A DNA stretch of 64,000 nucleotides from a virus. A program made the position numbers and the translations under genes. Location of the stretch: the IMG/VR virus record IMGVR_UViG_3300035145_001165, positions 1 to 64,000 of that record; one strand, written 5' to 3'. This document shows, one piece after another, positions 1 to 64,000 of the stretch; within the stretch, counting starts at the first letter, position 1, and every line of letters starts with the position of its first letter. The notes below the pieces were generated by a model that was given only the letters and a program-made list of their open reading frames with translations, was not told the DNA's origin and did not search any database.

Positions 1-1945
1 TGTGAGGGAACTTGAAGATAACATTGTCAATGAAATTACCAGTAGAGCCGACAAGATCATCACCAACTCTCCTGCCACTGATGATCATATTGTTGAAAGC
101 ATCGAAGTTGATGGAGTCAAGCAAGACACCACCATCATCCATAGGTTCATACTTATATTTTGGTTTTGTGGCAGAACCAGTACCAGAAATATCTTCGTTT
201 TTAATTGCTCTTACTTCTCTAATATAATCAATACTTCCATCAAAATTAACTTTTGCAATAAATCCAAAATATGAATTTTCATTATTCCAAGGAGAAGTTG
301 TGGTAGTTCCAGGTCCTCGGTTTGACAGAACTACGTTTCCAACAAAGTAGATACCATTAACAAATACCTTGGAATCAGCAACACTGATGTCAGCACCACC
401 AGCAGGAGTAACATATGAACTAGTACCACCCCAGTTCATTCCACTGTTCATATCACGGACAGCTGCATTAGGTACAGCAAAGAATGTACGTGCCCAATCA
501 ATAGCATTGCTAGCAACATTCTTTTTGTGTAGACCAACAAAGTTAGTATACCTAGAGAGCAAACTGCGACCTGTAGCATTGCTATTGTCGCGAGTGGAAG
601 TACCAGAGTTAGCAAAAGCTCTAGTAGGATCTGGTGTTAATCCAGCAGTGCTAACGTATTGATATAATGTACCCTCTGCTTCAGGTTCAGACTCAACTTT
701 ACAGATTTTAGGAGGTGCAATACCATTCTGTGAATAGTATGTCAGATCATATTCATCATTATCCCAATCAAATGTAAGATATGCACCAGTATTTTGAGTA
801 TCTACGTGAGCACCATTGTTACCTGTATCATACAGGAAATAATCGCTACCAACGCTGTTAGTATCTTTGTAAGTATGCTCCTTACAAGTACCAGTCCAGG
901 GAACAATCAGTTCTCCACCTTGCGACAATGTAATATGAGCGTTCTGATCCCAACCACCAGGATACACGATCTCTTTAGCTTCAACAGAAACACCAGAGAA
1001 AGGAATCTTCAGCACTTGCATTGTGCTGCGGGACAGACTCATATCTTGAGCAGACGCATTACCTGCAACTAAGATATAAAACTGATTGTTAGGAATATCC
1101 AGAGCAATGTTGGATGTCACCTGTGGGCGACCACCAAACAAAGGACCGTCAAGAGAACTAGCTTCACTGGTTTTCTCGCCAGTGTGGTCTACACCAAGAG
1201 TAACGTGGGTCTCGCTAACGATTTGACCATTAGTTCCTTCATTGATTGCACCATATCCACCAATGTAAGGATAACCACCACTATTGCTTACGAAACCATA
1301 ACCGTCATAGTTGAAGGCTGAAAGTAACTTCAGGTCTGGTGCACCGTGGAACATTCTCCAGCTATTGCTGGTGTTATAGTTTCTATTCTCAAAGATACCC
1401 ATCTGCAGTGGGTTAGAACTGCTGTTGATACCATTGATACCAGAAGGATATGATGCAGCGTTAGATGTCTTCCAAATGTTCTCCCACTGTCTAGTACCAG
1501 AAGAACTAAACTTACAGAAGTGGTAGACAACATCATTAGTGCTGTCATTCCAACCAGCACTAGCATAGGATGCTCTCTTTTGATTGTAATTGTTAGCACC
1601 ACTCTCGTTCGTGGTCTCTGCAACTACAACAAAAATACTGTTATCTGTTGTGTCACAAGCAAGTGCACAAGGATAACAGTTCTTTGCAGAAGAAATAGTA
1701 TACTGCCAAGAAATAGCACCAATAGCACCAATCTTAGCAATAACTGCATTGTATAACCCAGTGAGCACATTACGCTCACCATTTAGTGTATAGACTTCAC
1801 CAGAGGAGGATGTAGCAACATCGAACATTCCAGACGGTTGTCTATAACTGGAATTGTCAGCGGTATCACGCTTTGCTTCGTAGATCGTATAGAAATTGCC
1901 GCCGCCCCCCGCAGCAGCCATTCCCTTTGCTGCAAATAATGGCAT
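1..1945 (-). CDS. Virion-associated surface protein, C-terminus outside window
   Basis: An open frame of 648 codons runs from ATG at 1945 (protein begins MPLFAAKGMAAAGGGG) through the left edge without a stop, so the C-terminus is missing. It starts 3 bases after the stop of the preceding tail gene and should be co-transcribed with it. The sequence is rich in Gly, Ser, Asn and Thr. Short strands such as GEVYTLNGER and NSIFVVVAETT alternate with loops, which resembles a beta-propeller or other all-beta surface protein; that fold is inference. No catalytic motif is visible. Position at the end of the tail-fibre operon suggests a tail or adhesion component. The family is not recognised. Confidence 0.75.
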   Translation of the reverse strand, partial: MPLFAAKGMAAAGGGGNFYTIYEAKRDTADNSSYRQPSGMFDVATSSSGEVYTLNGERNVLTGLYNAVIAKIGAIGAISWQYTISSAKNCYPCALACDTTDNSIFVVVAETTNESGANNYNQKRASYASAGWNDSTNDVVYHFCKFSSSGTRQWENIWKTSNAASYPSGINGINSSSNPLQMGIFENRNYNTSNSWRMFHGAPDLKLLSAFNYDGYGFVSNSGGYPYIGGYGAINEGTNGQIVSETHVTLGVDHTGEKTSEASSLDGPLFGGRPQVTSNIALDIPNNQFYILVAGNASAQDMSLSRSTMQVLKIPFSGVSVEAKEIVYPGGWDQNAHITLSQGGELIVPWTGTCKEHTYKDTNSVGSDYFLYDTGNNGAHVDTQNTGAYLTFDWDNDEYDLTYYSQNGIAPPKICKVESEPEAEGTLYQYVSTAGLTPDPTRAFANSGTSTRDNSNATGRSLLSRYTNFVGLHKKNVASNAIDWARTFFAVPNAAVRDMNSGMNWGGTSSYVTPAGGADISVADSKVFVNGIYFVGNVVLSNRGPGTTTTSPWNNENSYFGFIAKVNFDGSIDYIREVRAIKNEDISGTGSATKPKYKYEPMDDGGVLLDSINFDAFNNMIISGRRVGDDLVGSTGNFIDNVIFKFPH

Positions 1946-1948
1946 TTA

Positions 1949-2866
1949 TCAGAACTCCTGACCAGAAGTGAATCCGTAGTAAATTGTACCACCATTGAAT
2001 GTGGTGAAGAGGAAGATGTCTGTTGCGTTGGGGTTAGTAGACACAGTAGGTGTCACATTACCTGCCCACTTAACAGTTCTTCCAAGGAAACTACTGAGAT
2101 CAACAATTCTACCGCCTGTAGTATCTTGTGTCAACACAAGGATAAAACTAGTTGATGCACCTGCTTGCTCACCACTGATACTGAAAGAGTTGATGTTCTC
2201 TGTCAGACTAACAGTGAAGATAGATGCTTGTGTGAGATCAAGAGAAACAACACCTGCGCTAACACTCTCAGCAACCACTGCTTCGGAGTATGCAGGAACG
2301 TGGAGTCTTGCTGGTGTACTACCCGCAAGGAATTGGAAGAAGTTAGTGCTCTCGTTCCAGAGAAGTTTAGTGTTGAGAGATGTACCACGCTCAATCTCAA
2401 TGCCAGCACTAGCATCAGAGTGAGTAACACCAGCACCAGTCTCACCAGAGTTGAGAACAATAGTATTATCAGAAATGCTGGTGTTTGTAGTGTTTACTGT
2501 CGTTGTCGTCCCCGAGACCGTGAGATCGCCAGTGATAGTAGCGTTTGGAGCAGTAAAAGTGTCAGTAGCAGCGTCATAACTGAAACCTGTTTCACCAGCG
2601 AATCCAGTACCAGATTTATATTGAATCTGACCGTCAGCAGTACCACCAGAGGCAGACTCAGTACCTCTCGCCAGATACTCCCAGTGAGCATCTAAGACAT
2701 TATTTGCAGATGGTGCGTTACCAGTGGTATCTGATACACAAATGTATGCAGAAGTTGTGGCACCGTCATAATAACTAACAGCGTCATCTATTTCATAAGC
2801 GGTGGCACCAGCATATGTGCCTCTCCACTTAATTTTAATCTTGCCAACATCGATTGTGAGAGCCAT
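1949..2866 (-). CDS. Tail-fibre-like structural protein with N-terminal DVGKIK module
   Basis: 305 residues. The N-terminus (residues 5-60) carries DVGKIKIKWRG followed by a TAYEIDDAVSYYDG-like segment, a small beta module also present in the gene at 4200-5459. Residues about 75-190 contain fibre-type repeats (ITGDLTVSGTTTTVN, NTIVLNSGETG). The C-terminal 100 residues (from AGVVSLDL to the end, YYGFTSGQEF) are related to the C-terminus of the same paralogue. No enzyme motif is seen. Known family behaviour suggests a virion fibre or decoration protein; the exact place in the tail is unknown. A late-type promoter motif lies 29 bases upstream. Confidence 0.8.
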   Translation of the reverse strand: MALTIDVGKIKIKWRGTYAGATAYEIDDAVSYYDGATTSAYICVSDTTGNAPSANNVLDAHWEYLARGTESASGGTADGQIQYKSGTGFAGETGFSYDAATDTFTAPNATITGDLTVSGTTTTVNTTNTSISDNTIVLNSGETGAGVTHSDASAGIEIERGTSLNTKLLWNESTNFFQFLAGSTPARLHVPAYSEAVVAESVSAGVVSLDLTQASIFTVSLTENINSFSISGEQAGASTSFILVLTQDTTGGRIVDLSSFLGRTVKWAGNVTPTVSTNPNATDIFLFTTFNGGTIYYGFTSGQEF

Positions 2867-2894
2867 CTAACTCAAGGGTACTTGTTCTCTTTGT

Positions 2895-2903
2895 TTATTT
2901 ATG
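2895..2903 (-). promoter_or_regulatory. Late-type promoter motif CATAAATAA
   Basis: On the minus strand the sequence reads CATAAATAA, close to the T4 late -10 element TATAAATA. It lies 29 bases before the ATG of the 305-residue tail gene and overlaps the stop region of the preceding glycine-rich gene. There is no recognisable -35, as expected for sliding-clamp-dependent late promoters. Confidence 0.55.
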
Positions 2904-4203
2904 GTCTACGGAGGATCAACAACCCACCGCCACCACGTCCACCATTACTGCCACCAACAGCGACACCAGTGGAGTATGAAGACTGATTAGTCTGTGGTGC
3001 ACTAGAACCACTGCCAGGTTGTGTTTGTCCCTGTGTGACACCACCGATAAAACCTGATCCACCGCCACCAGCACCAGGACCAGTAGGCATAGGAGGTGTT
3101 TCAACCATAAACTCAGCGTTCATACCATAGTGTGCACCACACTGATAGTAGTATGTATCAGCATCACCTGGCGAAGGTGTCCAGGATACTGTGCCATTAT
3201 TTGTGCCATTATTAGTAGGACCAGTGAGAGAATTTGATGCACCAGCACCTAGTGAACCCTTCAGGTAGAAGGGGTGTGCTGCAGCATTAACATTAAACTC
3301 TACAGTATCACCCTCATAAATTGTGACACTAATGTTATCGCCACTGATAGAACCAGTTCTATCTGTACCACTCAGTGTGTATGCAGAGAAAGAACTAGCA
3401 GTTACATCGATGCTGAAAGTTTGTGCTCCACCAGTAGCGGGGACCATATAGTCATCACCACCACCGCCACCAAAGTATCCGCCACCACCTGATGCACCAA
3501 CTTGATTGCCAGCACCACCACGTAAAGCAGAACCATTGCAAGTAGCACCACCTCCACCACGGTGAATACCACCAGCAGTTTGTGTAGCACCAGTACCAGA
3601 ATAGTTTGTGTCACCAGCGTTGCCTAACAGACCACCACCAGCACCACCTAAAGCAACAGCACCTGCGCCACCACCACCGCCACCAGCGATGATTAGTGCA
3701 TTAGTTTGTGATATTGCTCCACCAAAGACACCAGTGTATCCACCACCACCTGCACCATCTTGTACGTGTGCAGTTAGAGCACCAACATTACCAGCACCAG
3801 TGTTGTATGCATTGTATGCATTATTATTGTCAGGTGTTTCGCTACCGCCTTCACCTGCACCACCAACTATAACATTGTATGTGGTACCTGCTCTGAAAAT
3901 ATAAACACCAGAGGCATAACCACCAGCACCACCTGAAGGACCCTGACTGTTTCTAGTACCACCGCCACCAGCACCCCAAGCTTCAAGCTGCAATGCAATG
4001 TCATTACTTACTGTGAATGTAGTGGCATAGTAACCAGTACCACCCTGTGCTTCAGCATTGATGGCAATCTCAGTACCACTCTCCAGTTCGTAACTATCGG
4101 TCAGTTGCCCCGCAAATTGTAATGTAGCTGTAGTAGACAGTTCACCACCACCAGCATTTCCTGCTGCAAAGATAGAACCTCGCGCCCAACCGATAGGACT
4201 CAT
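2899..4203 (-). CDS. Glycine-rich tail protein with cupredoxin-like domain
   Basis: 434 residues from ATG at 4203; the frame is open further upstream but that part overlaps the preceding gene, whereas ATG 4203 forms an ATGA overlap with its stop. Residues about 75-250 are a glycine-rich domain (WGAGGGG, GGAGGYASG, IIAGGGGGGAG) of the kind seen in phage tail fibre adhesins. Residues about 260-368 form a cupredoxin-like module with a full type-1 copper ligand set: His310 in AHPFYLK and Cys355-x2-His358-x2-Met361. This module is very similar to one in the giant protein at 7431-17147. A second Gly-rich tail closes the protein. Inference: surface adhesin. Copper binding is predicted, not shown. 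Confidence 0.82.
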   Translation of the reverse strand: MSPIGWARGSIFAAGNAGGGELSTTATLQFAGQLTDSYELESGTEIAINAEAQGGTGYYATTFTVSNDIALQLEAWGAGGGGTRNSQGPSGGAGGYASGVYIFRAGTTYNVIVGGAGEGGSETPDNNNAYNAYNTGAGNVGALTAHVQDGAGGGGYTGVFGGAISQTNALIIAGGGGGGAGAVALGGAGGGLLGNAGDTNYSGTGATQTAGGIHRGGGGATCNGSALRGGAGNQVGASGGGGYFGGGGGDDYMVPATGGAQTFSIDVTASSFSAYTLSGTDRTGSISGDNISVTIYEGDTVEFNVNAAAHPFYLKGSLGAGASNSLTGPTNNGTNNGTVSWTPSPGDADTYYYQCGAHYGMNAEFMVETPPMPTGPGAGGGGSGFIGGVTQGQTQPGSGSSAPQTNQSSYSTGVAVGGSNGGRGGGGLLILRRP

Positions 4204-5459
4204 TGAAACTCTGCTCCACCAACGAAACCGTACCAAGTAGATCCACCGTTCGGGGTGGATAATGTAACAACGTCCACATAACCTGAAGTTGTGGACAGAA
4301 CTGGAACAGTACCACCAGGCCACTTAGTATTAGGAGGCCAAGTAATGTTAAAGCTACCGTTAGATGTCAACACCAGTGTGATAGACACTGCACGTGCACC
4401 TGCAGGCAGGTTAACAACCATACTGTTAATGATGTCATTTCTAGTAACTGTGAAGACAGATGCTGATGTAGCATCCAGTGTCAACACATTAGAAACAATA
4501 CCAGCACTCATCGATGCTTCATCAAAGCATCCATTAACTCTGAATGGATTGTTGCAAGTAAAGATAGTAGGAGTAACCTCTACTTTATTGACAGTATTCA
4601 AGTCCACCTTAAATGTAGGTGCTGCACTGTCAGCGTTACTGATATGCAGATCTCCACCATCATTATAGATGGTAACAGGTTCTGTTCTCAGTGAGTTTTT
4701 ATGAAGATGCACACCAGACTTTTGTGCCTGTGAGGTGTTTGGCATCACCTCAATAAATGTACCCCACGCATTTGTATGATCTGATCTAAATCGTGCAACA
4801 ATATCGTCTTCAGTTGCAGGTGCCAAAGACAAAACATCCAGTCGTGATGCAGGTACAGCTGTACCAATACCAACACGATCAGTGGTGTTGTCAAAGAAAA
4901 TACCACTGGTCTTTACAGAAAATGATTGTCCTGCTGACAGTCCAGTAACATTGACATTAGCAGGCATCCTGGCATTGTCTAAATTACCAGATGTGACCTG
5001 TGCGGCAGAGATATTATATGTAATCTGATTAGCACCTTCCCAGATACTACCAGCACGGAACGAACCAGTAACATCTAGATCGTATGCTGGTGATCCAGCA
5101 GCACTACCAGTGACAGCAATCGCTGGCACATTCAGTACATCAACTGCAGGATCATATGTGAACGAGGCATCAGCATCGAGTGCAAGACCAGACTTAACCT
5201 GTACTTGATTGCTAGCATTACCTCCAGGTTGCAATCCACCAGGAAGACCACCACCAGCAAATAAGTTCCAGTTAGCAGTATCTACAGTACCAGTAACTGA
5301 CGGCACTGTGTTAGTGTTCGCTGCTACTGCGATGTAACTACTGATCGTGGATCCGTCGTTATACCACACAAGATCATCCACCACATATGCAGTGGATGAA
5401 TCCCAGTTTCCTCTCCAGGTAAGTTTAATCTTACCTACGTCGATAAAAAATTCTGCCAT
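4200..5459 (-). CDS. Tail-fibre-like structural protein, paralogue of the 1949-2866 gene
   Basis: 419 residues. The N-terminus (FIDVGKIKLTWRGNWDSSTAY) matches the DVGKIK module of the gene at 1949-2866. The C-terminal 100 residues (AGIVSNVLTLDATSASVFTV to WYGFVGGAEFQ) match that gene's C-terminus. The middle differs and includes a typical phage-fibre stretch (DNTTDRVGIGTAVPASRLDV) that resembles regions preceding trimeric fibre domains. It abuts the upstream FN3-repeat gene (stop at 5460) and overlaps the downstream start as ATGA, so the genes are translationally coupled. Likely a tail fibre or decoration protein; no catalytic residues are seen. Confidence 0.8.
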   Translation of the reverse strand: MAEFFIDVGKIKLTWRGNWDSSTAYVVDDLVWYNDGSTISSYIAVAANTNTVPSVTGTVDTANWNLFAGGGLPGGLQPGGNASNQVQVKSGLALDADASFTYDPAVDVLNVPAIAVTGSAAGSPAYDLDVTGSFRAGSIWEGANQITYNISAAQVTSGNLDNARMPANVNVTGLSAGQSFSVKTSGIFFDNTTDRVGIGTAVPASRLDVLSLAPATEDDIVARFRSDHTNAWGTFIEVMPNTSQAQKSGVHLHKNSLRTEPVTIYNDGGDLHISNADSAAPTFKVDLNTVNKVEVTPTIFTCNNPFRVNGCFDEASMSAGIVSNVLTLDATSASVFTVTRNDIINSMVVNLPAGARAVSITLVLTSNGSFNITWPPNTKWPGGTVPVLSTTSGYVDVVTLSTPNGGSTWYGFVGGAEFQ

Positions 5460-7406
5460 TTATCTTACAGTGACGACAAGATGCCCATTACTATCTATAT
5501 TGAAATCCAAACCGCTTGGTGCGAAGAACTGGTGAGTGTTCAGATTCGAGGAATACTCTGAATATGAAATGTTCGTCTGTCTACCAGCGTAAACAACTGT
5601 TAAGTTAGTATCGCCTGGTTGTGGTTTGCGGATGATGTAGTAGTCACCAGCATCACCAGATTCTTTCCAATCAACACCGTTATATGTCTTAAATGTGCTC
5701 TGCGCAGTATTGTAGAACACTTGACCCTCAACAGGAGATACAGGATCAGTAGCACCAGTGATGTCAATCTTGGATGAAGTTGCTGCACCATCAGCTAACT
5801 TAGGTGAAGTCACAGCACCATCACGCATTGTGGGTGTGGTGACTGCTTCACTACCAGAGACTTGATATAACTTAGGTTCAGTGATTGCTCCGTTCTGAAG
5901 GTTACTATCGATGATACCACCTGGGGCGATCTTAGCTGCTGTCACAGCATTGTCTCCCAGTTTCGGTGTCGTCACACTCAAGTTAATGATCTTGTTTGTA
6001 GACACCGACAGGTCATCTAGCGTATCCGTCTGGACTCGCGTGAAATCTTGGAGCGTACCAGTAGCGGTTGCAGGCGACTGGAATACGTATCCTGGCGAGT
6101 AAGCAGAGTAGATACTACCATTGTAATAGCGTACCCTAACGTAATAGTTAGTAGAAGGACGGATAGAGTCAAGGGGAATCGGGAATGTAGTACGGTTTGT
6201 AGTGTCTTCTGTAGCAACAATCACGAGGTTTGAGAACCCAGCATCAGTAGCAACTTGCCAGTCGCTGTGTACGTGAGTTTGTCCCGCAGTTTGTGTTGCA
6301 ACGAATACTGATGTTGTCACATCCATTCTATCATAGATAGTGGATTCGACAATGCTGCTGACGAAAGGACACTGAAGTTCAGCAGGAACAGCACTGGTGT
6401 TAAACAGAACAGGTTCAGACCATTCTGAATACCAACTGGTATTTTGAAGGTCAACGTATTCATAACGAACACGAACATAATAAGTACGTGCCTCCTCTAA
6501 GATACCAGTACCAATGGTAATAGCGATCTTATTGTTAATATCATTTGCAGATCTGAAGATCAGACCACTAGTATTTTCAATTTGAGGAGATTCTGTACCA
6601 CCAGCATTAGGTGCCTGAACACTGTTGCTACCAAATGTTGTCGTGGTTGCAATTTCCCAAGTAGTTGACACGTGGGTAGCACCATTAGCACCAGTAAAAC
6701 CAGATGCTGTGATAGTAGGTGTGATAGAAACGCCTGTAGCGTTAGCAACAGGTGTCAGGATTGACGGTCTGTCAATGTTAGGATTGACATTTGTCTGAGT
6801 ATCTGTATAGAAAGATACAGGTTCGCTATACTCAGAGTTGAGTAAAAGATTATCACGATAACGTACTCTCACATAGTACAGAGTATCAAACACCAGCGAT
6901 TGTGGTGTGTACTGTGTCAGACTAGAAGGAGAATCTAACAGTTCCTCAACAATGTTATTGAAGTGGTAGTCAGTAGCAATCTGCCAATCAGATCTGACGT
7001 GAGTGTTGTTGCCATTGAACGGAGACGATACAATGATCGGCACCAATGGCGTCGGTGAACTAACACTCGCCGTTGGAGTGTTAATGTTAAGTCCAGTATT
7101 AAACTCCGCAATCTTGGACCAGTTAGAAATCGTACCGAGACTATCACGGTGACGAATTCTTGCATAATAATGTTGTCTCAAGGAAAGATTACCTTGAGGA
7201 AGTGTTAACGAGTTTAAGTTAACTGTATCATTCTGGTTGTACACCAGACTACCGCTGTTAAAATCTTTAGCTGTGGCAATCTGCCAGTCAGTAGACTGGT
7301 GAGTGCCAACACCTGTCTCTCCAGAGAAGATGGAGGAGAAGAAGACAGGTGTAAGAGAAGCGGGTGACGGAACTGCACCCAGTGCGGGTGGTGAGATTAA
7401 TGCCAT
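5460..7406 (-). CDS. Tail fibre protein with fibronectin type III-like repeats
   Basis: 648 residues. Four FN3-like repeats occupy about residues 10-440. Each begins with a THxSxDWQIAT-type motif and ends with YYVRVRYRDxxxxxSxYS or a variant, the classic FN3 strand pattern. Residues about 450-560 hold fibre repeats of the type TTPKLGDNAVTAAKI and DGAVTSPKLADGA, common in phage tail fibres where they form trimeric beta structures. The C-terminus is a small unique domain. The gene heads a run of four tail genes (7406 down to 1). Known role of such proteins: receptor or cell-surface binding; specificity cannot be read from the sequence. Confidence 0.82.
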   Translation of the reverse strand: MALISPPALGAVPSPASLTPVFFSSIFSGETGVGTHQSTDWQIATAKDFNSGSLVYNQNDTVNLNSLTLPQGNLSLRQHYYARIRHRDSLGTISNWSKIAEFNTGLNINTPTASVSSPTPLVPIIVSSPFNGNNTHVRSDWQIATDYHFNNIVEELLDSPSSLTQYTPQSLVFDTLYYVRVRYRDNLLLNSEYSEPVSFYTDTQTNVNPNIDRPSILTPVANATGVSITPTITASGFTGANGATHVSTTWEIATTTTFGSNSVQAPNAGGTESPQIENTSGLIFRSANDINNKIAITIGTGILEEARTYYVRVRYEYVDLQNTSWYSEWSEPVLFNTSAVPAELQCPFVSSIVESTIYDRMDVTTSVFVATQTAGQTHVHSDWQVATDAGFSNLVIVATEDTTNRTTFPIPLDSIRPSTNYYVRVRYYNGSIYSAYSPGYVFQSPATATGTLQDFTRVQTDTLDDLSVSTNKIINLSVTTPKLGDNAVTAAKIAPGGIIDSNLQNGAITEPKLYQVSGSEAVTTPTMRDGAVTSPKLADGAATSSKIDITGATDPVSPVEGQVFYNTAQSTFKTYNGVDWKESGDAGDYYIIRKPQPGDTNLTVVYAGRQTNISYSEYSSNLNTHQFFAPSGLDFNIDSNGHLVVTVR

Positions 7407-7427
7407 CTTTCTTGTTTCCTATACTTT

Positions 7428-7436
7428 AATTTATGC
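7428..7436 (-). promoter_or_regulatory. Late-type promoter motif CATAAATTA
   Basis: Minus-strand CATAAATTA, one mismatch to the late element, lies 22 bases before the FN3-repeat gene and overlaps the last codons of the giant gene. Position and spacing match the other late motifs in this window. Confidence 0.45.
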
Positions 7437-10400
7437 GCAAGTGGGGTTACAGTCACCCAGATAACTAAAGAGGATCGGGAACGGTGCAGGGATCTGGAAG
7501 TCCAGAGTCCTGGGTGAAATTCCGTCTGTCACCTTGATTTGTGCGACACCTTCCATACCGATGATCGGTTGCTCTTCGTGACCGCGATCACGCAGAGGTT
7601 TAATGAAGTTACAGAAGTAATCATTAGAAGGTGTGATGCAAGCTCCGTTAGAAGTGTATGCGAAATCATATGTGTGATCCTGGCAAGGATCAGCAACTGC
7701 GACGAGGTTAATCAAGTCAACCAGATCAAACGGAGACTCAACCAGTTCCACCCACAATGTGTAAACCTTTTGGGTACCACGTGCAGGGAAGATAGCGGGT
7801 TGAATGTCATTCTTCACTGTGAAGTCAACAGGTAAGTTGACGTTAGTGTCACCACGGAACGGGCATTCGCGAAGCAAACCAGTTGCTGTTGCAAGTTGTC
7901 CGCTGTAAGTATTAAAGTCGCCAGTGTTAACGATGGTAGGACCGTTGGCGTGAGCAGGATTGTTTAAGGTATAAACAGTTCTGTTGCCACCGTTCACGGT
8001 CTCCATATAGGGGAATTCATTAATCAGGCGCAATCTCCAGGTAAATTGACCAGCATCGATAGTGTACGAGCAGGTCACATCCTGAGTACCATTGTTAGTG
8101 ATAGTCAGGTTTTGTGCACCCTTGTAGTAGTCTTGAATCTGCAGGGTATTGATATCAATGTAAGGCAATGCACTCAGAGGTTCAGGACCAACGTCAATCA
8201 CGAACGAGCGAATAAACACGTTACCGAAGTAATCACCACAGGTCAGTGTTGTATCCACAAATCCTTGATCGTGACGCAGGTAACCGTTAGAAACGGTACC
8301 AGACCAACCGTTGTCGTACTCATACCACCACATACCCAGTTCAGGTGGGTTTGCAATCACGCTAATCTCGTTAGACACAGACGAAACTGCTGCACCATTG
8401 GAGATCGTGAGCTGGAAGGAATAAGGATCGTTCTCACCATTAGGAATACCCTTACAAGGCAGGTCTGTAACACGGATCACAGAACCGTTGTTGTCCAGAG
8501 GCGGCAGCAGTTGAGAAGAAGAACCAATCGGAATCTCAATCTGGTTACCACCGTAGTTCACGCGAAGCGGGAATTCTTCGTCGAAGGAGATATAGTTCTC
8601 GATATAGCTGCTAACGCCGTCTTGAACACAAGAAGGAAGGTAAGCATTTTGAACATTACCAAAATCTCTTCTAGATCTGTAGTGAGGAGAATTCAACGGC
8701 ACATATGTGCTGAAAGTATTCTCGATCGTATCCCAGTTGTAAGACTTAACACCAGTCGAAGTGTTGTAGTCATACAGTTTCTTGTACCAGTTGTACTGAA
8801 TGTTTTGGTCAGTACAAGACAGGTTCACAGGATAACGTCCTGCCTTAGGAGACTTGTTAGAAGACTGATAAGGAAGTGTGTTGGGGAAATGTGTCAGACC
8901 ACCATATTCTGTGATCACCGAGTATGTGCTAGCAGTAATTGCAGTAGCACCAGAACTCATATTCAGCAGAGGCTGAGCAGGCAATGCAGGCAGGTTGCTA
9001 ACAGTCAGTTGAACCGAGTTACTAATAACTGCATTGTATACGCTATCGAAGTCGATGTGCTGAGTTGCAAACGAGCTACCACCTTCCTGACCGAAGTAGA
9101 TAATATCTCCAACGTGTGTCTCAAGAATGATAACATCAACCCAAGCGCCAGGAGTACCAGGGGTACCGTAGCGACGGACGATATTGCTTGCTAGTGCACT
9201 ACCTGTAGCGGACTCACGGATTTCAAGATTCTTACCTGTCCAGGAAGAATCACTGATGTCAAATCTGTAAGTTGCTCCCTTAGGTGCCGTGTACACTGTA
9301 GAACCAGATTGGTTCACAACAACAGCATAGTCGTTACCGCTAGCAACCAGATTAAATGTGCGACGGAAGCGAAGCTTACAACGGAAGAACGCATTTGCAT
9401 ACTTCCACCACTTGTTAACAACCAGATAACAACCAGTCAGTTCACGTTCGGCAACATCTTCATATCTCTCCATATAGGAGTAGATTTCATCACGGTTTTC
9501 AACATTATTAGAGAACCAGTCACCTTCCTCAAGCATACAGGAGTTGCCAGGTGTAGCAAGACCAGTAGAATACTCGTTCAGGTTATACCACAGGAATCCA
9601 TTGCCATCTCCCTTATCACCATAGACTTGCCAGAAGGGCAGGTAGTCAAAGTCGCTGTTTTCGTATGCAGTTTGATTGACCCACAGTTGGAAAATCTTAT
9701 AGAACATTTCACGTGCTTGCCAATCTTGACGTGCCCACACATCATCATCTTGAGGTTGACCATCTTTCTTGGTAACAGCAGCATAATCAATGTTCCTGCT
9801 AACTGGTTGAGCAATAACAGTAATGTCTTGAGTAGTGGTTGTGGTGTTGGTAAGTTGAATAGTATAAGTTTGAGTCTGACCAGAGATGTTCTCTTCGACA
9901 GTCAGTGTCAAGTCAAGAGTAGTATTGTTAATCAGAACACCACTCAGAGTACCCAGTTCAGTGTCGAATACCAGACCAGTGCCGTCGATGCTATCACCAG
10001 TCAGAGTGTAATCTCTGGCGAAGATAGATTCGTTAGCATATGTTCTCAGGAATGAAACACCAAGTTGCAGATTGACGGTATCGCCAATGTTATAAGTGCC
10101 AAGAGGACCAGCAGCAGTGTACCAAGTGGTAAGGAGGTTGATGTAAGGTGACACAACACCTCTCATCACGCCACCATCAACACCACGGTCAACAGGCAGG
10201 TTCATAATCTCAGTACCTTGACCCTGACCAGCATCTTCCTGAGCTTCAGTCTGGAAGTACAGTTTGTGACCCACAGGGTTGATATCCATCCACTTCTGGA
10301 CGCCATCATTGTCCTGGTGTGTACCGCGCAGGTTAGAAACCTTCAGGTAGTTACCACCTTCTTCAGAGAATGCAGCAGTAAACTGTGCTGCATTAGGTTC

Positions 10401-13400
10401 AATCTCAAAGCGTTGGTTGACAGTATCAACATCAGTGATGGTGTGCCAATAGCGTTGCATAATGTTGAATTCGATGCCACCAATGTCATAGACATAAGAC
10501 TCAGATTCGTTAGCAATCTCACCAGGGAGTACAGGATCTGCTCTGAAGGACGGACCCATAATGTATGGGAACGAAGGTTGCAGGTTATCATCTTCAGTGA
10601 TGAAGTATGCATATGTACCGTTCGGGTAGTCAGGAGTCACACAATAGCGACCGTTAATTCTATCAAGGTCACCAGTGATGATACGCTCACCCATATTAGA
10701 GTGGTTGTAGCAGAAGTAGAACAGCGATTGAGGTGCGTTAGATTGAGGCGTGTACTCAACACTTCTCTGTGTAGCAGTATCGAATCCAGCAATATATGCT
10801 GCATAGTCAACCTCAACACCCTCAAGTTTGTAGACAACACCAGATTGGAAGACAGCGTTAGCATCACCAACATCTTGTCCAGCAACGTGCCAACCTTGTG
10901 CAGTTGCCTCACCATATACTGAGAGCAGCATAGCGTGAGAGGTGTTAGAAGCATCACTCAGGTTGAAGATATACTTTCTACCCTTGCGGAAATTAAACGA
11001 AGGTTTCTCAACGGTACCAGATAATGTACCACCAGAGATGTAGTAACGACCACCGCTACCAGTTGCAGTAGCAGCTGCTGCCTGAACATTAAATGTGGTC
11101 TCTAATGCATCTTCGTCAGTGTTACCAGGATGCTCAAAGTCTTCAATGAATGATCCATAAGGATAGTTGAGGGTAACAGGACGGTTAGCAAACATATCAG
11201 GTGTTCTGCCAACCAACTTCATCAGATAACTAGGCTTCATTCTGATAACAGCAGAGCTGCTATTCATTTCACTGGAATATCCGTAAGGACCATAGATCGG
11301 ATAACCATCGAATGCAACACCAAGGATCTTAGAGTGACCATCAGCGTGACGCTTGTAATCACCCTGAATGTCGCTGTTCACAGTAATGCTGTGACCCATT
11401 CTCTCGTGATTAGTACAAACATAGTACATCGCATTAGGTGCATCAGTCGGAACAACAATCTGCACCGAACGTGTTGCTGCACTATCAAAAGAATTCACAT
11501 AGGTAACGGCATCAACCGCTGCACCATTAAGGCGATATGTGACATTAGTAGCATACTTAACACCACCGCCAAAAATGCCATCGTCAGTCGTACTAAGATA
11601 AATTGGGTGCCCATTATTGCTCGAATCGTCCTGATTGAAGATATAAGTGTTGCCTCTAGTAAATGTCAGTGCTGCACCTTCAGTGGCTGAAGGGAAACCA
11701 GGACCAGAAAGCAGGTAACCGTTAGCAGAACCAGTACCGAACCAAGGGTGAGCAGCAGTCTTAGCACCAACAGTAACTGTATATGTCAGTGTGCTGAATC
11801 CTAAGTCGAAGTAAGAACCAGACAGATAGTTGGAAGCAGCAATAGTTGTGGAATTATAAGCAGCAAGGAACTTACTGCTGTTGTATCCATAGATATTAGC
11901 ACTGCTCGGGAAACCACCAAAGGAATCTTCACCAACCAAGTTACCATTAGTAACAGTGTTGTATGTCCAACCAGGAGTAGGACCTTGCTCATTGCTGTAG
12001 TCATACAGGAATACGCCTGTAGTCGTCATACCGAACGGAGCAATCGAGCGGAGTGGTTTACTATCTGGAGTAGCATCAGCAAAGTTGGTACCACCTCTCC
12101 AGTTGATATTCTGGTTAAATGCCTGATCAACAATGCTGTTGGGGTTACCAGCAGTAATTGCAATCGAAGAAACAGCAGTTGCCTGAACACCACCAAACAC
12201 ATTCGGAGCACTAATGTTAACCGTAGGTGCGGCAGTGTAGTTTGTACCAGCGTCATCAATCGTCAGGGAGCTAACGTAACCATCCAGCACCGAGATGTTA
12301 GGAGATGCAGCAGCGCCAACACCACCGCCTCCAGAGAAGGTGATCGTTGCACTGGTGTATCCAACACCTTCATCGTCCATCGTGACACCAGACACAACAC
12401 CGATCTGTGTACCAATAGTAGCACCAGCAGCTGCAGGTTGCTCAAAAATCGGGTTTTGTGGTGGAGAGTTGCCTTCTACAATAGGATCACCATAGTATTC
12501 ATCACCCAAGATGTAAGGGAATGCAGGTTGATTAGAGTTATCAACCGTCATAAAGTAAGCGTAAGTACCACCAGGGAACTCAGGTGTCACACAGTAACGA
12601 CCATTTCTGCGATCAAGGTGACCAGTTCCCGCATATTCATAGTCTTCCACGAAAGAACCCAGAGGATATGCTGTCGTAGATGGTGCATAACCAACAGGTT
12701 CAGAAAGTGTAATCGTACCCGTCATTGCCTGAGCATTCTCAGACACATAGTAGTAGGTACCTGCCGCAGCAGTTGTTGTGTTCCACAGAATAGTAGCGTT
12801 GTAACTACCATTGTTCGTCACAGAAGCAACAACCTGAGTCGGGTTGTAAGGAGCAGGAACAGTCTGGATCCACATCGGGTGGGTCACAGTTGTACCACCA
12901 CCGCCACCAGCAGCTTGGATAGTGATCGTGCCGACCATACCAGAGTGGAACTGACACTGGTAGTAGTAAGTACCAGCGGATCCAATTCCAGGTGTCCAGG
13001 AAACAGTACCAGACTCAGTACCTTGGTTAGTAACACCAGAGATCTGGTTGCCAGTACCAGTACCAGCAGAAGTCTTCAGGTAGAACGGGTGACCAGATGC
13101 AGACACCGTGAAGTTGATAGTATCACCTTCGTAGAATGTCAATGCAGGATCGTTACCACTGACGTTACCAGATCTGTCGGAACCAGAAACAGAATAATCA
13201 CTGAAACTAGGTGCAGTAACAACTAAGTTGTAGGTTTGTGGTGTGCTACCACCGCCACCACCAGTGGTGTAAGAAGCATTAACGTTAAGCACAAGGTTGT
13301 CACCGACGTTAGCAGCAATTGCAACGTCAGTACCTGTTGATTGTCCCGTGAAATCATAGTCCAGCGAATCATCTGCAGTGACAGACCAGTTGTAAGTAGA

Positions 13401-16400
13401 TCCACTATACTGCTGACCATCACGCTGTGTCTTCACATTCCAGGAAGACTGCATTCTGCTCAACGTGGTCGGAGATGCAGGGTTATTGTAACCAATAGGA
13501 CCGTAGATCGGATAACCATCATATGCATAACCAATCACAGGAGAGTGAACTGTTCCGTTCGTGATGTCATCACCAGTGTGGGATGGCAGCGCAGCAGTGT
13601 TAGCAGTGGTGGTAACAGAAGCACCGTTGCCGTAACCACTGTACAGCGAACAGTAGTAGAACAGGTTAGGAGTATTAGGTTGGAGTTGCAGGTAGAGACC
13701 TGTGCCAGATTGACCGTCTCCAGGTGTGCCCTGATAGCGGGTGCCAATCTCATACTCTACACCACCCTGAATGTGTACACCATCATTAGTTTCCGAAACA
13801 CGGAAAGGATAACCTGTGTTGGTAGAGTCGGACTGATCAAAGTAATAAGTATTGCCTTCAGTCAGAACAAGGTTAGGTGTAATACCACCATTCAGATAAT
13901 ACTTGTTACCAGATCCAGGATTTGAAACTGTAACAGTATAAGTTGTGGTAGATCCCTTCCAAGTATTGAGGAGGAAGTTGTTGTTAGTGTAGTAGTATGC
14001 ACCATTGCTATCAACGATGCCACCACCATTGTCAGCACCAAACTTGGCACTATTAAAGATTTTGTTGAAAGTATAACCATCAGGGCAACCAGTGCCATCA
14101 GGTAGATCTGTATTCAGACCGTGAGAATAGTGACGCAGTTGAACACCATTCAATGCAACACCAATGCTAGTAGCAGCAGTGGTTGAAACGTGCGGATCAT
14201 CAGCAATGTTTCTACCACCTCTGTATGTAAAGGTGTGGTTGTAAGACTGACCAGTAATACTGTTGCTGTTGTTAGCGTTCGGGAAAGAACCATACAGAGC
14301 AGGTTGTGGCAGGTTGTCTGCAGTAACAACCAGTGCTCTTGTAACAACGTTCAGCGAAGATGTAGTGGTAGATCCACCACCAGACACGAAAGAAGCGTCA
14401 GGAGCGTGAACTGTGTTACCCTGGTTTGCAGGAGCAGAAGGTGCGATCGTAACAGTAGGTGCTTCAGAGTAACCACTACCAGCGTTTGTGATAGTAATGC
14501 TAGTGATCTCACCATCAACCACAACTGCTTGTGCTGCAGCACTAGAACCGCCACCACCAGAGAATGCAATCGTAGGCAGGTTAAACGGATTGTAACCAGA
14601 ACCACCGTTGGTAACTGTGATACTTTCAATACCACCACCAGTCAGTGAGATAGTAGCAGTTGCTGCAGCGCCAGAACCATCACCAGTGATAATCACGTCA
14701 GGAGCAGAGGTGTAACCAGAACCAGGCTGGTCAATATTGATGCTAGTGATGTTACCACCAGTCAGTGTGATACCTGCTGTTGCAGCAGCGCCAGCGCCAC
14801 CACCACCAGTAAATGAAACTGTAGGTACGCTAGTATAACCAGAACCTTGGTTCTGAATCGTCAGGTTGTTAACATAACCTGTAGTACCACCAGAGGGGAA
14901 CACACCATAGTCACCAGGCGCAGGGTGGTTATCGGAAACAATGTTTAGCAGACCACCTGCAATGTAGTATGCAGCAGTCGGGGATTCTGCACTAGAAACC
15001 CAAACGTCGGTAACAACATCAACAGCAGGGATTGCCTCAGGAACGCGAATCTGAATTCTGTCGCCAATTTGAGGATCAAATCTTGCATATTCTGTTCCCA
15101 AAGTGAAAGAGATAACGTTAGATGCAGCACCTGTACCAATCTTGGTATTGATACCATCAAAAGTAATCTCATCAATGTCGTCAACAGGATACACATTGAC
15201 ACTACCGCCACCATATTCTTCACCAACGGGGACGCCATCACGCTCATAATCCCAAACAATATTCCGACGGAGCCACTCTTTAGCGAGTTTAGGCACAGAC
15301 TTACCACCGTAAGTAACTCTGTTCTGATAATTCATTCTGCCCAGATACTGAGCAACAACACCAGCAGTCAGTGGACCAGAGAACGATGTACCTCTAATCA
15401 GAGCATAGTAAGTGCTACCAACAGAGTTGTAAAGAGTGTTGGTGTTCCAGTAATAATGCGGGCAGTAGATAGATTCTCCAGGTGCACTAGTAGTCACACC
15501 TGAGCCATAGTTAGAGAACTTGGAGAAGGTATTGATGAAACCCGTCGCACCGACAGAGATCTTGTCACTAATACCCTCCATATTATATCTGTAGTCCTGA
15601 GGACCAGCAGTACGAGGACCAGGGTGGAACTTTGCCTGATAACCACCATATCTGGTGTTGTAACCGAAACCGTTACCAGCGGAGCGCACATAAACAATGC
15701 CAGAATCACTGACAAGATTCTCATAGTCATCCATAGCAGTGTCTGCTTCATAAGCACCACTATCGAATCCAGGTTCGTTCTGAGGAACATAAGGGAACAC
15801 CTCAGAAGGAATAGCACTCACACCCAGTGATGCGTTCACAACAGCAGGTCTGTTGTTACCCTTCCAATCAGGATGACTCGGATCATTGTGATTAATGATC
15901 GCCAACATTGCGAACACATAGGTAGACAAAGCACCACTGCCCTGACTATTCTGCACTTTCAGTGCATAAATTCTTGCTTTACGAGCGAGACCGTGCTGCA
16001 AACCAGCAGCCATAATGGCACACTCTGTACCGTGACCATTGTCATCTTCGTTTGAGTTTGCTTCACCATTAACAGTATAACCAGAGTTATACCCAGGAAC
16101 CTCATAAACTCTATATTCGTTCTGATTAGTAAGATCGTTCAGATCACCTGCATAATCAGGGTGGAACAATTCAGGGTGAAGGTTAGCACCTGTTGCAGAT
16201 GTAGGACGTGATGCACCACGGACACCAGAGTCGATGATGTAAATATCAACACCATCACCTTCCTCGGTGTAAGAATAGAGACCGTAGTCCAAACCATTCT
16301 GCCCTTGCGTCAGACGTGAGAGGTACCACTTAGAGAACATCGTCACCTTACCAGAATCGGTAGATGCGACTGCTTCGTTATTTAGAATACCGACTTTAGA

Positions 16401-17147
16401 AGTTTCTCTAGCGTAGTAATAGAGCTGCTTCGGAGTCGTCTGACTCATCGTCAGTTCTATCCGCGCCCCAGCAGTACCAGGAGTACCAATACGAGACACA
16501 CCAACAACGTATTCAGTGCCTCCGTTGTGAGTTCCATCTGGGGTCTCCGAGAATGCCAGGGTGTAGTTGAAGAGAGACGCCGATGAACAATCAATGTTCA
16601 AGACGTGTCCTGGCATTATATAATTGATTTCAGGGTTCTGAAAAGACCCATTGATATAAAACTTAGGACCGTAAGATGTATTTGTTACAGTCAGGGTAAC
16701 ACCGTACTGTGTACCAGCACCAACGGTGTAGGGAATAACGTTACCGTAATCAAGGGGTTTAATTTGCTGTGCGAGACTTTCGGTAGTATCTCCTTCAGCG
16801 ACTAGGGATGCAGCAATATCATTTCTATTTTGCAGGGTAGATGTAGGAGGATTGTTTGCCAGATCCTCCAGAACTTCCTCGGGGCAGAACTGCACACCAC
16901 CTTGTTCCTGACCTGCAGGATCAATAGTGATCTCTCTATCCCAGATAGCACCAATAACCTCAGGGAAATCATCACTCTTCAAAATAGTGATGAAATTATC
17001 ATCTTTGCTTGCAAAATCAAGCATCACTGTCTTGAGTCTACTCAAGTCGTGAACATTCTGTAGTGAGGTAAAACGCTGTTTTGCTCTCTCGATTACAGCG
17101 TGTGCTTGATTTTCTTTAGAAATCCTTGCAATAATTCTATTGCTCAT
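7431..17147 (-). CDS. Giant multidomain virion protein with subtilisin-like protease, cupredoxin and YHYH-like modules
   Basis: 3238 residues, by far the largest gene here. Residues about 295-605 are an S8 (subtilase) protease with all key residues: Asp306 (IIDSGV), His372 (NGHGT), oxyanion Asn492 (SAGNG) and Ser588 (GTSFSGP). Residues about 760-905 hold four repeats with motif GSGYTSxP. Two YHYH-like domains carry the signature DGYPIYGP (near 1210 and 1948), each interrupted by a cupredoxin-like insert. Complete copper ligand sets (His, then C-x2-H-x2-M) occur at 1353/1398/1401/1404, 1847/1911/1914/1917 and 2071/2146/2149/2152; other copies have lost ligands. The last 1000 residues are beta-rich and not recognised. 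The gene sits in the tail-fibre region with a late motif upstream. Inference: structural tail protein that cleaves host surface or processes tail proteins. Confidence 0.88.
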   Translation of the reverse strand: MSNRIIARISKENQAHAVIERAKQRFTSLQNVHDLSRLKTVMLDFASKDDNFITILKSDDFPEVIGAIWDREITIDPAGQEQGGVQFCPEEVLEDLANNPPTSTLQNRNDIAASLVAEGDTTESLAQQIKPLDYGNVIPYTVGAGTQYGVTLTVTNTSYGPKFYINGSFQNPEINYIMPGHVLNIDCSSASLFNYTLAFSETPDGTHNGGTEYVVGVSRIGTPGTAGARIELTMSQTTPKQLYYYARETSKVGILNNEAVASTDSGKVTMFSKWYLSRLTQGQNGLDYGLYSYTEEGDGVDIYIIDSGVRGASRPTSATGANLHPELFHPDYAGDLNDLTNQNEYRVYEVPGYNSGYTVNGEANSNEDDNGHGTECAIMAAGLQHGLARKARIYALKVQNSQGSGALSTYVFAMLAIINHNDPSHPDWKGNNRPAVVNASLGVSAIPSEVFPYVPQNEPGFDSGAYEADTAMDDYENLVSDSGIVYVRSAGNGFGYNTRYGGYQAKFHPGPRTAGPQDYRYNMEGISDKISVGATGFINTFSKFSNYGSGVTTSAPGESIYCPHYYWNTNTLYNSVGSTYYALIRGTSFSGPLTAGVVAQYLGRMNYQNRVTYGGKSVPKLAKEWLRRNIVWDYERDGVPVGEEYGGGSVNVYPVDDIDEITFDGINTKIGTGAASNVISFTLGTEYARFDPQIGDRIQIRVPEAIPAVDVVTDVWVSSAESPTAAYYIAGGLLNIVSDNHPAPGDYGVFPSGGTTGYVNNLTIQNQGSGYTSVPTVSFTGGGGAGAAATAGITLTGGNITSINIDQPGSGYTSAPDVIITGDGSGAAATATISLTGGGIESITVTNGGSGYNPFNLPTIAFSGGGGSSAAAQAVVVDGEITSITITNAGSGYSEAPTVTIAPSAPANQGNTVHAPDASFVSGGGSTTTSSLNVVTRALVVTADNLPQPALYGSFPNANNSNSITGQSYNHTFTYRGGRNIADDPHVSTTAATSIGVALNGVQLRHYSHGLNTDLPDGTGCPDGYTFNKIFNSAKFGADNGGGIVDSNGAYYYTNNNFLLNTWKGSTTTYTVTVSNPGSGNKYYLNGGITPNLVLTEGNTYYFDQSDSTNTGYPFRVSETNDGVHIQGGVEYEIGTRYQGTPGDGQSGTGLYLQLQPNTPNLFYYCSLYSGYGNGASVTTTANTAALPSHTGDDITNGTVHSPVIGYAYDGYPIYGPIGYNNPASPTTLSRMQSSWNVKTQRDGQQYSGSTYNWSVTADDSLDYDFTGQSTGTDVAIAANVGDNLVLNVNASYTTGGGGGSTPQTYNLVVTAPSFSDYSVSGSDRSGNVSGNDPALTFYEGDTINFTVSASGHPFYLKTSAGTGTGNQISGVTNQGTESGTVSWTPGIGSAGTYYYQCQFHSGMVGTITIQAAGGGGGTTVTHPMWIQTVPAPYNPTQVVASVTNNGSYNATILWNTTTAAAGTYYYVSENAQAMTGTITLSEPVGYAPSTTAYPLGSFVEDYEYAGTGHLDRRNGRYCVTPEFPGGTYAYFMTVDNSNQPAFPYILGDEYYGDPIVEGNSPPQNPIFEQPAAAGATIGTQIGVVSGVTMDDEGVGYTSATITFSGGGGVGAAASPNISVLDGYVSSLTIDDAGTNYTAAPTVNISAPNVFGGVQATAVSSIAITAGNPNSIVDQAFNQNINWRGGTNFADATPDSKPLRSIAPFGMTTTGVFLYDYSNEQGPTPGWTYNTVTNGNLVGEDSFGGFPSSANIYGYNSSKFLAAYNSTTIAASNYLSGSYFDLGFSTLTYTVTVGAKTAAHPWFGTGSANGYLLSGPGFPSATEGAALTFTRGNTYIFNQDDSSNNGHPIYLSTTDDGIFGGGVKYATNVTYRLNGAAVDAVTYVNSFDSAATRSVQIVVPTDAPNAMYYVCTNHERMGHSITVNSDIQGDYKRHADGHSKILGVAFDGYPIYGPYGYSSEMNSSSAVIRMKPSYLMKLVGRTPDMFANRPVTLNYPYGSFIEDFEHPGNTDEDALETTFNVQAAAATATGSGGRYYISGGTLSGTVEKPSFNFRKGRKYIFNLSDASNTSHAMLLSVYGEATAQGWHVAGQDVGDANAVFQSGVVYKLEGVEVDYAAYIAGFDTATQRSVEYTPQSNAPQSLFYFCYNHSNMGERIITGDLDRINGRYCVTPDYPNGTYAYFITEDDNLQPSFPYIMGPSFRADPVLPGEIANESESYVYDIGGIEFNIMQRYWHTITDVDTVNQRFEIEPNAAQFTAAFSEEGGNYLKVSNLRGTHQDNDGVQKWMDINPVGHKLYFQTEAQEDAGQGQGTEIMNLPVDRGVDGGVMRGVVSPYINLLTTWYTAAGPLGTYNIGDTVNLQLGVSFLRTYANESIFARDYTLTGDSIDGTGLVFDTELGTLSGVLINNTTLDLTLTVEENISGQTQTYTIQLTNTTTTTQDITVIAQPVSRNIDYAAVTKKDGQPQDDDVWARQDWQAREMFYKIFQLWVNQTAYENSDFDYLPFWQVYGDKGDGNGFLWYNLNEYSTGLATPGNSCMLEEGDWFSNNVENRDEIYSYMERYEDVAERELTGCYLVVNKWWKYANAFFRCKLRFRRTFNLVASGNDYAVVVNQSGSTVYTAPKGATYRFDISDSSWTGKNLEIRESATGSALASNIVRRYGTPGTPGAWVDVIILETHVGDIIYFGQEGGSSFATQHIDFDSVYNAVISNSVQLTVSNLPALPAQPLLNMSSGATAITASTYSVITEYGGLTHFPNTLPYQSSNKSPKAGRYPVNLSCTDQNIQYNWYKKLYDYNTSTGVKSYNWDTIENTFSTYVPLNSPHYRSRRDFGNVQNAYLPSCVQDGVSSYIENYISFDEEFPLRVNYGGNQIEIPIGSSSQLLPPLDNNGSVIRVTDLPCKGIPNGENDPYSFQLTISNGAAVSSVSNEISVIANPPELGMWWYEYDNGWSGTVSNGYLRHDQGFVDTTLTCGDYFGNVFIRSFVIDVGPEPLSALPYIDINTLQIQDYYKGAQNLTITNNGTQDVTCSYTIDAGQFTWRLRLINEFPYMETVNGGNRTVYTLNNPAHANGPTIVNTGDFNTYSGQLATATGLLRECPFRGDTNVNLPVDFTVKNDIQPAIFPARGTQKVYTLWVELVESPFDLVDLINLVAVADPCQDHTYDFAYTSNGACITPSNDYFCNFIKPLRDRGHEEQPIIGMEGVAQIKVTDGISPRTLDFQIPAPFPILFSYLGDCNPTCA

Positions 17148-17180
17148 TACCCGAAATGAATACAGTACTTTCCCTGAAGG

Positions 17181-17189
17181 TTATTTATC
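17181..17189 (-). promoter_or_regulatory. Late-type promoter motif GATAAATAA
   Basis: Minus-strand GATAAATAA lies 34 bases upstream of the giant gene, in the 45-base gap after the 2OG oxygenase stop. One base differs from the T4 late core TATAAATA. Confidence 0.5.
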
Positions 17190-17192
17190 AGA

Positions 17193-17879
17193 TTACAGTT
17201 CTGCTTTGCTTCGTATCAGGTACATATGTTCCTCGTCAACGAACTTCTGCAGTTGCCACGCTGACCCTCCGTGTTGCAAATCTTCCCGAGAAAATTTTTC
17301 CGATAATTCTCTATTCATAAGGCGATTTCTGCCAAATGCTTCACGGTCACTAATGTTACGGAACATCGACTGGTGCCACATCAGTGCAACATCTCTTACA
17401 CCATCAGTAACTTCAGTAACTTTATGTCGCAACCCTGTAGGATAACTAAATGCCCATCCAGCAGGTAACTTAACAGACAAAATTTCTGTACCAAGTTCTA
17501 TCAGCAGTTCCCCACCTTCATAGTCATCAGGATTACTAAGAAAGATAGTTGTACTGACATCAGAGCGAAGTTTTTCATCGCCTCCCATTAATGTCGCATC
17601 GCAATGCCAATCGTAATGATGTCCTGGCAGATAGCGTGCAAATATAGGTAACGTCTGTCTGACTGGTGTTGTGAAATTCATCACCACGTGGTTTTCTTCC
17701 CACGAAGGTTTGATGAGATCCCACGCATTATAAGAGTTAGGATAATCCATCTGAAGATTACTCTTCAGATTTTTATCTGGGGATCCTGTGTCAGATCCAT
17801 CTATCCAATCACAAAAATCATAAAAGTTACCGACGTGCTTTAGTTGTACTTCACTCAAAAGTTCATAACGATAAAGCAT
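17193..17879 (-). CDS. 2OG-Fe(II) oxygenase, PKHD/prolyl-hydroxylase type
   Basis: 228 residues. The iron-binding triad is visible as His92-x-Asp94 in DWHCD and His152 in GLRHKVTEV, with Arg162 as the expected 2-oxoglutarate ligand. The segment DYEGGELLIE between them is typical of PKHD-type hydroxylases, which hydroxylate protein side chains using O2, Fe(II) and 2-oxoglutarate. The gene lies between the giant fibre gene and a tail-assembly-chaperone-like gene. This context suggests, but does not prove, that a virion or host protein is the substrate. Spacing to the upstream stop is 2 bases, so it is operonic. Confidence 0.85.
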   Translation of the reverse strand: MLYRYELLSEVQLKHVGNFYDFCDWIDGSDTGSPDKNLKSNLQMDYPNSYNAWDLIKPSWEENHVVMNFTTPVRQTLPIFARYLPGHHYDWHCDATLMGGDEKLRSDVSTTIFLSNPDDYEGGELLIELGTEILSVKLPAGWAFSYPTGLRHKVTEVTDGVRDVALMWHQSMFRNISDREAFGRNRLMNRELSEKFSREDLQHGGSAWQLQKFVDEEHMYLIRSKAEL

Positions 17880-17881
17880 AA

Positions 17882-18538
17882 TTATTCAGGTTTAGTTGGC
17901 CAACCAGTAAAGTTATCGGGGTTATAAGGATCTGCCTGTTGCCCAGGAAGATCTCTAAGTGCTTGACGATATGTTGCCCACTCTGTTTTCTTTTCAGCGG
18001 TGAGGGGCGAATCAGGAAGTTGTGTCCAATCACTATCAATCAGTTTTTGGTTCCTGAAAGATTTCAATGTTGCCAAATTAGCAGGAACATTTGTGTCACC
18101 AACAAATTGTGACTCAGCAACAATGTTTGCTGCTTGCTCTGCGGCATCATCTCTCCACTGCTGGAAAGATTCTTCCAGTTTTGATTTCAGACCATTATAA
18201 ACCTTGGTTGCTTCAATTGCAGCAGGACCACCATTGTTAGGAGTTCTATTGTAATTGTTAGGAATATCACCAGTCATATCTGTCTGCTCAGTGATGTAGT
18301 GAGCAGGGAAATCTAATCCATCTCCATCACTAAACGGTTTCCAGTAATAGAACCAGTCCAAGTTATCTACACCAGGAACGTGCCACGTACCAGTGATCAG
18401 AGGAAGAACCAGGGATTCCCACTCATCATTACTCAAGACAAACTGAAGAATTCCATTGCCTTCCAGCAAGAAACCTCCGACTTTCTTTTGTTGTACGGAA
18501 ATTACAAGATCCGCTCTACTGAAATCTCGTGCTGCCAT
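17882..18538 (-). CDS. Tail fibre assembly chaperone-like protein
   Basis: 218 residues. The C-terminal segment (about 165-200) reads LIDSDWTQLPDSPLTAEKK followed by TEWATYRQALRDLP, the diagnostic pattern of the phage tail assembly chaperone family that accompanies tail-fibre genes. The N-terminal 100 residues (rich in W, Y and D) are not recognised, and the middle is predicted helical. The protein is longer than the usual stand-alone chaperone domain, so it may be a chaperone fused to a fibre-tip or adaptor segment. It is flanked on both sides by 2OG oxygenase genes with 1-2 base spacing. Confidence 0.75.
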   Translation of the reverse strand: MAARDFSRADLVISVQQKKVGGFLLEGNGILQFVLSNDEWESLVLPLITGTWHVPGVDNLDWFYYWKPFSDGDGLDFPAHYITEQTDMTGDIPNNYNRTPNNGGPAAIEATKVYNGLKSKLEESFQQWRDDAAEQAANIVAESQFVGDTNVPANLATLKSFRNQKLIDSDWTQLPDSPLTAEKKTEWATYRQALRDLPGQQADPYNPDNFTGWPTKPE

Positions 18539-18539
18539 T

Positions 18540-19187
18540 TTAACTATTGAGAAGATACCACCCAGTCAAGATATATTTATCGCCTTTAAGAACTAGGTTC
18601 CCTTTATGGACGTGAGTATATCCTGCTGGCCAAATAACAAGGGTTCCTTGGTTTGCTTTAATGCGACGCTTCTGGTGCAGAAACTCAGTTTCACCACCTT
18701 CATAATCATCATTCAAATAAATCGCCCACACCAGAACCCTAGAAGAATGATCTAGACCCATCGCTTCATAATGAAACTGATGATAACCACCACCTTCAGG
18801 GGTGTGTTGCATCTTAATAGATGTACTGATCAGACCCTGACCACGAAGTTGACCATACTCAAAAATATAATGTTCTAAAGCAGACTGAATATATTGATGT
18901 GCTATCTTAGTAAGTTCGTGGTTATTATGGTTCAGAAGAATCTGATTATCATTCCTACCAAGAGAACCATTATGGAACTGAAATCTACCATCACCAACAT
19001 TATCTTGAATGTCGGGAGAGTGTAAGGAATACTGATCCTTCAGTGTTCCCATCCAATCAGTAAATTGCTTACATACAGCGGCTGGCATAAGTCCATCCCA
19101 GACGCCTATAAAATCTTTAAATTCAACATTAGTAATGTTTTCGTCCAACATCAGTTCGATGGGACGAATAGGGGGTACACCTTCCAT
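18540..19187 (-). CDS. 2OG-Fe(II) oxygenase, prolyl 4-hydroxylase-like
   Basis: 215 residues with the double-stranded beta-helix pattern of 2OG oxygenases: GGGYHQFHYEAMG, then WAIYLNDDYEGGETEF, then GTLVIWPAGYTHVHKGN and the end strand KYILTGWYL. The first iron motif is His139-x-Glu141 rather than the common His-x-Asp; the distal ligand is His192. The usual 2-oxoglutarate-binding arginine appears to be replaced by lysine near 202-204. Such H-x-E variants can still bind iron. Starts 6 bases after the stop of the tail-collar gene, in the fibre operon. Substrate unknown. Confidence 0.82.
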   Translation of the reverse strand: MEGVPPIRPIELMLDENITNVEFKDFIGVWDGLMPAAVCKQFTDWMGTLKDQYSLHSPDIQDNVGDGRFQFHNGSLGRNDNQILLNHNNHELTKIAHQYIQSALEHYIFEYGQLRGQGLISTSIKMQHTPEGGGYHQFHYEAMGLDHSSRVLVWAIYLNDDYEGGETEFLHQKRRIKANQGTLVIWPAGYTHVHKGNLVLKGDKYILTGWYLLNS

Positions 19188-19193
19188 AATTAA

Positions 19194-22082
19194 TCAGGGA
19201 TAAATCGACACTCCACATTCGTTGTAGTTTCCTTCGAGACCACCGTACTGTGCACGGAGTCCGAGTTCGTTACTAGCACCAACACCGATGCCATTAGCAT
19301 CATTATATATCGCTTGGTCCAAATCCGCAAGTGTTGTAAAAGTAGAACCACCATTTGTTGTGTGCTGGTTGATAAATGCATTCATCCAACCATCAAATGC
19401 AGCAGCTTCAGGTTTTCTAGACAGAATAGTACCAAAACTGCTCAGAATTTGTGCGCCAATCTGACCATATGTGAACGTACTCACAGCAGTCGTACTAGCA
19501 TACGAAGAGTTTGTACCAGTAACAAAGTATCTATTGCTACCACTATTGAACGGATTGTAAGTATATGGTGCAGCAGTACCATATCTCAGGTAACCAAAGA
19601 CGGTATCACCATACCCTGCAGGAGTTGTACCTGTGCCAGCAGTACAGTTGACAGTAACAGTAACTGTTCCGCTAGTACCCTGACCTGCAGGACCAGAAAC
19701 AACCAGTTCGTAATCCTTACTACCGTCAGGCGGTGGACCCACACTGAAACTATCCGTTGTGGTGCCAGACAGTTGACTTGTGGTGAAACCAGTAGAAGAC
19801 ACCACTGTAGTGGCATCAGTGGAGCTCCAGGTCAATGTAGTTGTGCTGACAGGGTTAGCAGCGCCGCTACCAATCTCCATAACAGCAGGATTAGCAGTCA
19901 ACGTTGCTGTAGGCAGTTGTGTGACTGTAACTGTAACAGTATCAGTTGTTGTACCTGCAGCGTTTGTTGCCGCAATAGTATATACTGTAGTGGCATCAGG
20001 CGAAGTTGTATAAGTGGTGCCAGTCAATGATGTCTGCGCATCCCATCCAGAATCTGCAGGACTAGAACTATATGTAATAGATGTAGCACCAGTAACAGTG
20101 ATATCTAAGGTAGCACCAGGATCATCGTCAATGTTGATACTAAGGTTAGAAGAAGCACTGGTATCAATTGTGGGAACTGCCAGAGGATTAACCGTCAGTT
20201 CAGCAGTTTCTGTAGTCGAACCATTAGCATTACTCAGTGTAACAGTATAAGTTGTAGTTGTTGTGGGACTAACATTAACAGACTGATATGCAGAACTGCT
20301 AGCACCAGGAATGTTAGATGATACAAACGTTGTAGCATCATAAGAACTGTAAGTAACGTTAGCGGTCTCACCGAAGTCAATCGTACTCGGAGTAACACTC
20401 AGGTTGATTGTAGGTGCTGACGGAACAGTCACAGCAACGTCTTGCGTCACTGTAGTTGAACCATAAGCATTGCTCAACGTAAGCGAGTATGTCGTGGTCG
20501 CCGTGGGGGTAACGACAATGCTCTCCCCAGTTGGTACAGTAGCACCAAAATTACTAGCATCAACTGCAGTAGCACCAGGAGCACTATAAGTAATGGTGCT
20601 AGAGCTACCACTACTAATGCTGTCAGGAGAAGCAGAAATTGTGATAGAAGGTGCCGCAGCATACGTAACATTCGCATAACCAGTCTGTACCAGAACACTT
20701 TCATTATAGATTTGAATAGTATAACCAACAACTTCACCACCAACAGCAGACCCTTCCAGAGTCATTGATACTGTATCGCCAACAATGTAACCGCCTTTAG
20801 AGTTAGTTCCACTACCGCCGACGTTGATAGGTGATCCACTAACATTACCACCACTGGTTTTAGTTACCAGAATATCGAAATTATAAACAGCGTCACAACC
20901 TGCAATAGTGAAACTGGTAGACTGAGTTCCAGATGCAGTGGTAGTTGAGATGTTAAGAGGACCAAATGCATCTGGAACGTTGTCTCCAGTATCAGCAGGC
21001 GGTGGGGGAGCAGTGTATGCAGAACTACTAACTCCCAAGAAAATCATATATGCAGTTTCTTGGAATTCAGGTCGAATAGTAGGATCATTATCCAGACCCA
21101 GAGTAATACCTACCTCAAAAGAACATTGCGTTGCATCCGCTCCCTGCGGTTGCATATACGCTGACATTTGTGAGTGTGAAGGTCGAATGGTACAGGAACC
21201 ATTGTTGATGCTAATGTTACCTTCATTCTGATTATTTGCCTGAACACAATAGGCATTATACCAACTATTAAATCCGTATGCTGAAGAACTTGAACTAATA
21301 TGACTGTTCTGACCTCTGTTTCCAATGGAATCTCCCCATCCTCTATGATAGGATACCGTTCCAGTAATACCCGACTTGAAAGAAAGCCAATGTGAGTGCT
21401 CCGCTCCAGCACCTGCCTGATCTGGCCAAGTATAAGAAGGACCACCTCTAGGATTGATTTTAAAACCAGTGTCGCCGTTACCAGGGTTGGTTCTATCAAT
21501 TCTTGTACTACCACCCTGACTTGTGGTACTTGTCGCGTTTCCGTGATCGTGAGTAGGTTGAGAATTAGCGGTGTGATTCGACAACGCACCACTATCGACT
21601 ACAATATGTCCACCAGAAAGAGATACAGAAGACTGTGCTGTTCTACTAGTGTTGTAAGAGATATTAGGTGATCCGACAACCTGTACTCTAGGTGCAACAT
21701 CAGGAAGTCTCAGAACATTTTGACCACCATATGATCCACACGTATCTGTGTCGCCGCTATCGTGATCTTCTAATTGAGGTGAAGATGCATCTTCAGGTCT
21801 AATTCTACCAGTTCCGATCGGTCTTCTATCACGCAGATCAGGAACATTAAAAGATCCAGTAATACTAGGGAACGAAGCTTCATCGCCAGCACTACCACCG
21901 TAAGTATTACCAATAATTTGATACAGAGCAAGAAACTCGTTAGGGTTCAGACTTCTGCCATTACATTCTTGCCATCCATCAGGAGCATAATAATTACCAT
22001 TAGAATCTTTCGGCATCATCGCAATGGTGCCGACTTGGACTCCTGTCCACGCTGGATTCGTCTCGGAATAATACTTAGACAT
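19194..22082 (-). CDS. Tail-collar fibre protein with Ig-like repeats
   Basis: 962 residues. The N-terminus (about residues 14-95) is a phage tail-collar domain: GTIAMMPKDSNGNYYAPDGWQECNG, split here as GTIAMMP and PDGWQECNGRSLN, then IGNTYGG and FNVPDLRDRRPIG. From about residue 370 onward come several Ig-like modules of about 85 residues, with repeated signatures such as TTTYTVTLSNANGSTT and TTTYSLTLSNAYGSTT. The final 120 residues (LSRKPEAAAFDGWMNAFIN) resemble no family I can name with certainty. It is the longest of three consecutive collar-domain genes. Likely role: short-fibre or receptor-binding protein; Ig-like repeats in phages often bind carbohydrate weakly. Confidence 0.85.
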   Translation of the reverse strand: MSKYYSETNPAWTGVQVGTIAMMPKDSNGNYYAPDGWQECNGRSLNPNEFLALYQIIGNTYGGSAGDEASFPSITGSFNVPDLRDRRPIGTGRIRPEDASSPQLEDHDSGDTDTCGSYGGQNVLRLPDVAPRVQVVGSPNISYNTSRTAQSSVSLSGGHIVVDSGALSNHTANSQPTHDHGNATSTTSQGGSTRIDRTNPGNGDTGFKINPRGGPSYTWPDQAGAGAEHSHWLSFKSGITGTVSYHRGWGDSIGNRGQNSHISSSSSAYGFNSWYNAYCVQANNQNEGNISINNGSCTIRPSHSQMSAYMQPQGADATQCSFEVGITLGLDNDPTIRPEFQETAYMIFLGVSSSAYTAPPPPADTGDNVPDAFGPLNISTTTASGTQSTSFTIAGCDAVYNFDILVTKTSGGNVSGSPINVGGSGTNSKGGYIVGDTVSMTLEGSAVGGEVVGYTIQIYNESVLVQTGYANVTYAAAPSITISASPDSISSGSSSTITYSAPGATAVDASNFGATVPTGESIVVTPTATTTYSLTLSNAYGSTTVTQDVAVTVPSAPTINLSVTPSTIDFGETANVTYSSYDATTFVSSNIPGASSSAYQSVNVSPTTTTTYTVTLSNANGSTTETAELTVNPLAVPTIDTSASSNLSINIDDDPGATLDITVTGATSITYSSSPADSGWDAQTSLTGTTYTTSPDATTVYTIAATNAAGTTTDTVTVTVTQLPTATLTANPAVMEIGSGAANPVSTTTLTWSSTDATTVVSSTGFTTSQLSGTTTDSFSVGPPPDGSKDYELVVSGPAGQGTSGTVTVTVNCTAGTGTTPAGYGDTVFGYLRYGTAAPYTYNPFNSGSNRYFVTGTNSSYASTTAVSTFTYGQIGAQILSSFGTILSRKPEAAAFDGWMNAFINQHTTNGGSTFTTLADLDQAIYNDANGIGVGASNELGLRAQYGGLEGNYNECGVSIYP

Positions 22083-22969
22083 TAGAATTTGATGATATAT
22101 TCTACGATCATATAGGGAGTTGTCACGTGATTTAAACTTTCTCTAGGATCTGCGTTGACATTTCCTTGACAGGAACTACCAGCAAAACTAATCGTAACCT
22201 GCTGTCTAGTGAACTGCAGGTGCTGAGCGACACTTTGACCAGATACACTATGATTGTGATTAATAGTACCGCCATTGTGGGAGATACTAAAAGTTTGAAC
22301 ATTACAACCAGTCAAATTGATATCAGTGTTATCCTGCATATCAGTATCAACACTTTCAGGTCTAACATCACTTTCTTGCCAAGCAAAACCACCGTGATTA
22401 TGACGAGCAACGTTCGCCGCTGATAAAGATGCAGAACTGAGACTAGTTCCAGTAGCAGTTAACTGCGGATTGCCAGAAATGTCAGCAGTCTTTGCTGCTC
22501 CAGTAACAGAACCATTAAATGTAGAATTCACAGTAGGTTGAATAGTTGCTCTATATCCAATACCTGCTCTCTCATATGTTCCGCCACCACTCATTGACAT
22601 ATTGCCAGTAAACTCTTGACCAGCAGTACCAGATGGAATAAGTACCTTTGCGCCTAAGTTAGGAACACAAAATGTACCTGAAACAAAATCTCCAGCAGCA
22701 TCAAATGTTGGATTTAATAGATTAGAACCCAGTAAACCAGGATTAAATCTACACCCAGCAACAGAACCACCACCAGTAGGACCGACGCCAATAATTCTAG
22801 CAAGAGAAGGGTAATCTCTTGCTTGATATATTTTACCGTCGCACCTTAAGTATCCACCAGGAACTCTCTCGTCTTTTTCCGCAGTTGATTGACATTCTCT
22901 AGAAAAAGGGACAATAACTCCTGGCGCAACTCCCTGCGCTCCTTTTACTCTAGAATATACTTTTGCCAT
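22082..22969 (-). CDS. Tail-collar domain protein
   Basis: 295 residues, with collar-domain features: GVIVPFSRECQ, then PGGYLRCDGKIYQARDYPSLARIIG and a FCVPNLG strand, each fragment typical of the family. The C-terminus ends PYMIVEYIIKF, matching the end of the neighbouring collar gene (PYQTAIYIIKAY), a strand conserved in this family. Its stop shares one base with the next start (TAATG), so translation is coupled to the 962-residue gene. Probably a short tail-fibre or collar subunit. Confidence 0.83.
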   Translation of the reverse strand: MAKVYSRVKGAQGVAPGVIVPFSRECQSTAEKDERVPGGYLRCDGKIYQARDYPSLARIIGVGPTGGGSVAGCRFNPGLLGSNLLNPTFDAAGDFVSGTFCVPNLGAKVLIPSGTAGQEFTGNMSMSGGGTYERAGIGYRATIQPTVNSTFNGSVTGAAKTADISGNPQLTATGTSLSSASLSAANVARHNHGGFAWQESDVRPESVDTDMQDNTDINLTGCNVQTFSISHNGGTINHNHSVSGQSVAQHLQFTRQQVTISFAGSSCQGNVNADPRESLNHVTTPYMIVEYIIKF

Positions 22970-23751
22970 TAGTATGCTTTGATAATGTATATTGCAGTCT
23001 GGTACGGCGGAGTAAAATCCAAGGCAGCGTTACCTAAGCCTGGATTATTATTTAGGGAGATATTGTCACTTGTGTAAGACTCTTGATAGTTAGGAACTTG
23101 CATTCCTGCAGGATTTACATCATAACTAACTGAACTGTGCGAGTGTGCTCCACTAGGAACACTAAATCTATTGTTCTGATCATCATTAGGACAACCAACA
23201 TAGTTAGTACTCTTCTGATGCATACCACGAGAAGTTTGGAATGTTTGGTCACCACCAGATTCAGCACTAGGAGTACCACCATACTGGTTAAGAATAGTAT
23301 TAACGGTTTGGTTGTGACCGTGTGCTGGTATGTTCTCCAATGACATCACCCTAGGTTGAACATATGCAGTCTGAGACCACATATTACCAGAGTTCTGAAC
23401 TTGAGAACTATTATAAGAAATAGTTTTATTTGGTTTGCCGTCTACATTCCACTGTGCATACAAACCAACGTTATCAGTGTTGTTACCACCCTGACCAGTA
23501 TATGTACTTCCTTTGTGGAAAGGTACTCTACCGTTGTTTAAATTAGGAACTTGAAAGTCACCAGATTGATCAGAACCACCATAGGTATAACCAATAACAT
23601 CCTTTAGCAAAGGATAGTTTGCATTCTGATATGTACCACCATCACATTCCAACCATCCGTGGGGGATGTCGCCATTACCCCCAGTCCACGCCATAATTGT
23701 ACCGATCGCGGCATTTTTAAAGCCGCGAACTTCTGCTAGATTCTTAGACAT
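22969..23751 (-). CDS. Tail-collar domain protein
   Basis: 260 residues. The collar domain is clear at residues 15-90: IGTIMAWTGGNGDIPHGWLECDGG, shown by IGTIMAW and HGWLECDGGTY, followed by IGYTYGGS and FQVPNLNNGRVP. The remainder is Asn/Gln/Ser-rich with a conserved HGHNQ and a terminal PYQTAIYIIKAY strand. It overlaps both neighbours by one base (TAATG). Paralogue of the genes at 19194-22082 and 22082-22969; tandem duplication is the simplest explanation for the trio. Confidence 0.83.
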   Translation of the reverse strand: MSKNLAEVRGFKNAAIGTIMAWTGGNGDIPHGWLECDGGTYQNANYPLLKDVIGYTYGGSDQSGDFQVPNLNNGRVPFHKGSTYTGQGGNNTDNVGLYAQWNVDGKPNKTISYNSSQVQNSGNMWSQTAYVQPRVMSLENIPAHGHNQTVNTILNQYGGTPSAESGGDQTFQTSRGMHQKSTNYVGCPNDDQNNRFSVPSGAHSHSSVSYDVNPAGMQVPNYQESYTSDNISLNNNPGLGNAALDFTPPYQTAIYIIKAY

Positions 23752-26700
23752 TAGAGTTCAATGAGACGCCAACCAATAACTGCGTTGATATAAAGGAGAC
23801 CAATACCTGCTCCAGGTGTCTGGATAACCAGTGTGCCGTCGGTAGCACCCTGAACAGGAATAGCGGTACCTGTCTTAACGATAATCGACTTATTATATGT
23901 AAGTGCATCTGTCACGTCAAGGATACGAATCTGATCACCCTTCTGTGCAGAAGGCAGTGTCAGTTCAACACTTGCACCAGAGAATGTAGTGACATAGTAG
24001 TTGACGTTGACTGCCAGGTTAGTATTGGTGCTAACCTCATCCCAGCGGCGACCAGCAGTAGGTGTGAAGTAACCAGTGACCTGATTAAGATCAACGGTAC
24101 CATCAGCATATACCTTAATGTTGTTATCACCACCATTGTTGATGTCAAGACCACCACCGTTAGCAGTGATGTTTCCATCAACGTCAAGGTTGCCACCGAT
24201 GTTAGTATTGCTGGCAACACCAAGACCACCGTCAATAACAACAGCACCCTCATCATTGTCATTAGACTGCGCAGTGCTGTGTACTCTGAGTGTACCAGAG
24301 TTATCGGCATCGTTACCAATAACTGTGTTACCTGTAGCAGAATCAACGGTGAACGTTGTGTCAGCATTGATGTCAGTCTTCTTAATAGTAAGGTCATCAC
24401 CCAGTGTCAGTGCACCAGTGGAGTGCATTCTGGAGTTAGGATCAGTCTCTGTACCATCGCCAACGAAATCAATCTGACCAGTAGGCACCATCTTAAGGCG
24501 CATATCGCTGTCATCGAAGACAGTGAATGCTTCTGTAGAACTGATCTCGATCTTGGTAGAACCGTTGACCCACAGTTTCTGCAGAGAATCAGGTGTTGCT
24601 TCACCAATGGACACATTGCTGTTGAGATCCATCTGGATACCGCCGTCGGCATCACCGATACGAGCGGAACCATCTGCCTTAATAACCAGTGTTGCGGTAG
24701 AAGCATCATCAAAGTGATCGTTGCTCCAGACTGCATCACCAACCACAAGATTCTGACCTTGCAGAGTGGCGTAGTTGTTAGCACGATTTACATCATCTTG
24801 CTTGATATCGATACGAAGGTTGTCCGCACTAGTATCACTGTCAAGGCGATACATCTTAGCGTTGCCGCCACGGATGAACAGGTCCTTAGTAACAGTCAGG
24901 TCACCAACCAGTTCGTGAGAACCGTTGCTAAGAGCAGTCAGAGTACCGTCGATAGTCAGGTTACCGTTAGACTGACCACCGCCAACAGATTCAACCTCAC
25001 CAGATCCAGCAGCGCCTGCACGAACAGTAACATCGCCACCGACCCAGAGACCCACAGAAGCGACAACTTCTGTAGAATCACCAGTGTTGATCGAGACGCG
25101 ACCAACACCGTTGCCATCGTCATCATAGACGCGGAAAGCGTGGATGCCAGTGGGGTTCAGGTTGTCGCCACCAACCCACAGGGAGTTGCGGAAGATACCA
25201 GAACCTTCAACGTCCAGAGTCTGCTGAGGAATCACGCTACCGTTAGTAACGCGAGTGTTCTTCAGGTTGACACCCAAGCGCATATCGCTGCCTGTAGCAA
25301 TCGAAGTAGAACCAGCGCCAGTGGTGTAGGTGGTCAACGCATCAGCGCCGATAACACCCCATTCTCTCCATCCGTAGGAAGGAGTCTCGCCTTGCTGGAA
25401 ACCATCGATCTGACACCAGATCCAACCCATCGTGGTGTTGTAGTTGATGTTAGCGATACGGTGTGCTTCGCCAACAGTCTCAGTACCACGCAGTTCAATC
25501 GTACCCTCTTGCTTAAAGGATTCCGATGCAGGAACAGTCTTGTCCTTGGATGCCTTGATAGAATAGGTAAGACCAGAGGAGACGTTTCTGGGGTTGAGTT
25601 CCCAAACAGCAAACTGAATTGTGTTGGGTTTGAAGGGAGGGTTGAAGACCATATCAGTCTCAACCAGTGCGGGGTCAACACTAGAAATACCAGTGTTAGC
25701 AACCGACTTGATTGTCAGTGAACCAGGGTCATCGCTACTGTTAGCAAACTGATCACCAACCTCAATGGTGACAGGTGTGGAGAAGAATGTACCGCCAGGT
25801 GCAGAGATCTGGAAGTCATTTTGCAGGTCAAACTTGACTTTGTTGTTAACAGTCAGAGTATCAACCGTGAGATCGTTGGTGTTCTCGTCTTCGTCAGCGT
25901 TCTCACCAGCAACTCTCAACACAGAGTCATCAATCTTCGTCTCTTCACCAGAGATAGCGTTGATACGCTGGTTACCCACGAACAGGTCACCGTTAGCGTT
26001 CAGACCAGAGTAGAAGACCACACCGCCGTCTTGACGCTTCGCCTGAGAGAACAGGACTTCATCGTCAGAGAGCACATACTCCTGTCTAGAGGGGAATGCG
26101 GTGGAGTAGTTACCAGGACCGAAACCAGTGTATTCAAAGGTGTGGTTACCAGAACGTGCCTGCGACGGACGACGCAGTTCCATATAGACACGACGGTCAG
26201 CAACAGCACTGCTGGTGCCTTCGATACCAATCCGACGATCCTCACGAGAGGCAACTGCCTTGCCATCTTGTGCTTCCAGAGTAACTGTTGAGGATCTATC
26301 AAGGTTCGCGATCAGGTTTGTAACCGATTCCTTAGTGATGCTGTTCTTGTTATCGTCAGCGGTAACAAGACCGTGGACATAGTTGTCAGCAACAGAGATA
26401 GTTGCAGGAGCATCCTTGACGGTTGAACCATCACCGTCGGGGTCAAACCACAGCGGATCATCAGCAAACAGTTCAGGATACAGTCTCTCGGTCGGGTGAC
26501 CAAACTTAAAGCTGTTAAATTCAGTAACAGAAGGAGAGAAGTCACCACGCAGACAAGTCAGGTAATAGATACCATCCTGCTGGTTGTAGATTCTGCGGCG
26601 CAGAGTCTTGACACGATACACATAGTAGGTGTTTTCGACTTCCTCAACATCAGTGACGCTAACAACCTTGTAGTCTTTCTGGTTACCATCTGCCTCGTCA

Positions 26701-29700
26701 CGAACAAAATCGCCAGGGGTCAGAGTGTAAACAGGAGCGTTACGAATGACATACTGTCTACCAAGGTCATCATCATACTTCTTAAAGTCGTCGCGGCCAC
26801 CGTTAGGTTTCTCAGCAAGAATACCCGTAGCAGAACCGCTAGCGAGAATAGTAGCAGCGCCACTGTCATACTTCAGGTAAGGAAGTAGAGCGAAGTCACT
26901 ACGTAGGATAAGGCGAGTAACGCCACCTTCAATATAAACCTTGTGGACTGTAGGCAGGTTACCACTGATCTCAGTGCTTTCACTGAAACCAGACCAAGCA
27001 ACTGCCAGACCTTCAGTGAACACACCACCAGAAGTGCTGCTCAGTGTAACCTCAGTCAAGATTGTACCAGAGGTCAGTGCAGTACCAGCAGCGATGTTGG
27101 TATTAATAGTATGATCAAAAACCGTCAGTTCAATGCGGTTAGTACCACTGACACTCTTCTCTCTTGCAGATTCAATAGTAAACTTAACACCACAATCAGA
27201 AACCAGTTGCTTACTGTTGCCAGTCAGATATGGATCATAGTTAAAGTCATTCTGGATTTCCAGGTTATTGCCATTAGGATCAATAGTAGGAGAACTACCA
27301 AAGAATACAGGCATATCTGTAGTGCCATCCACTGCTTCCAGAACAACTTTCTGGGGTCTTAGTCTTCTATTCTCGTCAGTTCTGACTTTAAGGACATAAC
27401 CGAGCAGGGGTTCTCTAACGTTGTCGATCTCCTTCGGCACAACGTATCTGAGTCTGTAGATACGGTCATCTTCCCTACGGCGATCGTTGATACGCTTGAT
27501 GTAGGTGTTGGAGGTGGAGATGATTTCTTCATTGACATATTCATCCAGGGTGGATACACGGTTGAAGATCGTGTTAGGTTGCTGAGCTGTATTCAGCACA
27601 TCCAAGTACCACAGACCACTGCGGTTTGGAGATGCAGTCATCTCAGGGTCATACTTCAGCGGATGTCTGGTATTACAGGAGAACACAAAGATCTCATCCT
27701 GTCCAGAAACACCAACGGTGCCACTAGAGGTGAAGGAATACGGAATACCACCACCTTGAATTGCAAGTGCCGCAGTCTCTGCAACCTTGAACTTATTGAT
27801 GTTGCCACTTGTATTGTCATAAATGGCATAGTACATCTTATTCGCATCGATGCCACCAGGCAATTGCGAACCAGGCTTAGCACGGAAGAACACAGCAGTT
27901 GCTGCTTTCGTGGCGAAACCTTTGTCAAAGACGTGGGGTGACTCCAGGGTGAATTCATTAGTTGCAGGGTCAGCAACAGTAACCTTATACTTAAAGGGAG
28001 TCGGGTTCACATCGAAGATGTACTGATACATCTCAATCTGGACACCAGCGTTCAGTGCCTCAGGAATGTGAATAGCGTTACCAGCAGCAGCGTCATCCTC
28101 AGATGCTGCGAGCAGGAAGGTGTTCAGATCTTCTGTGGGGAAAGTCTGATCGGGAGGAACTGGTGCTGTATGGCGACCAGGAGCGATCACATAGTAGACC
28201 GTGTTGGGTTCCAGACCCTTAGGCAGTCTTACCAGAGCATCGTCAATGTTGGAATTAGTTCTTCTAGGAACCAGTCTGACAGGTGTACCAGTGTACAAAC
28301 CGTGAGACTCAGGACAGGTGAAGATCGTAGCACGATATGTAATCGTCTCACCTTGAGCATTCTGTACCGACTGTGTTGCAGTGGACAGAGTATTAACAGT
28401 GAAGGTGTCGAAACCAGAAGGAGTCAGTTGTGCAGACTTCTCCTGAGGACCAGATTCACCAGCAGCAATGTCTGGATCCAGTTTCGCATAGATTCGATCA
28501 TCACGCTTACCACCGATCTTGTAGTCCTGCAGGATATAAGTTGGGGTGTTATCAGGATCAGAAACTTCCTCAGCTTCACCATACAGATAGACACGAGTAG
28601 AACCAGAAGGTTCCTTCGATGCCAGGATGTCAACACCGTAGTACGGAGGTTGTGTGGTGTCGTCAAGGTCAATCGTCTCAGGAGGAACGATATCAGTAAC
28701 GAAACCGTGCTTATCTTGGAAGAAGGCGAATCCCTTATATCCGATAGCATCCAGAGCGGTGTTACCGAAGTTAGAGTTAGAGTTGGTGATCGAGATGTCA
28801 GCACCAGACTCAATCAGGAAGTGATCTGCGAAACCCACCGCAAAGATCGACACCGCCTGAATGAATGCATCATTCGACAGTCTGACGTGAGCGTTTCTCC
28901 ACTCGTTCTTAAAGTATGCTCTACCATCAGTGTGGTAGGGAGTGGTAGCAAACGAACCTGTTGCCAGTTCTTCAGGGTCAGTGACAGCAACGCCGTTCCA
29001 AGCAGATTCAAACTGCGCAGTCTCTTCGTTGAACTTGGTGAATGCGCGGTCGTCTTTCTGCAGTGACACACCAGTGTACTGTGCGCACACCATCGACTTG
29101 AATCCAGTAACCTTAGATCCGTCAGCGTGCATACCTGCCAGACCCCAGGTAGAACGAATCGACAGGTTAAAGATATAAGGTGATGCGGAGTCAACCGTAT
29201 CGATCTCTGCCTGAACAATAGCGTTCTCGTTCAGTCTGTTTGGTGGCAGTGATGCTGTAGTATATGTTGTACCAGAAATCAGCGATGTGATGCTGGTATT
29301 AACACGGTAATAGAAAAGAGTATTATCTGCAGGGTCAAGACGGGTGATTAGGAACGAACCGTGCAGATCGTTAGTCAGTCCAGTATCGTCAATAGTAACA
29401 AACTGACCCACGAAGTAACCGTGAGGTGCTTTTGTCTTGATCCTGATTTCAGTTGCGTTGCCACCCAACGCCTGAGGAGTGATCGACTCGATGACCTTTT
29501 TGTCAGAGAGAGGACCCACAATACGGTTTTCCAGGTCCGTCTCAGCAATAGCGCCGTCGGTATTGATGTCGGTGACCATATTTTCATAGGCATCACCGAT
29601 CTTGTCGTAATAGAGTTCCAGATCTTCAGCGTCTGCAAACTCAAAGTTTGTAATCTTGTGGTGGGAGAAAGTCGGATCTGCCTTATTACCAGAGGCATCA

Positions 29701-30236
29701 AAGTAAACCTTCTGCTTACCATCAAAAATCGAGAATTGCCAGAAATAGCAACCACCAGTTACATTAAAGATGGATGTAGTAGGAATACTAGTATCCGTCG
29801 GGTTTGGCACATACAGAGGACGAATCTTAGTCTTCCTGAGGTCCATACCCACCAAGGAGGTACCTCTAGGAACAATAACACCACCAGTAGTCGAGTTAAA
29901 CTTATAAAGATCGTTCTGGGAGTTACCCAGATCGAAGTTCACATTACTTGTGAAATCAGGAATTTGAGTGGCACTCGCAACACCAGGACGGTTGTCAATA
30001 TAGTGGTCTCCAGGAGACAGCACAACTGTAAATTCGTCAAATCGGTCGTTATCAGGACCTGATTTATACGAAAATCTAGCAACTTCCAGGAAAGCTCTCT
30101 GAACGCTCCTGAAAGGTCTAGTCGGGGAGTTACCCCTATTGTTTACGTCATCTGACGCATTAAAGTCGTCAGGCGACACATAAACAAAGCGTCCAGTCTT
30201 ACTGGAAATTAGATTCTCTAGTCTGGTAAGTGCCAT
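23751..30236 (-). CDS. Very large tail/baseplate fibre protein
   Basis: 2161 residues. The N-terminus (about 15-260) resembles a right-handed beta-helix domain: GNSPTRPFRSVQRAFLEVARF leads into FTVVLSPGDHYID, a pattern seen in pectate-lyase-like phage proteins, shown here by PFRSVQRAFLEV and VVLSPGDHY. The middle is long and not recognised. From about residue 1500 the sequence turns into fibre repeats (LTVDTLTVNNKVKFD, GNLDVDGNITANGGGLDIN). The C-terminus (VELTLPSAQKGDQIRILDV and WRLIEL) is a trimeric-fibre-type beta domain. It opens the tail-fibre operon with its own late motif. A T4 gp10-like or long-tail-fibre role is possible; assignment to one T4 gene is not secure. Confidence 0.8.
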   Translation of the reverse strand: MALTRLENLISSKTGRFVYVSPDDFNASDDVNNRGNSPTRPFRSVQRAFLEVARFSYKSGPDNDRFDEFTVVLSPGDHYIDNRPGVASATQIPDFTSNVNFDLGNSQNDLYKFNSTTGGVIVPRGTSLVGMDLRKTKIRPLYVPNPTDTSIPTTSIFNVTGGCYFWQFSIFDGKQKVYFDASGNKADPTFSHHKITNFEFADAEDLELYYDKIGDAYENMVTDINTDGAIAETDLENRIVGPLSDKKVIESITPQALGGNATEIRIKTKAPHGYFVGQFVTIDDTGLTNDLHGSFLITRLDPADNTLFYYRVNTSITSLISGTTYTTASLPPNRLNENAIVQAEIDTVDSASPYIFNLSIRSTWGLAGMHADGSKVTGFKSMVCAQYTGVSLQKDDRAFTKFNEETAQFESAWNGVAVTDPEELATGSFATTPYHTDGRAYFKNEWRNAHVRLSNDAFIQAVSIFAVGFADHFLIESGADISITNSNSNFGNTALDAIGYKGFAFFQDKHGFVTDIVPPETIDLDDTTQPPYYGVDILASKEPSGSTRVYLYGEAEEVSDPDNTPTYILQDYKIGGKRDDRIYAKLDPDIAAGESGPQEKSAQLTPSGFDTFTVNTLSTATQSVQNAQGETITYRATIFTCPESHGLYTGTPVRLVPRRTNSNIDDALVRLPKGLEPNTVYYVIAPGRHTAPVPPDQTFPTEDLNTFLLAASEDDAAAGNAIHIPEALNAGVQIEMYQYIFDVNPTPFKYKVTVADPATNEFTLESPHVFDKGFATKAATAVFFRAKPGSQLPGGIDANKMYYAIYDNTSGNINKFKVAETAALAIQGGGIPYSFTSSGTVGVSGQDEIFVFSCNTRHPLKYDPEMTASPNRSGLWYLDVLNTAQQPNTIFNRVSTLDEYVNEEIISTSNTYIKRINDRRREDDRIYRLRYVVPKEIDNVREPLLGYVLKVRTDENRRLRPQKVVLEAVDGTTDMPVFFGSSPTIDPNGNNLEIQNDFNYDPYLTGNSKQLVSDCGVKFTIESAREKSVSGTNRIELTVFDHTINTNIAAGTALTSGTILTEVTLSSTSGGVFTEGLAVAWSGFSESTEISGNLPTVHKVYIEGGVTRLILRSDFALLPYLKYDSGAATILASGSATGILAEKPNGGRDDFKKYDDDLGRQYVIRNAPVYTLTPGDFVRDEADGNQKDYKVVSVTDVEEVENTYYVYRVKTLRRRIYNQQDGIYYLTCLRGDFSPSVTEFNSFKFGHPTERLYPELFADDPLWFDPDGDGSTVKDAPATISVADNYVHGLVTADDNKNSITKESVTNLIANLDRSSTVTLEAQDGKAVASREDRRIGIEGTSSAVADRRVYMELRRPSQARSGNHTFEYTGFGPGNYSTAFPSRQEYVLSDDEVLFSQAKRQDGGVVFYSGLNANGDLFVGNQRINAISGEETKIDDSVLRVAGENADEDENTNDLTVDTLTVNNKVKFDLQNDFQISAPGGTFFSTPVTIEVGDQFANSSDDPGSLTIKSVANTGISSVDPALVETDMVFNPPFKPNTIQFAVWELNPRNVSSGLTYSIKASKDKTVPASESFKQEGTIELRGTETVGEAHRIANINYNTTMGWIWCQIDGFQQGETPSYGWREWGVIGADALTTYTTGAGSTSIATGSDMRLGVNLKNTRVTNGSVIPQQTLDVEGSGIFRNSLWVGGDNLNPTGIHAFRVYDDDGNGVGRVSINTGDSTEVVASVGLWVGGDVTVRAGAAGSGEVESVGGGQSNGNLTIDGTLTALSNGSHELVGDLTVTKDLFIRGGNAKMYRLDSDTSADNLRIDIKQDDVNRANNYATLQGQNLVVGDAVWSNDHFDDASTATLVIKADGSARIGDADGGIQMDLNSNVSIGEATPDSLQKLWVNGSTKIEISSTEAFTVFDDSDMRLKMVPTGQIDFVGDGTETDPNSRMHSTGALTLGDDLTIKKTDINADTTFTVDSATGNTVIGNDADNSGTLRVHSTAQSNDNDEGAVVIDGGLGVASNTNIGGNLDVDGNITANGGGLDINNGGDNNIKVYADGTVDLNQVTGYFTPTAGRRWDEVSTNTNLAVNVNYYVTTFSGASVELTLPSAQKGDQIRILDVTDALTYNKSIIVKTGTAIPVQGATDGTLVIQTPGAGIGLLYINAVIGWRLIEL

Positions 30237-30272
30237 TACCTAAAATATTATGATGGTGGTTGTCCTGTTTGA

Positions 30273-30280
30273 TATTTATC
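30273..30280 (-). promoter_or_regulatory. Late-type promoter motif GATAAATA
   Basis: Minus-strand GATAAATA lies 37 bases upstream of the 2161-residue gene, overlapping the stop of the glutaredoxin-like gene. It would drive the tail-fibre operon from 30236 leftward. Confidence 0.5.
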
Positions 30281-30524
30281 AGAGGAACATTCCCTTGTCT
30301 GACAAATATCTTAGTGTGGTCTTCATATCGCCAATGTGCTTCAAACCGACAGCACACTGTGGATATGTTGCGTCTTCACCAAATTCATTGCGAAATTGAT
30401 GATCCTCGAAATGTTTACCTAATTCGTATTTTTGGAAGTCATCGACTTCGCTGAGATTTTCCAAAAGTGCTGCTAGACGCTCACACTCTTGGCTGCCGTT
30501 GCTATACAGTACTGCTGTGGTCAT
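30279..30524 (-). CDS. Glutaredoxin-like small protein
   Basis: 81 residues from ATG at 30524; a TTG two codons upstream is less likely. The start TTAVLYSNGSQECERLAALLE resembles the glutaredoxin beta1-alpha1 unit, quoted here as AVLYSNGSQECERLAALL, but the active site has one cysteine (SQEC) instead of CxxC. Near the end YPQCAVGLKHIGDMKTTLRYL (YPQ then HIGDM) corresponds to the cis-proline and GG loop that bind glutathione. Such single-Cys variants may act as adaptors or be redox-inactive. Overlaps the upstream small gene by 23 bases. The window also holds a standard CxxC glutaredoxin at 57680-57925. Confidence 0.68.
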   Translation of the reverse strand: MTTAVLYSNGSQECERLAALLENLSEVDDFQKYELGKHFEDHQFRNEFGEDATYPQCAVGLKHIGDMKTTLRYLSDKGMFL

Positions 30525-30693
30525 ACTCAATTACAATTTTTTTATAGGAAGATTTCCTATCAACCACTATGTAGTGTTTTACTTCACCGTCAAGAAGTTC
30601 ACCGATACTTTGTACAAGATTATCAGCAATATTCTTGTTAGAGGCTTTACGCCAATCTTCAGCATTGGAACTAGTCACGTTGTCTCCAGTCAT
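30502..30693 (-). CDS. Hypothetical small protein
   Basis: 63 residues (MTGDNVTSSNAEDWRKASN start). It contains GELLDGEVKHYIVVDRKSSYKKIVIEYD, whose alternating hydrophobic strands (HYIVVD, KKIVIEY) suggest a small alpha/beta fold. Its start lies inside the end of the upstream gene (overlap of 23 bases) and its end overlaps the glutaredoxin-like start, a layout typical of co-transcribed phage genes. Function not recognised. Confidence 0.6.
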   Translation of the reverse strand: MTGDNVTSSNAEDWRKASNKNIADNLVQSIGELLDGEVKHYIVVDRKSSYKKIVIEYDHSSTV

Positions 30694-30985
30694 CAGGTTT
30701 ATCTTGCTTGAACCAATCTACGATTTCATCAGCACCATCGAACCCCGTTTTGTAATTAGATGGGTCGGGGTCGCCTAATCCCATCTTATTCATAAAATCA
30801 TCCATACTGCCCTCCTCAATATCCTGAGCAGCTTGACGGCGTGCTTTGTTTAACCAGTCGCGAGCAGTAGTATGGCGCTTTGCCAACTTTTCTGCCCAAA
30901 TCATATCATCTAGTTTAACCTCTTCTTTGTTAGCAATTTTTTTACAAATGAACTCTAAACGTAGTCGATACTGGGTAGAAAGCAT
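30671..30985 (-). CDS. Conserved cyanophage hypothetical protein
   Basis: 104 residues. The N-terminal two thirds are helical and basic (LEFICKKIANKEEVKLDDM, then IWAEKLAKRHTTARDWLNKARRQ split at R). The C-terminus is acidic with MGLGDPDPSNYKTGF. I recall similar proteins in other cyanomyoviruses without assigned function. The stop is adjacent to the next gene and the start follows the upstream stop directly (30986), so it is within a small-gene operon. Confidence 0.68.
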   Translation of the reverse strand: MLSTQYRLRLEFICKKIANKEEVKLDDMIWAEKLAKRHTTARDWLNKARRQAAQDIEEGSMDDFMNKMGLGDPDPSNYKTGFDGADEIVDWFKQDKPDDWRQRD

Positions 30986-31183
30986 TTAGTCTTTTCGCAG
31001 TTTTCCTTCTAATTCCGAAATTCTGTTGAATTCAGCGTATGCTTGTTCTGAACGCTCCGCAAGAATATCTAAGATATCTTCGCGGATGGTGTCGTTGTCA
31101 ACATAGTCGTCAAGGTATTTATCGAGAGCTTCCTTGAGATACCTGTATCTATGCCATTCTGGTGAATAAGGTTTGTAATGCAT
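30986..31183 (-). CDS. Conserved cyanophage hypothetical protein
   Basis: 65 residues, start MHYKPYSPEWHRYRYLKEAL, highly charged and helical, with YLDDYVDNDTIREDILDIL. This N-terminal pattern is familiar from several marine cyanomyoviruses, function unknown. It begins just downstream of tRNA-Asn (31199-31270 on the same strand) and runs directly into the next gene with no gap. Confidence 0.68.
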   Translation of the reverse strand: MHYKPYSPEWHRYRYLKEALDKYLDDYVDNDTIREDILDILAERSEQAYAEFNRISELEGKLRKD

Positions 31184-31198
31184 AACAGAAAAAATAAA

Positions 31199-31270
31199 CT
31201 CCCCCTCCTGGGATCGAACCAGGGACCAAACGATTAACAGTCGTTCGCTCTACCGCTGAGCTAAGGAGGA
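31199..31270 (-). tRNA. tRNA-Asn (anticodon GTT)
   Basis: On the minus strand the acceptor arms TCCTCCT and AGGGGGA pair with one G-U, the T arm is CCTGG-TTCGATC-CCAGG, and the anticodon loop CTGTTAA carries GTT. Length 72 including the discriminator G. The CCA end is not encoded. Phage tRNAs usually supplement host supply for late genes; the fibre genes nearby are visibly Asn-rich. Confidence 0.95.
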
Positions 31271-31290
31271 ATGAAACCAGCGGTGCTGGG

Positions 31291-31455
31291 TTAAGAGGAA
31301 TACTCCCCTAAAATATCGAGAACCTGAGAAAGGGCGTGGTGAGCGCCATCGTGCCACTCACCACTTTTATCTCGATGCTCTCCATTATACAGCGCAGTCT
31401 TCATTTTGTAAACCCGCGCTTCAATGTCAATTTTAGACATACGAGATCTAGGCAT
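31291..31455 (-). CDS. Hypothetical small protein
   Basis: 54 residues from ATG at 31455 (MPRSRMSKIDIEARVYKMK), two bases after the stop of the upstream 2OG oxygenase. A second ATG at 31440 is possible. The frame is open much further upstream, but that part is a shadow of the oxygenase gene. The protein ends SGEWHDGAHHALSQVLDIL with a short tail, partly helical. Similar small ORFs occur in cyanophages; function unknown. Confidence 0.62.
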   Translation of the reverse strand: MPRSRMSKIDIEARVYKMKTALYNGEHRDKSGEWHDGAHHALSQVLDILGEYSS

Positions 31456-31456
31456 T

Positions 31457-32311
31457 TTAGAACCAATCGGAGGACCATTCCTCAGATGCCTGAGGACCAC
31501 CTTCACCGTCTTGTGCAGGAGCAGAAGGAGCGATGTTGGGGTTGCCAGGAGCTGCGTTTTGTCCAGCACCCTCAAGTTGATCAGCAAGACGCTCACGTGC
31601 TTCGTTTTCGCTAACGAGTTCAACGTTGAACGAGAACGTCATACGGAGTTTACCGTCAGGATTCTTCTCAATGGTAGGTTGACGCTGCACCATATGATCC
31701 ATCTGAGAGGGGAAGATGACAACATCACCCTCTGCAACAGTCAGAGACATTTCTTCCTTATAACAACCATACCCGAACATATCAGGATCGTAGTAATGCT
31801 TGTTATAACGAGGTCCTTCCGTATACATCTTGTTAGGATTCAGGAAGGTAGTGCCACTGTGCAGATTCGGGTCAAAAGTGATGTAGTAGATGCCCGAAAG
31901 GTGTGACGGAACGTGATTGTGAGGTTCCTGATTTTGACCAGGACCATATGCGTTAAACCACTGTTGCGCAACCAAGAATGCGTGAGGATAGAACTCTGCA
32001 GACTTAATCGCCTCTTGGAGGTTCACAGAAATGTCTGCGAGAAGTGCTTGCACCTCGATTTCTTCTTCTTTAGTATGATCTTGCATACTTTCATCGAAGA
32101 AACTGGTATAGCAGTCACAGTTCCAGCAAGCTTGACCGTCTGTGCTACGGGTATTGCTGTTAGAACCGTTTACGTCCCGATAACGCTTTTCAAGAATCGG
32201 AACGAGGATTTCTTTCCATTTTTCGTGTGTCGCTAATTTGCCACGATACACGAAAGTCGGAAAGACAGAAAACAGACCATATTGGTCTTGTTTGTTGGAA
32301 GGTTGCGACAT
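31457..32311 (-). CDS. 2OG-Fe(II) oxygenase-like protein
   Basis: 284 residues. The core pattern is QQWFNAYGPGQNQEPHNHV, then LSGIYYITF, then EGDVVIFPSQMDHMVQ and RMTFSFNV, which matches the putative 2OG-Fe(II) oxygenase family with N-x-H...FPS...H...R-x-S-x-S-F-N features. Candidate iron ligands are His131 and/or His133 (HNH in place of H-x-D) and His206, with Arg223 for 2-oxoglutarate. The last 60 residues are a low-complexity Gly/Ala/Pro tail. A CWNCDC cysteine cluster at about 62-67 is unusual and could bind a metal. A late motif lies 25 bases upstream. Confidence 0.78.
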   Translation of the reverse strand: MSQPSNKQDQYGLFSVFPTFVYRGKLATHEKWKEILVPILEKRYRDVNGSNSNTRSTDGQACWNCDCYTSFFDESMQDHTKEEEIEVQALLADISVNLQEAIKSAEFYPHAFLVAQQWFNAYGPGQNQEPHNHVPSHLSGIYYITFDPNLHSGTTFLNPNKMYTEGPRYNKHYYDPDMFGYGCYKEEMSLTVAEGDVVIFPSQMDHMVQRQPTIEKNPDGKLRMTFSFNVELVSENEARERLADQLEGAGQNAAPGNPNIAPSAPAQDGEGGPQASEEWSSDWF

Positions 32312-32335
32312 AACGACGTTATAACGAATCGTGAG

Positions 32336-32343
32336 TATTTATT
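32336..32343 (-). promoter_or_regulatory. Late-type promoter motif AATAAATA
   Basis: Minus-strand AATAAATA lies 25 bases before the ATG of the 2OG oxygenase gene at 32311, in the gap between tRNA-Leu and that gene. Same spacing as other late motifs in the window. Confidence 0.45.
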
Positions 32344-32374
32344 ATAGAAGAGAAGGGCGGTTTTGACCACCCTA

Positions 32375-32459
32375 TGCGAGTGGCGGGACTTGAACCCGCA
32401 AGAACGCTACGTTCGGCAGATTTTAAGTCTGATGTGTTTACCAATTTCACCACACTCGC
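32375..32459 (-). tRNA. tRNA-Leu (anticodon TAA)
   Basis: Minus-strand acceptor arms GCGAGTG and CACTCGC pair perfectly. The anticodon stem CAGAC/TCTG region presents TAA in loop CTTAAAA, the T arm is GCGGG-TTCAAGT-CCCGC, and there is a long class II variable arm (CCGAACGTAGCGTTC), as expected for leucine. Length 85 with discriminator A; CCA not encoded. Confidence 0.95.
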
Positions 32460-32468
32460 AAAAAACCT

Positions 32469-32509
32469 AAAAAGTCGAAAAATTGGCGGACTTTTTTTTC
32501 CGACTTTTT
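32469..32509 (-). terminator. Inverted repeat, possible terminator
   Basis: AAAAAGTCG (32469-32477) and CGACTTTTT (32501-32509) are perfect inverted repeats around a 23-base loop. The arm ends in T5 on either strand. It lies between the 62-residue gene and tRNA-Leu and could end transcripts from the right. The large loop makes the call uncertain. Confidence 0.4.
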
Positions 32510-32531
32510 GGTAATCAAAAGGCGAATTTGG

Positions 32532-32720
32532 TCAGGTAGTAGGTTCGACGTAAACCATATAGTCTTCACCCTGATCGCGGCAGCGTTCAAGCATCACCAT
32601 AAATGCTTCATAGTTGTCAGAGCAGTCAAGGGTGCGGTGCTCACCTTCATCAGAAATGAGGTGGATCGCTCGGGACTGGATGTCCACGATGATCTTTTCA
32701 ACAACAGCGTCAGGAGACAT
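32532..32720 (-). CDS. Conserved cyanophage hypothetical protein
   Basis: 62 residues (MSPDAVVEKIIVDIQSRAIH start), alternating strand and helix: IHLISDEGEHRTLDCSD, then YEAFMVMLERCRD and YMVYVEP. A compact alpha/beta domain is likely. I recall similar short ORFs in cyanomyoviruses without a known role. It stands alone between the spike gene and tRNA-Leu, with an extended -10 element 23 bases upstream, so it may be transcribed early by the host polymerase. Confidence 0.65.
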   Translation of the reverse strand: MSPDAVVEKIIVDIQSRAIHLISDEGEHRTLDCSDNYEAFMVMLERCRDQGEDYMVYVEPTT

Positions 32721-32742
32721 AGGTCTTTGTCAGTACCCCGTA

Positions 32743-32751
32743 ATTATAGCA
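32743..32751 (-). promoter_or_regulatory. Extended -10 promoter candidate TGCTATAAT
   Basis: Minus-strand TGCTATAAT is a perfect extended -10 (TGnTATAAT), 23 bases before the ATG at 32720. No good -35 is seen 17 bases upstream, as expected for extended -10 promoters. Confidence 0.42.
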
Positions 32752-32764
32752 CACGGGTTGTGCT

Positions 32765-33676
32765 TTAGTTGATGAAGACGGTCGCTCCAGCAATTGTCAC
32801 ATTGGCAGTGGCAGTCACCGTTGCGTTCACGCCTGCTGCTATTGTAACAGATCCAGCGCCTGCTGTCATCACATTGTTACCAGCTACAACATTGGTGATC
32901 TTGTTACCGACCACGACGGTGTTGACATCGTTACCAGTCATAATCTTTTCGACCCTACCGAGACCGCCTGAGGCACCGATGATCGTGGTCTTGGTAGGAC
33001 CACCAGGAGGGATTGTAGGCAGAGGAGGGACAGGAGGGAGTCCTAGAATCTTCTCAGACTCTCTACCACCAATAGTTTTCTCGTGATCACCCTTAACCAC
33101 AGTGACCATATGACCCATACTCATCAGAGTAAAAGTACCTCTGGGATCAGTCATTGCAATGGTTCTTTCACCAAAGATAATATCATTTTGAGGTCCAGTA
33201 ATAGTCTCCGCTTTGATATCAGTCATAGCTTCCACTTTAGGAGCATTCTGAACAACTTTAGACTTACCGTTCAAAATAATAGATTGATCGGCATTAACAG
33301 TAAAGTTCTTGGCAGCATTAAAGTTAATGTTACCCTCCGACCGCATATTAATGTCTTTATATGCGTGGACATCTAACTGCCCATCAACCTCTAGTGTGCA
33401 AGCACCACCAACCTCGATATTAGCATCCTGCTCAACTTTGATGAGAGCATCACCATATGCGTGAACCAGAAGCTTACCAGAGTTAGGGTTGTCGGCAGGA
33501 ACCTTAACTGCTTTGATCTGGACACTACCATCTTGCCTTAAGTAGACGTGGTGTCCATCTTTATGTTGAATTAATTGATATGGTTTGTCTGGATTATCAC
33601 AAACCTGCCATATATGACCAGATCTGCTAACCTCGCTTTTAGTATTCTTCTTTTTTGGATCTGACTTACTAGACAT
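32765..33676 (-). CDS. Baseplate central spike, gp5 C-terminal beta-helix-like protein
   Basis: 303 residues from ATG at 33676, which shares one base with the stop of the hub gene (TAATG). A longer frame starts 3 codons earlier but overlaps more. The sequence has repeating short beta strands typical of a membrane-piercing needle: ALIKVEQDANIEVGGA, LDVHAYKDINMRSEG, and a C-terminal run NKITNVVAGNNVMTAGAG. In T4 the spike is the C-terminal part of gp5; here it is a separate gene next to the gp5-like hub. A proline-rich linker (PPVPPLPTIPPGG) interrupts the helix at about residue 215-230. Likely role: puncturing the cell envelope. Confidence 0.8.
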   Translation of the reverse strand: MSSKSDPKKKNTKSEVSRSGHIWQVCDNPDKPYQLIQHKDGHHVYLRQDGSVQIKAVKVPADNPNSGKLLVHAYGDALIKVEQDANIEVGGACTLEVDGQLDVHAYKDINMRSEGNINFNAAKNFTVNADQSIILNGKSKVVQNAPKVEAMTDIKAETITGPQNDIIFGERTIAMTDPRGTFTLMSMGHMVTVVKGDHEKTIGGRESEKILGLPPVPPLPTIPPGGPTKTTIIGASGGLGRVEKIMTGNDVNTVVVGNKITNVVAGNNVMTAGAGSVTIAAGVNATVTATANVTIAGATVFIN

Positions 33677-36600
33677 TACGGGCAATCAACGTAGTTAGCA
33701 GGATCTCTAGCGAGACCTTGGAGAATAAGTTCGGACTGTTCTTCAGGAACACACTGCAGATCTGGTTTAGCATATGCACCAAATCCGCCACCACCAGTGA
33801 TGATGACTTCAGGAAGTTCAAGGTAATTCTGACCACCTTTGACCAGAACAATACCATCCACAAAACCTTCATCAGAAATAGTTGCTTTAGCAATAGAACT
33901 ATCTCCATTTACATATACTGTAGGTGCAGAAGTATAGAGACCACCAACATTAGTAATAGCAAATCCTACCAGTTGACAAACAACATTAGTAGGTTTTGGT
34001 TTACCAGCATAACCTTGTCCAGGTCTAACAACTTTAACTCGTGTCAGATAACCTTCACTATTGAGAATTGGTTCAATATAAGCACCAAATCCTCTTGCAT
34101 TATCTTCAATTGAGATGAAAGGTCTCGCACGGTATCTTCTGCCAGACTTCAGAACTGCGATGTCAATAATACCACCGTCATCATCGATAACAGGAGTATC
34201 CAAGACAGGGAGACCATCATCATCGTCATCATCACCATCGAATATAATATCAGGTTGCTGATCAACATCGGCACGGATAACAATGGTAGCAGTTGCTGCA
34301 TAGTCATTGATCGTGAACGACAGATTTTCTGCCAACTCACGCTCACTATCTTCTAACACATTGACAACCAGTTCACCCTTATTGCCTTCAATATAAACAG
34401 AACCTTCTAATGGTTCTAAAATATCACTCTGTGTAATTTGAGAACCGAACAAGGTGTAATTCAAACGCTCACCATCTTGGAAGTTTGTAGTAGTGACAGT
34501 AAATGTCACCGACTCTCCCTCTTCTACAGCAACTTTATCTGCAGCAACAGAAACAGACTTAGCATTAGGATCAAGAACACCAGTTGCTACAGGATCCAAC
34601 ACAGCACAACCTGCTGCAACACCTAAACCGTTCAACTCAACGAAAATTTGCTCAGCAACTTCGTTAGTGTCTTCTACAACACCATCATCTAGAAGTGCGA
34701 TAGTGACTGAAGCTTGGTTATCAATGACAGTAAACTGGCGACCCATATCAGCAGGACCAGTAACGTAACTCCGCTTACCATCTTCAACCACATATGAAAT
34801 GTCTGCGAAGGTGATACCTGTGGACTCTCTTCCGATGGTGTAGTTGATTGTTGTTCCATCCTCTACATTGTTGGTTTGTAAATTAAATGTAACCTCTTGT
34901 CCTTCATACACAACAGTTTTATCTGCTGTGAGTAGGTAAACAGGTGTGTCAAAGTCAAGAATAGATGCGGATCCAATTCCACCACCTGTATCCAAATTAG
35001 GAACAGTAGGATCACCTAACAATATATTGTTATCTAAGATCCAGATCTTACCTACATCTTTAGGAACATCACCACAACCATCAGTCTTGATCTTAAGGAA
35101 GAAATACTTGTTACCCTCCTGAACATTGTCAGAGATAGTACGAACTTGAATAGTTTTTTCTACCTCGCCAACACCAAATCCTAAGAAACCACTTACAGGA
35201 CAATAATCTTCGTTTGCTTTCGCAGTACCATCAATAGTATAGTAATTAAAAGAGTTTGAAGTAGAGGTGTCGCCGTTGCGTCTGACTTTAATTTCAGCAA
35301 TAGATCCTTCGGGAACACCACCAGTCTCAGGAATATCTTCTACCCTAATAGTCCTTGCGGAACAAATAGCATTAGTAATGTCCTCGAAACCAATACCAGT
35401 ACCAGTGCCAGCGCCAGTACCGTCACCAGTACCAACTCCATCACCGTCAAGACCATCACTATCAGTGTCGCCTCCACCTGAACTGTTGGGAACTTGCGGA
35501 CCCCACACGTTTACTTCAGTGGTGTGTTCTGGTTCAGTTAAGGCATCGGCACAGTAACTATCGATAGGAAGATGGTTGCCAGACTCTAGTGCAGCGAGCA
35601 GTTCATCGAGATCGTTGTATCCCGCCTTGAGTCCTTCAAAACCACCTTCCTTGCTGTCTTTTTTCTTAGGACCACTCTTGCAGGCAGCGTTACCAGAGCA
35701 AGAGATGCCCAGCAGATTCATAATAGATGAAAGACCACCGCCAACAACATCAACTGCACTACCAATAGCACCGAGGACAGAACTAAGTCCACCGAATACA
35801 GTATTAATAATACCAGACATCTCGGACAGAACGCGACCCAAGATAGCGTCAACAAAACGCTTCGCCTGACACGCTGCAAAGGAAACAATGTCTCCGATGT
35901 ATCCCAAGAGAATACCTTCGACAAAATCTGACATTCTGTCGATGAGGTTCTCCATAGTACACCCCATTTTCTCTAGCATCTGGGTGAACCAATCCACCAC
36001 AGGTTTAAGAACACCAGGAAGAGGTGCCAACAGAGCTTTAATTAATGCTTGGATGCCTTTTTTGATCTGATTCATCAGTTCGCCAAACGCTCTGCTGATA
36101 GCAGCAGAAACGACTGCCTGAACTCTAGTAATATATCCCTGAGCAATTGATTGCAACTCAAAGATACCACCAGTGTACTTACTAATGTAGTAACTACCAA
36201 TGTTACCGTTAGTATGCTGCAGTGTGGCGAAGAATTCTCCTAGGATGTTTTCGATCTTGCTGCCAGGATCTGTAGCACACTTACCATCTGCTACAGTAAC
36301 AGAGAATGTTCCTGCTTGGTTTGCATTGCTAGCAGGAGTTGAAATTGCTGAAACCTGTCTGCTTTCATCTTCATCACCAGTAGCACCAATTTGTTTTGAA
36401 CCTAAGTTAGGATTCTTGTCTGGTTGGTCTCCAGTGACGTGTGATGCAGGGTTAGGTTGATCACCAGCTTCAGCATCCTGGGTGAGGTAACGCTGCAATG
36501 CTTGATATTCTGTAGCAGGATTGTCTTTACTAGATCCAGCAACAGCATTTTGCACACCGATAACAAGACGCTGCTTGCTATCACCATTAATCAAGGATGC

Positions 36601-36873
36601 CCATACAATGTCACCTCGCTTCAGGTTATGTCCCGAACCAGAGGTACCTGTGCCACCTGCATTATCAGCAGGCATCAAAACAGTTGCCCAAGGAAGGTAC
36701 TGTGTCTCGGGCACAGGAATAAACTGACCTCCGTCGCCAGAACGGAATTCTTTATTGATTAAACGTACACGTACACGACCAGATTCTTTCGGGTCCGCAA
36801 TGTCTTCAATAAATCCCTTCTGTAATGCGAAGAGGTCACTTACATTAGCTACATTGTATGAGGTATCTGACAT
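33676..36873 (-). CDS. Baseplate hub protein, gp5-like OB domain with Calx-beta-like extension
   Basis: 1065 residues. Residues about 15-110 fit the gp5 OB fold (GFIEDIADPKESGRVRVRLIN in pieces: GFIEDIADP, GRVRVRLIN, GDIVWASL). Residues 250-400 are hydrophobic and helical with a small Cys-rich stretch. Residues about 500-870 contain two or three Calx-beta-like repeats (YYTIDGTAKANEDY, VVYEGQEVTFNLQTNN, VAVEEGESVTFTV). Residues about 900-1040 hold beta repeats of the GxGYxxxP type, also found in the giant protein and gp53. No T4-type lysozyme domain is visible. The gene overlaps CP12 and the spike by one base on each side. T4 gp5 has 575 residues, so this version is nearly twice as long. Confidence 0.8.
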   Translation of the reverse strand: MSDTSYNVANVSDLFALQKGFIEDIADPKESGRVRVRLINKEFRSGDGGQFIPVPETQYLPWATVLMPADNAGGTGTSGSGHNLKRGDIVWASLINGDSKQRLVIGVQNAVAGSSKDNPATEYQALQRYLTQDAEAGDQPNPASHVTGDQPDKNPNLGSKQIGATGDEDESRQVSAISTPASNANQAGTFSVTVADGKCATDPGSKIENILGEFFATLQHTNGNIGSYYISKYTGGIFELQSIAQGYITRVQAVVSAAISRAFGELMNQIKKGIQALIKALLAPLPGVLKPVVDWFTQMLEKMGCTMENLIDRMSDFVEGILLGYIGDIVSFAACQAKRFVDAILGRVLSEMSGIINTVFGGLSSVLGAIGSAVDVVGGGLSSIMNLLGISCSGNAACKSGPKKKDSKEGGFEGLKAGYNDLDELLAALESGNHLPIDSYCADALTEPEHTTEVNVWGPQVPNSSGGGDTDSDGLDGDGVGTGDGTGAGTGTGIGFEDITNAICSARTIRVEDIPETGGVPEGSIAEIKVRRNGDTSTSNSFNYYTIDGTAKANEDYCPVSGFLGFGVGEVEKTIQVRTISDNVQEGNKYFFLKIKTDGCGDVPKDVGKIWILDNNILLGDPTVPNLDTGGGIGSASILDFDTPVYLLTADKTVVYEGQEVTFNLQTNNVEDGTTINYTIGRESTGITFADISYVVEDGKRSYVTGPADMGRQFTVIDNQASVTIALLDDGVVEDTNEVAEQIFVELNGLGVAAGCAVLDPVATGVLDPNAKSVSVAADKVAVEEGESVTFTVTTTNFQDGERLNYTLFGSQITQSDILEPLEGSVYIEGNKGELVVNVLEDSERELAENLSFTINDYAATATIVIRADVDQQPDIIFDGDDDDDDGLPVLDTPVIDDDGGIIDIAVLKSGRRYRARPFISIEDNARGFGAYIEPILNSEGYLTRVKVVRPGQGYAGKPKPTNVVCQLVGFAITNVGGLYTSAPTVYVNGDSSIAKATISDEGFVDGIVLVKGGQNYLELPEVIITGGGGFGAYAKPDLQCVPEEQSELILQGLARDPANYVDCP

Positions 36874-37100
36874 TAGTTATCGTGAATCTTACACTCTGGT
36901 GCGCCAGGTTCTTGATCGCAGTAGAGTTCGAGTGGTGAGGGATCGTGATGATCTCCTGCATCGATCTCTTCTTTATGATGCTCAACATACTCTTCTAGAT
37001 CGTGCAGTTCACCTTCAATGTGGCGACGCTGCTGAGGAGAAGTCATAGGATTCTGAAGAATCTCTTTGTCCTTCTCGATATGCTGTTCGATAGAGTCCAT
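36873..37100 (-). CDS. cp12: CP12, Calvin-cycle inhibitor
   Basis: 75 residues. The C-terminus carries the CP12 hallmark: PLELYCDQEPGAPECKIHDN, with the cysteine pair Cys-x7-Cys that binds GAPDH. The helical middle (RRHIEGELHDLEEYVEHHKEE) replaces the AWD_VEEL core of plant CP12, as in marine cyanobacterial and cyanophage forms. The N-terminal cysteine pair is absent. CP12 ties up phosphoribulokinase and GAPDH; in cyanophages it is thought to divert NADPH from carbon fixation to nucleotide synthesis. Unusually, it sits between baseplate hub genes, overlapping the gp5-like start by one base, with a late motif 54 bases upstream. Confidence 0.88.
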   Translation of the reverse strand: MDSIEQHIEKDKEILQNPMTSPQQRRHIEGELHDLEEYVEHHKEEIDAGDHHDPSPLELYCDQEPGAPECKIHDN

Positions 37101-37153
37101 TTGAAAACCTAAGGGGACGATTTTTTGGCGGAGTTTTTTTTCCAGATATCTGG

Positions 37154-37163
37154 TATATTTAGG
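37154..37163 (-). promoter_or_regulatory. Late-type promoter motif CCTAAATATA
   Basis: Minus-strand ACCTAAATATACC contains the late-like core CTAAATA just after the stop of the 69-residue gene. A perfect palindrome, CCAGATATCTGG, lies next to it at 37142-37153. Together they fill the 63-base gap before CP12 and could start a transcript covering CP12, the hub and the spike. Confidence 0.5.
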
Positions 37164-37373
37164 TCAAATTTCGGTACGATTGACCACTTCCGTGACAGGT
37201 AATGCCTCGGGAGATTTCTCCAGTTCCATTTTAAGCCGTTCTAATTGAAGTGCAAGCTGTGCATACAATTTACTACGAATTGTAGTGTCTTCTTCGACTT
37301 CAATCTTTTCAAGAATCTGATACAGACTTTGTGTCAGATGCGTAGGGTATTGTTTTAAAAATTCCTTGTCCAT
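37164..37373 (-). CDS. Hypothetical small protein
   Basis: 69 residues, mostly helical and charged (LTQSLYQILEKIEVEEDTT, then KLYAQLALQLERLKMELEKS). It starts one base after the stop of the gp27-like gene, so it is in the hub operon. A coiled-coil or assembly-factor role is possible but nothing specific is recognised. Confidence 0.65.
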   Translation of the reverse strand: MDKEFLKQYPTHLTQSLYQILEKIEVEEDTTIRSKLYAQLALQLERLKMELEKSPEALPVTEVVNRTEI

Positions 37374-37374
37374 T

Positions 37375-38718
37375 TTAACAATTTTTGTTCATAGAATCTT
37401 TTACTAAAGTTGTTGCAGTAAAACATTCGCGTGGTGACATAGTATATCTATGCGCTAAGCGGAAGATTAAATAATCACCACCACGCCTGAGATCTTCATC
37501 GTCTGCTTCCTTTTCTGCATCAGGTTTTGAGGATTGAATGTGGAGTTTAATCTTGTCACCAGCACGGAGTTCAGAGTTGCCTGGTACAACAACGTTGCTC
37601 ACATTCATTGCCATTGTAGCACGGCGAGCGTTGTATTGACAAACAGTGTAGGGTTGCCAGTCAGGATACTCTGTATTAACTTCGCTACCGTCTCTACCTG
37701 TAGCATCAGATGCTGCTTCTTCTTCATTGAAGAATGCTTCGTTAGTGGTACTAAGTTTAAAAGTCCTGGTAGGTCTACCTTGAGACTGATCATAATCATC
37801 TAACCATTTCGTCAACCACTCAGGGAATGCACTTTTAGAACCGATGTGTGCCCAGTCATCCCAGTGATCACTGAGTTTCCATTCTTCTTCTTTAAACTCC
37901 TGAGAATCTGTATTAGTAACAGCAATCACAGCACGGAAGACACCGTTGTCTGCTAATGATTTGAGATCACCATCACGTTCGACAGTATAATTTTGAATGA
38001 TCAAGTGCTCAGGAATTTTACCTGTGTTAGCAGGAGACTGATAGTATTCCCAGTCTGCTTCCTTACCACCATAATCATCTTCTTTGCCAGTAGATAGCAG
38101 ATGATCAATAGATGCGAAAGTGTAACCATCTTTCGTACCCCACAAGAAATACCCACAGGTGTTTGCTTTCTGACCACTAGTAGGAATAGATTGAGTGCAC
38201 ACTCTGCGTGCCATCTTAGCAACAGAGATACCTTCGCCTCCGAATAGAAGTTTGTTGAATGGTTTATCACCACGCACCATAGGAGCTGTTGAGATACCAG
38301 AATCTTGGAAGACCGTAGCAAGAATCTGATCACCAGTTCCTACATATGTTTTCTCGCACCTGAAGTTAGAGAATGCTTTGCTATCTGCACTGATCAGATT
38401 GATAGTAGCAATCTTACCCTTGAATGAAAGGAAAGGAGACTTAACGTCACCGACTACAAACTTATACTCTTTTTCTTCGTCACTAGTCTGATCTGTCAGC
38501 AAAACAATTCTAAACTCTTCACCACCAGTGAGAGGGAGATCTTGTGCTGCTAAGTCTGTGACTGTAGCGACAGCAGTAGGACAAATTCTCTCCAGATCTT
38601 CGTAGTATGTAAAACTAGCGAGGTTATTGTTAAGAGTCAGGGTTTCACCTGTGTTCAAAGAAATCTCACACAGAATAAGTTTCCATCCAAGTTGTGCTTC
38701 GGAAGAGGGTTCTGCCAT
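37375..38718 (-). CDS. Baseplate hub protein, gp27-like
   Basis: 447 residues. Gene order (after gp54, gp26 and the tape-measure-like gene, before the gp5-like hub) and overall pattern fit the T4 gp27 hub role. The N-terminal half has beta-barrel-type strands (TYYEDLERICPTAVATVTDL, with VGDVKSPFLSFKGKIATIN). The C-terminal region includes RRATMAMNVSNVVVPGNSEL and an ending KDSMNKNC. In T4, gp27 forms the trimeric ring that holds gp5. Sequence identity with T4 cannot be judged here, so the call leans on synteny. Its start shares one base with the upstream stop. Confidence 0.7.
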   Translation of the reverse strand: MAEPSSEAQLGWKLILCEISLNTGETLTLNNNLASFTYYEDLERICPTAVATVTDLAAQDLPLTGGEEFRIVLLTDQTSDEEKEYKFVVGDVKSPFLSFKGKIATINLISADSKAFSNFRCEKTYVGTGDQILATVFQDSGISTAPMVRGDKPFNKLLFGGEGISVAKMARRVCTQSIPTSGQKANTCGYFLWGTKDGYTFASIDHLLSTGKEDDYGGKEADWEYYQSPANTGKIPEHLIIQNYTVERDGDLKSLADNGVFRAVIAVTNTDSQEFKEEEWKLSDHWDDWAHIGSKSAFPEWLTKWLDDYDQSQGRPTRTFKLSTTNEAFFNEEEAASDATGRDGSEVNTEYPDWQPYTVCQYNARRATMAMNVSNVVVPGNSELRAGDKIKLHIQSSKPDAEKEADDEDLRRGGDYLIFRLAHRYTMSPRECFTATTLVKDSMNKNC

Positions 38719-41700
38719 TAGAAATCAAGGTTGAAAATGTGACCGCCATCCTTGACGGGAGACATTGTGGGGAACAGTGCTACGTTGCCAGAGGCAGCAG
38801 TAGTACCACCATCAGCAGTAGCGGCACCCACAGGAGCGTTAGCAGCAGAAGTTAGTTTCTCCATCAGAGATGCCATCGGAGCGAAGGCAGCAGTTGCTGC
38901 TTCAGACATACGTTCTGGAACACCCTTCTCCTGCATAGAAGTTTGAGCTGATCTGAGTCTTCCCTCAAGACCTCTTAGTCTTCCAGTAACTCTCGAAGTC
39001 ACAGAAGATGGTTGTGATGTGAACGCCGAGGAAGTAGAACTTAACATATCTGCTGAGTTGCTACTAAAGTTTGACTTACCAGAGAAGGGTGCCTTCCAAT
39101 CGTATCCCATCTTGAGGGCGTCACCTCTAGTGCCAGGCATACTCTTAGGAGCTCCAACATCAGTGGGACTAGTGGAAACTTCCCAGTGTAGGTGAGGACC
39201 ACTAGATCTACCAGTGTTGCCAACATATCCAAGCAGATCTCCCTTCTTAATCTTCTGACCTTCACGAACCTTAGCACGGTTCTGCATATGTGCCCAGAGG
39301 TGTGACCTTCCGTTGTCATCATTCCAGATCACGGTGTTACCGTAACCACCAAAGTAACCAACACCACGGTTAGATTGAACAACACCATCAGAGAATGCTA
39401 CCAGGGGTGTTCCTTCTGGTGCAGCAATATCAACACCCATATGGTTGTCTTCTTTCCTGCCATCACCATCCATATCACGCCAACCAAAGCGAGAAGTGAC
39501 GACGATGTTATTCATTGCACCAGCGCCACCTTGACCACCCATACCACCTTGACCACCCATACCACCCATCATAGGAGTGCGACCAACGATACCTCTATCA
39601 TCACCACTACCCGTTCCAGGTGGTGCTTGTGGAACTTCAGCGTTAGGAAGACTCAGATCCATACCATCGACAAAAGAACTGAGGTTACCAATAACATCGC
39701 CACTGAAGACTTCCTCAGTACCCTTAACCATATTGCGGAGAGCATCACCACCCAACCAACTAGGAACATTGTCAATCAGTTTTTTAATGAATGACATTCC
39801 GTTTGCAACGAGACTGGCAACACCTTTGACAACAAAGGCGAACATATCAACCAAAGCTTTGTAGTACTTGGCAATGATCTGGATTATCGGTACCAACACT
39901 TTCATCAAAAGTTTAGCAAGAACACCAATAATTCTACCGATATTCTTCAGAGCACCAATAAATCCGCCACCCTCACCAGACTCTCCACCGACACCGAAGA
40001 CAGCAGCAAGTCCATCCATCGCGCTCACGATAGAACCACCAAGTTCTTTAAAGGATGTGATCACTGGACCGAAAGTCTTACCCCAGTCGAATGATTTAAA
40101 TGTGTTCGCGAATCCTTCACCCAGGAACTTACCAACGTTCTCACCCAACCAGGAACCAACAGCAGCACCCAGTGCGATACCAACAGGACCACCAACAGCA
40201 CCAAGGAAACCACCGATGACTGCACCTGAACCTGCACCGAGACCTGCGCCTGCTGATCTACCAACGATCTTCGCTTTATCTTTCTGCAGACTACCATCAG
40301 CAAGACCAGCGTTGACTTGCTCTCGTGTCATATTATTCTCTTCCATCAAACGCTTTATCTCTTCCTCGTTCGCTTCCATAGCACCGAAGCCAGCGGAGAG
40401 AAGAGAACCAATGACAGGAACTCTACCGACACCTTTACTCACTATACCACCAGTGCTCTTGAGTAAATCAGCGCCGCGCTGAGCAATACCAGCACCAGCA
40501 CCGAGCACACCCTTACCACCTTTAAGAATTGCACTAGCACCACCAGCGAGTCCCTTGCCAGCACCTGCAAGAGCTTTGCCAAGGTTAAAGTTTAAGATAC
40601 CACTCTTAGCAGCAGTTGCTAAGGTACCGACAAGACCCTTAGCACCCTTAGCAAGATTTAAAATTTGTCCAGGCAATGCTTTGAAAATATTTGCCAGAGA
40701 CTGTATTGATTTTACTTTTAATTTACCCAGGTTGGCTAACAGATCATTGAGGGCTTTACCAGTTCTAATGTTTCTACCAGCACGGAAGAAACCACCCGCT
40801 TCATCTGCAAGACTACCAGCACCACGTGCCATATTTGGGAAGGGACGACCTGCGGTGCGGAGAACACTTGCATCCTGAGCACCAGTGATGCCCTGCATAA
40901 ACAACGTACCCTGCTGCTTGATAGCACTAGCAGTGTTTACAAGTTTGCCTTTAGCATTAGCACCACCACCGACAAGTCTTTGGAACCTAGAAGCAACACT
41001 CTTGGTAGGATCACCAGTACGTGCTGCTAATCTAGCATCAAATAAAATTTCATCAAGACTATTCTTAAGACCTCCAACAGTAAAACCTTTGGTTTTTACT
41101 GGACTCTTTGCAACAGTATCCAACCCATCAGTGGCAGCATCGAATGCTCTACCAGCACCTGCGCCAGCAGCGTTCCTAACAGTCTGTCTTATACCACCTT
41201 CTGCAGGATTTCGGAATCGCTTCGCAATGGCACCACGAACTGCTGCACCATCTTTAAGCTTGGACATCTTCTTAGATGTCGCAAGACCCATACCAATGTT
41301 ACCAATGCCAAAGGCACTGAACCCCGCAATGGGGGTCATTAAATTCCTTAACTTATTATACTCAATGGCAGCTCGCCTGCCAAAGTTTTGTAACTTAACG
41401 TCTGCTGTTTCTAAAGCATTAGCAAGACCTGCAACACCATCAGCAAGGACACCAAGGATAGCATCCGACTGTGTTACAGCAAGAGTAAGAGCACCTGCGG
41501 CACCAGCAGCAAGCAGTGCCTTCTTTAACTTCTCAAAGTCCAGACCCTTCTTACTACCACCTTTCTTTGCAAAGGGGTTAGAAATTCTGGGACCTGCCTT
41601 ACGCTGCTTCTCAATTGCAGTTTCTTGGGCAGCGAACTTGCCCTTAGAAATCATCTTGTTTTCTAAGGCAAGACGAGAACGCTGAAGTTTAAGCGTCTGC

Positions 41701-41840
41701 GTCTGCAGATTTACCAGATCGTTAAGAAGAGCGTTAGTAACCATCTGCTGCTTCACAGAAGCAGCTTGGATTTTAACAAGATCAGTGTTAGCAGATCCCG
41801 TCAGCGGATTATTCTTATACTTACTGGTGTCTAATGCCAT
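38718..41840 (-). CDS. Tape-measure-like hub protein with M23 (LytM) peptidase domain
   Basis: 1040 residues. The N-terminal 100 residues are helical (LLNDLVNLQTQTLKLQRSRL). The middle is Ala/Gly-rich with several hydrophobic stretches (GAVIGGFLGAVGGPVGIAL), as in tape-measure proteins. Residues about 780-890 are an M23 metallopeptidase: His800-x3-Asp804 in HMGVD, His847/His851 in HLWAH, and His883-x-His885 in GPHLHWEV. M23 enzymes cut peptide bridges of peptidoglycan. The gene sits where T4 has gp29. Inference: during injection the domain opens the cell wall, a job T4 gives to the gp5 lysozyme, which is missing here. Confidence 0.82.
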   Translation of the reverse strand: MALDTSKYKNNPLTGSANTDLVKIQAASVKQQMVTNALLNDLVNLQTQTLKLQRSRLALENKMISKGKFAAQETAIEKQRKAGPRISNPFAKKGGSKKGLDFEKLKKALLAAGAAGALTLAVTQSDAILGVLADGVAGLANALETADVKLQNFGRRAAIEYNKLRNLMTPIAGFSAFGIGNIGMGLATSKKMSKLKDGAAVRGAIAKRFRNPAEGGIRQTVRNAAGAGAGRAFDAATDGLDTVAKSPVKTKGFTVGGLKNSLDEILFDARLAARTGDPTKSVASRFQRLVGGGANAKGKLVNTASAIKQQGTLFMQGITGAQDASVLRTAGRPFPNMARGAGSLADEAGGFFRAGRNIRTGKALNDLLANLGKLKVKSIQSLANIFKALPGQILNLAKGAKGLVGTLATAAKSGILNFNLGKALAGAGKGLAGGASAILKGGKGVLGAGAGIAQRGADLLKSTGGIVSKGVGRVPVIGSLLSAGFGAMEANEEEIKRLMEENNMTREQVNAGLADGSLQKDKAKIVGRSAGAGLGAGSGAVIGGFLGAVGGPVGIALGAAVGSWLGENVGKFLGEGFANTFKSFDWGKTFGPVITSFKELGGSIVSAMDGLAAVFGVGGESGEGGGFIGALKNIGRIIGVLAKLLMKVLVPIIQIIAKYYKALVDMFAFVVKGVASLVANGMSFIKKLIDNVPSWLGGDALRNMVKGTEEVFSGDVIGNLSSFVDGMDLSLPNAEVPQAPPGTGSGDDRGIVGRTPMMGGMGGQGGMGGQGGAGAMNNIVVTSRFGWRDMDGDGRKEDNHMGVDIAAPEGTPLVAFSDGVVQSNRGVGYFGGYGNTVIWNDDNGRSHLWAHMQNRAKVREGQKIKKGDLLGYVGNTGRSSGPHLHWEVSTSPTDVGAPKSMPGTRGDALKMGYDWKAPFSGKSNFSSNSADMLSSTSSAFTSQPSSVTSRVTGRLRGLEGRLRSAQTSMQEKGVPERMSEAATAAFAPMASLMEKLTSAANAPVGAATADGGTTAASGNVALFPTMSPVKDGGHIFNLDF

Positions 41841-42022
41841 TACCTGTTAGCTTTTAGCTGTTGCTGCTGTAGCTTTTCTTCTTCCAGGTGCGCCAGCAGG
41901 AGAGCGATGTAAACATCTCTTTCCCAAGGCATCATCCCTTCGATCTCTGCTAGGTTATATTTATGGTGCTGCATCAAAGAGAAGTTTGTCCTAAAATAGT
42001 TTTCAAGACTATTGTAAGACAT
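41840..42022 (-). CDS. Small baseplate hub assembly protein, gp51-like position
   Basis: 60 residues from ATG at 42022; a GTG two codons upstream also exists. The pattern YNLAEIEGMMPWERDVYIALL resembles small tail-assembly chaperone-type proteins, quoted here as EIEGMMPWERDVYIALL. It lies between gp26 and the tape-measure-like gene, where T4 has gp51, a hub assembly catalyst. Homology to gp51 cannot be proven by eye. It overlaps the tape-measure start by one base. Confidence 0.62.
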   Translation of the reverse strand: MSYNSLENYFRTNFSLMQHHKYNLAEIEGMMPWERDVYIALLLAHLEEEKLQQQQLKANR

Positions 42023-42024
42023 AC

Positions 42025-42738
42025 TCACCCGAAAAAAGATGCAAGACCCTCCAGTGTATACTCACACTCTGCTTTAGTATTAGGATTAATAACCGAGAAG
42101 GTGTGGGTAAGTTTAGGCATATTGCTGAAGAATTCCTGAACAGATTCAAACTGTTTAGAAGTCAGACTCTCCAAGAAACCAACCAATTCTTTTCTAGAAG
42201 AATTTGCTGCTTCATATACATCTTCACCATCAATAATCTGATCGATGCAGTCAGCGATGAGTTCAAATACTTGGTCAGGACTCTGCTCCTGTTGAGCAAA
42301 GTTATTCTTGATGAATTGATCCAGAGAAGGATACTTCATCTTCACAGTGATGTCATCATTGATATACACAGAGTCGCTGTGGTCATCAGGTTTGACAACT
42401 TTAATTTCATTCAGATCGATTGCAACATCAACCTGCGTTTCGTTGTCATCAGTGCAAGTAACTTTAAGTTCCAGTTCTTCGCCAACTGACTTAGAACGAA
42501 TCATAAGAAACAGATATTCGAGATCGAACATCGCAAGTTTCTCAACTTTTAGTCTACTAACAATACAACCCTTAAGAAGATCAACAATAGCTTGTTGAAT
42601 TTGTTGTTCATCTTCTGATTCCATTGCTACGAGAAGAACTTTTTCTTCCTTAACTAGGAAGGGTCGGTACTTAATCGTTTGTCCAGTAGAAGGAAGCTCA
42701 CACTGGTAAGTGGGCACCTCAAGCTTTGGTAAAGGCAT
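42025..42738 (-). CDS. 26: Baseplate hub subunit gp26
   Basis: 237 residues. Matches the T4 baseplate protein family by pattern: the N-terminal PLPKLEVPTYQCELPSTG and KYRPFLVKEEKVLLVAMES, then LKGCIVSRLKVEKLAMFDLEYLFLMIRSKSVGE. The last two fragments (VKEEKVLLVAMES and FDLEYLFLMIRSKSVGE) are strongly conserved in gp26 homologues of T4-like phages. T4 gp26 has 208 residues. It takes part in hub assembly. A late motif lies 23 bases upstream, and gp54 precedes it. Confidence 0.88.
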   Translation of the reverse strand: MPLPKLEVPTYQCELPSTGQTIKYRPFLVKEEKVLLVAMESEDEQQIQQAIVDLLKGCIVSRLKVEKLAMFDLEYLFLMIRSKSVGEELELKVTCTDDNETQVDVAIDLNEIKVVKPDDHSDSVYINDDITVKMKYPSLDQFIKNNFAQQEQSPDQVFELIADCIDQIIDGEDVYEAANSSRKELVGFLESLTSKQFESVQEFFSNMPKLTHTFSVINPNTKAECEYTLEGLASFFG

Positions 42739-42760
42739 AGTGAGTTCAGTTCAATACTAT

Positions 42761-42769
42761 TATTTAGAG
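42761..42769 (-). promoter_or_regulatory. Late-type promoter motif CTCTAAATA
   Basis: Minus-strand CTCTAAATA lies 23 bases upstream of the gp26 ATG, in the short gap after gp54. Confidence 0.5.
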
Positions 42770-42772
42770 CGG

Positions 42773-43540
42773 TTAGTTAAAGAGGTTCCCCATATCATTT
42801 GTGAACGAACTGAATGCTCGCCCAACGTTTCCTATCGCACTGCTAAGTGATGCTGGATTAGATGTGCGGATGTTATTTGATTTACTTTTTAAATTCTTAC
42901 GGGCGTCTTCAAACTGTACTTCAAATCTTTCGTAGTACAAATTGACAGTACACTTCATTAGTGTAGCAGCACCTGCGTCTAGTGGAACAGCATCAATAGC
43001 ATAAGGATAGCATTCTGTAAAGAAGTATCTTAAACTTCTACCTTGCTCAGAGTATCTCTTGCCAGGTTCAAACTTATCAACTGCAATAGTTGTCTGATAA
43101 CTATCAGGATAAGATAGTCTAGTAAATCTATTGCGATTCCTCTGAGGAATAGAAGACATCTCATCAGGGATGACTTGTGTCTGTCCGAACTGAGATTTCT
43201 CTTGGAAGATTTTATCGAACCAAGCGTGGAAAACTTTCAACGCTGTCATATTACCATCACAAATAAATGACAGTGACAGATCGTTGTACATCTTCATCGT
43301 CGGATACTTCATACTGTGACCAGTATAATATCCATTGACCTGAGAGGTCGCTGCTTGCACACTAGGAAGTGCTACGTTATCACAGAAGATCTCTAGCGTC
43401 CTCTGATCAGGAACGTTGCTACCAAAACCTTCCAGTCCCAAACGATCTAGGGACGGGATAACAACACGAAAAGAATTGGACTTTGCAATCCCTCCACCGC
43501 GTGCTATCTGTTCCTGTACTTTTTGGTATAGATTCGCCAT
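42773..43540 (-). CDS. 54: Baseplate-tail tube initiator gp54
   Basis: 255 residues, gp19/gp54-fold pattern: SNSFRVVIPSLDRLGLEGFG, then LEIFCDNVALPSVQA, then a strand rich in aromatic residues (LSLSFICDGNMTALKVFHAWFD). The C-terminus is variable and Ser/Asn-rich. gp54 binds the completed baseplate and starts tube polymerisation. It is transcribed leftward from a motif that lies back to back with the promoter of gp4. Confidence 0.85.
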   Translation of the reverse strand: MANLYQKVQEQIARGGGIAKSNSFRVVIPSLDRLGLEGFGSNVPDQRTLEIFCDNVALPSVQAATSQVNGYYTGHSMKYPTMKMYNDLSLSFICDGNMTALKVFHAWFDKIFQEKSQFGQTQVIPDEMSSIPQRNRNRFTRLSYPDSYQTTIAVDKFEPGKRYSEQGRSLRYFFTECYPYAIDAVPLDAGAATLMKCTVNLYYERFEVQFEDARKNLKSKSNNIRTSNPASLSSAIGNVGRAFSSFTNDMGNLFN

Positions 43541-43547
43541 CTAAATA
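43541..43547 (+). promoter_or_regulatory. Late-type promoter motif CTAAATA for gp4 block
   Basis: Plus-strand CTAAATA directly after the gp54 start, 24 bases before the gp4 ATG. With the opposite-strand motif at 43565-43573 it makes a divergent promoter pair in 30 bases. Confidence 0.5.
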
Positions 43548-43564
43548 GGCTGGAAGGATACGTT

Positions 43565-43573
43565 TTATTTATG
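43565..43573 (-). promoter_or_regulatory. Late-type promoter motif CATAAATAA for gp54
   Basis: Minus-strand CATAAATAA overlaps the gp4 start codon and lies 25 bases before the gp54 ATG, the usual spacing here. Confidence 0.52.
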
Positions 43574-44011
43574 GCGTACTCGGGGCAGTACAAACCAGTG
43601 AACTACCAAAAGTATAAAGGCAATCCCAGTAGGATCTTTTACAGATCATCCTGGGAACTTATGTTTATGAAGTACTGTGATCGTGAAGCTAATGTAATCG
43701 AGTGGGGTAGCGAAGAGATCATTATACCATATCGTTGTCCCACTGACGGTAGAGTACATAGATATTATCCCGATTTCTATTTGAAAGTGAGGGACAAAGA
43801 TGGTTCTCTCAAAAAATATATTGTCGAAGTAAAACCTAAGAAGCAGACCAAACCTCCTGCTCAACCCAAGCGTAAAACTAAAAAGTTTATGCAAGAGACG
43901 TTTACCTTTATGAAGAACACTGCCAAGTGGAAGGCAGCGAAAAACTACTGTGATGATAGAAGAATGGAGTTTCTAATTCTCACGGAGGATCATCTTGGAA
44001 TCAGTCTTTGA
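43571..44011 (+). CDS. 4: Head completion protein gp4
   Basis: 146 residues. Matches T4 gp4 by pattern: YKGNPSRIFYRSSWELMFMKYCD, then EWGSEEIIIPYRCPTDGRVHRYYPDFYLKV and KYIVEVKPKKQTKPP, all shown here in pieces as FYRSSWELMFMKYCD, RVHRYYPDFYLKV and YIVEVKPKKQT. The E...D...E-x-K arrangement is that of a PD-(D/E)XK-like nuclease fold. gp4 acts late in head completion before tail joining. It opens the only plus-strand block and overlaps the next gene by 17 bases. Confidence 0.9.
   Translation: MAYSGQYKPVNYQKYKGNPSRIFYRSSWELMFMKYCDREANVIEWGSEEIIIPYRCPTDGRVHRYYPDFYLKVRDKDGSLKKYIVEVKPKKQTKPPAQPKRKTKKFMQETFTFMKNTAKWKAAKNYCDDRRMEFLILTEDHLGISL
43984..43988 (+). promoter_or_regulatory. Shine-Dalgarno GGAGG that supports a TTG start
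   Basis: GGAGG six bases before TTG at 43995 inside the end of gp4. There is no ATG at a useful distance, so this site decides the TTG start of the 198-residue gene. Confidence 0.6.
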
Positions 44012-44591
44012 AAAATTAGAGAAAGCGCAGGACGGTAAAGATAGATCTGCATCCTGGTGGCGTTCAGCATCCAAGAATGCAATGCGCAGTGCGTTAGCAG
44101 ATGGCACCAAGGAAGCTGTTCTTCTCAATGAGGTCGGCAACGATGATGATCTCAATCAAGTTAGAAGAACACCTAGGGAGGGTACCATAGTCTTATTTGA
44201 ATACGATGCCAAGACTACGAAGCAGAAACTAGCTTACTACGATCAGTTACCACTGGTAGTAGTTCTGGAAGTAAAGACAGATCATTTCTGGGGAGCGAAC
44301 CTACATTATATCAGTCCGAAGAAGAGAATAAAAACTCTTAGCGCACTCCTCAGCAATAAGATAGATGTACCTCGGAACATCATCCATAAATATAAAAAAA
44401 GTGATGTGAAAAACGCCAATCTTTTTATTGAGATTGACGAAAATGATTGGGACTCAGCGATCCATCTACCACTAGAGCAATTTGTTTCTGCTGTTGGTAA
44501 GATAGAAGTACCTGTTCTCTCCAAAAAAGTCTGGTTAAAGTATGATGCCCTTGCAAAATATAGGTTCAGAGCGAAACGCAAAGTGTCCTAA
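43995..44591 (+). CDS. Conserved T4-like virion-associated protein
   Basis: 198 residues, starting at TTG (protein begins MESVFEKLEK) supported by a GGAGG six bases upstream. The central motif FEYDAKTTKQKLAYYDQLPL followed by HFWGANLHYISPKKR is widespread in T4-like and other marine phages, in genes next to head or baseplate genes, but I cannot attach a T4 gene number to it. The rest is mixed alpha/beta with basic ends (RAKRKVS). It overlaps gp4 by 17 bases and gp48 by one base, so all are translated together. Confidence 0.75.
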   Translation: MESVFEKLEKAQDGKDRSASWWRSASKNAMRSALADGTKEAVLLNEVGNDDDLNQVRRTPREGTIVLFEYDAKTTKQKLAYYDQLPLVVVLEVKTDHFWGANLHYISPKKRIKTLSALLSNKIDVPRNIIHKYKKSDVKNANLFIEIDENDWDSAIHLPLEQFVSAVGKIEVPVLSKKVWLKYDALAKYRFRAKRKVS

Positions 44592-45523
44592 TGGCAATTC
44601 TCGACGCACTTACAAGTAAATCATCGTTAAGGTTTCCTGCTGATAAGGTAGAGGACTTTGATGACTATATGATGTTCACTGTGTATGAATATCAACCTCC
44701 TTTCCGTAAAGCAAAGTGCATCGGTGAAGCAGGTGGTAGTCTTTATGGTGGTAGATACGCTGACTATGATGTAACTGGTTTTGGTGGTGGCGAACTATCG
44801 CAGTCATCATACAAGAATATGATTCTCTATATGCCTGAGGACATCAGGGATAGTCACTCTAGAGCGTGGGGTGATGTTCGTATGGGTAACCTTGAGCGTG
44901 CTGGTCTACGTATGGCTGGTTCCGCAATCGATGCTGCACCAGATATATTAACTCAAGGTGCTGGAGGTATATCAAATACCTTAAAGGGTATGATGCCTGG
45001 CAATCCTAGAGAGCAAGGCAAAGCATTAGCAAAGTCACTAGCAATTAATGCTGGTGCATCGATGACTGGTCTGCAAGCTAACGCAGTTGCTGGTGGTCTT
45101 ACAGGTACGATTCTCAATCCAAACATAGAAGTTATGTTTGATGGTGTTGGTATGAGAACGTTCCAATTCAATTGGAGTTTAGTACCACGCAACGCTAGAG
45201 AATCTAAGATCATTCAAGAAATGATCTGGCAATTTAAAAAGTCATCTGCACCTTCGATGGAAGCAGATGGTTGGTTTATGAAAGTCCCCTATGTATATAA
45301 AATCCAGTACAAGCAGGGTTCTAAGGACAATCACTGGTTAAATAAGATGAAGGCGTGCGCCTTACAAAACATCTCTGTTAGTTATACAGGAGCAGGTTCT
45401 TATTCCACAATGGAAGATGGTGCTCCCACCTCTGTGCAAATGTCACTATCGTTCAAAGAACTCAAGATGGTGATCTCCAATGACTTCGGTGACAAATTCA
45501 AGTACGGAACACAATACTACTGA
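44591..45523 (+). CDS. 48: Baseplate tail-tube cap gp48
   Basis: 310 residues. The C-terminal half has the gp48/tail-tube fold pattern: NPNIEVMFDGVGMRTFQFNW, SLVPRNARESKIIQEMIWQFK, and KACALQNISVSYTGAGSYST. In T4, gp48 caps the central hub and, with gp54, starts the tube. T4 gp48 has 364 residues. A central Ala/Gly-rich helical segment (residues about 105-185) is inserted in the loop region. Start and stop overlap both neighbours by one base. Confidence 0.85.
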   Translation: MAILDALTSKSSLRFPADKVEDFDDYMMFTVYEYQPPFRKAKCIGEAGGSLYGGRYADYDVTGFGGGELSQSSYKNMILYMPEDIRDSHSRAWGDVRMGNLERAGLRMAGSAIDAAPDILTQGAGGISNTLKGMMPGNPREQGKALAKSLAINAGASMTGLQANAVAGGLTGTILNPNIEVMFDGVGMRTFQFNWSLVPRNARESKIIQEMIWQFKKSSAPSMEADGWFMKVPYVYKIQYKQGSKDNHWLNKMKACALQNISVSYTGAGSYSTMEDGAPTSVQMSLSFKELKMVISNDFGDKFKYGTQYY

Positions 45524-47595
45524 TGGCATCTTATTTTTCCTATCTACCTAATATTGATCTCGCTATTCGTCCGATCAGATTTCCCTGGTCGGAGCAGCAA
45601 TATAAGGTAGCAAAAAATATTTTTAGGAGATTTAAACTCTCCGATAGTGTTCTAGACACAGCAACATATTTCAAGAAGTATGTCATCGATGACTCAGATC
45701 GTCCTGATCTAGTATCAGAACTTCTTTATGGTCGTAGTGATTACGACTGGGTTATTATGATGTGCAATAACATTATGAATCCATACTACGACTGGCCTAT
45801 GTCTACACCAGTCTTGAATGATTATATCAACAACAAATATGATAATCCATATGATATCAAACACTATGTAACAAATGAAGTAAAAGATAGTGCTGGCAAT
45901 GTTGTGTTGCCTGCTGGTCAGATTGTAGATGAAGGATTCTACAAGGCACCTTACTGGGTAGAGTATGATAAAACTGATGTTGAATTCCCAGAACCAGAAA
46001 ACGAAGTTCGATTAAACATAACGAAGAAGTTAGTTGTCGAAAGTATCAACATCGATAACGCTGGTTTTGGTTACGAAACCACACCTAGCATCACCATCTC
46101 TGCTCCCAGTGGTAACAATGGTGAGATGCCTGCTGTAAGAGCAACTGCTGAAGCAGTAATGACTCCAGGTGGTCCTCTAGATTTACTAGAAGTTTTATCT
46201 GGTGGAGAAAACTATACTTATCCCCCTACTGTTTCTTTTGATGGAGGTCTAGCAAACGAGAGTGCTAGCACTGTGATCGAAGACGGAAAAGTCGTGGAGA
46301 TCAGACTCAATGGTACCTCTTTCGATACTACTGTTGCAGATAACATCTACGAATTTGGAAATGGTACAGTCATTGCCCAAAACGGTACAGGAACTGGATC
46401 GGGAGGAGGTTTTGACGTTGGTGGTACGCACCTCAGATTCGGTGACACGTGGGGAACCCGTTACGCTACCCTTAACTCAGTAGATATGACGGACTTCGAT
46501 ACCGTCATAGTCTATGCTGTGCGTGGTAACGGAAGTAACGGTGGCGAAACACCTGACATCAATGGTGTGGAAGATCTCTACCTGAGATACCAGATTGTTG
46601 ATGGTGCACCTGTTGCAGAGAATTGGGTCAACCTCGGTATCGTGATCGATGCTGTGCCTAATGGTACTGGCAGTGGTGTCTTAACAGGTTATGAATTCCA
46701 GGTACCTGAAGAAGTAAGAACTCAAAACGTTTACTTCCAGTTGTACCAACCTGGCAACAGTGGTCCTCCGTATGATCACTACGGCATCACTACAGTCAAC
46801 TTCGTCAACACTACGAAGGTGTATGCTTCTGATGCAAATATGTACTTCACCAACAACCCGTTAGATACTACTGGTTCTGGTGCTGTTGGACGTGTGACTT
46901 TGAAGAAGAGCATTCAAAGTATTAACATCACTAACCCTGGTTCTTATGACGAGGAAGGTGAAGAACTTTTAATTACTTTAGGTACGGGTACTTTCAACCG
47001 TGGTTTTATGTACGGGTCTGAAAATATTCCTTACTATGCTGACGTTCCTGCACAGTTAAGTGCAACTGTGGTACAAGAAAGTGCTGCTATTAATGTAGGT
47101 GACGAAGTGACATTCAGTAATGGTATCGTTGCAGATGTCACTCAAGTTGAAGGCGACTTCTTAGCAGTTAGTCTACAAGAAATTGATGTAGAGAATCCAA
47201 TCTCAGAGGGTATGCAGTTCAGCATCAACCCTACTGGTGTTGTGACTAGTGTTGTCTCCACCACACTGACAGAACCTACGTTTGTAGATGATAAAAACAA
47301 CTACTTTAGATACAAACTGCAGCGTCCTTCTGGTACTAGTGGGTGGGAAAAATTAGTTCGTGATAGTTTCCGTTACCGTGATCCTGATGGTTCTATTGTG
47401 ACCCTACAAGGTGAAGCGATTGCTAGAGCAATCAGTCATCACGAGTATGAAACTGAAGCAAATGATAAAAAGCGTGAGATTTATATCCTTAAGAAAAGAT
47501 ATCTCCCACGCTTTATTCAAGAAATGAAGGAGCAACTTCCTTATAAGAAGAGCTCCGATTATGTTAGCAAGACACTAAAGAGATCAAGTATTTGA
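45523..47595 (+). CDS. 53: Baseplate wedge gp53 with large domain insertion
   Basis: 690 residues against 196 in T4. The N-terminal 150 residues are gp53: FSYLPNIDLAI, LVSELLYGRSDYDWVIMMCN and NPYYDWPMS. The C-terminal 95 residues (HHEYETEANDKKREIYILKK, then RYLPRFIQEMKEQ) are the gp53 end. Between them, residues about 165-590 form an inserted region with two GxGYxxxP-type repeats (AGFGYETTPSITI, GENYTYPPTVSF) and a lectin-like beta stretch (DLYLRYQIVDG, VYFQLYQPGNSG) that looks like a reelin-type or carbohydrate-binding module; that part is inference. gp53 ties baseplate wedges together. The 3' end overlaps the convergent gene at 47584 by 12 bases. Confidence 0.85.
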   Translation: MASYFSYLPNIDLAIRPIRFPWSEQQYKVAKNIFRRFKLSDSVLDTATYFKKYVIDDSDRPDLVSELLYGRSDYDWVIMMCNNIMNPYYDWPMSTPVLNDYINNKYDNPYDIKHYVTNEVKDSAGNVVLPAGQIVDEGFYKAPYWVEYDKTDVEFPEPENEVRLNITKKLVVESINIDNAGFGYETTPSITISAPSGNNGEMPAVRATAEAVMTPGGPLDLLEVLSGGENYTYPPTVSFDGGLANESASTVIEDGKVVEIRLNGTSFDTTVADNIYEFGNGTVIAQNGTGTGSGGGFDVGGTHLRFGDTWGTRYATLNSVDMTDFDTVIVYAVRGNGSNGGETPDINGVEDLYLRYQIVDGAPVAENWVNLGIVIDAVPNGTGSGVLTGYEFQVPEEVRTQNVYFQLYQPGNSGPPYDHYGITTVNFVNTTKVYASDANMYFTNNPLDTTGSGAVGRVTLKKSIQSINITNPGSYDEEGEELLITLGTGTFNRGFMYGSENIPYYADVPAQLSATVVQESAAINVGDEVTFSNGIVADVTQVEGDFLAVSLQEIDVENPISEGMQFSINPTGVVTSVVSTTLTEPTFVDDKNNYFRYKLQRPSGTSGWEKLVRDSFRYRDPDGSIVTLQGEAIARAISHHEYETEANDKKREIYILKKRYLPRFIQEMKEQLPYKKSSDYVSKTLKRSSI

Positions 47596-47811
47596 TCCAG
47601 GCATAGAATCCTTTTCGGATTTCTTATTGAATCCGAAGGGATCAAGCTTGTCTTCCATCTTCAGTCGCAATGCTACTGTACCAATGGACTCAAGGATCTT
47701 GAGGATATCCTCTGCCCTAGCATCTTCACCAAGTTCCTTGGCAACATACCAGTACTTTGGCCAGAAGGTTTCACCTGCCTTCTGGTAATCTTCGAGAGTC
47801 AATAATTTCAT
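47584..47811 (-). CDS. Conserved cyanophage hypothetical protein
   Basis: 75 residues (MKLLTLEDYQKAGETFWPKY start) with a helical middle (DARAEDILKILESIGTVALRL) and a KLDPFGFNKKS stretch. Similar small proteins sit next to gp32 in other cyanomyoviruses; function unknown. Its ATG overlaps the stop of the 38-residue gene as ATGA. Its 3' end overlaps the convergent gp53 gene by 12 bases, with no terminator visible between them. Confidence 0.7.
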   Translation of the reverse strand: MKLLTLEDYQKAGETFWPKYWYVAKELGEDARAEDILKILESIGTVALRLKMEDKLDPFGFNKKSEKDSMPGSNT

Positions 47812-47924
47812 CGTGTAAAGTAGCGGTCCATACGGAGTTTAATGTAATACATCCCGATGACCCAGAGGGAGAAGAGAAACCCTTCTCCGTAGGACATAGA
47901 ATTCCAAGCGTGCACAACGTCCAT
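47808..47924 (-). CDS. Small membrane protein, 38 residues
   Basis: ATG at 47924 to TGA at 47808 encodes 38 residues. ATGA overlaps join it to both gp32 upstream and the 75-residue gene downstream, strong evidence that it is translated. One hydrophobic segment (residues about 14-26, EGFLFSLWVIGMYYIKL) could span the membrane, followed by a basic tail (RMDRYFTR). Topology and function are unknown. Confidence 0.68.
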   Translation of the reverse strand: MDVVHAWNSMSYGEGFLFSLWVIGMYYIKLRMDRYFTR

Positions 47925-48841
47925 CAGTCTTCCTCAGCAAGGCGAGCGAAGTAGGACAGTTGGTCATCATCATCAGATGTTTTACCAGCGATGTCAGGTG
48001 CATTGAAGTCACCTTCATCAGTCTTCTTCTCGAACTTAGGAGTGAAAGAAGGAGCAGAGACTACGGGTTCAAACTCTTCGTCATCAACAGTCGGAGTGGC
48101 AGGTCGCTTGTTAATGCCGAGGACTTCGTTCAAACGTGACGTAAGTTCTTCGTAGGTCTTGAACTGATCAGCAGCAGTGAAAGCAGTGAGAGAATACTCT
48201 TGCTTCCAGATACCTTCCAGTTCATCATCGTCCTTAGACAATGCAGACTGACGATCGAACTCAGACTTGTCGTAGTTCCAGTAACCAGCGACCTTACAGA
48301 TCTTCAGTTTGAAGTTAGCACCTTCCCACAGATCGAAGGGGTTCACAGGAGTCTCGTCCTCAAACTCGGGTTGCATTGCTGCAGTGATCTTATCGTAGAT
48401 CTTCTTACCGAACTTGTAGAGGAACACCTTGCCCTCGTTCTCGGGGTGTGCAGGATCGCGCACGACATAGATGTTGGTGTAGTAAGAGAGTTTACGCTTC
48501 TGCTTACGTGCAACTTCCTTGTCGGCATCGATGCCAGAATTCCAGAGTTTACGGTTGACTTCACCGACAGGATCCTTGCCACCGATAGTGGTCAGGGAGT
48601 TCTCGATGTACCAACCGCCAGGACCTTGGAATGCGTGGGAGTATACTTTTGCCCACGGAAGTTCCTCTCCATCAGGAGCAGGGAGGAAACGGATGACGGC
48701 GTAACCGTTACCAGACTTATCAAGCTCTGGTTTCCAGAAACGTTCGTCGGCACCACCACCAGACTTGTTAATCTTCTCTGCTTCCTGCACTAGTGCTTGG
48801 AGCTGAGAGGTGGAACGGCGCTTGAGGTCGCTAAAAGACAT
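47924..48841 (-). CDS. 32: Single-stranded DNA-binding protein gp32
   Basis: 305 residues. The N-terminal LKRRSTSQLQALV contains the (K/R)3(S/T)2 LAST motif used for cooperative binding. The core has WKPELDKSGNGYAVIRFLPA in pieces (GYAVIRFLP), then NIYVVRDPAHPENEG and KFKLKICKVAGYWNYD-like strands, the gp32 OB fold. The zinc-binding Cys cluster of T4 gp32 is not visible; only one cysteine is present. The C-terminus is acidic (DDDDQLSYFARLAEED), the protein-interaction tail. It coats ssDNA in replication and recombination. tRNA-Thr and a long leader lie upstream. Confidence 0.92.
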   Translation of the reverse strand: MSFSDLKRRSTSQLQALVQEAEKINKSGGGADERFWKPELDKSGNGYAVIRFLPAPDGEELPWAKVYSHAFQGPGGWYIENSLTTIGGKDPVGEVNRKLWNSGIDADKEVARKQKRKLSYYTNIYVVRDPAHPENEGKVFLYKFGKKIYDKITAAMQPEFEDETPVNPFDLWEGANFKLKICKVAGYWNYDKSEFDRQSALSKDDDELEGIWKQEYSLTAFTAADQFKTYEELTSRLNEVLGINKRPATPTVDDEEFEPVVSAPSFTPKFEKKTDEGDFNAPDIAGKTSDDDDQLSYFARLAEED

Positions 48842-48889
48842 TGGATTACCTTGGATTAGTTAGGATTTGGTTTGTAGGGGTTGCCCCCA

Positions 48890-48963
48890 AGCCACACGTC
48901 GGACTTGAACCGACGACCTACGGTTTACAAAACCGTTGCTCTATCCAGCTGAGCTAGAGTGGC
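48890..48963 (-). tRNA. tRNA-Thr (anticodon TGT)
   Basis: Minus-strand acceptor arms GCCACTC and GTGTGGC pair with one U-U mismatch. The anticodon loop TTTGTAA carries TGT, and the T arm is GTCGG-TTCAAGT-CCGAC. Length 74 with discriminator T. It lies in the leader of the gp32 transcript, 48 bases before the gp32 start, so processing of this tRNA would also define the 5' end of gp32 mRNA. Confidence 0.93.
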
Positions 48964-49146
48964 GAGTGGGTGGCGGGGAGCAGTTTGTCGCTCCCTCTTA
49001 CTGTCTGCCACCATTATAATACCGCTGCTGCGTCCAGCAGCGGGGCACCAAGAGGGGTCCCACCTCTCTCTCACGTGGGTTGGGATTCCGATTCTTTTTT
49101 CTCTCGGAGACGTGAGCACGGATGTATTCCAGTCCGTTGTGTACTA
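48964..49146 (-). other. Structured leader upstream of tRNA-Thr
   Basis: 183 bases with no credible ORF, downstream of a strong sigma70-like promoter (49147-49175). A perfect hairpin CCGCTGCTG-GACG-CAGCAGCGG occupies 49022-49043 and is not followed by a T run, so it is not a typical terminator. Further C- and G-rich segments (49055-49080) could pair. It could be a leader RNA, a small ncRNA or a processing signal for the tRNA; no known riboswitch is recognised. Confidence 0.5.
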
Positions 49147-49175
49147 ATTATAAGGGATAACGGACCAGGCGTCAA
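49147..49175 (-). promoter_or_regulatory. Sigma70-type promoter TTGACG-N17-TATAAT
   Basis: Minus strand: -35 TTGACG (49170-49175), 17-base spacer, -10 TATAAT (49147-49152). One mismatch to consensus in total. It overlaps the stop of the zinc-ribbon-like gene and would start the leader/tRNA-Thr/gp32 transcript with host RNA polymerase. Confidence 0.75.
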
Positions 49176-49468
49176 GAGTCTTTGCCACGGAAACGGTCGT
49201 CCATCTCCCTGTATTTCTCGTGGAAACCAGTGGTGATCTCGTCCAAGCGTTTGTCCCAGGAGTCACCATATTTTACACTAGCATCAGTACCCTTGGCAGG
49301 ATTGATGCACTTTTCGTTACCGTGTTTGTTGCAGACGAGACCTGCTAGATCGAATTCACTACCTTTTACTCCTGTTCTCCAGTAGTGTTCACCATTTAAC
49401 CATACCGCGCCACATTTTTCGCATTCAACGCGGTCCATTTTAAATAGACTATCGGGATCGTCAGTCAT
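49172..49468 (-). CDS. Zinc-ribbon-like conserved cyanophage protein
   Basis: 98 residues. Two Cys pairs, CEKC near residue 16 and a later VCNKHGNEKC, are suited to bind zinc; the segment WLNGEHYWRTG follows the first. The C-terminus is charged (DEITTGFHEKYREMDDRF). I recall this pattern in many cyanomyoviruses close to gp32. A nucleic-acid-binding role is possible. Overlaps the upstream membrane-protein gene by 8 bases. Confidence 0.72.
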   Translation of the reverse strand: MTDDPDSLFKMDRVECEKCGAVWLNGEHYWRTGVKGSEFDLAGLVCNKHGNEKCINPAKGTDASVKYGDSWDKRLDEITTGFHEKYREMDDRFRGKDS

Positions 49469-49691
49469 CCTTGGTGTGCTCCTTGATTAGTTTGTTATAC
49501 TCGGGGAGATCTTTAAGAAGTTGCTGCTTAAGTTTTCTACGCATTAACATCATTCTAAATCTAACCCAGGCGTAGCGCAACTGCAGATCTGCATAAGCAA
49601 ATAATCGCATTGTCTCTTCTACACCAGCGTAAGCAATCAGAAGAGCTATGATGGTGACTGTTATCCACAGTCCCATAGTAGATGGATCCAT
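49461..49691 (-). CDS. Small membrane protein
   Basis: 76 residues. A hydrophobic segment (MGLWITVTIIALLIAYAG, residues 6-23) spans the membrane once, followed by a long basic helix (RYAWVRFRMMLMRRKLKQQLL). Topology is probably N-out, C-in by the positive-inside rule. The gene has both a sigma70-type and a late-type promoter upstream. Function unknown. Confidence 0.68.
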   Translation of the reverse strand: MDPSTMGLWITVTIIALLIAYAGVEETMRLFAYADLQLRYAWVRFRMMLMRRKLKQQLLKDLPEYNKLIKEHTKDD

Positions 49692-49715
49692 TAAGGCACA
49701 GTGCTACTTAAGTAC

Positions 49716-49725
49716 TTATTTATTG
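49716..49725 (-). promoter_or_regulatory. Late-type promoter motif CAATAAATAA
   Basis: Minus-strand CAATAAATAA lies 25 bases before the ATG at 49691. It overlaps the -10 of the sigma70-type promoter at 49722-49750. Confidence 0.45.
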
Positions 49726-49750
49726 TATCACTTTGACACAATATTGTCTA
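49722..49750 (-). promoter_or_regulatory. Sigma70-type promoter TAGACA-N17-TACAAT
   Basis: Minus strand: TAGACA (49745-49750), 17-base spacer, TACAAT (49722-49727), each hexamer one base off consensus. It lies in the 76-base gap upstream of the small membrane-protein gene. Confidence 0.55.
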
Positions 49751-49767
49751 GGTATAAAACCTTAAGA

Positions 49768-50109
49768 TTAATCTAGGTCCTCGATGGTTCTTTTTAAGGT
49801 TGTTATCATCTCATCGATGTTACCGAAAACATCAGTGACCGTAACGTCTTTGGGGATTCCGATAGCGTCCATTACTTTACGAACATCGTTCGCCATAAGA
49901 GCAGCAGTTTCGTCGTGATTCTTTGACAATTCAACACGTGTCCACAGTATACGCTGCTTCTCCAGTAGTGTCTCGACGATCTCTACGTACTCCTCACGCT
50001 CCTCTGCAGTCATAGCAGGGAAGGCGAGAGTCATCTCCGCAAGTTGATCTTGCAGAGAGTTAATAATTTGAACTTCTTTCTGGACAATATCTGATTCTCT
50101 AAAAGACAT
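49768..50109 (-). CDS. DUF1825-like protein
   Basis: 113 residues, helical. The N-terminal FRESDIVQKEVQIINSLQDQL and the middle EIVETLLEKQRILWTRVELSK follow the layout of the cyanobacterial DUF1825 family (SEIVQEEA..., MEALMxRYRxFxKRFELS). The C-terminus is NIDEMITTLKRTIEDLD. Homologues are known in cyanophages but have no known function. Shares one base with the gp33 stop, suggesting it is co-expressed with late-transcription genes. Confidence 0.65.
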   Translation of the reverse strand: MSFRESDIVQKEVQIINSLQDQLAEMTLAFPAMTAEEREEYVEIVETLLEKQRILWTRVELSKNHDETAALMANDVRKVMDAIGIPKDVTVTDVFGNIDEMITTLKRTIEDLD

Positions 50110-50366
50110 TAGAACATTAACTTAGCACGACTAGTTTTCTTTATGAAATTAAGGCGTTGAGCATCATACTTCAGTTTCTCTTTAAGAGGTTTGGAAATAA
50201 GTTTACTAACACCGTCAAGTTCAATACTATTTAACTCACAGAAGTGAACTACAGCATCGATGTAGTTCATATCGTGGTTCTCAACGACTAGTTTTTCAAT
50301 TTCACCAGCAAATTTTGTAGCAGTCATAAATTTATTTTCTATATCATCAGGTTGTTGTGAGGGCAT
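50109..50366 (-). CDS. 33: Late transcription co-activator gp33
   Basis: 85 residues; an internal ATG at 50327 (MTATKFAGEIEKLV) is an alternative start. The pattern MNYIDAVVHFCELNSIELD and ISKPLKEKLKYDAQRLNFIK matches cyanophage gp33. gp33 links RNA polymerase to the sliding clamp and allows transcription from TATAAATA-type promoters, consistent with the many late motifs in the window. The start overlaps the nuclease gene by 20 bases. Confidence 0.8.
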   Translation of the reverse strand: MPSQQPDDIENKFMTATKFAGEIEKLVVENHDMNYIDAVVHFCELNSIELDGVSKLISKPLKEKLKYDAQRLNFIKKTSRAKLMF

Positions 50367-51033
50367 TTGTCATTTCGTATTCTTTGATTGCCTCAAGTAG
50401 TTTAACGAAGTGGGGTTCTTTAACTGAAGTTTCAACAACCTGACACTCACCATCTTCGCACGCAACGATGGCAATAAGTTTTTCTACTTCAATCTTGTAA
50501 TGTTCGTAGAACATATAACCGTAGGCACACAGTTGCGGGAAATAATCCTGAGCAATGTATGGTTTCTTTGGTGACTTGGATGTCTTGAAATCAATCACAG
50601 ACAATACGCCATCAAACTCTGCGATAAGGTCTACCTGTCCAGCAATCTTTAACTTATCAGACCATAGCATCGACTCGATTAAACGTGGTCGATCTATTCT
50701 ATCTATAACACTTTTAGAAGTGTGAAACATCTGCACAGGCAGAGGTGAATTCTTATGATCCTCTAAGTTAAGTTGGTTCCTGACATACTGCTCAACAATA
50801 CCGTGATAATTTGTACCACGTGTAGCGGCACGAGTAGAGGTTCGGTTAGCAACTTCGGCACCAACACGATTCCGCCACTTGGCAATCGCCTCTTTCTTTT
50901 TCTTACGATTAGATAGGACTGTAGTGACAGAGGGGTAGCGATTCTCCCCAACGGAGTAGAGTCGCCGCCCCTCAAACAATCCTCGCTTCAGTGTTTTAGA
51001 TTCTAGAAGTTCAGAGTGGTCAAATTTTTTCAT
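50347..51033 (-). CDS. PD-(D/E)XK nuclease, RecB/Cas4-like exonuclease
   Basis: 228 residues. The motifs of the PD-(D/E)XK superfamily appear in order: GTNYHGIVEQY near 94, IESMLWSD, GQVDLIAEFDGVLSVIDFKTSK (GQVDLIAEFDG with the D-x-K pair in VIDFKTSK) and QLCAYGYMF. These bind Mg2+ and cut DNA. Similar genes in cyanophages are annotated as exonucleases, probably acting in recombination or host DNA degradation. Overlaps PhoH by 14 bases and gp33 by 20. Confidence 0.85.
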   Translation of the reverse strand: MKKFDHSELLESKTLKRGLFEGRRLYSVGENRYPSVTTVLSNRKKKKEAIAKWRNRVGAEVANRTSTRAATRGTNYHGIVEQYVRNQLNLEDHKNSPLPVQMFHTSKSVIDRIDRPRLIESMLWSDKLKIAGQVDLIAEFDGVLSVIDFKTSKSPKKPYIAQDYFPQLCAYGYMFYEHYKIEVEKLIAIVACEDGECQVVETSVKEPHFVKLLEAIKEYEMTNALTTT

Positions 51034-51769
51034 TGTAACCTTGGTTGATCTTGGAGACCAGATACGATCTAACCAGACCAGACCTTACAATATCCTCAAT
51101 GCCGAATTCAACCTTCGACACTTCGGGCATACCCTCAAGGATTTGCATAAAATCTAGAATGCCAGTGCGCTCTGTGACCTTTTGGAGGTCGGTTTGGGTG
51201 GCGTCTCCAGCAAACATAATCTTGCTGTTCTCACCAACCCTAGTGATTATACTATCAAGTTCGTGAAAATTCAAGTTCTGAAATTCATCAACTATAACAA
51301 TAGCATTATCAAGAGTCGTACCCCTAAGGAAAGAAGTAGACCAGAAGCTAATAGTTTCTTGACGTTGTAGGTCGTCATAGAGTGTGTCAAATTCCTTATC
51401 AGTATACATCGAGAACATATGCTTCACCATATTCTTATAAGGAATCTGGTAAAGAAAGCTCTTGTCGTCGTGTGTTCCAGGAAGGAAACCAATCTCTCTG
51501 GTTGCTACTAAAGAGCGAACTAGATAAACCTTTTCGTAAGGAGAATCTTCAGAGAGACATTCTTTTAGTGCGTTATAAAGAAGACAGAAAGTTTTTCCTG
51601 TGCCTGCTGCTCCATATGCTACTAGGTTTTGACCTTTGGCGTACTCCTCCCAAACTTTCTCTTGGTTATCTGTAAGAGGTTCGATGTTACGCAGCAGTGA
51701 AGTATTAATCGGTTTTGATCTTTTCATCTGCTTAGTTGAAAGAACTGTTGGCGACTTCTTTCTCGGCAT
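51020..51769 (-). CDS. phoH: PhoH-like ATPase
   Basis: 249 residues. Walker A is GAAGTGKT (residues 53-60) and Walker B is VIVDEFQNL near 160, followed by the PhoH signature GDATQTDL. PhoH-like proteins are ATPases of the helicase-like family and are very common in cyanophages, where phosphate-starvation control is often assumed but not established. Here pstS occurs 11 kb away. The 5' neighbour starts 9 bases upstream. Confidence 0.92.
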   Translation of the reverse strand: MPRKKSPTVLSTKQMKRSKPINTSLLRNIEPLTDNQEKVWEEYAKGQNLVAYGAAGTGKTFCLLYNALKECLSEDSPYEKVYLVRSLVATREIGFLPGTHDDKSFLYQIPYKNMVKHMFSMYTDKEFDTLYDDLQRQETISFWSTSFLRGTTLDNAIVIVDEFQNLNFHELDSIITRVGENSKIMFAGDATQTDLQKVTERTGILDFMQILEGMPEVSKVEFGIEDIVRSGLVRSYLVSKINQGYNEKI

Positions 51770-51777
51770 AGAATTGA

Positions 51778-52014
51778 TTACTTGTAGGGTTTAACGTTAG
51801 ATCCAGGAACTTGGGAAACTTTTTGGAGAACTTCATTCCAGCCTCCATCAGTTTTGTTTCTCCAATCACCCACTTCACCTAAACCAGCGACGCCTTTAGA
51901 CCAATCTTTATCCCAGTCGGGATTGTCTTTTCGCCACTGTTCATAGGCAGATAGCGAAAGATTTAATTCTTTTCTTTCACCTGTAGTATTGTTTTTTACT
52001 GGATAAATCGGCAT
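51778..52014 (-). CDS. Conserved cyanophage hypothetical protein
   Basis: 78 residues (MPIYPVKNNTTGERKELNLS start). The N-terminal module, then YEQWRKDNPDWDKDWSKGV, is also seen in the next gene (52028-52741): both start MPxYxxxNxxTGExxEL. It looks like a small beta domain followed by a Trp-rich loop. Function unknown; the pattern recurs in other marine cyanomyoviruses. Confidence 0.68.
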   Translation of the reverse strand: MPIYPVKNNTTGERKELNLSLSAYEQWRKDNPDWDKDWSKGVAGLGEVGDWRNKTDGGWNEVLQKVSQVPGSNVKPYK

Positions 52015-52027
52015 AACTATTTAGACC

Positions 52028-52741
52028 TCATTGAGCTTCGTGGGGATCGTAATCAGGATTCATTGCTTCGTACTCACGTTTTTTATCTTTGTGGATACGA
52101 ACAGTATCTTCATCAGCAGAATCTTTATATGCTTCAGCGTGTTCTTCAGTGAAACCGACTTCCCACGGCATTAGTTGCTGAGAACCAAGAGTAGGTTTGA
52201 TAGGATCACGACTATCAAGACCCTTCATATTCATACGATTTTCAACAGCGCGGCGACTGTTACCTTCTTCCGCCTCCTGCATCTCTTCGTACTGACGTTG
52301 CTCCTCGATAGTGATAGGTTCATTAGAAGTAACACTATCAACGTGGAAATCTTTTTCAGAACCACCACCAAGAAACTTAGGTGCACCAGTAATATAACCG
52401 TGCTCCTCGATATCTTTTTGGAAGTGACTGATTTTATTCTTACGTTTGTCAGTTACTTTATACCGAGTATAGTTCTCGGTAGGATCTGTAGTATCTGACC
52501 AAGATGCAGGTTGTGCTGGTACAAATTTAGGATCCTTCTCCTCCACAGTTCTAGTCTGGTTATCCATATCAGGATAACTAGGGAAGGACTCATCACTTTT
52601 AAATTGCAAGTACCTGAGTTTGCCAGGTGCTACACAGAGGTTAGGATTCTGACGGAGAAAATCTTCTAATCCCTCTAGAGATAAGAACAGTTCACCTACA
52701 GACTCACCAGTCTCTTTGTTGTTGAATTCGTATTGAGGCAT
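52028..52741 (-). CDS. Hypothetical protein with N-terminal module shared with its neighbour
   Basis: 237 residues. The first 35 residues (MPQYEFNNKETGESVGELFL) are related to the N-terminus of the gene at 51778-52014. The remainder is very hydrophilic and likely disordered, rich in D, E, K and P (YKVTDKRKNKISHFQKDIEE). The C-terminus ends YEAMNPDYDPHEAQ. Overlaps the upstream oxygenase stop by one base. No function recognised. Confidence 0.65.
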   Translation of the reverse strand: MPQYEFNNKETGESVGELFLSLEGLEDFLRQNPNLCVAPGKLRYLQFKSDESFPSYPDMDNQTRTVEEKDPKFVPAQPASWSDTTDPTENYTRYKVTDKRKNKISHFQKDIEEHGYITGAPKFLGGGSEKDFHVDSVTSNEPITIEEQRQYEEMQEAEEGNSRRAVENRMNMKGLDSRDPIKPTLGSQQLMPWEVGFTEEHAEAYKDSADEDTVRIHKDKKREYEAMNPDYDPHEAQ

Positions 52742-53388
52742 CAGAATTTCATCACCGTAATATATCTAGGTTCGTAAGCAGCAGTCACAGGAGGTCTAGC
52801 AGAGTGGGGAATCCGACCATCAAATGATACCACTCTTCCTGCTTTAGGAAGAACCGATTTGATAATGTTGTCATCAAAATCATAGAAGACAGTCTCGCCA
52901 CCCCAGTCGCGATGCCACTTGGAATTAGTGTAGAACATCACGGTACGATTCTTCTCGTCTAGATTATCGATGTGCGCCTTAGGGCGGTCCATAGAGCGCA
53001 GCATATTGGTATAGACGTTTCCGAGCATCTCATACGGAGGGAGAGGACAGACGCCTTCTAGCGCCTGGTAGAGTGCTCTGCAGAGGTCTTCGTCTTCCTT
53101 GCTGCACTCAGGTGCACCCTTGTGGATGCGTGTCCAATACTTATCAGCAGCGGGGATGGTGTTGCCATCAGTAAGTTGCTGCTGTTGAGCAATGAGAGAA
53201 CGCTTAAATTCCTCGACCTCTTCGGGAGACCGAGGAATACGGAGGAAGCTCTTCGCCTCCTCTAGTTTTCCTGCATCGTTAGAACGTTGCAGGACATAGA
53301 ACTGACGTGACAAGAACTGAAAGATATCAATACAAGCACGTTCGTCTATGACATTATCATATACTTTGATGTCGTTCAGGAAGTCCAT
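52741..53388 (-). CDS. 2OG-Fe(II) oxygenase with canonical ligand set
   Basis: 215 residues. Iron ligands His139-x-Asp141 (KAHIDN) and His195 (IPHSARPP), with Arg208 (EPRYITV) as 2-oxoglutarate anchor; strands GGETVFYDFDDN and GRVVSFDG lie between. Domain organisation is that of cyanophage prolyl-hydroxylase-like proteins. Starts within the end of thyX (13-base overlap). Substrate unknown. Confidence 0.83.
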   Translation of the reverse strand: MDFLNDIKVYDNVIDERACIDIFQFLSRQFYVLQRSNDAGKLEEAKSFLRIPRSPEEVEEFKRSLIAQQQQLTDGNTIPAADKYWTRIHKGAPECSKEDEDLCRALYQALEGVCPLPPYEMLGNVYTNMLRSMDRPKAHIDNLDEKNRTVMFYTNSKWHRDWGGETVFYDFDDNIIKSVLPKAGRVVSFDGRIPHSARPPVTAAYEPRYITVMKF

Positions 53389-54017
53389 TCTAATGCTTCA
53401 GATACTGTAGGAAATTGTTCAACAAAGATCTGCTTGCAGGAATTAGCAAGATCCATATGTTCTTTCTGAGTTCCGTTAGCGGATCTCAAAGTTATGTAGT
53501 GGATCCACGATCGCACTGATCCTGACATATAGATTTTTGTGGGCACGGCGAGGGGAAGCACAAAACGCGAACACTCCTTTGCGATTCCTTTGGCAAGCAT
53601 TTGTTGATACAGATCCATTGCTTCTGCAAAGTGCTTTTGAATTAAAATCTCAAAGTGCTGCTTGGTAAAAGGATCAACATCATCAATAGAATTCTGTCTG
53701 TTCTTAGTATCCTGAGAACGAAGATCAAACATAGGAATTCTTTCTGCCAACATAGAGCTGTCAGCATACCGCTGGGAAAACTCTTGATATGTGAACGAAC
53801 GGTGGCGCAGCACTTGAGCTGCGATACCCCTGGTAGTTTCCAGTTCCAGAGTCATAAATGCCTGCTCGAATACAGACCAGTGGTTGTGCTTAATGCAGTA
53901 ACCTAGAAGCTTAGCGTAGTTAGGATTCTCCTGGTTATTTGGATTCGACACACGTGCCACGTATGCCATTGTAGATTCAGCGTCGGGCGTAACAGAGATC
54001 AGTCGTGCAGTATTCAT
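53376..54017 (-). CDS. thyX: Flavin-dependent thymidylate synthase ThyX
   Basis: 213 residues. The ThyX signature RHR-x7-S is present as RHRSFTYQEFSQRY, and later residues LPLAVPTKIYMSGSVRSWIH carry the substrate-binding Arg. ThyX makes dTMP from dUMP using CH2-THF, FAD and NADPH, needed for phage DNA synthesis. Most of these phages carry it in a nucleotide-metabolism neighbourhood. Overlaps genes on both sides by 4-13 bases. Confidence 0.94.
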   Translation of the reverse strand: MNTARLISVTPDAESTMAYVARVSNPNNQENPNYAKLLGYCIKHNHWSVFEQAFMTLELETTRGIAAQVLRHRSFTYQEFSQRYADSSMLAERIPMFDLRSQDTKNRQNSIDDVDPFTKQHFEILIQKHFAEAMDLYQQMLAKGIAKECSRFVLPLAVPTKIYMSGSVRSWIHYITLRSANGTQKEHMDLANSCKQIFVEQFPTVSEALEWTS

Positions 54018-54664
54018 CGAGAGAGGCGAAGGCGATAGATTCCAGTGTCTAGTTCAGAGGGAACGAAGTTCATCGAGATAGAAACCCTACGGACATCTTC
54101 CTGTAGGATTTTTGTTTCGTGTGTAATGTTACTAGGCCAGAGGAACAGTATACTCTCTTCTGGCATCATAGTCAAGGACTCAGCGTTGTACTTAGAAGGA
54201 CCCTTCGGCATAGCAGAAAGGTATGGTGATGTCTTCTCTATTGATGGTGAGTGGAAACTCAGTCCTGTAGATCCTTGAGGAAAGTTCAGGTAGTATGTAC
54301 CCGAGACGAAGCAGTTAGCGTGACTATGTTTATACTGCCAACCACCCTTGGTAGTAACGTTGACCCAACAGTCAGTAATGAAATGTTCCTTAGTAACATC
54401 CCACTTGTATACGTTTTGGGTGTAATCAACGTAAGATTTCGATAGAAACTTCTTGAACTCATCTAGGATAGGTTCTTCTTCATCTAAGAAGTTTTCTCCT
54501 GTGGTGTTCCAGAAATGAAAGATGTCAGGTGATATGGGAGAACCATCAATCTGTCTACCCTTAATTAATCTACGAACAGTATCTTTTAATTCATCGTGTT
54601 TGTCATCATCCCACTTGTAGATACCTAGAGGGACGGGAAATAAATCTACAACCTCAACTCTCAT
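54014..54664 (-). CDS. 2OG-Fe(II) oxygenase-like protein, paralogue A
   Basis: 216 residues from ATG at 54664; an upstream in-frame start would overlap the preceding gene further. The core is FITDCWVNVTTKGGWQYKHSHANCFVSGTYYL, here as DCWVNVTTKGG and KHSHANCFVSGTYYL, with distal WPSNITHET and RRVSISMNF. Ligands are His113 and/or His115 (HSH), His182 and Arg193. The gene at 54654-55337 has the same motifs (HTHANAFVSGTYYL), so the pair is a tandem duplication. Substrate unknown. Confidence 0.8.
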   Translation of the reverse strand: MRVEVVDLFPVPLGIYKWDDDKHDELKDTVRRLIKGRQIDGSPISPDIFHFWNTTGENFLDEEEPILDEFKKFLSKSYVDYTQNVYKWDVTKEHFITDCWVNVTTKGGWQYKHSHANCFVSGTYYLNFPQGSTGLSFHSPSIEKTSPYLSAMPKGPSKYNAESLTMMPEESILFLWPSNITHETKILQEDVRRVSISMNFVPSELDTGIYRLRLSR

Positions 54665-55337
54665 CACGTACGACTCGATAATTATATGCACCTGCTGAAA
54701 GTTGTGCAGGCATAAAGTTCATAGAAATACTAGTCCTGGTGGCACCCTTTTGTGTAGGTGCTGTCAGGTGTGCGATATTACCTGGCCACAGCAACAGGTA
54801 ACTCTCTTGACAGTCACCATACCACTGAGTAGAACTGTAAGGTGTGGTCTTGACAGTATCAAAACCAATGTAGGGTCTTCCTGGTTGTGAAGTAGGATTC
54901 ATAAACAAGATAGGACCAGCACCGTCTTCCATATGAAGATAGTAAGTACCAGATACAAAAGCATTAGCGTGAGTGTGGATCACTTGCTGCCCACCTTCCT
55001 TGGTGATGTTAACCCAGCAGTCAGTGATCGACGCTTCTTTCACAACATTCCATCCACAAAGATCAATAACATAATCTTCATAGCACTTTTCTATCCAACG
55101 TCCAAATTCTACAAGGACTTTATCTTCTTTGTTATCATTAAGAAGATGTTCGTTAGAGTGCTGATAGAAGTGGAACATATTTTGTGACCACTCACTCGGA
55201 CCCTCACGAACTTTGGCAATGGCGCGACGAACAGAATTCTTTAGTGCGTCGTGGAGTTCGGAATCGAGTTTGTAATAACCAATAGCAGTAGAAAATATCT
55301 GCTCTACTTTTTCACGTTCAACTCCTTCACGAATCAT
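54654..55337 (-). CDS. 2OG-Fe(II) oxygenase-like protein, paralogue B
   Basis: 227 residues from ATG at 55337; a TTG two codons earlier is less likely. Motifs: ITDCWVNITKEGG, HTHANAFVSGTYYL with the candidate iron ligands His121 and/or His123, LLWPGNIAHLTAP with the distal His, and TRTSISMNF with the Arg. Overlaps the upstream gene by 11 bases. Paralogue of 54014-54664; the two differ in the middle loops, which often set substrate choice. Confidence 0.8.
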   Translation of the reverse strand: MIREGVEREKVEQIFSTAIGYYKLDSELHDALKNSVRRAIAKVREGPSEWSQNMFHFYQHSNEHLLNDNKEDKVLVEFGRWIEKCYEDYVIDLCGWNVVKEASITDCWVNITKEGGQQVIHTHANAFVSGTYYLHMEDGAGPILFMNPTSQPGRPYIGFDTVKTTPYSSTQWYGDCQESYLLLWPGNIAHLTAPTQKGATRTSISMNFMPAQLSAGAYNYRVVRDES

Positions 55338-55512
55338 AACCAAAACCTTTTTCTACTTTGCGGCGTCGTTGTTTTTCTTTTAGTTGTTGTTTAGCAACCT
55401 TAAGTTGCATTTTCATATACTGAAGTTCTTCATCAGTATAAAGTTCAGGGCGAGTGTCGGCAACTTTAAGTGCTGCTTTCGCCAGTCTGATCTGGTCTTT
55501 GAGTCGGGTCAT
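55327..55512 (-). CDS. Hypothetical small basic protein
   Basis: 61 residues from ATG at 55512 (MTRLKDQIRLAKAALKVADT). An extended frame reaches 55626 but lies entirely inside the upstream gene. It is a long lysine-rich helix (KMQLKVAKQQLKEKQRRRKVEKG), so it is possibly a coiled coil. It overlaps both neighbours. Function unknown. Confidence 0.6.
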   Translation of the reverse strand: MTRLKDQIRLAKAALKVADTRPELYTDEELQYMKMQLKVAKQQLKEKQRRRKVEKGFGYDS

Positions 55513-55708
55513 AGTAGGCTTTGTAATATGCAACGATTCCGCTGGAGATCTTATGACCCTGTGAGATCCAGTCGTGACAACACTCGTAGATTGCCTGTCC
55601 ATTATTAGGAATGGTATCACCACCAAACTTCTTCAACAAAATTGCTAGGCACTCTTGCCGCAACTTCATCTTGTGATCGGAGTAACGCCAGTCAGTCAGG
55701 GATTCCAT
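55466..55708 (-). CDS. Conserved cyanophage hypothetical protein
   Basis: 80 residues from ATG at 55708 (MESLTDWRYSDHKMKLRQEC); in-frame ATGs at 55714 and 55726 are possible. The protein contains GDTIPNNGQAIYECCHDWIS and KISSGIVAYYKAYYDP. I recall this pattern in several cyanomyoviruses. It overlaps the start of the next gene by 47 bases and the end of the upstream gene by 17. Function unknown. Confidence 0.64.
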   Translation of the reverse strand: MESLTDWRYSDHKMKLRQECLAILLKKFGGDTIPNNGQAIYECCHDWISQGHKISSGIVAYYKAYYDPTQRPDQTGESST

Positions 55709-55913
55709 CGTCATCGTTGATTTCATTATAAGTGAGGGAATTTTTAAACAAATCCTCGTACTTTACGTTGAGGTAACTGGGACTTCCTTTAGTCTCTCCA
55801 CCCATAGGAGGAGTATATGCGTCTGGATCAGAGTAAATTTCAGACTCCAGGGCATTCACTAAGGACTTGAGATTCTTCAGGATTAGCTTGAGGCGTTCCC
55901 GATCGGGTTCCAT
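55692..55913 (-). CDS. Hypothetical small acidic protein
   Basis: 73 residues from ATG at 55913 (MEPDRERLKLILKNLKSLVN). The frame extends further upstream, but that stretch includes the terminator at 55944-55970, so the internal ATG is the sensible start. A helical N-terminal half is followed by an acidic tail (YEDLFKNSLTYNEINDDDG). It opens the operon that includes ThyX and the 2OG oxygenases, with a sigma70-type promoter 22 bases upstream. Confidence 0.66.
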   Translation of the reverse strand: MEPDRERLKLILKNLKSLVNALESEIYSDPDAYTPPMGGETKGSPSYLNVKYEDLFKNSLTYNEINDDDGIPD

Positions 55914-55934
55914 AAGACCTGTTCGTTTAAGTAT

Positions 55935-55963
55935 ATAGTAGCACAAAAAAAGAGGGGTGACAA
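55935..55963 (-). promoter_or_regulatory. Sigma70-type promoter TTGTCA-N17-TACTAT with -35 in terminator loop
   Basis: Minus strand: -35 TTGTCA (55958-55963) is the loop of the upstream terminator hairpin, then a 17-base spacer that contains the T run, then -10 TACTAT (55935-55940). It drives the gene at 55913 with a leader of about 15 bases. Confidence 0.55.
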
Positions 55964-55970
55964 CCCCTCT
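55944..55970 (-). terminator. Rho-independent terminator
   Basis: Minus-strand AGAGGGG-TTGTCA-CCCCTCT followed by seven T. It ends the transcript that contains the small genes at 55970-56751. The hairpin starts at the last base of the stop codon of the 52-residue gene. Confidence 0.85.
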
Positions 55971-56128
55971 CAAGAACTGATCTTCCAGTTTTTATTGCCA
56001 CGTGACTTGAGATCAACCCACTTGGCATAGTGTACACCACGGTACGTTAAGAACGCGAATGTTCTATCTGGATCGTGTTTAGCAGGATCATAGTCTGGAA
56101 GGTCATATTGAAATCTGACCTTCAGCAT
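55970..56128 (-). CDS. Small protein with YRGVxY motif
   Basis: 52 residues from ATG at 56128, ending directly at the terminator. The core FLTYRGVHYAKWVDLKSRG has the TYRGV-x-Y pattern of small cyanobacterial proteins (DUF4278-like). The next gene (56138-56305) carries the same motif (TTYRGVKF), so the two form a tandem pair. I infer it is real from its clean frame between neighbours and the motif. Function unknown. Confidence 0.68.
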   Translation of the reverse strand: MLKVRFQYDLPDYDPAKHDPDRTFAFLTYRGVHYAKWVDLKSRGNKNWKISS

Positions 56129-56137
56129 TACCTATCC

Positions 56138-56305
56138 TCACTTGGTATAGGTATGACCTCTATAGCAGAAAGTACCGTGTACCTCGTCAGCATCACCTTG
56201 CTTGCACTCAAACTTGACACCGCGATAGGTAGTCATAGCAATCTGTGCATCGTGGAGAGCTGCTGCTTTCTTGATCTGCTTTTTGATTAGAGTAAGTGTG
56301 TTCAT
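56138..56305 (-). CDS. Small DUF4278-like protein
   Basis: 55 residues from ATG at 56305. It reads MNTLTLIKKQIKKAAALHD, then TTYRGVKFECK and EVHGTFCYRGHTYTK, the typical TYRGV...YRGxxY double motif of DUF4278 proteins in cyanobacteria and their phages. The basic N-terminal helix is also common. Nine bases separate it from the next start. Function unknown; many phages of this group carry several copies. Confidence 0.72.
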   Translation of the reverse strand: MNTLTLIKKQIKKAAALHDAQIAMTTYRGVKFECKQGDADEVHGTFCYRGHTYTK

Positions 56306-56342
56306 TGTACTGAAATAATAGGGTTGGTTAAAACCCGTTCCT

Positions 56343-56513
56343 TCAGTCGTTTGCGTCCCAATAGTGACTACACTCAGGCACGGATTCCTTTACGGTCTCC
56401 ACTAACTCCACAACAATGTGAGGAGGAACCTCTGCTCTGTTCTTTTGGATCCTGAGCACTAATGCATCAGCATCAGAACAGATCATATTTGCATAGAGTA
56501 AAAACTCAACCAT
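56343..56513 (-). CDS. Hypothetical small protein
   Basis: 56 residues from ATG at 56513 (MVEFLLYANMICSDADALVL). A TTG at 56603 would add 30 residues but overlap the upstream gene by 53 bases; I prefer the ATG. The protein is mainly helical (QKNRAEVPPHIVVELVETVK) and ends SVPECSHYWDAND. The N-terminal segment is moderately hydrophobic. No function recognised. Confidence 0.6.
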   Translation of the reverse strand: MVEFLLYANMICSDADALVLRIQKNRAEVPPHIVVELVETVKESVPECSHYWDAND

Positions 56514-56550
56514 TGGGATGAACGCTCCGTTCCGCGACTTACTTGCGTCC

Positions 56551-56751
56551 TCAGGTAAAGGTACCGCTACATTGACCTTCCACTTTTGTCTTGAGATATC
56601 CAATCAGATTCCACTTAGATCGTTGATCTAGGTTGGGATCCATTTGAATCTCCACTCGACGTTGGAGGAACCTTTCACAGGACATATGCCAACCATAAGG
56701 ATTGGCGTCATCGTGATGGGCAAGGGTCAATGCCAACAGCAGACTTACCAT
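56551..56751 (-). CDS. Conserved small protein, possibly secreted
   Basis: 66 residues. The N-terminus MVSLLLALTLAHHDDANPYG could be a short signal peptide or membrane anchor. The rest contains WHMSCERFLQRRVEIQMDPN and YLKTKVEGQCSG with two cysteines. I recall close relatives in cyanophages and picocyanobacteria (AHHDDANPYGWHMSCE pattern), without known function. About 75 bases of intergenic sequence separate it from the next gene upstream. Confidence 0.68.
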   Translation of the reverse strand: MVSLLLALTLAHHDDANPYGWHMSCERFLQRRVEIQMDPNLDQRSKWNLIGYLKTKVEGQCSGTFT

Positions 56752-56825
56752 TGGATGAACGTACAGACATTATACGATGTCTTGTACTATGTAGTCAAGG
56801 TGTTTGGTATACTACTATACCAAAT

Positions 56826-57263
56826 TTATTTTCTGTTTCCCCACTGAACCTTGGGAAACGCTGCCTTGACTACGTTCTCGGTGATCCTGTACTTTTTCTT
56901 AAGACTTTTATCTTTGGCGAGAAGGAGAACCTCTGCTTCAGACTCGTGTAACCCCTCCAGGAGACCCACGAACATCGTCTCTCGCTTCAGAGATGTAAGA
57001 CTATCAGCGCCACCCTTCACGAAGTAGTGGAGCAGTCTGTGCTCTGTGCTGAGGCGTGCGTGCTCTGTTCCAGCAGGTGCCTCGTTTGGTTTATAAGGAA
57101 CAGAACCCTCAGGGAGATTAGATTCAATACTTTCATCAAAATTGATGATCAGAATCTTCCTGAGAGCATCACTGTTATGTTGCTGCAGAAGTTTAATCTT
57201 CTGCTCTTTTGTCTTAGCGTTGCTAACTTTTTGAAGGACTTCGGAAACTAATAATTCAGCCAT
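56826..57263 (-). CDS. Conserved cyanophage protein (DUF6433-like)
   Basis: 145 residues, helical: MAELLVSEVLQKVSNAKTKE, then LRKILIINFDESIESNLPEG and APAGTEHARLSTEHRLLHYF. The pattern LPEGxVPYxPNEAPxGTEH is a hallmark of a T4-like phage family of unknown function. The C-terminal half (RETMFVGLLEGLHESEAEVL) is also conserved. A late motif lies 18 bases upstream. Confidence 0.75.
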   Translation of the reverse strand: MAELLVSEVLQKVSNAKTKEQKIKLLQQHNSDALRKILIINFDESIESNLPEGSVPYKPNEAPAGTEHARLSTEHRLLHYFVKGGADSLTSLKRETMFVGLLEGLHESEAEVLLLAKDKSLKKKYRITENVVKAAFPKVQWGNRK

Positions 57264-57280
57264 AGTAAAAGATTTTCTAG

Positions 57281-57288
57281 TATTTATG
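57281..57288 (-). promoter_or_regulatory. Late-type promoter motif CATAAATA
   Basis: Minus-strand CATAAATA lies 18 bases before the ATG at 57263, overlapping the stop region of the small membrane-protein gene. Confidence 0.48.
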
Positions 57289-57511
57289 CCTCGTCTTCTT
57301 CCTCGTAATCCTCGAAGGTGAGAGAAAGAAGTTCGCCAGTATATGCTCTACCTTTAGAGTCATACATCTCGGGATGATCAAACGGTTCCTCCGCTTCACC
57401 CCCATTAAGTGAGAAAACTACATCGTTTCCTACCCAACCAATGATGCCTCCTAGAACAAAAAAGATCACACAAGAGACAGCAGAGAAAAATAGTGTAATG
57501 GATACTGGCAT
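57284..57511 (-). CDS. Small membrane protein with acidic tail
   Basis: 75 residues from ATG at 57511 (MPVSITLFFSAVSCVIFFVL). One strong transmembrane helix (residues 4-28, FFVLGGIIGWVG at its end) is followed by an acidic cytosolic or lumenal tail (GEAEEPFDHPEMYD and FEDYEEEDEA). The frame extends to 57544, but the upstream gene ends at 57516, so the ATG is the better start. Function unknown. Confidence 0.68.
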   Translation of the reverse strand: MPVSITLFFSAVSCVIFFVLGGIIGWVGNDVVFSLNGGEAEEPFDHPEMYDSKGRAYTGELLSLTFEDYEEEDEA

Positions 57512-57515
57512 CGAA

Positions 57516-57683
57516 TTACTCCTTGTTAATATCCTCCCACTCAATACTAAACTGGAGATAGTACTTTTTATGGAAGAGTTTGATGTTGGGGTTAAAAGCG
57601 AACCCCTTACGCTCTACCCTGGGTTCGGGTTTCTTAGACCTCCTAAGCATCAACTCTATGCCCTTATTTATCTTGGAACTCAT
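57516..57683 (-). CDS. Small basic protein
   Basis: 55 residues from ATG at 57683, overlapping the glutaredoxin stop as ATGA. A second start at 57650 (MLRRSKKPEPRVERKGFAF) is possible. The N-terminus is highly basic and the C-terminus is beta-rich (KLFHKKYYLQFSIEWEDI). The coupling to glutaredoxin and the clean frame support it as real. Function unknown. Confidence 0.62.
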   Translation of the reverse strand: MSSKINKGIELMLRRSKKPEPRVERKGFAFNPNIKLFHKKYYLQFSIEWEDINKE

Positions 57684-57925
57684 ACAAATCCTTGCGCTTG
57701 GAAATACTTTGCAGTCTCGACAAGACCACCAAGTTGTTGTCCTTTAAAGACAACTTGAGGGAAGGTAATAGATTCTTTATCAAAGACTTCTAGGATCTGT
57801 TGCTTAGTAGCATCCTTACCAAGTTTGATCTCAACGTATTCAAACCCAGCACGTTCCATAAGTTCTTTAACCATCTTGCAATACTTACAAGCGGACATAG
57901 TATAGATGACAATAGTGTCTTCCAT
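57680..57925 (-). CDS. grx: Glutaredoxin
   Basis: 81 residues from ATG at 57925; the frame runs further up but that part overlaps the psbD terminator. The CxxC active site is Cys13-Lys-Tyr-Cys16 (SACKYCKMVKELM), with FPQVVFKG (cis-Pro) and LGGLVET (glutathione-binding GG). Glutaredoxins reduce ribonucleotide reductase, so this supports phage dNTP synthesis. A TGnTATACT element lies upstream with its start site inside the psbD terminator. Confidence 0.9.
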   Translation of the reverse strand: MEDTIVIYTMSACKYCKMVKELMERAGFEYVEIKLGKDATKQQILEVFDKESITFPQVVFKGQQLGGLVETAKYFQAQGFV

Positions 57926-57926
57926 T

Positions 57927-57949
57927 AAAAAGGAGGGCATTTGCCCTCC
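57927..57949 (-). terminator. Rho-independent terminator of psbD
   Basis: Minus-strand GGAGGGC-AAAT-GCCCTCC followed by TTTTT, 60 bases after the psbD stop. Confidence 0.85.
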
Positions 57950-57950
57950 A

Positions 57951-57959
57951 AGTATAGCA
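57951..57959 (-). promoter_or_regulatory. Extended -10 promoter candidate TGCTATACT
   Basis: Minus-strand TGCTATACT. The predicted start site (about 57944) is in the far half of the terminator hairpin, so the glutaredoxin mRNA would not contain the hairpin. Confidence 0.45.
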
Positions 57960-58008
57960 CAGGTTTACTGGATTTTGCCAGCACCTATTAGCGGCGACGA
58001 CACTTTAT

Positions 58009-59064
58009 TTAGAGAGCGTTGCCTCTAGGAAGAACTTCCTCGGGGAACACAAAGTTCTCGTGAGGTTGATCGACTTGCGCCATCCAGTTACGAAGACCTT
58101 CGTTCAAGAGAATGTTCTTGGTGTAGAAGGTTTCAAACTCTGGATCTTCTGCTGCTCTGATCTCTTGGGAAACAAAGTCATAAGCGCGAAGGTTGAGAGC
58201 AAGACCAATAATACCGATGGAAGCTGTCCAAAGACCCATAACAGGAACAAACAACATAAAGAAGTGCAACCACCTCTTATTACTAAACGCAATACCAAAG
58301 ATCTGAGACCAGAAGCGGTTTGCTGTAACCATCGAATAGGTTTCTTCTTCCTGAGTGCTATCAAATGCCTTGAAAGTGTTTGCATCGTCACCATCTTGAT
58401 ACAAAGTATTCTCTACTGTAACACCGTGGATCGCAGAGAGCAATGCTCCTCCTAAGATTCCTGCTACCCCCATCATATGAAACGGGTTGAGTGTCCAGTT
58501 GTGGAAGCCCTGTAGGAAGAGAAGGAAGCGGAAAATCGCCGCGACACCGAAACTCGGCGCAAAGAACCAACTGGACTGTCCGAGAGGATAGATGAGAAAA
58601 ACAGAAGTAAAGACAGCAATCGGACCAGAAAAAGCAATCGCATTGTACGGACGGATACCTACTAGACGTGCAATCTCAAACTGCCTGAGCATAAACCCGA
58701 TCAGGGCGAAAGCTCCGTGGAGCGCCACAAAAGCCCAGAGTCCCCCAAGTTGGCACCAGCGGATGAAATCTCCCTGAGACTCAGGACCCCAAAGTAAAAG
58801 AAGAGAATGACCCATAGCATCAGCAGGCGTTGACACAGCCGCTGTAAGGAAGTTAGCACCCTCCAGGTAACTACTTGCAAGTCCGTGGGTGTACCAACTC
58901 GTGACAAACGTTGTGCCAGTAAGCCAGCCACCAATTGCAAGATAAGCAGTGGGAAAAAGAAGTAGTCCAGACCAACCCACAAAGACAAAGCGATCTCGTT
59001 TAAGCCAGTCATCAAGGATGTCAAACCATTCCCTCCTCGGTTGTTGTAGTGTTGACGCTACCAT
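58009..59064 (-). CDS. psbD: Photosystem II D2 protein
   Basis: 351 residues, full length. Helical segments and motifs match D2: [20 protein letters not shown] in pieces ([13 protein letters not shown]), [35 protein letters not shown], and SPFHMMG-like [17 protein letters not shown] with the chlorophyll-binding His. The ending [16 protein letters not shown] matches host D2. Phage D2 pairs with D1 in the PSII reaction centre so that photosynthesis goes on during infection. The start overlaps the small ORF at 59021-59161. AAGG upstream acts as Shine-Dalgarno. Confidence 0.97.
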
Positions 59065-59161
59065 TGTTGTTTACCTTTTTGAATTCCTTTAAGTAGTAAA
59101 GTTGTGGCCAAGTATCACGTATGATCTCAGCGAGTTTGTAAGGCGTGTCCTTATCGATCAT
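59021..59161 (-). CDS. Small ORF between psbA and psbD, overlapping psbD start
   Basis: 46 codons from ATG at 59161 to TGA at 59021; the last 44 bases lie inside psbD in another frame. The protein starts [20 protein letters not shown] and is followed by [10 protein letters not shown], a plausible helical start. The C-terminal third is probably constrained by psbD. It may be a leader peptide coupling translation of psbD, or a real small gene. The part before the overlap has credible coding character. Confidence 0.5.
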
Positions 59162-59207
59162 AATAGTAACACACAAAGTAGGGGTAGTGCGACCGTAGAA
59201 ATGCCTA

Positions 59208-59239
59208 GAAAAAACCCCGCCAGATATTCTCTGACGGGG
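59208..59239 (-). terminator. Rho-independent terminator of psbA
   Basis: Minus-strand CCCCG-TCAGAGAATATCTGG-CGGGG-type hairpin followed by TTTTTT, with CAG/CTG extending the stem. It lies 21 bases after the psbA stop, so psbA has its own transcript end. Confidence 0.82.
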
Positions 59240-59260
59240 CGTAGACTACCATCGTCCATA

Positions 59261-60343
59261 TCAGCCGATAGCAGGTGCTTTAAGAGCAACAGGGGTGTTC
59301 TCGACAGCGGCGAGATCCAGGGGGAAGTTGTGAGCATTACGCTCGTGCATAACTTCCATACCGAGACCAGCGCGGTTCAGAACATCTGCCCAGGTGTTGA
59401 TCACCTTTCCTTGCGATTCAACAATGGACTGGTTGAAGTTGAAACCGTTCAGGTTGAACGCCATCGTGCTCACACCAAGGGCGGTGAACCAGATGCCAAC
59501 CACAGGCCACGCTGCCAGGAAGAAGTGCAGCGAACGGGAGTTGTTGAATGAAGCGTATTGGAAGATCAGGCGACCGAAGTAACCGTGAGCGGCGACAATG
59601 TTGTAGGTCTCTTCTTCTTGACCGAACTTGTAACCGTAGTTTTGTGACTCAGTTTCAGTCGTTTCGCGAACCAGCGAGGAAGTAACGAGACTTCCGTGCA
59701 TAGCAGAGAAAAGAGATCCACCGAATACCCCAGCAACACCGAGCATATGGAACGGATGCATAAGGATGTTGTGCTCTGCTTGGAAAACAAGCATATAGTT
59801 AAACGTGCCGCTGATACCCAGAGGCATACCATCAGAAAAACTACCTTGACCAAAGGGGTAGACGAGGAAGACGGCGCTTGCGGCAGCGACGGGAGCGGAG
59901 TAAGCAACACAGATCCAAGGGCGCATACCCAGGCGATAGGACAGTTCCCATTCGCGTCCCATATAGCAGAAGACGCCGATCAGGAAGTGGAAGACGACAA
60001 GCTGGTAAGGACCACCGTTGTAAAGCCATTCATCCAGACTTGCTGCTTCCCAAATGGGGTAGAAGTGAAGACCAATTGCGTTGGAGCTAGGCACCACTGC
60101 GCCAGAGATGATGTTGTTACCATACATCAGAGAACCTGCAACAGGTTCGCGGATACCGTCGATGTCAACAGGAGGTGCTGCCACGAAGGCGGTGATAAAG
60201 CAGATGGTTGCTGCCAACAGAGTTGGGATCATCAGCACACCAAACCAACCCACATACAGTCGGTTGTTAGTTGAGGTCACCCAGGAACAAAAGTTTTCCC
60301 AGGTAGATGCGCCTTGCTGGCGCGAGAGAGTTGAAGCGGACAT
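59261..60343 (-). CDS. psbA: Photosystem II D1 protein
   Basis: 360 residues, uninterrupted (no intron). Motifs: [53 protein letters not shown] (split here at HMLG), and a C-terminus [20 protein letters not shown] that includes the processing site after DLAA. The residue equivalent to position 130 is Glu (GREWEL), as in high-light type D1:2, which suits a phage that needs stress-resistant PSII. psbA turns over fastest under light, so phage copies keep electron flow going during infection. It has both a sigma70-like and late-type promoter motifs. Confidence 0.98.
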
Positions 60344-60393
60344 TAAATTAACAGAAAAGTAAGACCATCAGGGAAATGGTGGAGTTACTATTT

Positions 60394-60414
60394 CCTCACC
60401 ACCCTCGGGTGAGG
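60394..60414 (-). other. Hairpin in psbA leader
   Basis: Minus-strand CCTCACC-CGAGGGT-GGTGAGG, a 7-bp stem with a 7-base loop, 51-71 bases before the psbA start. No T run follows. It could protect mRNA or affect translation. Confidence 0.5.
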
Positions 60415-60427
60415 ATATGAGAGACGT

Positions 60428-60435
60428 GATTTATA
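60428..60435 (-). promoter_or_regulatory. Late-type promoter motif TATAAATC
   Basis: Minus-strand TATAAATC, one base off the T4 late core, 85 bases upstream of the psbA ATG. It would allow psbA expression late in infection too. Confidence 0.4.
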
Positions 60436-60506
60436 CACCCTAGAGGTCTCGGTTTGTGGGGTGTTTACAACAGTCTAAAAAACGTTACGTTTCTTAACCG
60501 ATGATT

Positions 60507-60513
60507 TATTTAG
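60507..60513 (-). promoter_or_regulatory. Late-type motif CTAAATA
   Basis: Minus-strand CTAAATAAATC directly behind the -10 of the sigma70-type psbA promoter. Confidence 0.4.
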
Positions 60514-60540
60514 TATACAGGAGTTCGGTTTTCCTGTCAA
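60512..60540 (-). promoter_or_regulatory. Sigma70-type psbA promoter TTGACA-N17-TATACT
   Basis: Minus strand: consensus -35 TTGACA (60535-60540), 17-base spacer, TATACT (60512-60517). The -35 overlaps the stop of the carbamoyltransferase gene. Best promoter match in the window. Leader length is about 160 bases. Confidence 0.78.
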
Positions 60541-62276
60541 GACTCAGAAGATAAGTACTTGTACTCATTAGCAAGCGTGTCCTCGTCCACAAAGTAAACG
60601 TAGTCAAGCATTGAATCTTGGAGTGTGTCCAATGCGTCTTGCTTAGTGTGCACCAAGGGTTTACCTGCGAGATTGAAACTGGTGTTCATCAGAACTGGAA
60701 CGCCAGTGATCTTATTATACTCTCTCAAGACTTCCGACATAAAACCTGTTGTGACAGTTTGCATTCTGCACGTACCGTCCACGTGGATGACGCCAGGGAT
60801 CTCTTGTAATGCTTTCTCTTTAGCATCAAAAGATATGGTCATATTAGGTGACGAGGTGACACCAAGCGTCTCAAAGTAATCTTGGAAGTATTCTTCCAGG
60901 ATGATACCTGCAAAGGGGCGATACCATTCTCTCTTCTTAATCAGATTCAGACGGTCCTTAGCGTCCTTCTGACGGGCATCAAACAGGATCGAACGGTGTC
61001 CAAGGGCACGGGGTCCTGCCTCAGGGTTACCATCGTACAGCGCCACAGAGCGACCATCAGCAATCAACTGAGCGATCTCCTGTGCAGTAGCACCCTTGCC
61101 ACCGACCTCAGGTTGTGGGTCTAAGTGATGGTAGAAGGTGTCCAGCATCGGGTGTGGGGTAGCATCGTTGGTTGCTTTCCTATAGATGTACCACGCTGCA
61201 CCCAAGCTGTTACCAGTGTCATCAGCATTAGGTTCAAAATAGAAGTTGACATCAGGATTATTTGCAATCAAATAATTGTTGGCAACAACATTCAGACCAT
61301 ATCCACCAGTAATAATGACATCTTTTAGTCCTGTTTTCTTCACCCAACGCTGCACCATATGATTCAATGCCTGTTGCGTCTGGCGCTGAAGGTGGTATGC
61401 CCAGTCAGCATAAGGTTTGTGGTTCTCAGGTGTAACCTTACCTGTCATCTTTGCCTTAGGATTAGCGACAGTAACACACCAGGATTCGTGAGTCAGGTAC
61501 TGATCGATAGGAGTTGATCCGATGAACAGTGGAGGGAAGTCCTTAGGTTCACCATAAGCAGCAAGACCCATCGTCTTGCCATTCTCCATAGGACCCTCAC
61601 CAATAAGAGTGGTACCACTCTCATATGTTTTGGTGATACCGAAACTACTCTTGAGACTAAGTTCGCAACCAGGATACTTTGCCTGAAGTTTCTTACAGAA
61701 ATCGTAGTAACCCTTGGGTCTGTTGGCGTGCGTCCTAGGGTTGGTAGGATTACGCATCCAGAATGCTTTATAAAGTTCCTTATAAAGACAAGGTTGCTGG
61801 ATTGCATACACGCTTTCTGTTTCTCTACCGATCCACTCTGCTGTAGGGAGACCAGTAGCAGGATCAACAGCAACTGGTTCATCATCAGGATCATAGATCT
61901 GAGAACCATCGCGATCAATCACAAACACCAATGCCCTTTCAAATCCACTGTTATTATAAGCATTAAACAAGTGCGAGATATGGTGCGCCGCAGTTAGATC
62001 AATGAAATCTGTATCAGGATCTAGATTTAATTTCTTACAGATGTAACAACGATATACATCTAAGTATGCAGGGTGATGTGTCGGTGACTGCATCACCACA
62101 GTATTAATAGGACCCTTTGCAGCAGCAATTGCTCTGTCGATAGCACTGAAGGGTTGCTTATCTCTCTTCTCTCCAGTGTACCTCTCTTCCTTAGCAAAGA
62201 ATTCAAGTTCACCGTCACAGATAACACAGACACTGGAATCGTGCGCTGTACTAAAACCAAGAACTCTATAACTCAT
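60537..62276 (-). CDS. Carbamoyltransferase, NodU/TobZ family
   Basis: 579 residues. N-terminal domain: GFSTAHDSSVCVICDGELEF, in pieces GFSTAHDSSVC and FFAKEERYTGEKRD, then THHPAYLDVYR and AAHHISHLFNAYNNSGF with metal-binding His residues. C-terminal domain: EAGPRALGHRSILFDAR and PVLMNTSFNLAGKPLV, typical of this family. Relatives transfer a carbamoyl group from carbamoyl phosphate to a hydroxyl of a sugar or antibiotic via carbamoyl-AMP. It is common in cyanophages, where the substrate is unknown. The gene is flanked by a terminator upstream and the psbA promoter downstream. Confidence 0.9.
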   Translation of the reverse strand: MSYRVLGFSTAHDSSVCVICDGELEFFAKEERYTGEKRDKQPFSAIDRAIAAAKGPINTVVMQSPTHHPAYLDVYRCYICKKLNLDPDTDFIDLTAAHHISHLFNAYNNSGFERALVFVIDRDGSQIYDPDDEPVAVDPATGLPTAEWIGRETESVYAIQQPCLYKELYKAFWMRNPTNPRTHANRPKGYYDFCKKLQAKYPGCELSLKSSFGITKTYESGTTLIGEGPMENGKTMGLAAYGEPKDFPPLFIGSTPIDQYLTHESWCVTVANPKAKMTGKVTPENHKPYADWAYHLQRQTQQALNHMVQRWVKKTGLKDVIITGGYGLNVVANNYLIANNPDVNFYFEPNADDTGNSLGAAWYIYRKATNDATPHPMLDTFYHHLDPQPEVGGKGATAQEIAQLIADGRSVALYDGNPEAGPRALGHRSILFDARQKDAKDRLNLIKKREWYRPFAGIILEEYFQDYFETLGVTSSPNMTISFDAKEKALQEIPGVIHVDGTCRMQTVTTGFMSEVLREYNKITGVPVLMNTSFNLAGKPLVHTKQDALDTLQDSMLDYVYFVDEDTLANEYKYLSSES

Positions 62277-62300
62277 AAAAAAAGGGAGCGCGATGCTCCC
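62277..62300 (-). terminator. Rho-independent terminator
   Basis: Minus-strand GGGAGC-ATCGC-GCTCCC followed by seven T, directly before the carbamoyltransferase ATG. It ends transcripts of the hli/91-residue block. Confidence 0.85.
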
Positions 62301-62309
62301 AGTATAACA
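62301..62309 (-). promoter_or_regulatory. Extended -10 promoter candidate TGTTATACT
   Basis: Minus-strand TGTTATACT. The predicted start (about 62294) is inside the terminator hairpin, giving an 18-base leader for the carbamoyltransferase gene. Confidence 0.45.
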
Positions 62310-62317
62310 GGATATTG

Positions 62318-62325
62318 ATATTTAG
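62318..62325 (-). promoter_or_regulatory. Late-type motif CTAAATAT
   Basis: Minus-strand CTAAATAT overlaps the stop region of the 91-residue gene, 42 bases before the carbamoyltransferase ATG. Late transcripts from here would have to pass the terminator hairpin. Confidence 0.35.
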
Positions 62326-62597
62326 GGTGCCTTTGAAGGTTCAAAAGGTGACCGATTTTTATTTTTAATTACAATGAAGGCGTCCTTGTTATATTTGCGG
62401 GTACCCTTGACAGGTGCCCACTTAGTACCAGCGCCATCAATTTCATAAACAGAGGTGCCTGCGATCTCTACAGCAACATCATCACCGTAGTCCCAACCTA
62501 ATGCTTCCAGAGCAATGGCGAGTTGTCCAAGCATACCTCCAGGATACATTACGTGGTCTTCCATAACGTGTTCTTCGGGTTCAAGATTTCCGTGCAT
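62322..62597 (-). CDS. Conserved cyanophage hypothetical protein
   Basis: 91 residues. The N-terminus is rich in His/Glu/Met (EPEEHVMEDHVMYPGGMLG), followed by LAIALEALGWDYGDDVAVEI and KWAPVKGTRKYNKDAFIV. Alpha/beta composition. Similar proteins occur close to hli genes in other cyanomyoviruses; no known function. An extended -10 element lies 22 bases upstream. Confidence 0.68.
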   Translation of the reverse strand: MHGNLEPEEHVMEDHVMYPGGMLGQLAIALEALGWDYGDDVAVEIAGTSVYEIDGAGTKWAPVKGTRKYNKDAFIVIKNKNRSPFEPSKAP

Positions 62598-62618
62598 TCA
62601 AGTAGGGGCGACCAGTAA

Positions 62619-62627
62619 AGTATAGCA
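62619..62627 (-). promoter_or_regulatory. Extended -10 promoter candidate TGCTATACT
   Basis: Minus-strand TGCTATACT between the hli stop and the 91-residue gene. No convincing -35. Confidence 0.35.
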
Positions 62628-62634
62628 GGTTTTC

Positions 62635-62742
62635 TCACCAAACGCCAGGGATGACCTGACCTGTTGTGAAGTAAGCACCAACTGCGGCAATGAAACCAAT
62701 CATAGCGGCGCGACCATTCCAACGTTCTGCTTTTTCAGTCAT
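62635..62742 (-). CDS. hli: High-light-inducible protein (Hli), short form
   Basis: 35 residues from ATG at 62742. The Hli signature E-x2-NGRxAMxGF is present as AERWNGRAAMIGFIAA, with the chlorophyll-binding Glu and Asn/Arg; one transmembrane helix follows. Hli proteins dissipate excess light energy and help PSII assembly and repair, so this complements psbA and psbD. The start overlaps the stop of the 49-residue gene by 8 bases. Confidence 0.9.
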   Translation of the reverse strand: MTEKAERWNGRAAMIGFIAAVGAYFTTGQVIPGVW

Positions 62743-62884
62743 TGTTTTCTAGTGTGAGGTTTTTAATGATAATTTTTTCACCATCGTGGGTGAACTGTAG
62801 CTCGTCATCAGGATGCCACAGAAGCTCTTCGTACATATCGTCAAGCTTTTGCATATCCTTCCACAAAGCATCAGGGTCTGGCAT
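62735..62884 (-). CDS. Conserved small cyanophage protein
   Basis: 49 residues from ATG at 62884: MPDPDALWKDMQKLDDMYEE, then LLWHPDDELQFTHDGEKIII. This pattern is familiar from several cyanomyoviruses near hli genes. It is acidic and probably cytosolic. The hli start lies within its last codons, so hli translation may be coupled to it. Confidence 0.72.
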   Translation of the reverse strand: MPDPDALWKDMQKLDDMYEELLWHPDDELQFTHDGEKIIIKNLTLENND

Positions 62885-62911
62885 AATTCTAAGATATTTC
62901 TTCTAATTATA

Positions 62912-63115
62912 TCAGAAAATACCGAAGAAGAATTTACCAGTGATAGCATATGAAATGAAACCAGAGATGATACCCATCATCGCCCAGCGTCCATTGTACT
63001 TTTCAATGTACTCCTGAGGGGAATCAAGTCCCTTACGGTTGTACTCTTCGACAACCATCTGGGGTTCTTTGGCAAACAGATTATTCTGTCCGTACTCATT
63101 GGTCGTAACAGTCAT
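62912..63115 (-). CDS. hli: High-light-inducible protein (Hli), long form
   Basis: 67 residues from ATG at 63115 (MTVTTNEYGQNNLFAKEPQM); the frame is open upstream but that part covers the pstS terminator. Hli motif at 43-58: EKYNGRWAMMGIISGFISYA with the conserved Glu, Asn and Arg, followed by one transmembrane helix ending GKFFFGIF. Long forms with an N-terminal extension are typical in cyanophages. A sigma70-type promoter starts about 18 bases upstream. Confidence 0.92.
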   Translation of the reverse strand: MTVTTNEYGQNNLFAKEPQMVVEEYNRKGLDSPQEYIEKYNGRWAMMGIISGFISYAITGKFFFGIF

Positions 63116-63139
63116 TGAAGTATTGTGAAGAACTGTAAC

Positions 63140-63169
63140 ATTATATAGCATAGAAAAGGGGGGCGTCAA
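63140..63169 (-). promoter_or_regulatory. Sigma70-type promoter TTGACG-N18-TATAAT with -35 in terminator loop
   Basis: Minus strand: -35 TTGACG (63164-63169) lies in the loop of the pstS terminator hairpin, 18-base spacer, -10 TATAAT (63140-63145). It would drive the long hli and following genes. Confidence 0.65.
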
Positions 63170-63176
63170 GCCCCCC
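63154..63176 (-). terminator. Rho-independent terminator of pstS
   Basis: Minus-strand GGGGGGC-TTGAC-GCCCCCC followed by TTTTC, 27 bases after the pstS stop. Confidence 0.85.
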
Positions 63177-63203
63177 ATCGTTAGGATTCCTTAACAATCC
63201 ACA

Positions 63204-64000
63204 TCACTTCAGCTTATCAGTGGCAGCGAGTGCCTTCTGACGCAACTCCTCAGGAAGAGGAACATAACCAAGAGCGTCTGCTTTACCCTGTTGTGTAGGG
63301 GTCAGCATCCAGTTGAGCATCTCCTTCACCTCAGCATTCTTCTCATACTCAGGATACGCTAGGATCCAAGTAAGGGAGACAATAGGGTATGCATTGGAAC
63401 CAGCAGGGTTAGCGTCAGCACCACGAAGCTGATCGTCCAGGACGATCTTTGATAGACCTGCTGCAGATGTTTCAGCATTTGCTGTGACATAATTACCTGC
63501 CTTGTTTTGTAGAGCAACCTGTTGGAACTTACCACCACTTACATAACCATAATTCAGATAACCGATAGCACCTTCAGTGTTCTTGATGTTACCAGCAACA
63601 CCAGAGTTGCCCTTACCACCAATACCAACTGGCCACATAACAGACTTACCAGTTCCTACAGTCTTCTTCCACTCAGGAGAGAATGCTGACAGAGAGTTAG
63701 TGAAACCTTTGGTGGTGCCACTACCATCAGAGCGATGAACGGTAACAATCTGCTTGTCAGCACAACCAAATGTGCTCCAGTTAGTAATCTTACCAAGGAA
63801 AACATCAGCAAGTTCAGTCTGTGTCATCTTGGCATCACAACCAGGATAGTTGTATGCAGGAACGATAGCACCACCAGTCATAGGAATGTGAACCATACCT
63901 TCAGCAGGTTGCTTGCTGTCCTTTACGGCACCATCAGAGGCACCGAAGTCAACAGTCTTTGCCTTGAACTGACGGACACCAGCACCACTACCAACTGCTT
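63204..64000 (-). CDS. pstS: Phosphate-binding protein PstS, N-terminus outside window
   Basis: 265 codons open to the right edge; the N-terminal part with the signal peptide is missing. The frame contains AVGSGAGVRQFKAKTVDFGA at the edge, then GASDGAV, NYPGCDAKMTQTELADVF, HRSDGSGTTKGFTNSL with the phosphate-binding SGTT loop, and GNSGVAG. These are PstS signatures. PstS catches phosphate in the periplasm for the Pst ABC transporter; cyanophage copies are used when the host is short of phosphate. The C-terminus ends LRQKALAATDKLK, complete. A strong terminator follows. Confidence 0.94.
   Translation of the reverse strand, partial: AVGSGAGVRQFKAKTVDFGASDGAVKDSKQPAEGMVHIPMTGGAIVPAYNYPGCDAKMTQTELADVFLGKITNWSTFGCADKQIVTVHRSDGSGTTKGFTNSLSAFSPEWKKTVGTGKSVMWPVGIGGKGNSGVAGNIKNTEGAIGYLNYGYVSGGKFQQVALQNKAGNYVTANAETSAAGLSKIVLDDQLRGADANPAGSNAYPIVSLTWILAYPEYEKNAEVKEMLNWMLTPTQQGKADALGYVPLPEELRQKALAATDKLK

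Follow-up and report, generated by a model that had tools for sequence, protein, structure and literature searches.

A giant tail-cluster protein with a predicted subtilisin-like protease in a T4-like cyanophage is a long variant of the T4-GC 519 family

Enzymes that cut sugars or peptidoglycan are a known feature of phage tails. Tail-cluster proteins with a subtilisin-like (S8) protease domain are likewise encoded by cultured cyanophages, and the closest described ones form a single family (T4-GC 519 / PHROG 27200) carried by P-HM1, P-HM2, MED4-213 and S-BM3, in which homology spans an N-terminal domain, the S8 domain and a further domain that we call X. In the Prochlorococcus phages P-HM1, P-HM2 and MED4-213 the proteins (1827-1840 aa) are annotated as hypothetical or Ig-domain proteins only, and the gene stands directly before gp13. 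The member in the Synechococcus phage S-BM3 (SBM3_00202, 2648 aa, OQ319121) is named "peptidase S8" and carries the record note T4-GC_519 Peptidase_S8; its gene is found downstream of gp8, a context that also differs from the gp13 context of P-HM1 and P-HM2. The S8 domain itself is therefore already named in the annotations of S-BM3, as it is in those of other cyanophages. An earlier note on the DNA studied here knew of no described system with this combination of domains, a statement that can no longer be upheld, as the family is present in the four cultured phages and, after two scans of viral contigs that returned first 117 relatives and then more, in at least 189 viral stretches. Precedent also comes from annotated subtilisin-like proteases within the tail clusters of other cyanophages. 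A search of open-licence papers for subtilisin, S8 or YHYH in cyanophages turned up none that describes or tests this protein.

The window analysed here is the whole stretch of 64,000 nucleotides, i.e., positions 1 to 64,000 of the virus record IMGVR_UViG_3300035145_001165, which comprises 80,457 bases. Judged by its gene content the virus is a T4-like cyanophage: the record holds T4-type baseplate genes, the photosystem D1 gene (psbA), a second reaction-centre gene (psbD-like), a Nol-like carbamoyltransferase gene and a gp32 with 71% identity to that of Synechococcus phage S-H9-1. For the first 24 kb, the phage collection searched offered no close match at the DNA level. On the minus strand, on which all window features named below are located, positions 7431-17147 (ATG at 17147) encode a protein of 3238 residues, as the earlier note had proposed. 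A protein of equal length, 100% identical over residues 1-640, is encoded by an independent metagenome contig (L001), so that the reading frame is no assembly accident. The tail-operon setting claimed for the gene is equally borne out. It adjoins short-tail-fibre genes, tail and baseplate genes of the T4-like cyanophage surround it, and the giant protein itself matches PHROG tail and virion families.

Directly upstream lies a 2OG-Fe(II) oxygenase gene (17193-17879; PF13640, E 2e-9), and a second one is located further upstream at 18540-19187; these oxygenases could hydroxylate tail proteins. Elsewhere in the window, a tail protein at 38718-41840 ends in a Peptidase_M23 domain (E 3e-27), and the virus therefore probably also carries a peptidoglycan endopeptidase. 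A tandem pair of cyanophage outer-membrane beta-barrel genes (Phage_OMP, E ~1e-43; L086:193-555 and L086:661-1032, genome 64193-65032), both with apparent signal peptides, was observed in addition.

Residues 266-630 (15258-16352) are assigned to a proteinase-K-like S8 catalytic domain by Pfam, PDB sequence search and Foldseek. The Pfam family Peptidase_S8 (PF00082) matches residues 297-605 with E 1.8e-24 and a score of 87 bits (cut-off 21.8), and within this match the full catalytic set stands exactly where it had been read from the sequence: Asp306 (codon 16230-16232), His372 (16032-16034), the oxyanion-hole Asn492 (15672-15674) and the nucleophile Ser588 (15384-15386). The Asp/His/Ser triad and the oxyanion Asn keep S8 order and motifs. 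A PDB sequence search with the domain returned aqualysin I, keratinase and proteinase K. For the earlier note, a structure prediction that breaks the triad geometry would have counted as refutation; at the level of the fold no such break appeared, and both AlphaFold models obtained (the better one with mean pLDDT 74.4 and pTM 0.79) resemble solved proteinase-K-like proteases, with a Foldseek E of 7e-15 and TM up to 0.81. A subtilase fold is thus predicted for the domain. The Cys of the HGTxCA motif, a feature of proteinase K, is invariant among the relatives as well.

Whether such a domain is still an enzyme has to be considered, since phage fibres often reuse enzyme folds and the YHYH domains of the same protein have lost their name-giving motif; the S8 domain might accordingly be a dead structural or binding domain. 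We regard this as very improbable. Of 120 relatives, 119 have the complete tetrad (some of these loci share one contig), the sole exception being a contig with a broken ORF, while identity in the remainder of the domain drops below 50% and that of the catalytic domain as a whole to about 42-47%; neither the GTSFSGP nor the NGHGT motif is disrupted. Sequence and models together make catalytic competence well supported. A reading of the gene as part of a defence system (PADLOC "subtilase", E 1.2e-8) was rejected, as the match is limited to the generic S8 fold.

The protein begins with an alpha/beta domain (residues 1-75; 16923-17147) that we interpret as a probable I9-type prodomain. Residues 1-70 are modelled at pLDDT ~90 as beta-alpha-beta-beta-alpha-beta, which is the topology of subtilase prodomains. 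Four separate sequence tests of residues 1-75 against Inhibitor_I9 gave nothing significant, and the interpretation is based on the predicted topology, the position ahead of the protease and the distant relatives: in distant cyanophage S8 proteins the N-termini match I9 prodomains by profile, scoring 25.0 where shuffled sequences reached at most 13.4. In S-BM3 the catalytic domain follows almost directly after the N-terminal domain.

The relatives fall mainly into a short form of ~1680-2085 aa, whose gene is directly upstream of gp13 in 47 of the 65 loci that extend far enough downstream, and a long form of 3227-3297 aa, whose gene is directly downstream of the 2OG-Fe(II) oxygenase gene and, unlike in P-HM1 and P-HM2, not directly upstream of gp13. 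All long-form contigs examined have such an oxygenase gene as neighbour, its end ~34-46 nt ahead of the S8 gene, and in many short-form loci one lies within 4 kb (39/58 loci overall). Still shorter ORFs on a few metagenome contigs (L004/L091, L037 and L040) were not accepted as natural short forms, since they look like frameshifts caused by sequencing error or decay. A cellular origin was considered too, but no cellular homologue was found: the hits of the one genome scan were confined to a phage contig within a Prochlorococcus single-cell genome and one phage-like contig binned as Dehalococcoidia. The latter (L088, PBPE01000110.1; 7 kb) carries the phage S8 gene beside gp13 and looks like phage contamination of the bin.

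Three parts recur throughout the set of 61 full-length relatives: the N-terminal domain, the S8 domain and domain X, a stretch of 220 aa at residues 2222-2440 (9828-10484) that none of these 61 lacks. Among 50,697 phage records X occurs in only four distinct phages, exactly those that carry this protease family. A scan of viral contigs, seeded mainly from one form and covering the best 80 loci, gave the same picture: S8 accompanies X in each of the 65 testable ORFs, and 15 more end before the S8 position. These distributions point to X as an obligate partner of this S8 family and suggest that the conserved unit consists of the N-terminal domain, S8 and X, with GSGY repeats, YHYH domains and cupredoxins as variable additions. 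The combination highlighted by the earlier note is thus real in its parts, but it was drawn up from modules that vary among relatives and missed the two constant partners of the protease, the N-terminal domain and X. The partnership of S8 with X and the probable prodomain appear to be undescribed. In the long form, ~1,590 residues made up of GSGY repeats, YHYH domains and cupredoxins separate S8 from X. Behind X, the C-terminal region (residues 2441-3238; 7434-9827) matches no known family; its last ~340 aa are the best conserved section in the long form, and the C-terminal 988 aa of the protein found no match in the PDB.

The variable modules include four GSGY repeats of ~41 aa (residues 756-910; 14418-14882), with the tetrapeptide at 768, 809, 849 and 890. 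The count agrees with the original reading and was reached in none of 2000 shuffles; by PHROG, the region matches other virion proteins. The two YHYH domains reported earlier are real as profile matches (PF14240, five stretches, E 1.1e-44). Each, however, is cut into three by cupredoxin-like inserts, and the YHYH tetrapeptide is absent from the whole 3238-aa protein. Pfam and alignment to S-BM3 place domain 1 at residues 926-1548 (12504-14372; segments 926-1066, 1190-1242 and 1497-1548) and domain 2 at residues 1668-2210 (10518-12146; segments 1668-1773, 1924-2009 and 2158-2210). Domain 1 is collinear with the uninterrupted YHYH domain of S-BM3 (1549-1829), and in an alignment by eye AYYYT and NIYGY replace the EYHYH of S-BM3. 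The YHYH domain has been proposed to be a metal-dependent hydrolase (PMC7824862). The His residues of its motif are presumed to bind the metal.

Mapping with profiles (a BLAST self-comparison for repeats was uninformative) supports six cupredoxin-like modules, one of them split around another, and weakly a seventh, in line with the several modules first noticed. The first, at residues 148-257 (16377-16706; iE 1.4e-16), sits between the N-terminal domain and the protease, has lost its copper ligands and is absent in S-BM3. The insert at residues 1068-1178 (13614-13946) has incomplete ligands. The module at 1304-1410 (12918-13238) appears nested within a second module that is itself split (1250-1296 and 1418-1481). 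It shares with the inserts at 1787-1923 (11379-11789) and 2017-2158 (10674-11099) a complete His...Cys-x2-His-x2-Met set, found in these three of the six modules: H1353, C1398, H1401 and M1404 in the first, H1847, C1911, H1914 and M1917 in the second, and H2071, C2146, H2149 and M2152 in the third. This is the ligand set of type-1 copper cupredoxins. A profile built from ligand-bearing modules retrieves plastocyanin and amicyanin from the PDB (E 4e-5 to 1e-3); as its modules were picked by the ligand pattern, ligand conservation within it is no independent evidence. A glycine-rich (ALK/LTK-type) tail protein at 2899-4323 holds a further cupredoxin module (its residues 301-407) that is 57% identical to residues 1304-1404 of the giant protein, i.e., one module type is inserted in two unrelated tail proteins. 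Cupredoxin modules have thus been found inserted into loops across several different tail domains.

Between the ATG and the next gene upstream are 45 nt, which contain the T4-type late promoter motif GATAAATA (17182-17189). TAAATA occurs within 60 nt upstream of the start in 66 of 70 relatives, compared with 2.3% of background windows. In the window, 7 of the 11 minus-strand ATAAATA sites are situated 15-45 nt upstream of gene starts (binomial P ~1e-10); likely late promoters of this type are found at 2896, 17182, 18574, 30273, 32336, 43566 and 57281. Hydrophobicity gives no evident sign of a signal peptide or membrane segment in the giant protein, so that its obvious exit route would be on the virion or by lysis. 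A virion location is probable, and a distant relative bears on it. The protein SSCSM1_228 of phage S-SCSM1, which has a full S8 tetrad by inspection, carries the record label "baseplate wedge subunit (virion protein)". Forty-five virion proteins of that phage are reported from mass spectrometry (PMC9602691). About 48 proteins in the S-SCSM1 record bear the "(virion protein)" label, and since these include the non-structural NMNAT and translational repressor, the label probably marks peptide detection.

Synthesis in the cytoplasm with no evident signal peptide would also suit a late intracellular enzyme outside the virion that degrades host proteins, e.g., light-harvesting complexes, or helps lysis. 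Cyanophages remodel host photosynthesis, and psbA and psbD-like genes are present in this very record. The S8 domain is, however, fused to thousands of residues which by PHROG are typical of virion structural proteins, its gene has a late tail-cluster position, and SSCSM1_228, albeit distantly related, is labelled a virion protein. Taken together this renders an intracellular role improbable.

Our best explanation, to which we give about even credence, is that of a late protein of the tail or baseplate fibres which bears a subtilase zymogen and acts on host-surface protein at entry. The gene would be transcribed late together with the tail genes, and cytoplasmic synthesis would yield a zymogen whose N-terminal domain aids folding and keeps the protease off inside the host cell. 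With domain X as a fixed accessory of the protease, the giant protein would be built into tail or baseplate fibres, where the remaining chain would anchor the protease to the virion and may touch the host surface. Carried by the particle, the protease would then digest or trim outer-surface proteins of the host during adsorption and entry. The late, tail-cluster and catalytically intact steps draw on sequence evidence, while zymogen control, virion presence and the host-surface target are what we infer from it. All contexts observed place the gene in a tail cluster: here it adjoins short-tail-fibre genes, in 47/65 loci it directly precedes gp13, and in S-BM3 it is downstream of gp8.

The same late promoter and tail-gene neighbours would also fit the main rival, a tail-maturation protease that cuts itself and/or neighbouring tail or fibre proteins in late assembly and has no role against the host. 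Subtilases normally cleave at least their own prodomain, very long modular neighbours are at hand as possible substrates, and the ~1,590 residues that part S8 from its partner X in the long form would be compatible with cleavage, which would separate the prodomain or free the protease from the fibre. Tail assembly, by contrast, is universal in T4-like cyanophages, whereas the S8 family is patchy among them; for this reason we favour a host-facing trait over a core assembly step. Moreover, among the genes compared, no constant neighbour suitable as a substrate is common to the two gene contexts. Sequence alone cannot separate a host-surface target from self-maturation, but with these observations we consider maturation rather unlikely. 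Returning to the host-surface protease, a more specific version is possible, which we put forward tentatively and with well below even confidence: the obligate cassette of N-terminal domain, S8 and X would be a dedicated, tail-borne entry protease, a zymogen activated at the host surface, which would open the way for T4-like cyanophages by cutting proteins of the outer membrane or surface layer, and the swappable cupredoxin inserts would tune or protect the fibre. If active, a general protease on the tail would be a different kind of phage entry tool. Ocean cyanophages commonly carry the cassette, the culturable P-HM2 and S-BM3 among its carriers, and PHROG 27200 / T4-GC 519, filed as function unknown, gains a testable function.

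Compared with the known systems, the protein described here shares most with P-HM1, P-HM2 and MED4-213, namely the N-terminal domain, a cupredoxin-like module, an S8 domain of ~46% identity with an intact tetrad, domain X, and the tail-cluster position of the gene. Their proteins are ~1,400 aa shorter, no YHYH domain is matched by Pfam in P-HM2, and their genes do not directly follow a 2OG oxygenase gene. S-BM3 shares the N-terminal domain, S8, X and YHYH; it has no cupredoxin between N-terminal domain and protease, and its YHYH domain is uninterrupted and keeps the YHYH motif. Within the S8 catalytic domain of S-BM3 (L082) we observed a cupredoxin-like module (285-396), placed between segments that match residues 458 and 467 of the protein described here. 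More distant are the subtilisin-like proteases of S-WAM2, S-H9-1, S-H38 and S-CREM1, which have an S8 fold and an I9-like prodomain and are encoded among tail/baseplate genes, but are small (550-559 aa where measured), ~25% identical and devoid of YHYH domains and cupredoxins, with no X found. SSCSM1_228 (1411 aa) is likewise a large multidomain tail-cluster protein with a prodomain-like N-terminus and S8, the latter ~23% identical; it carries laminin-G-type domains rather than X, YHYH and cupredoxins. Aqualysin I, keratinase and VPR proteinase share the catalytic set, the Cys beside the catalytic-His motif and the fold (TM up to 0.81). These proteinase-K-like subtilases are secreted, free enzymes, whereas the S8 domain here is embedded in a probable phage structural protein. 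The long form with its nested inserts is a new variant of the T4-GC 519 family.
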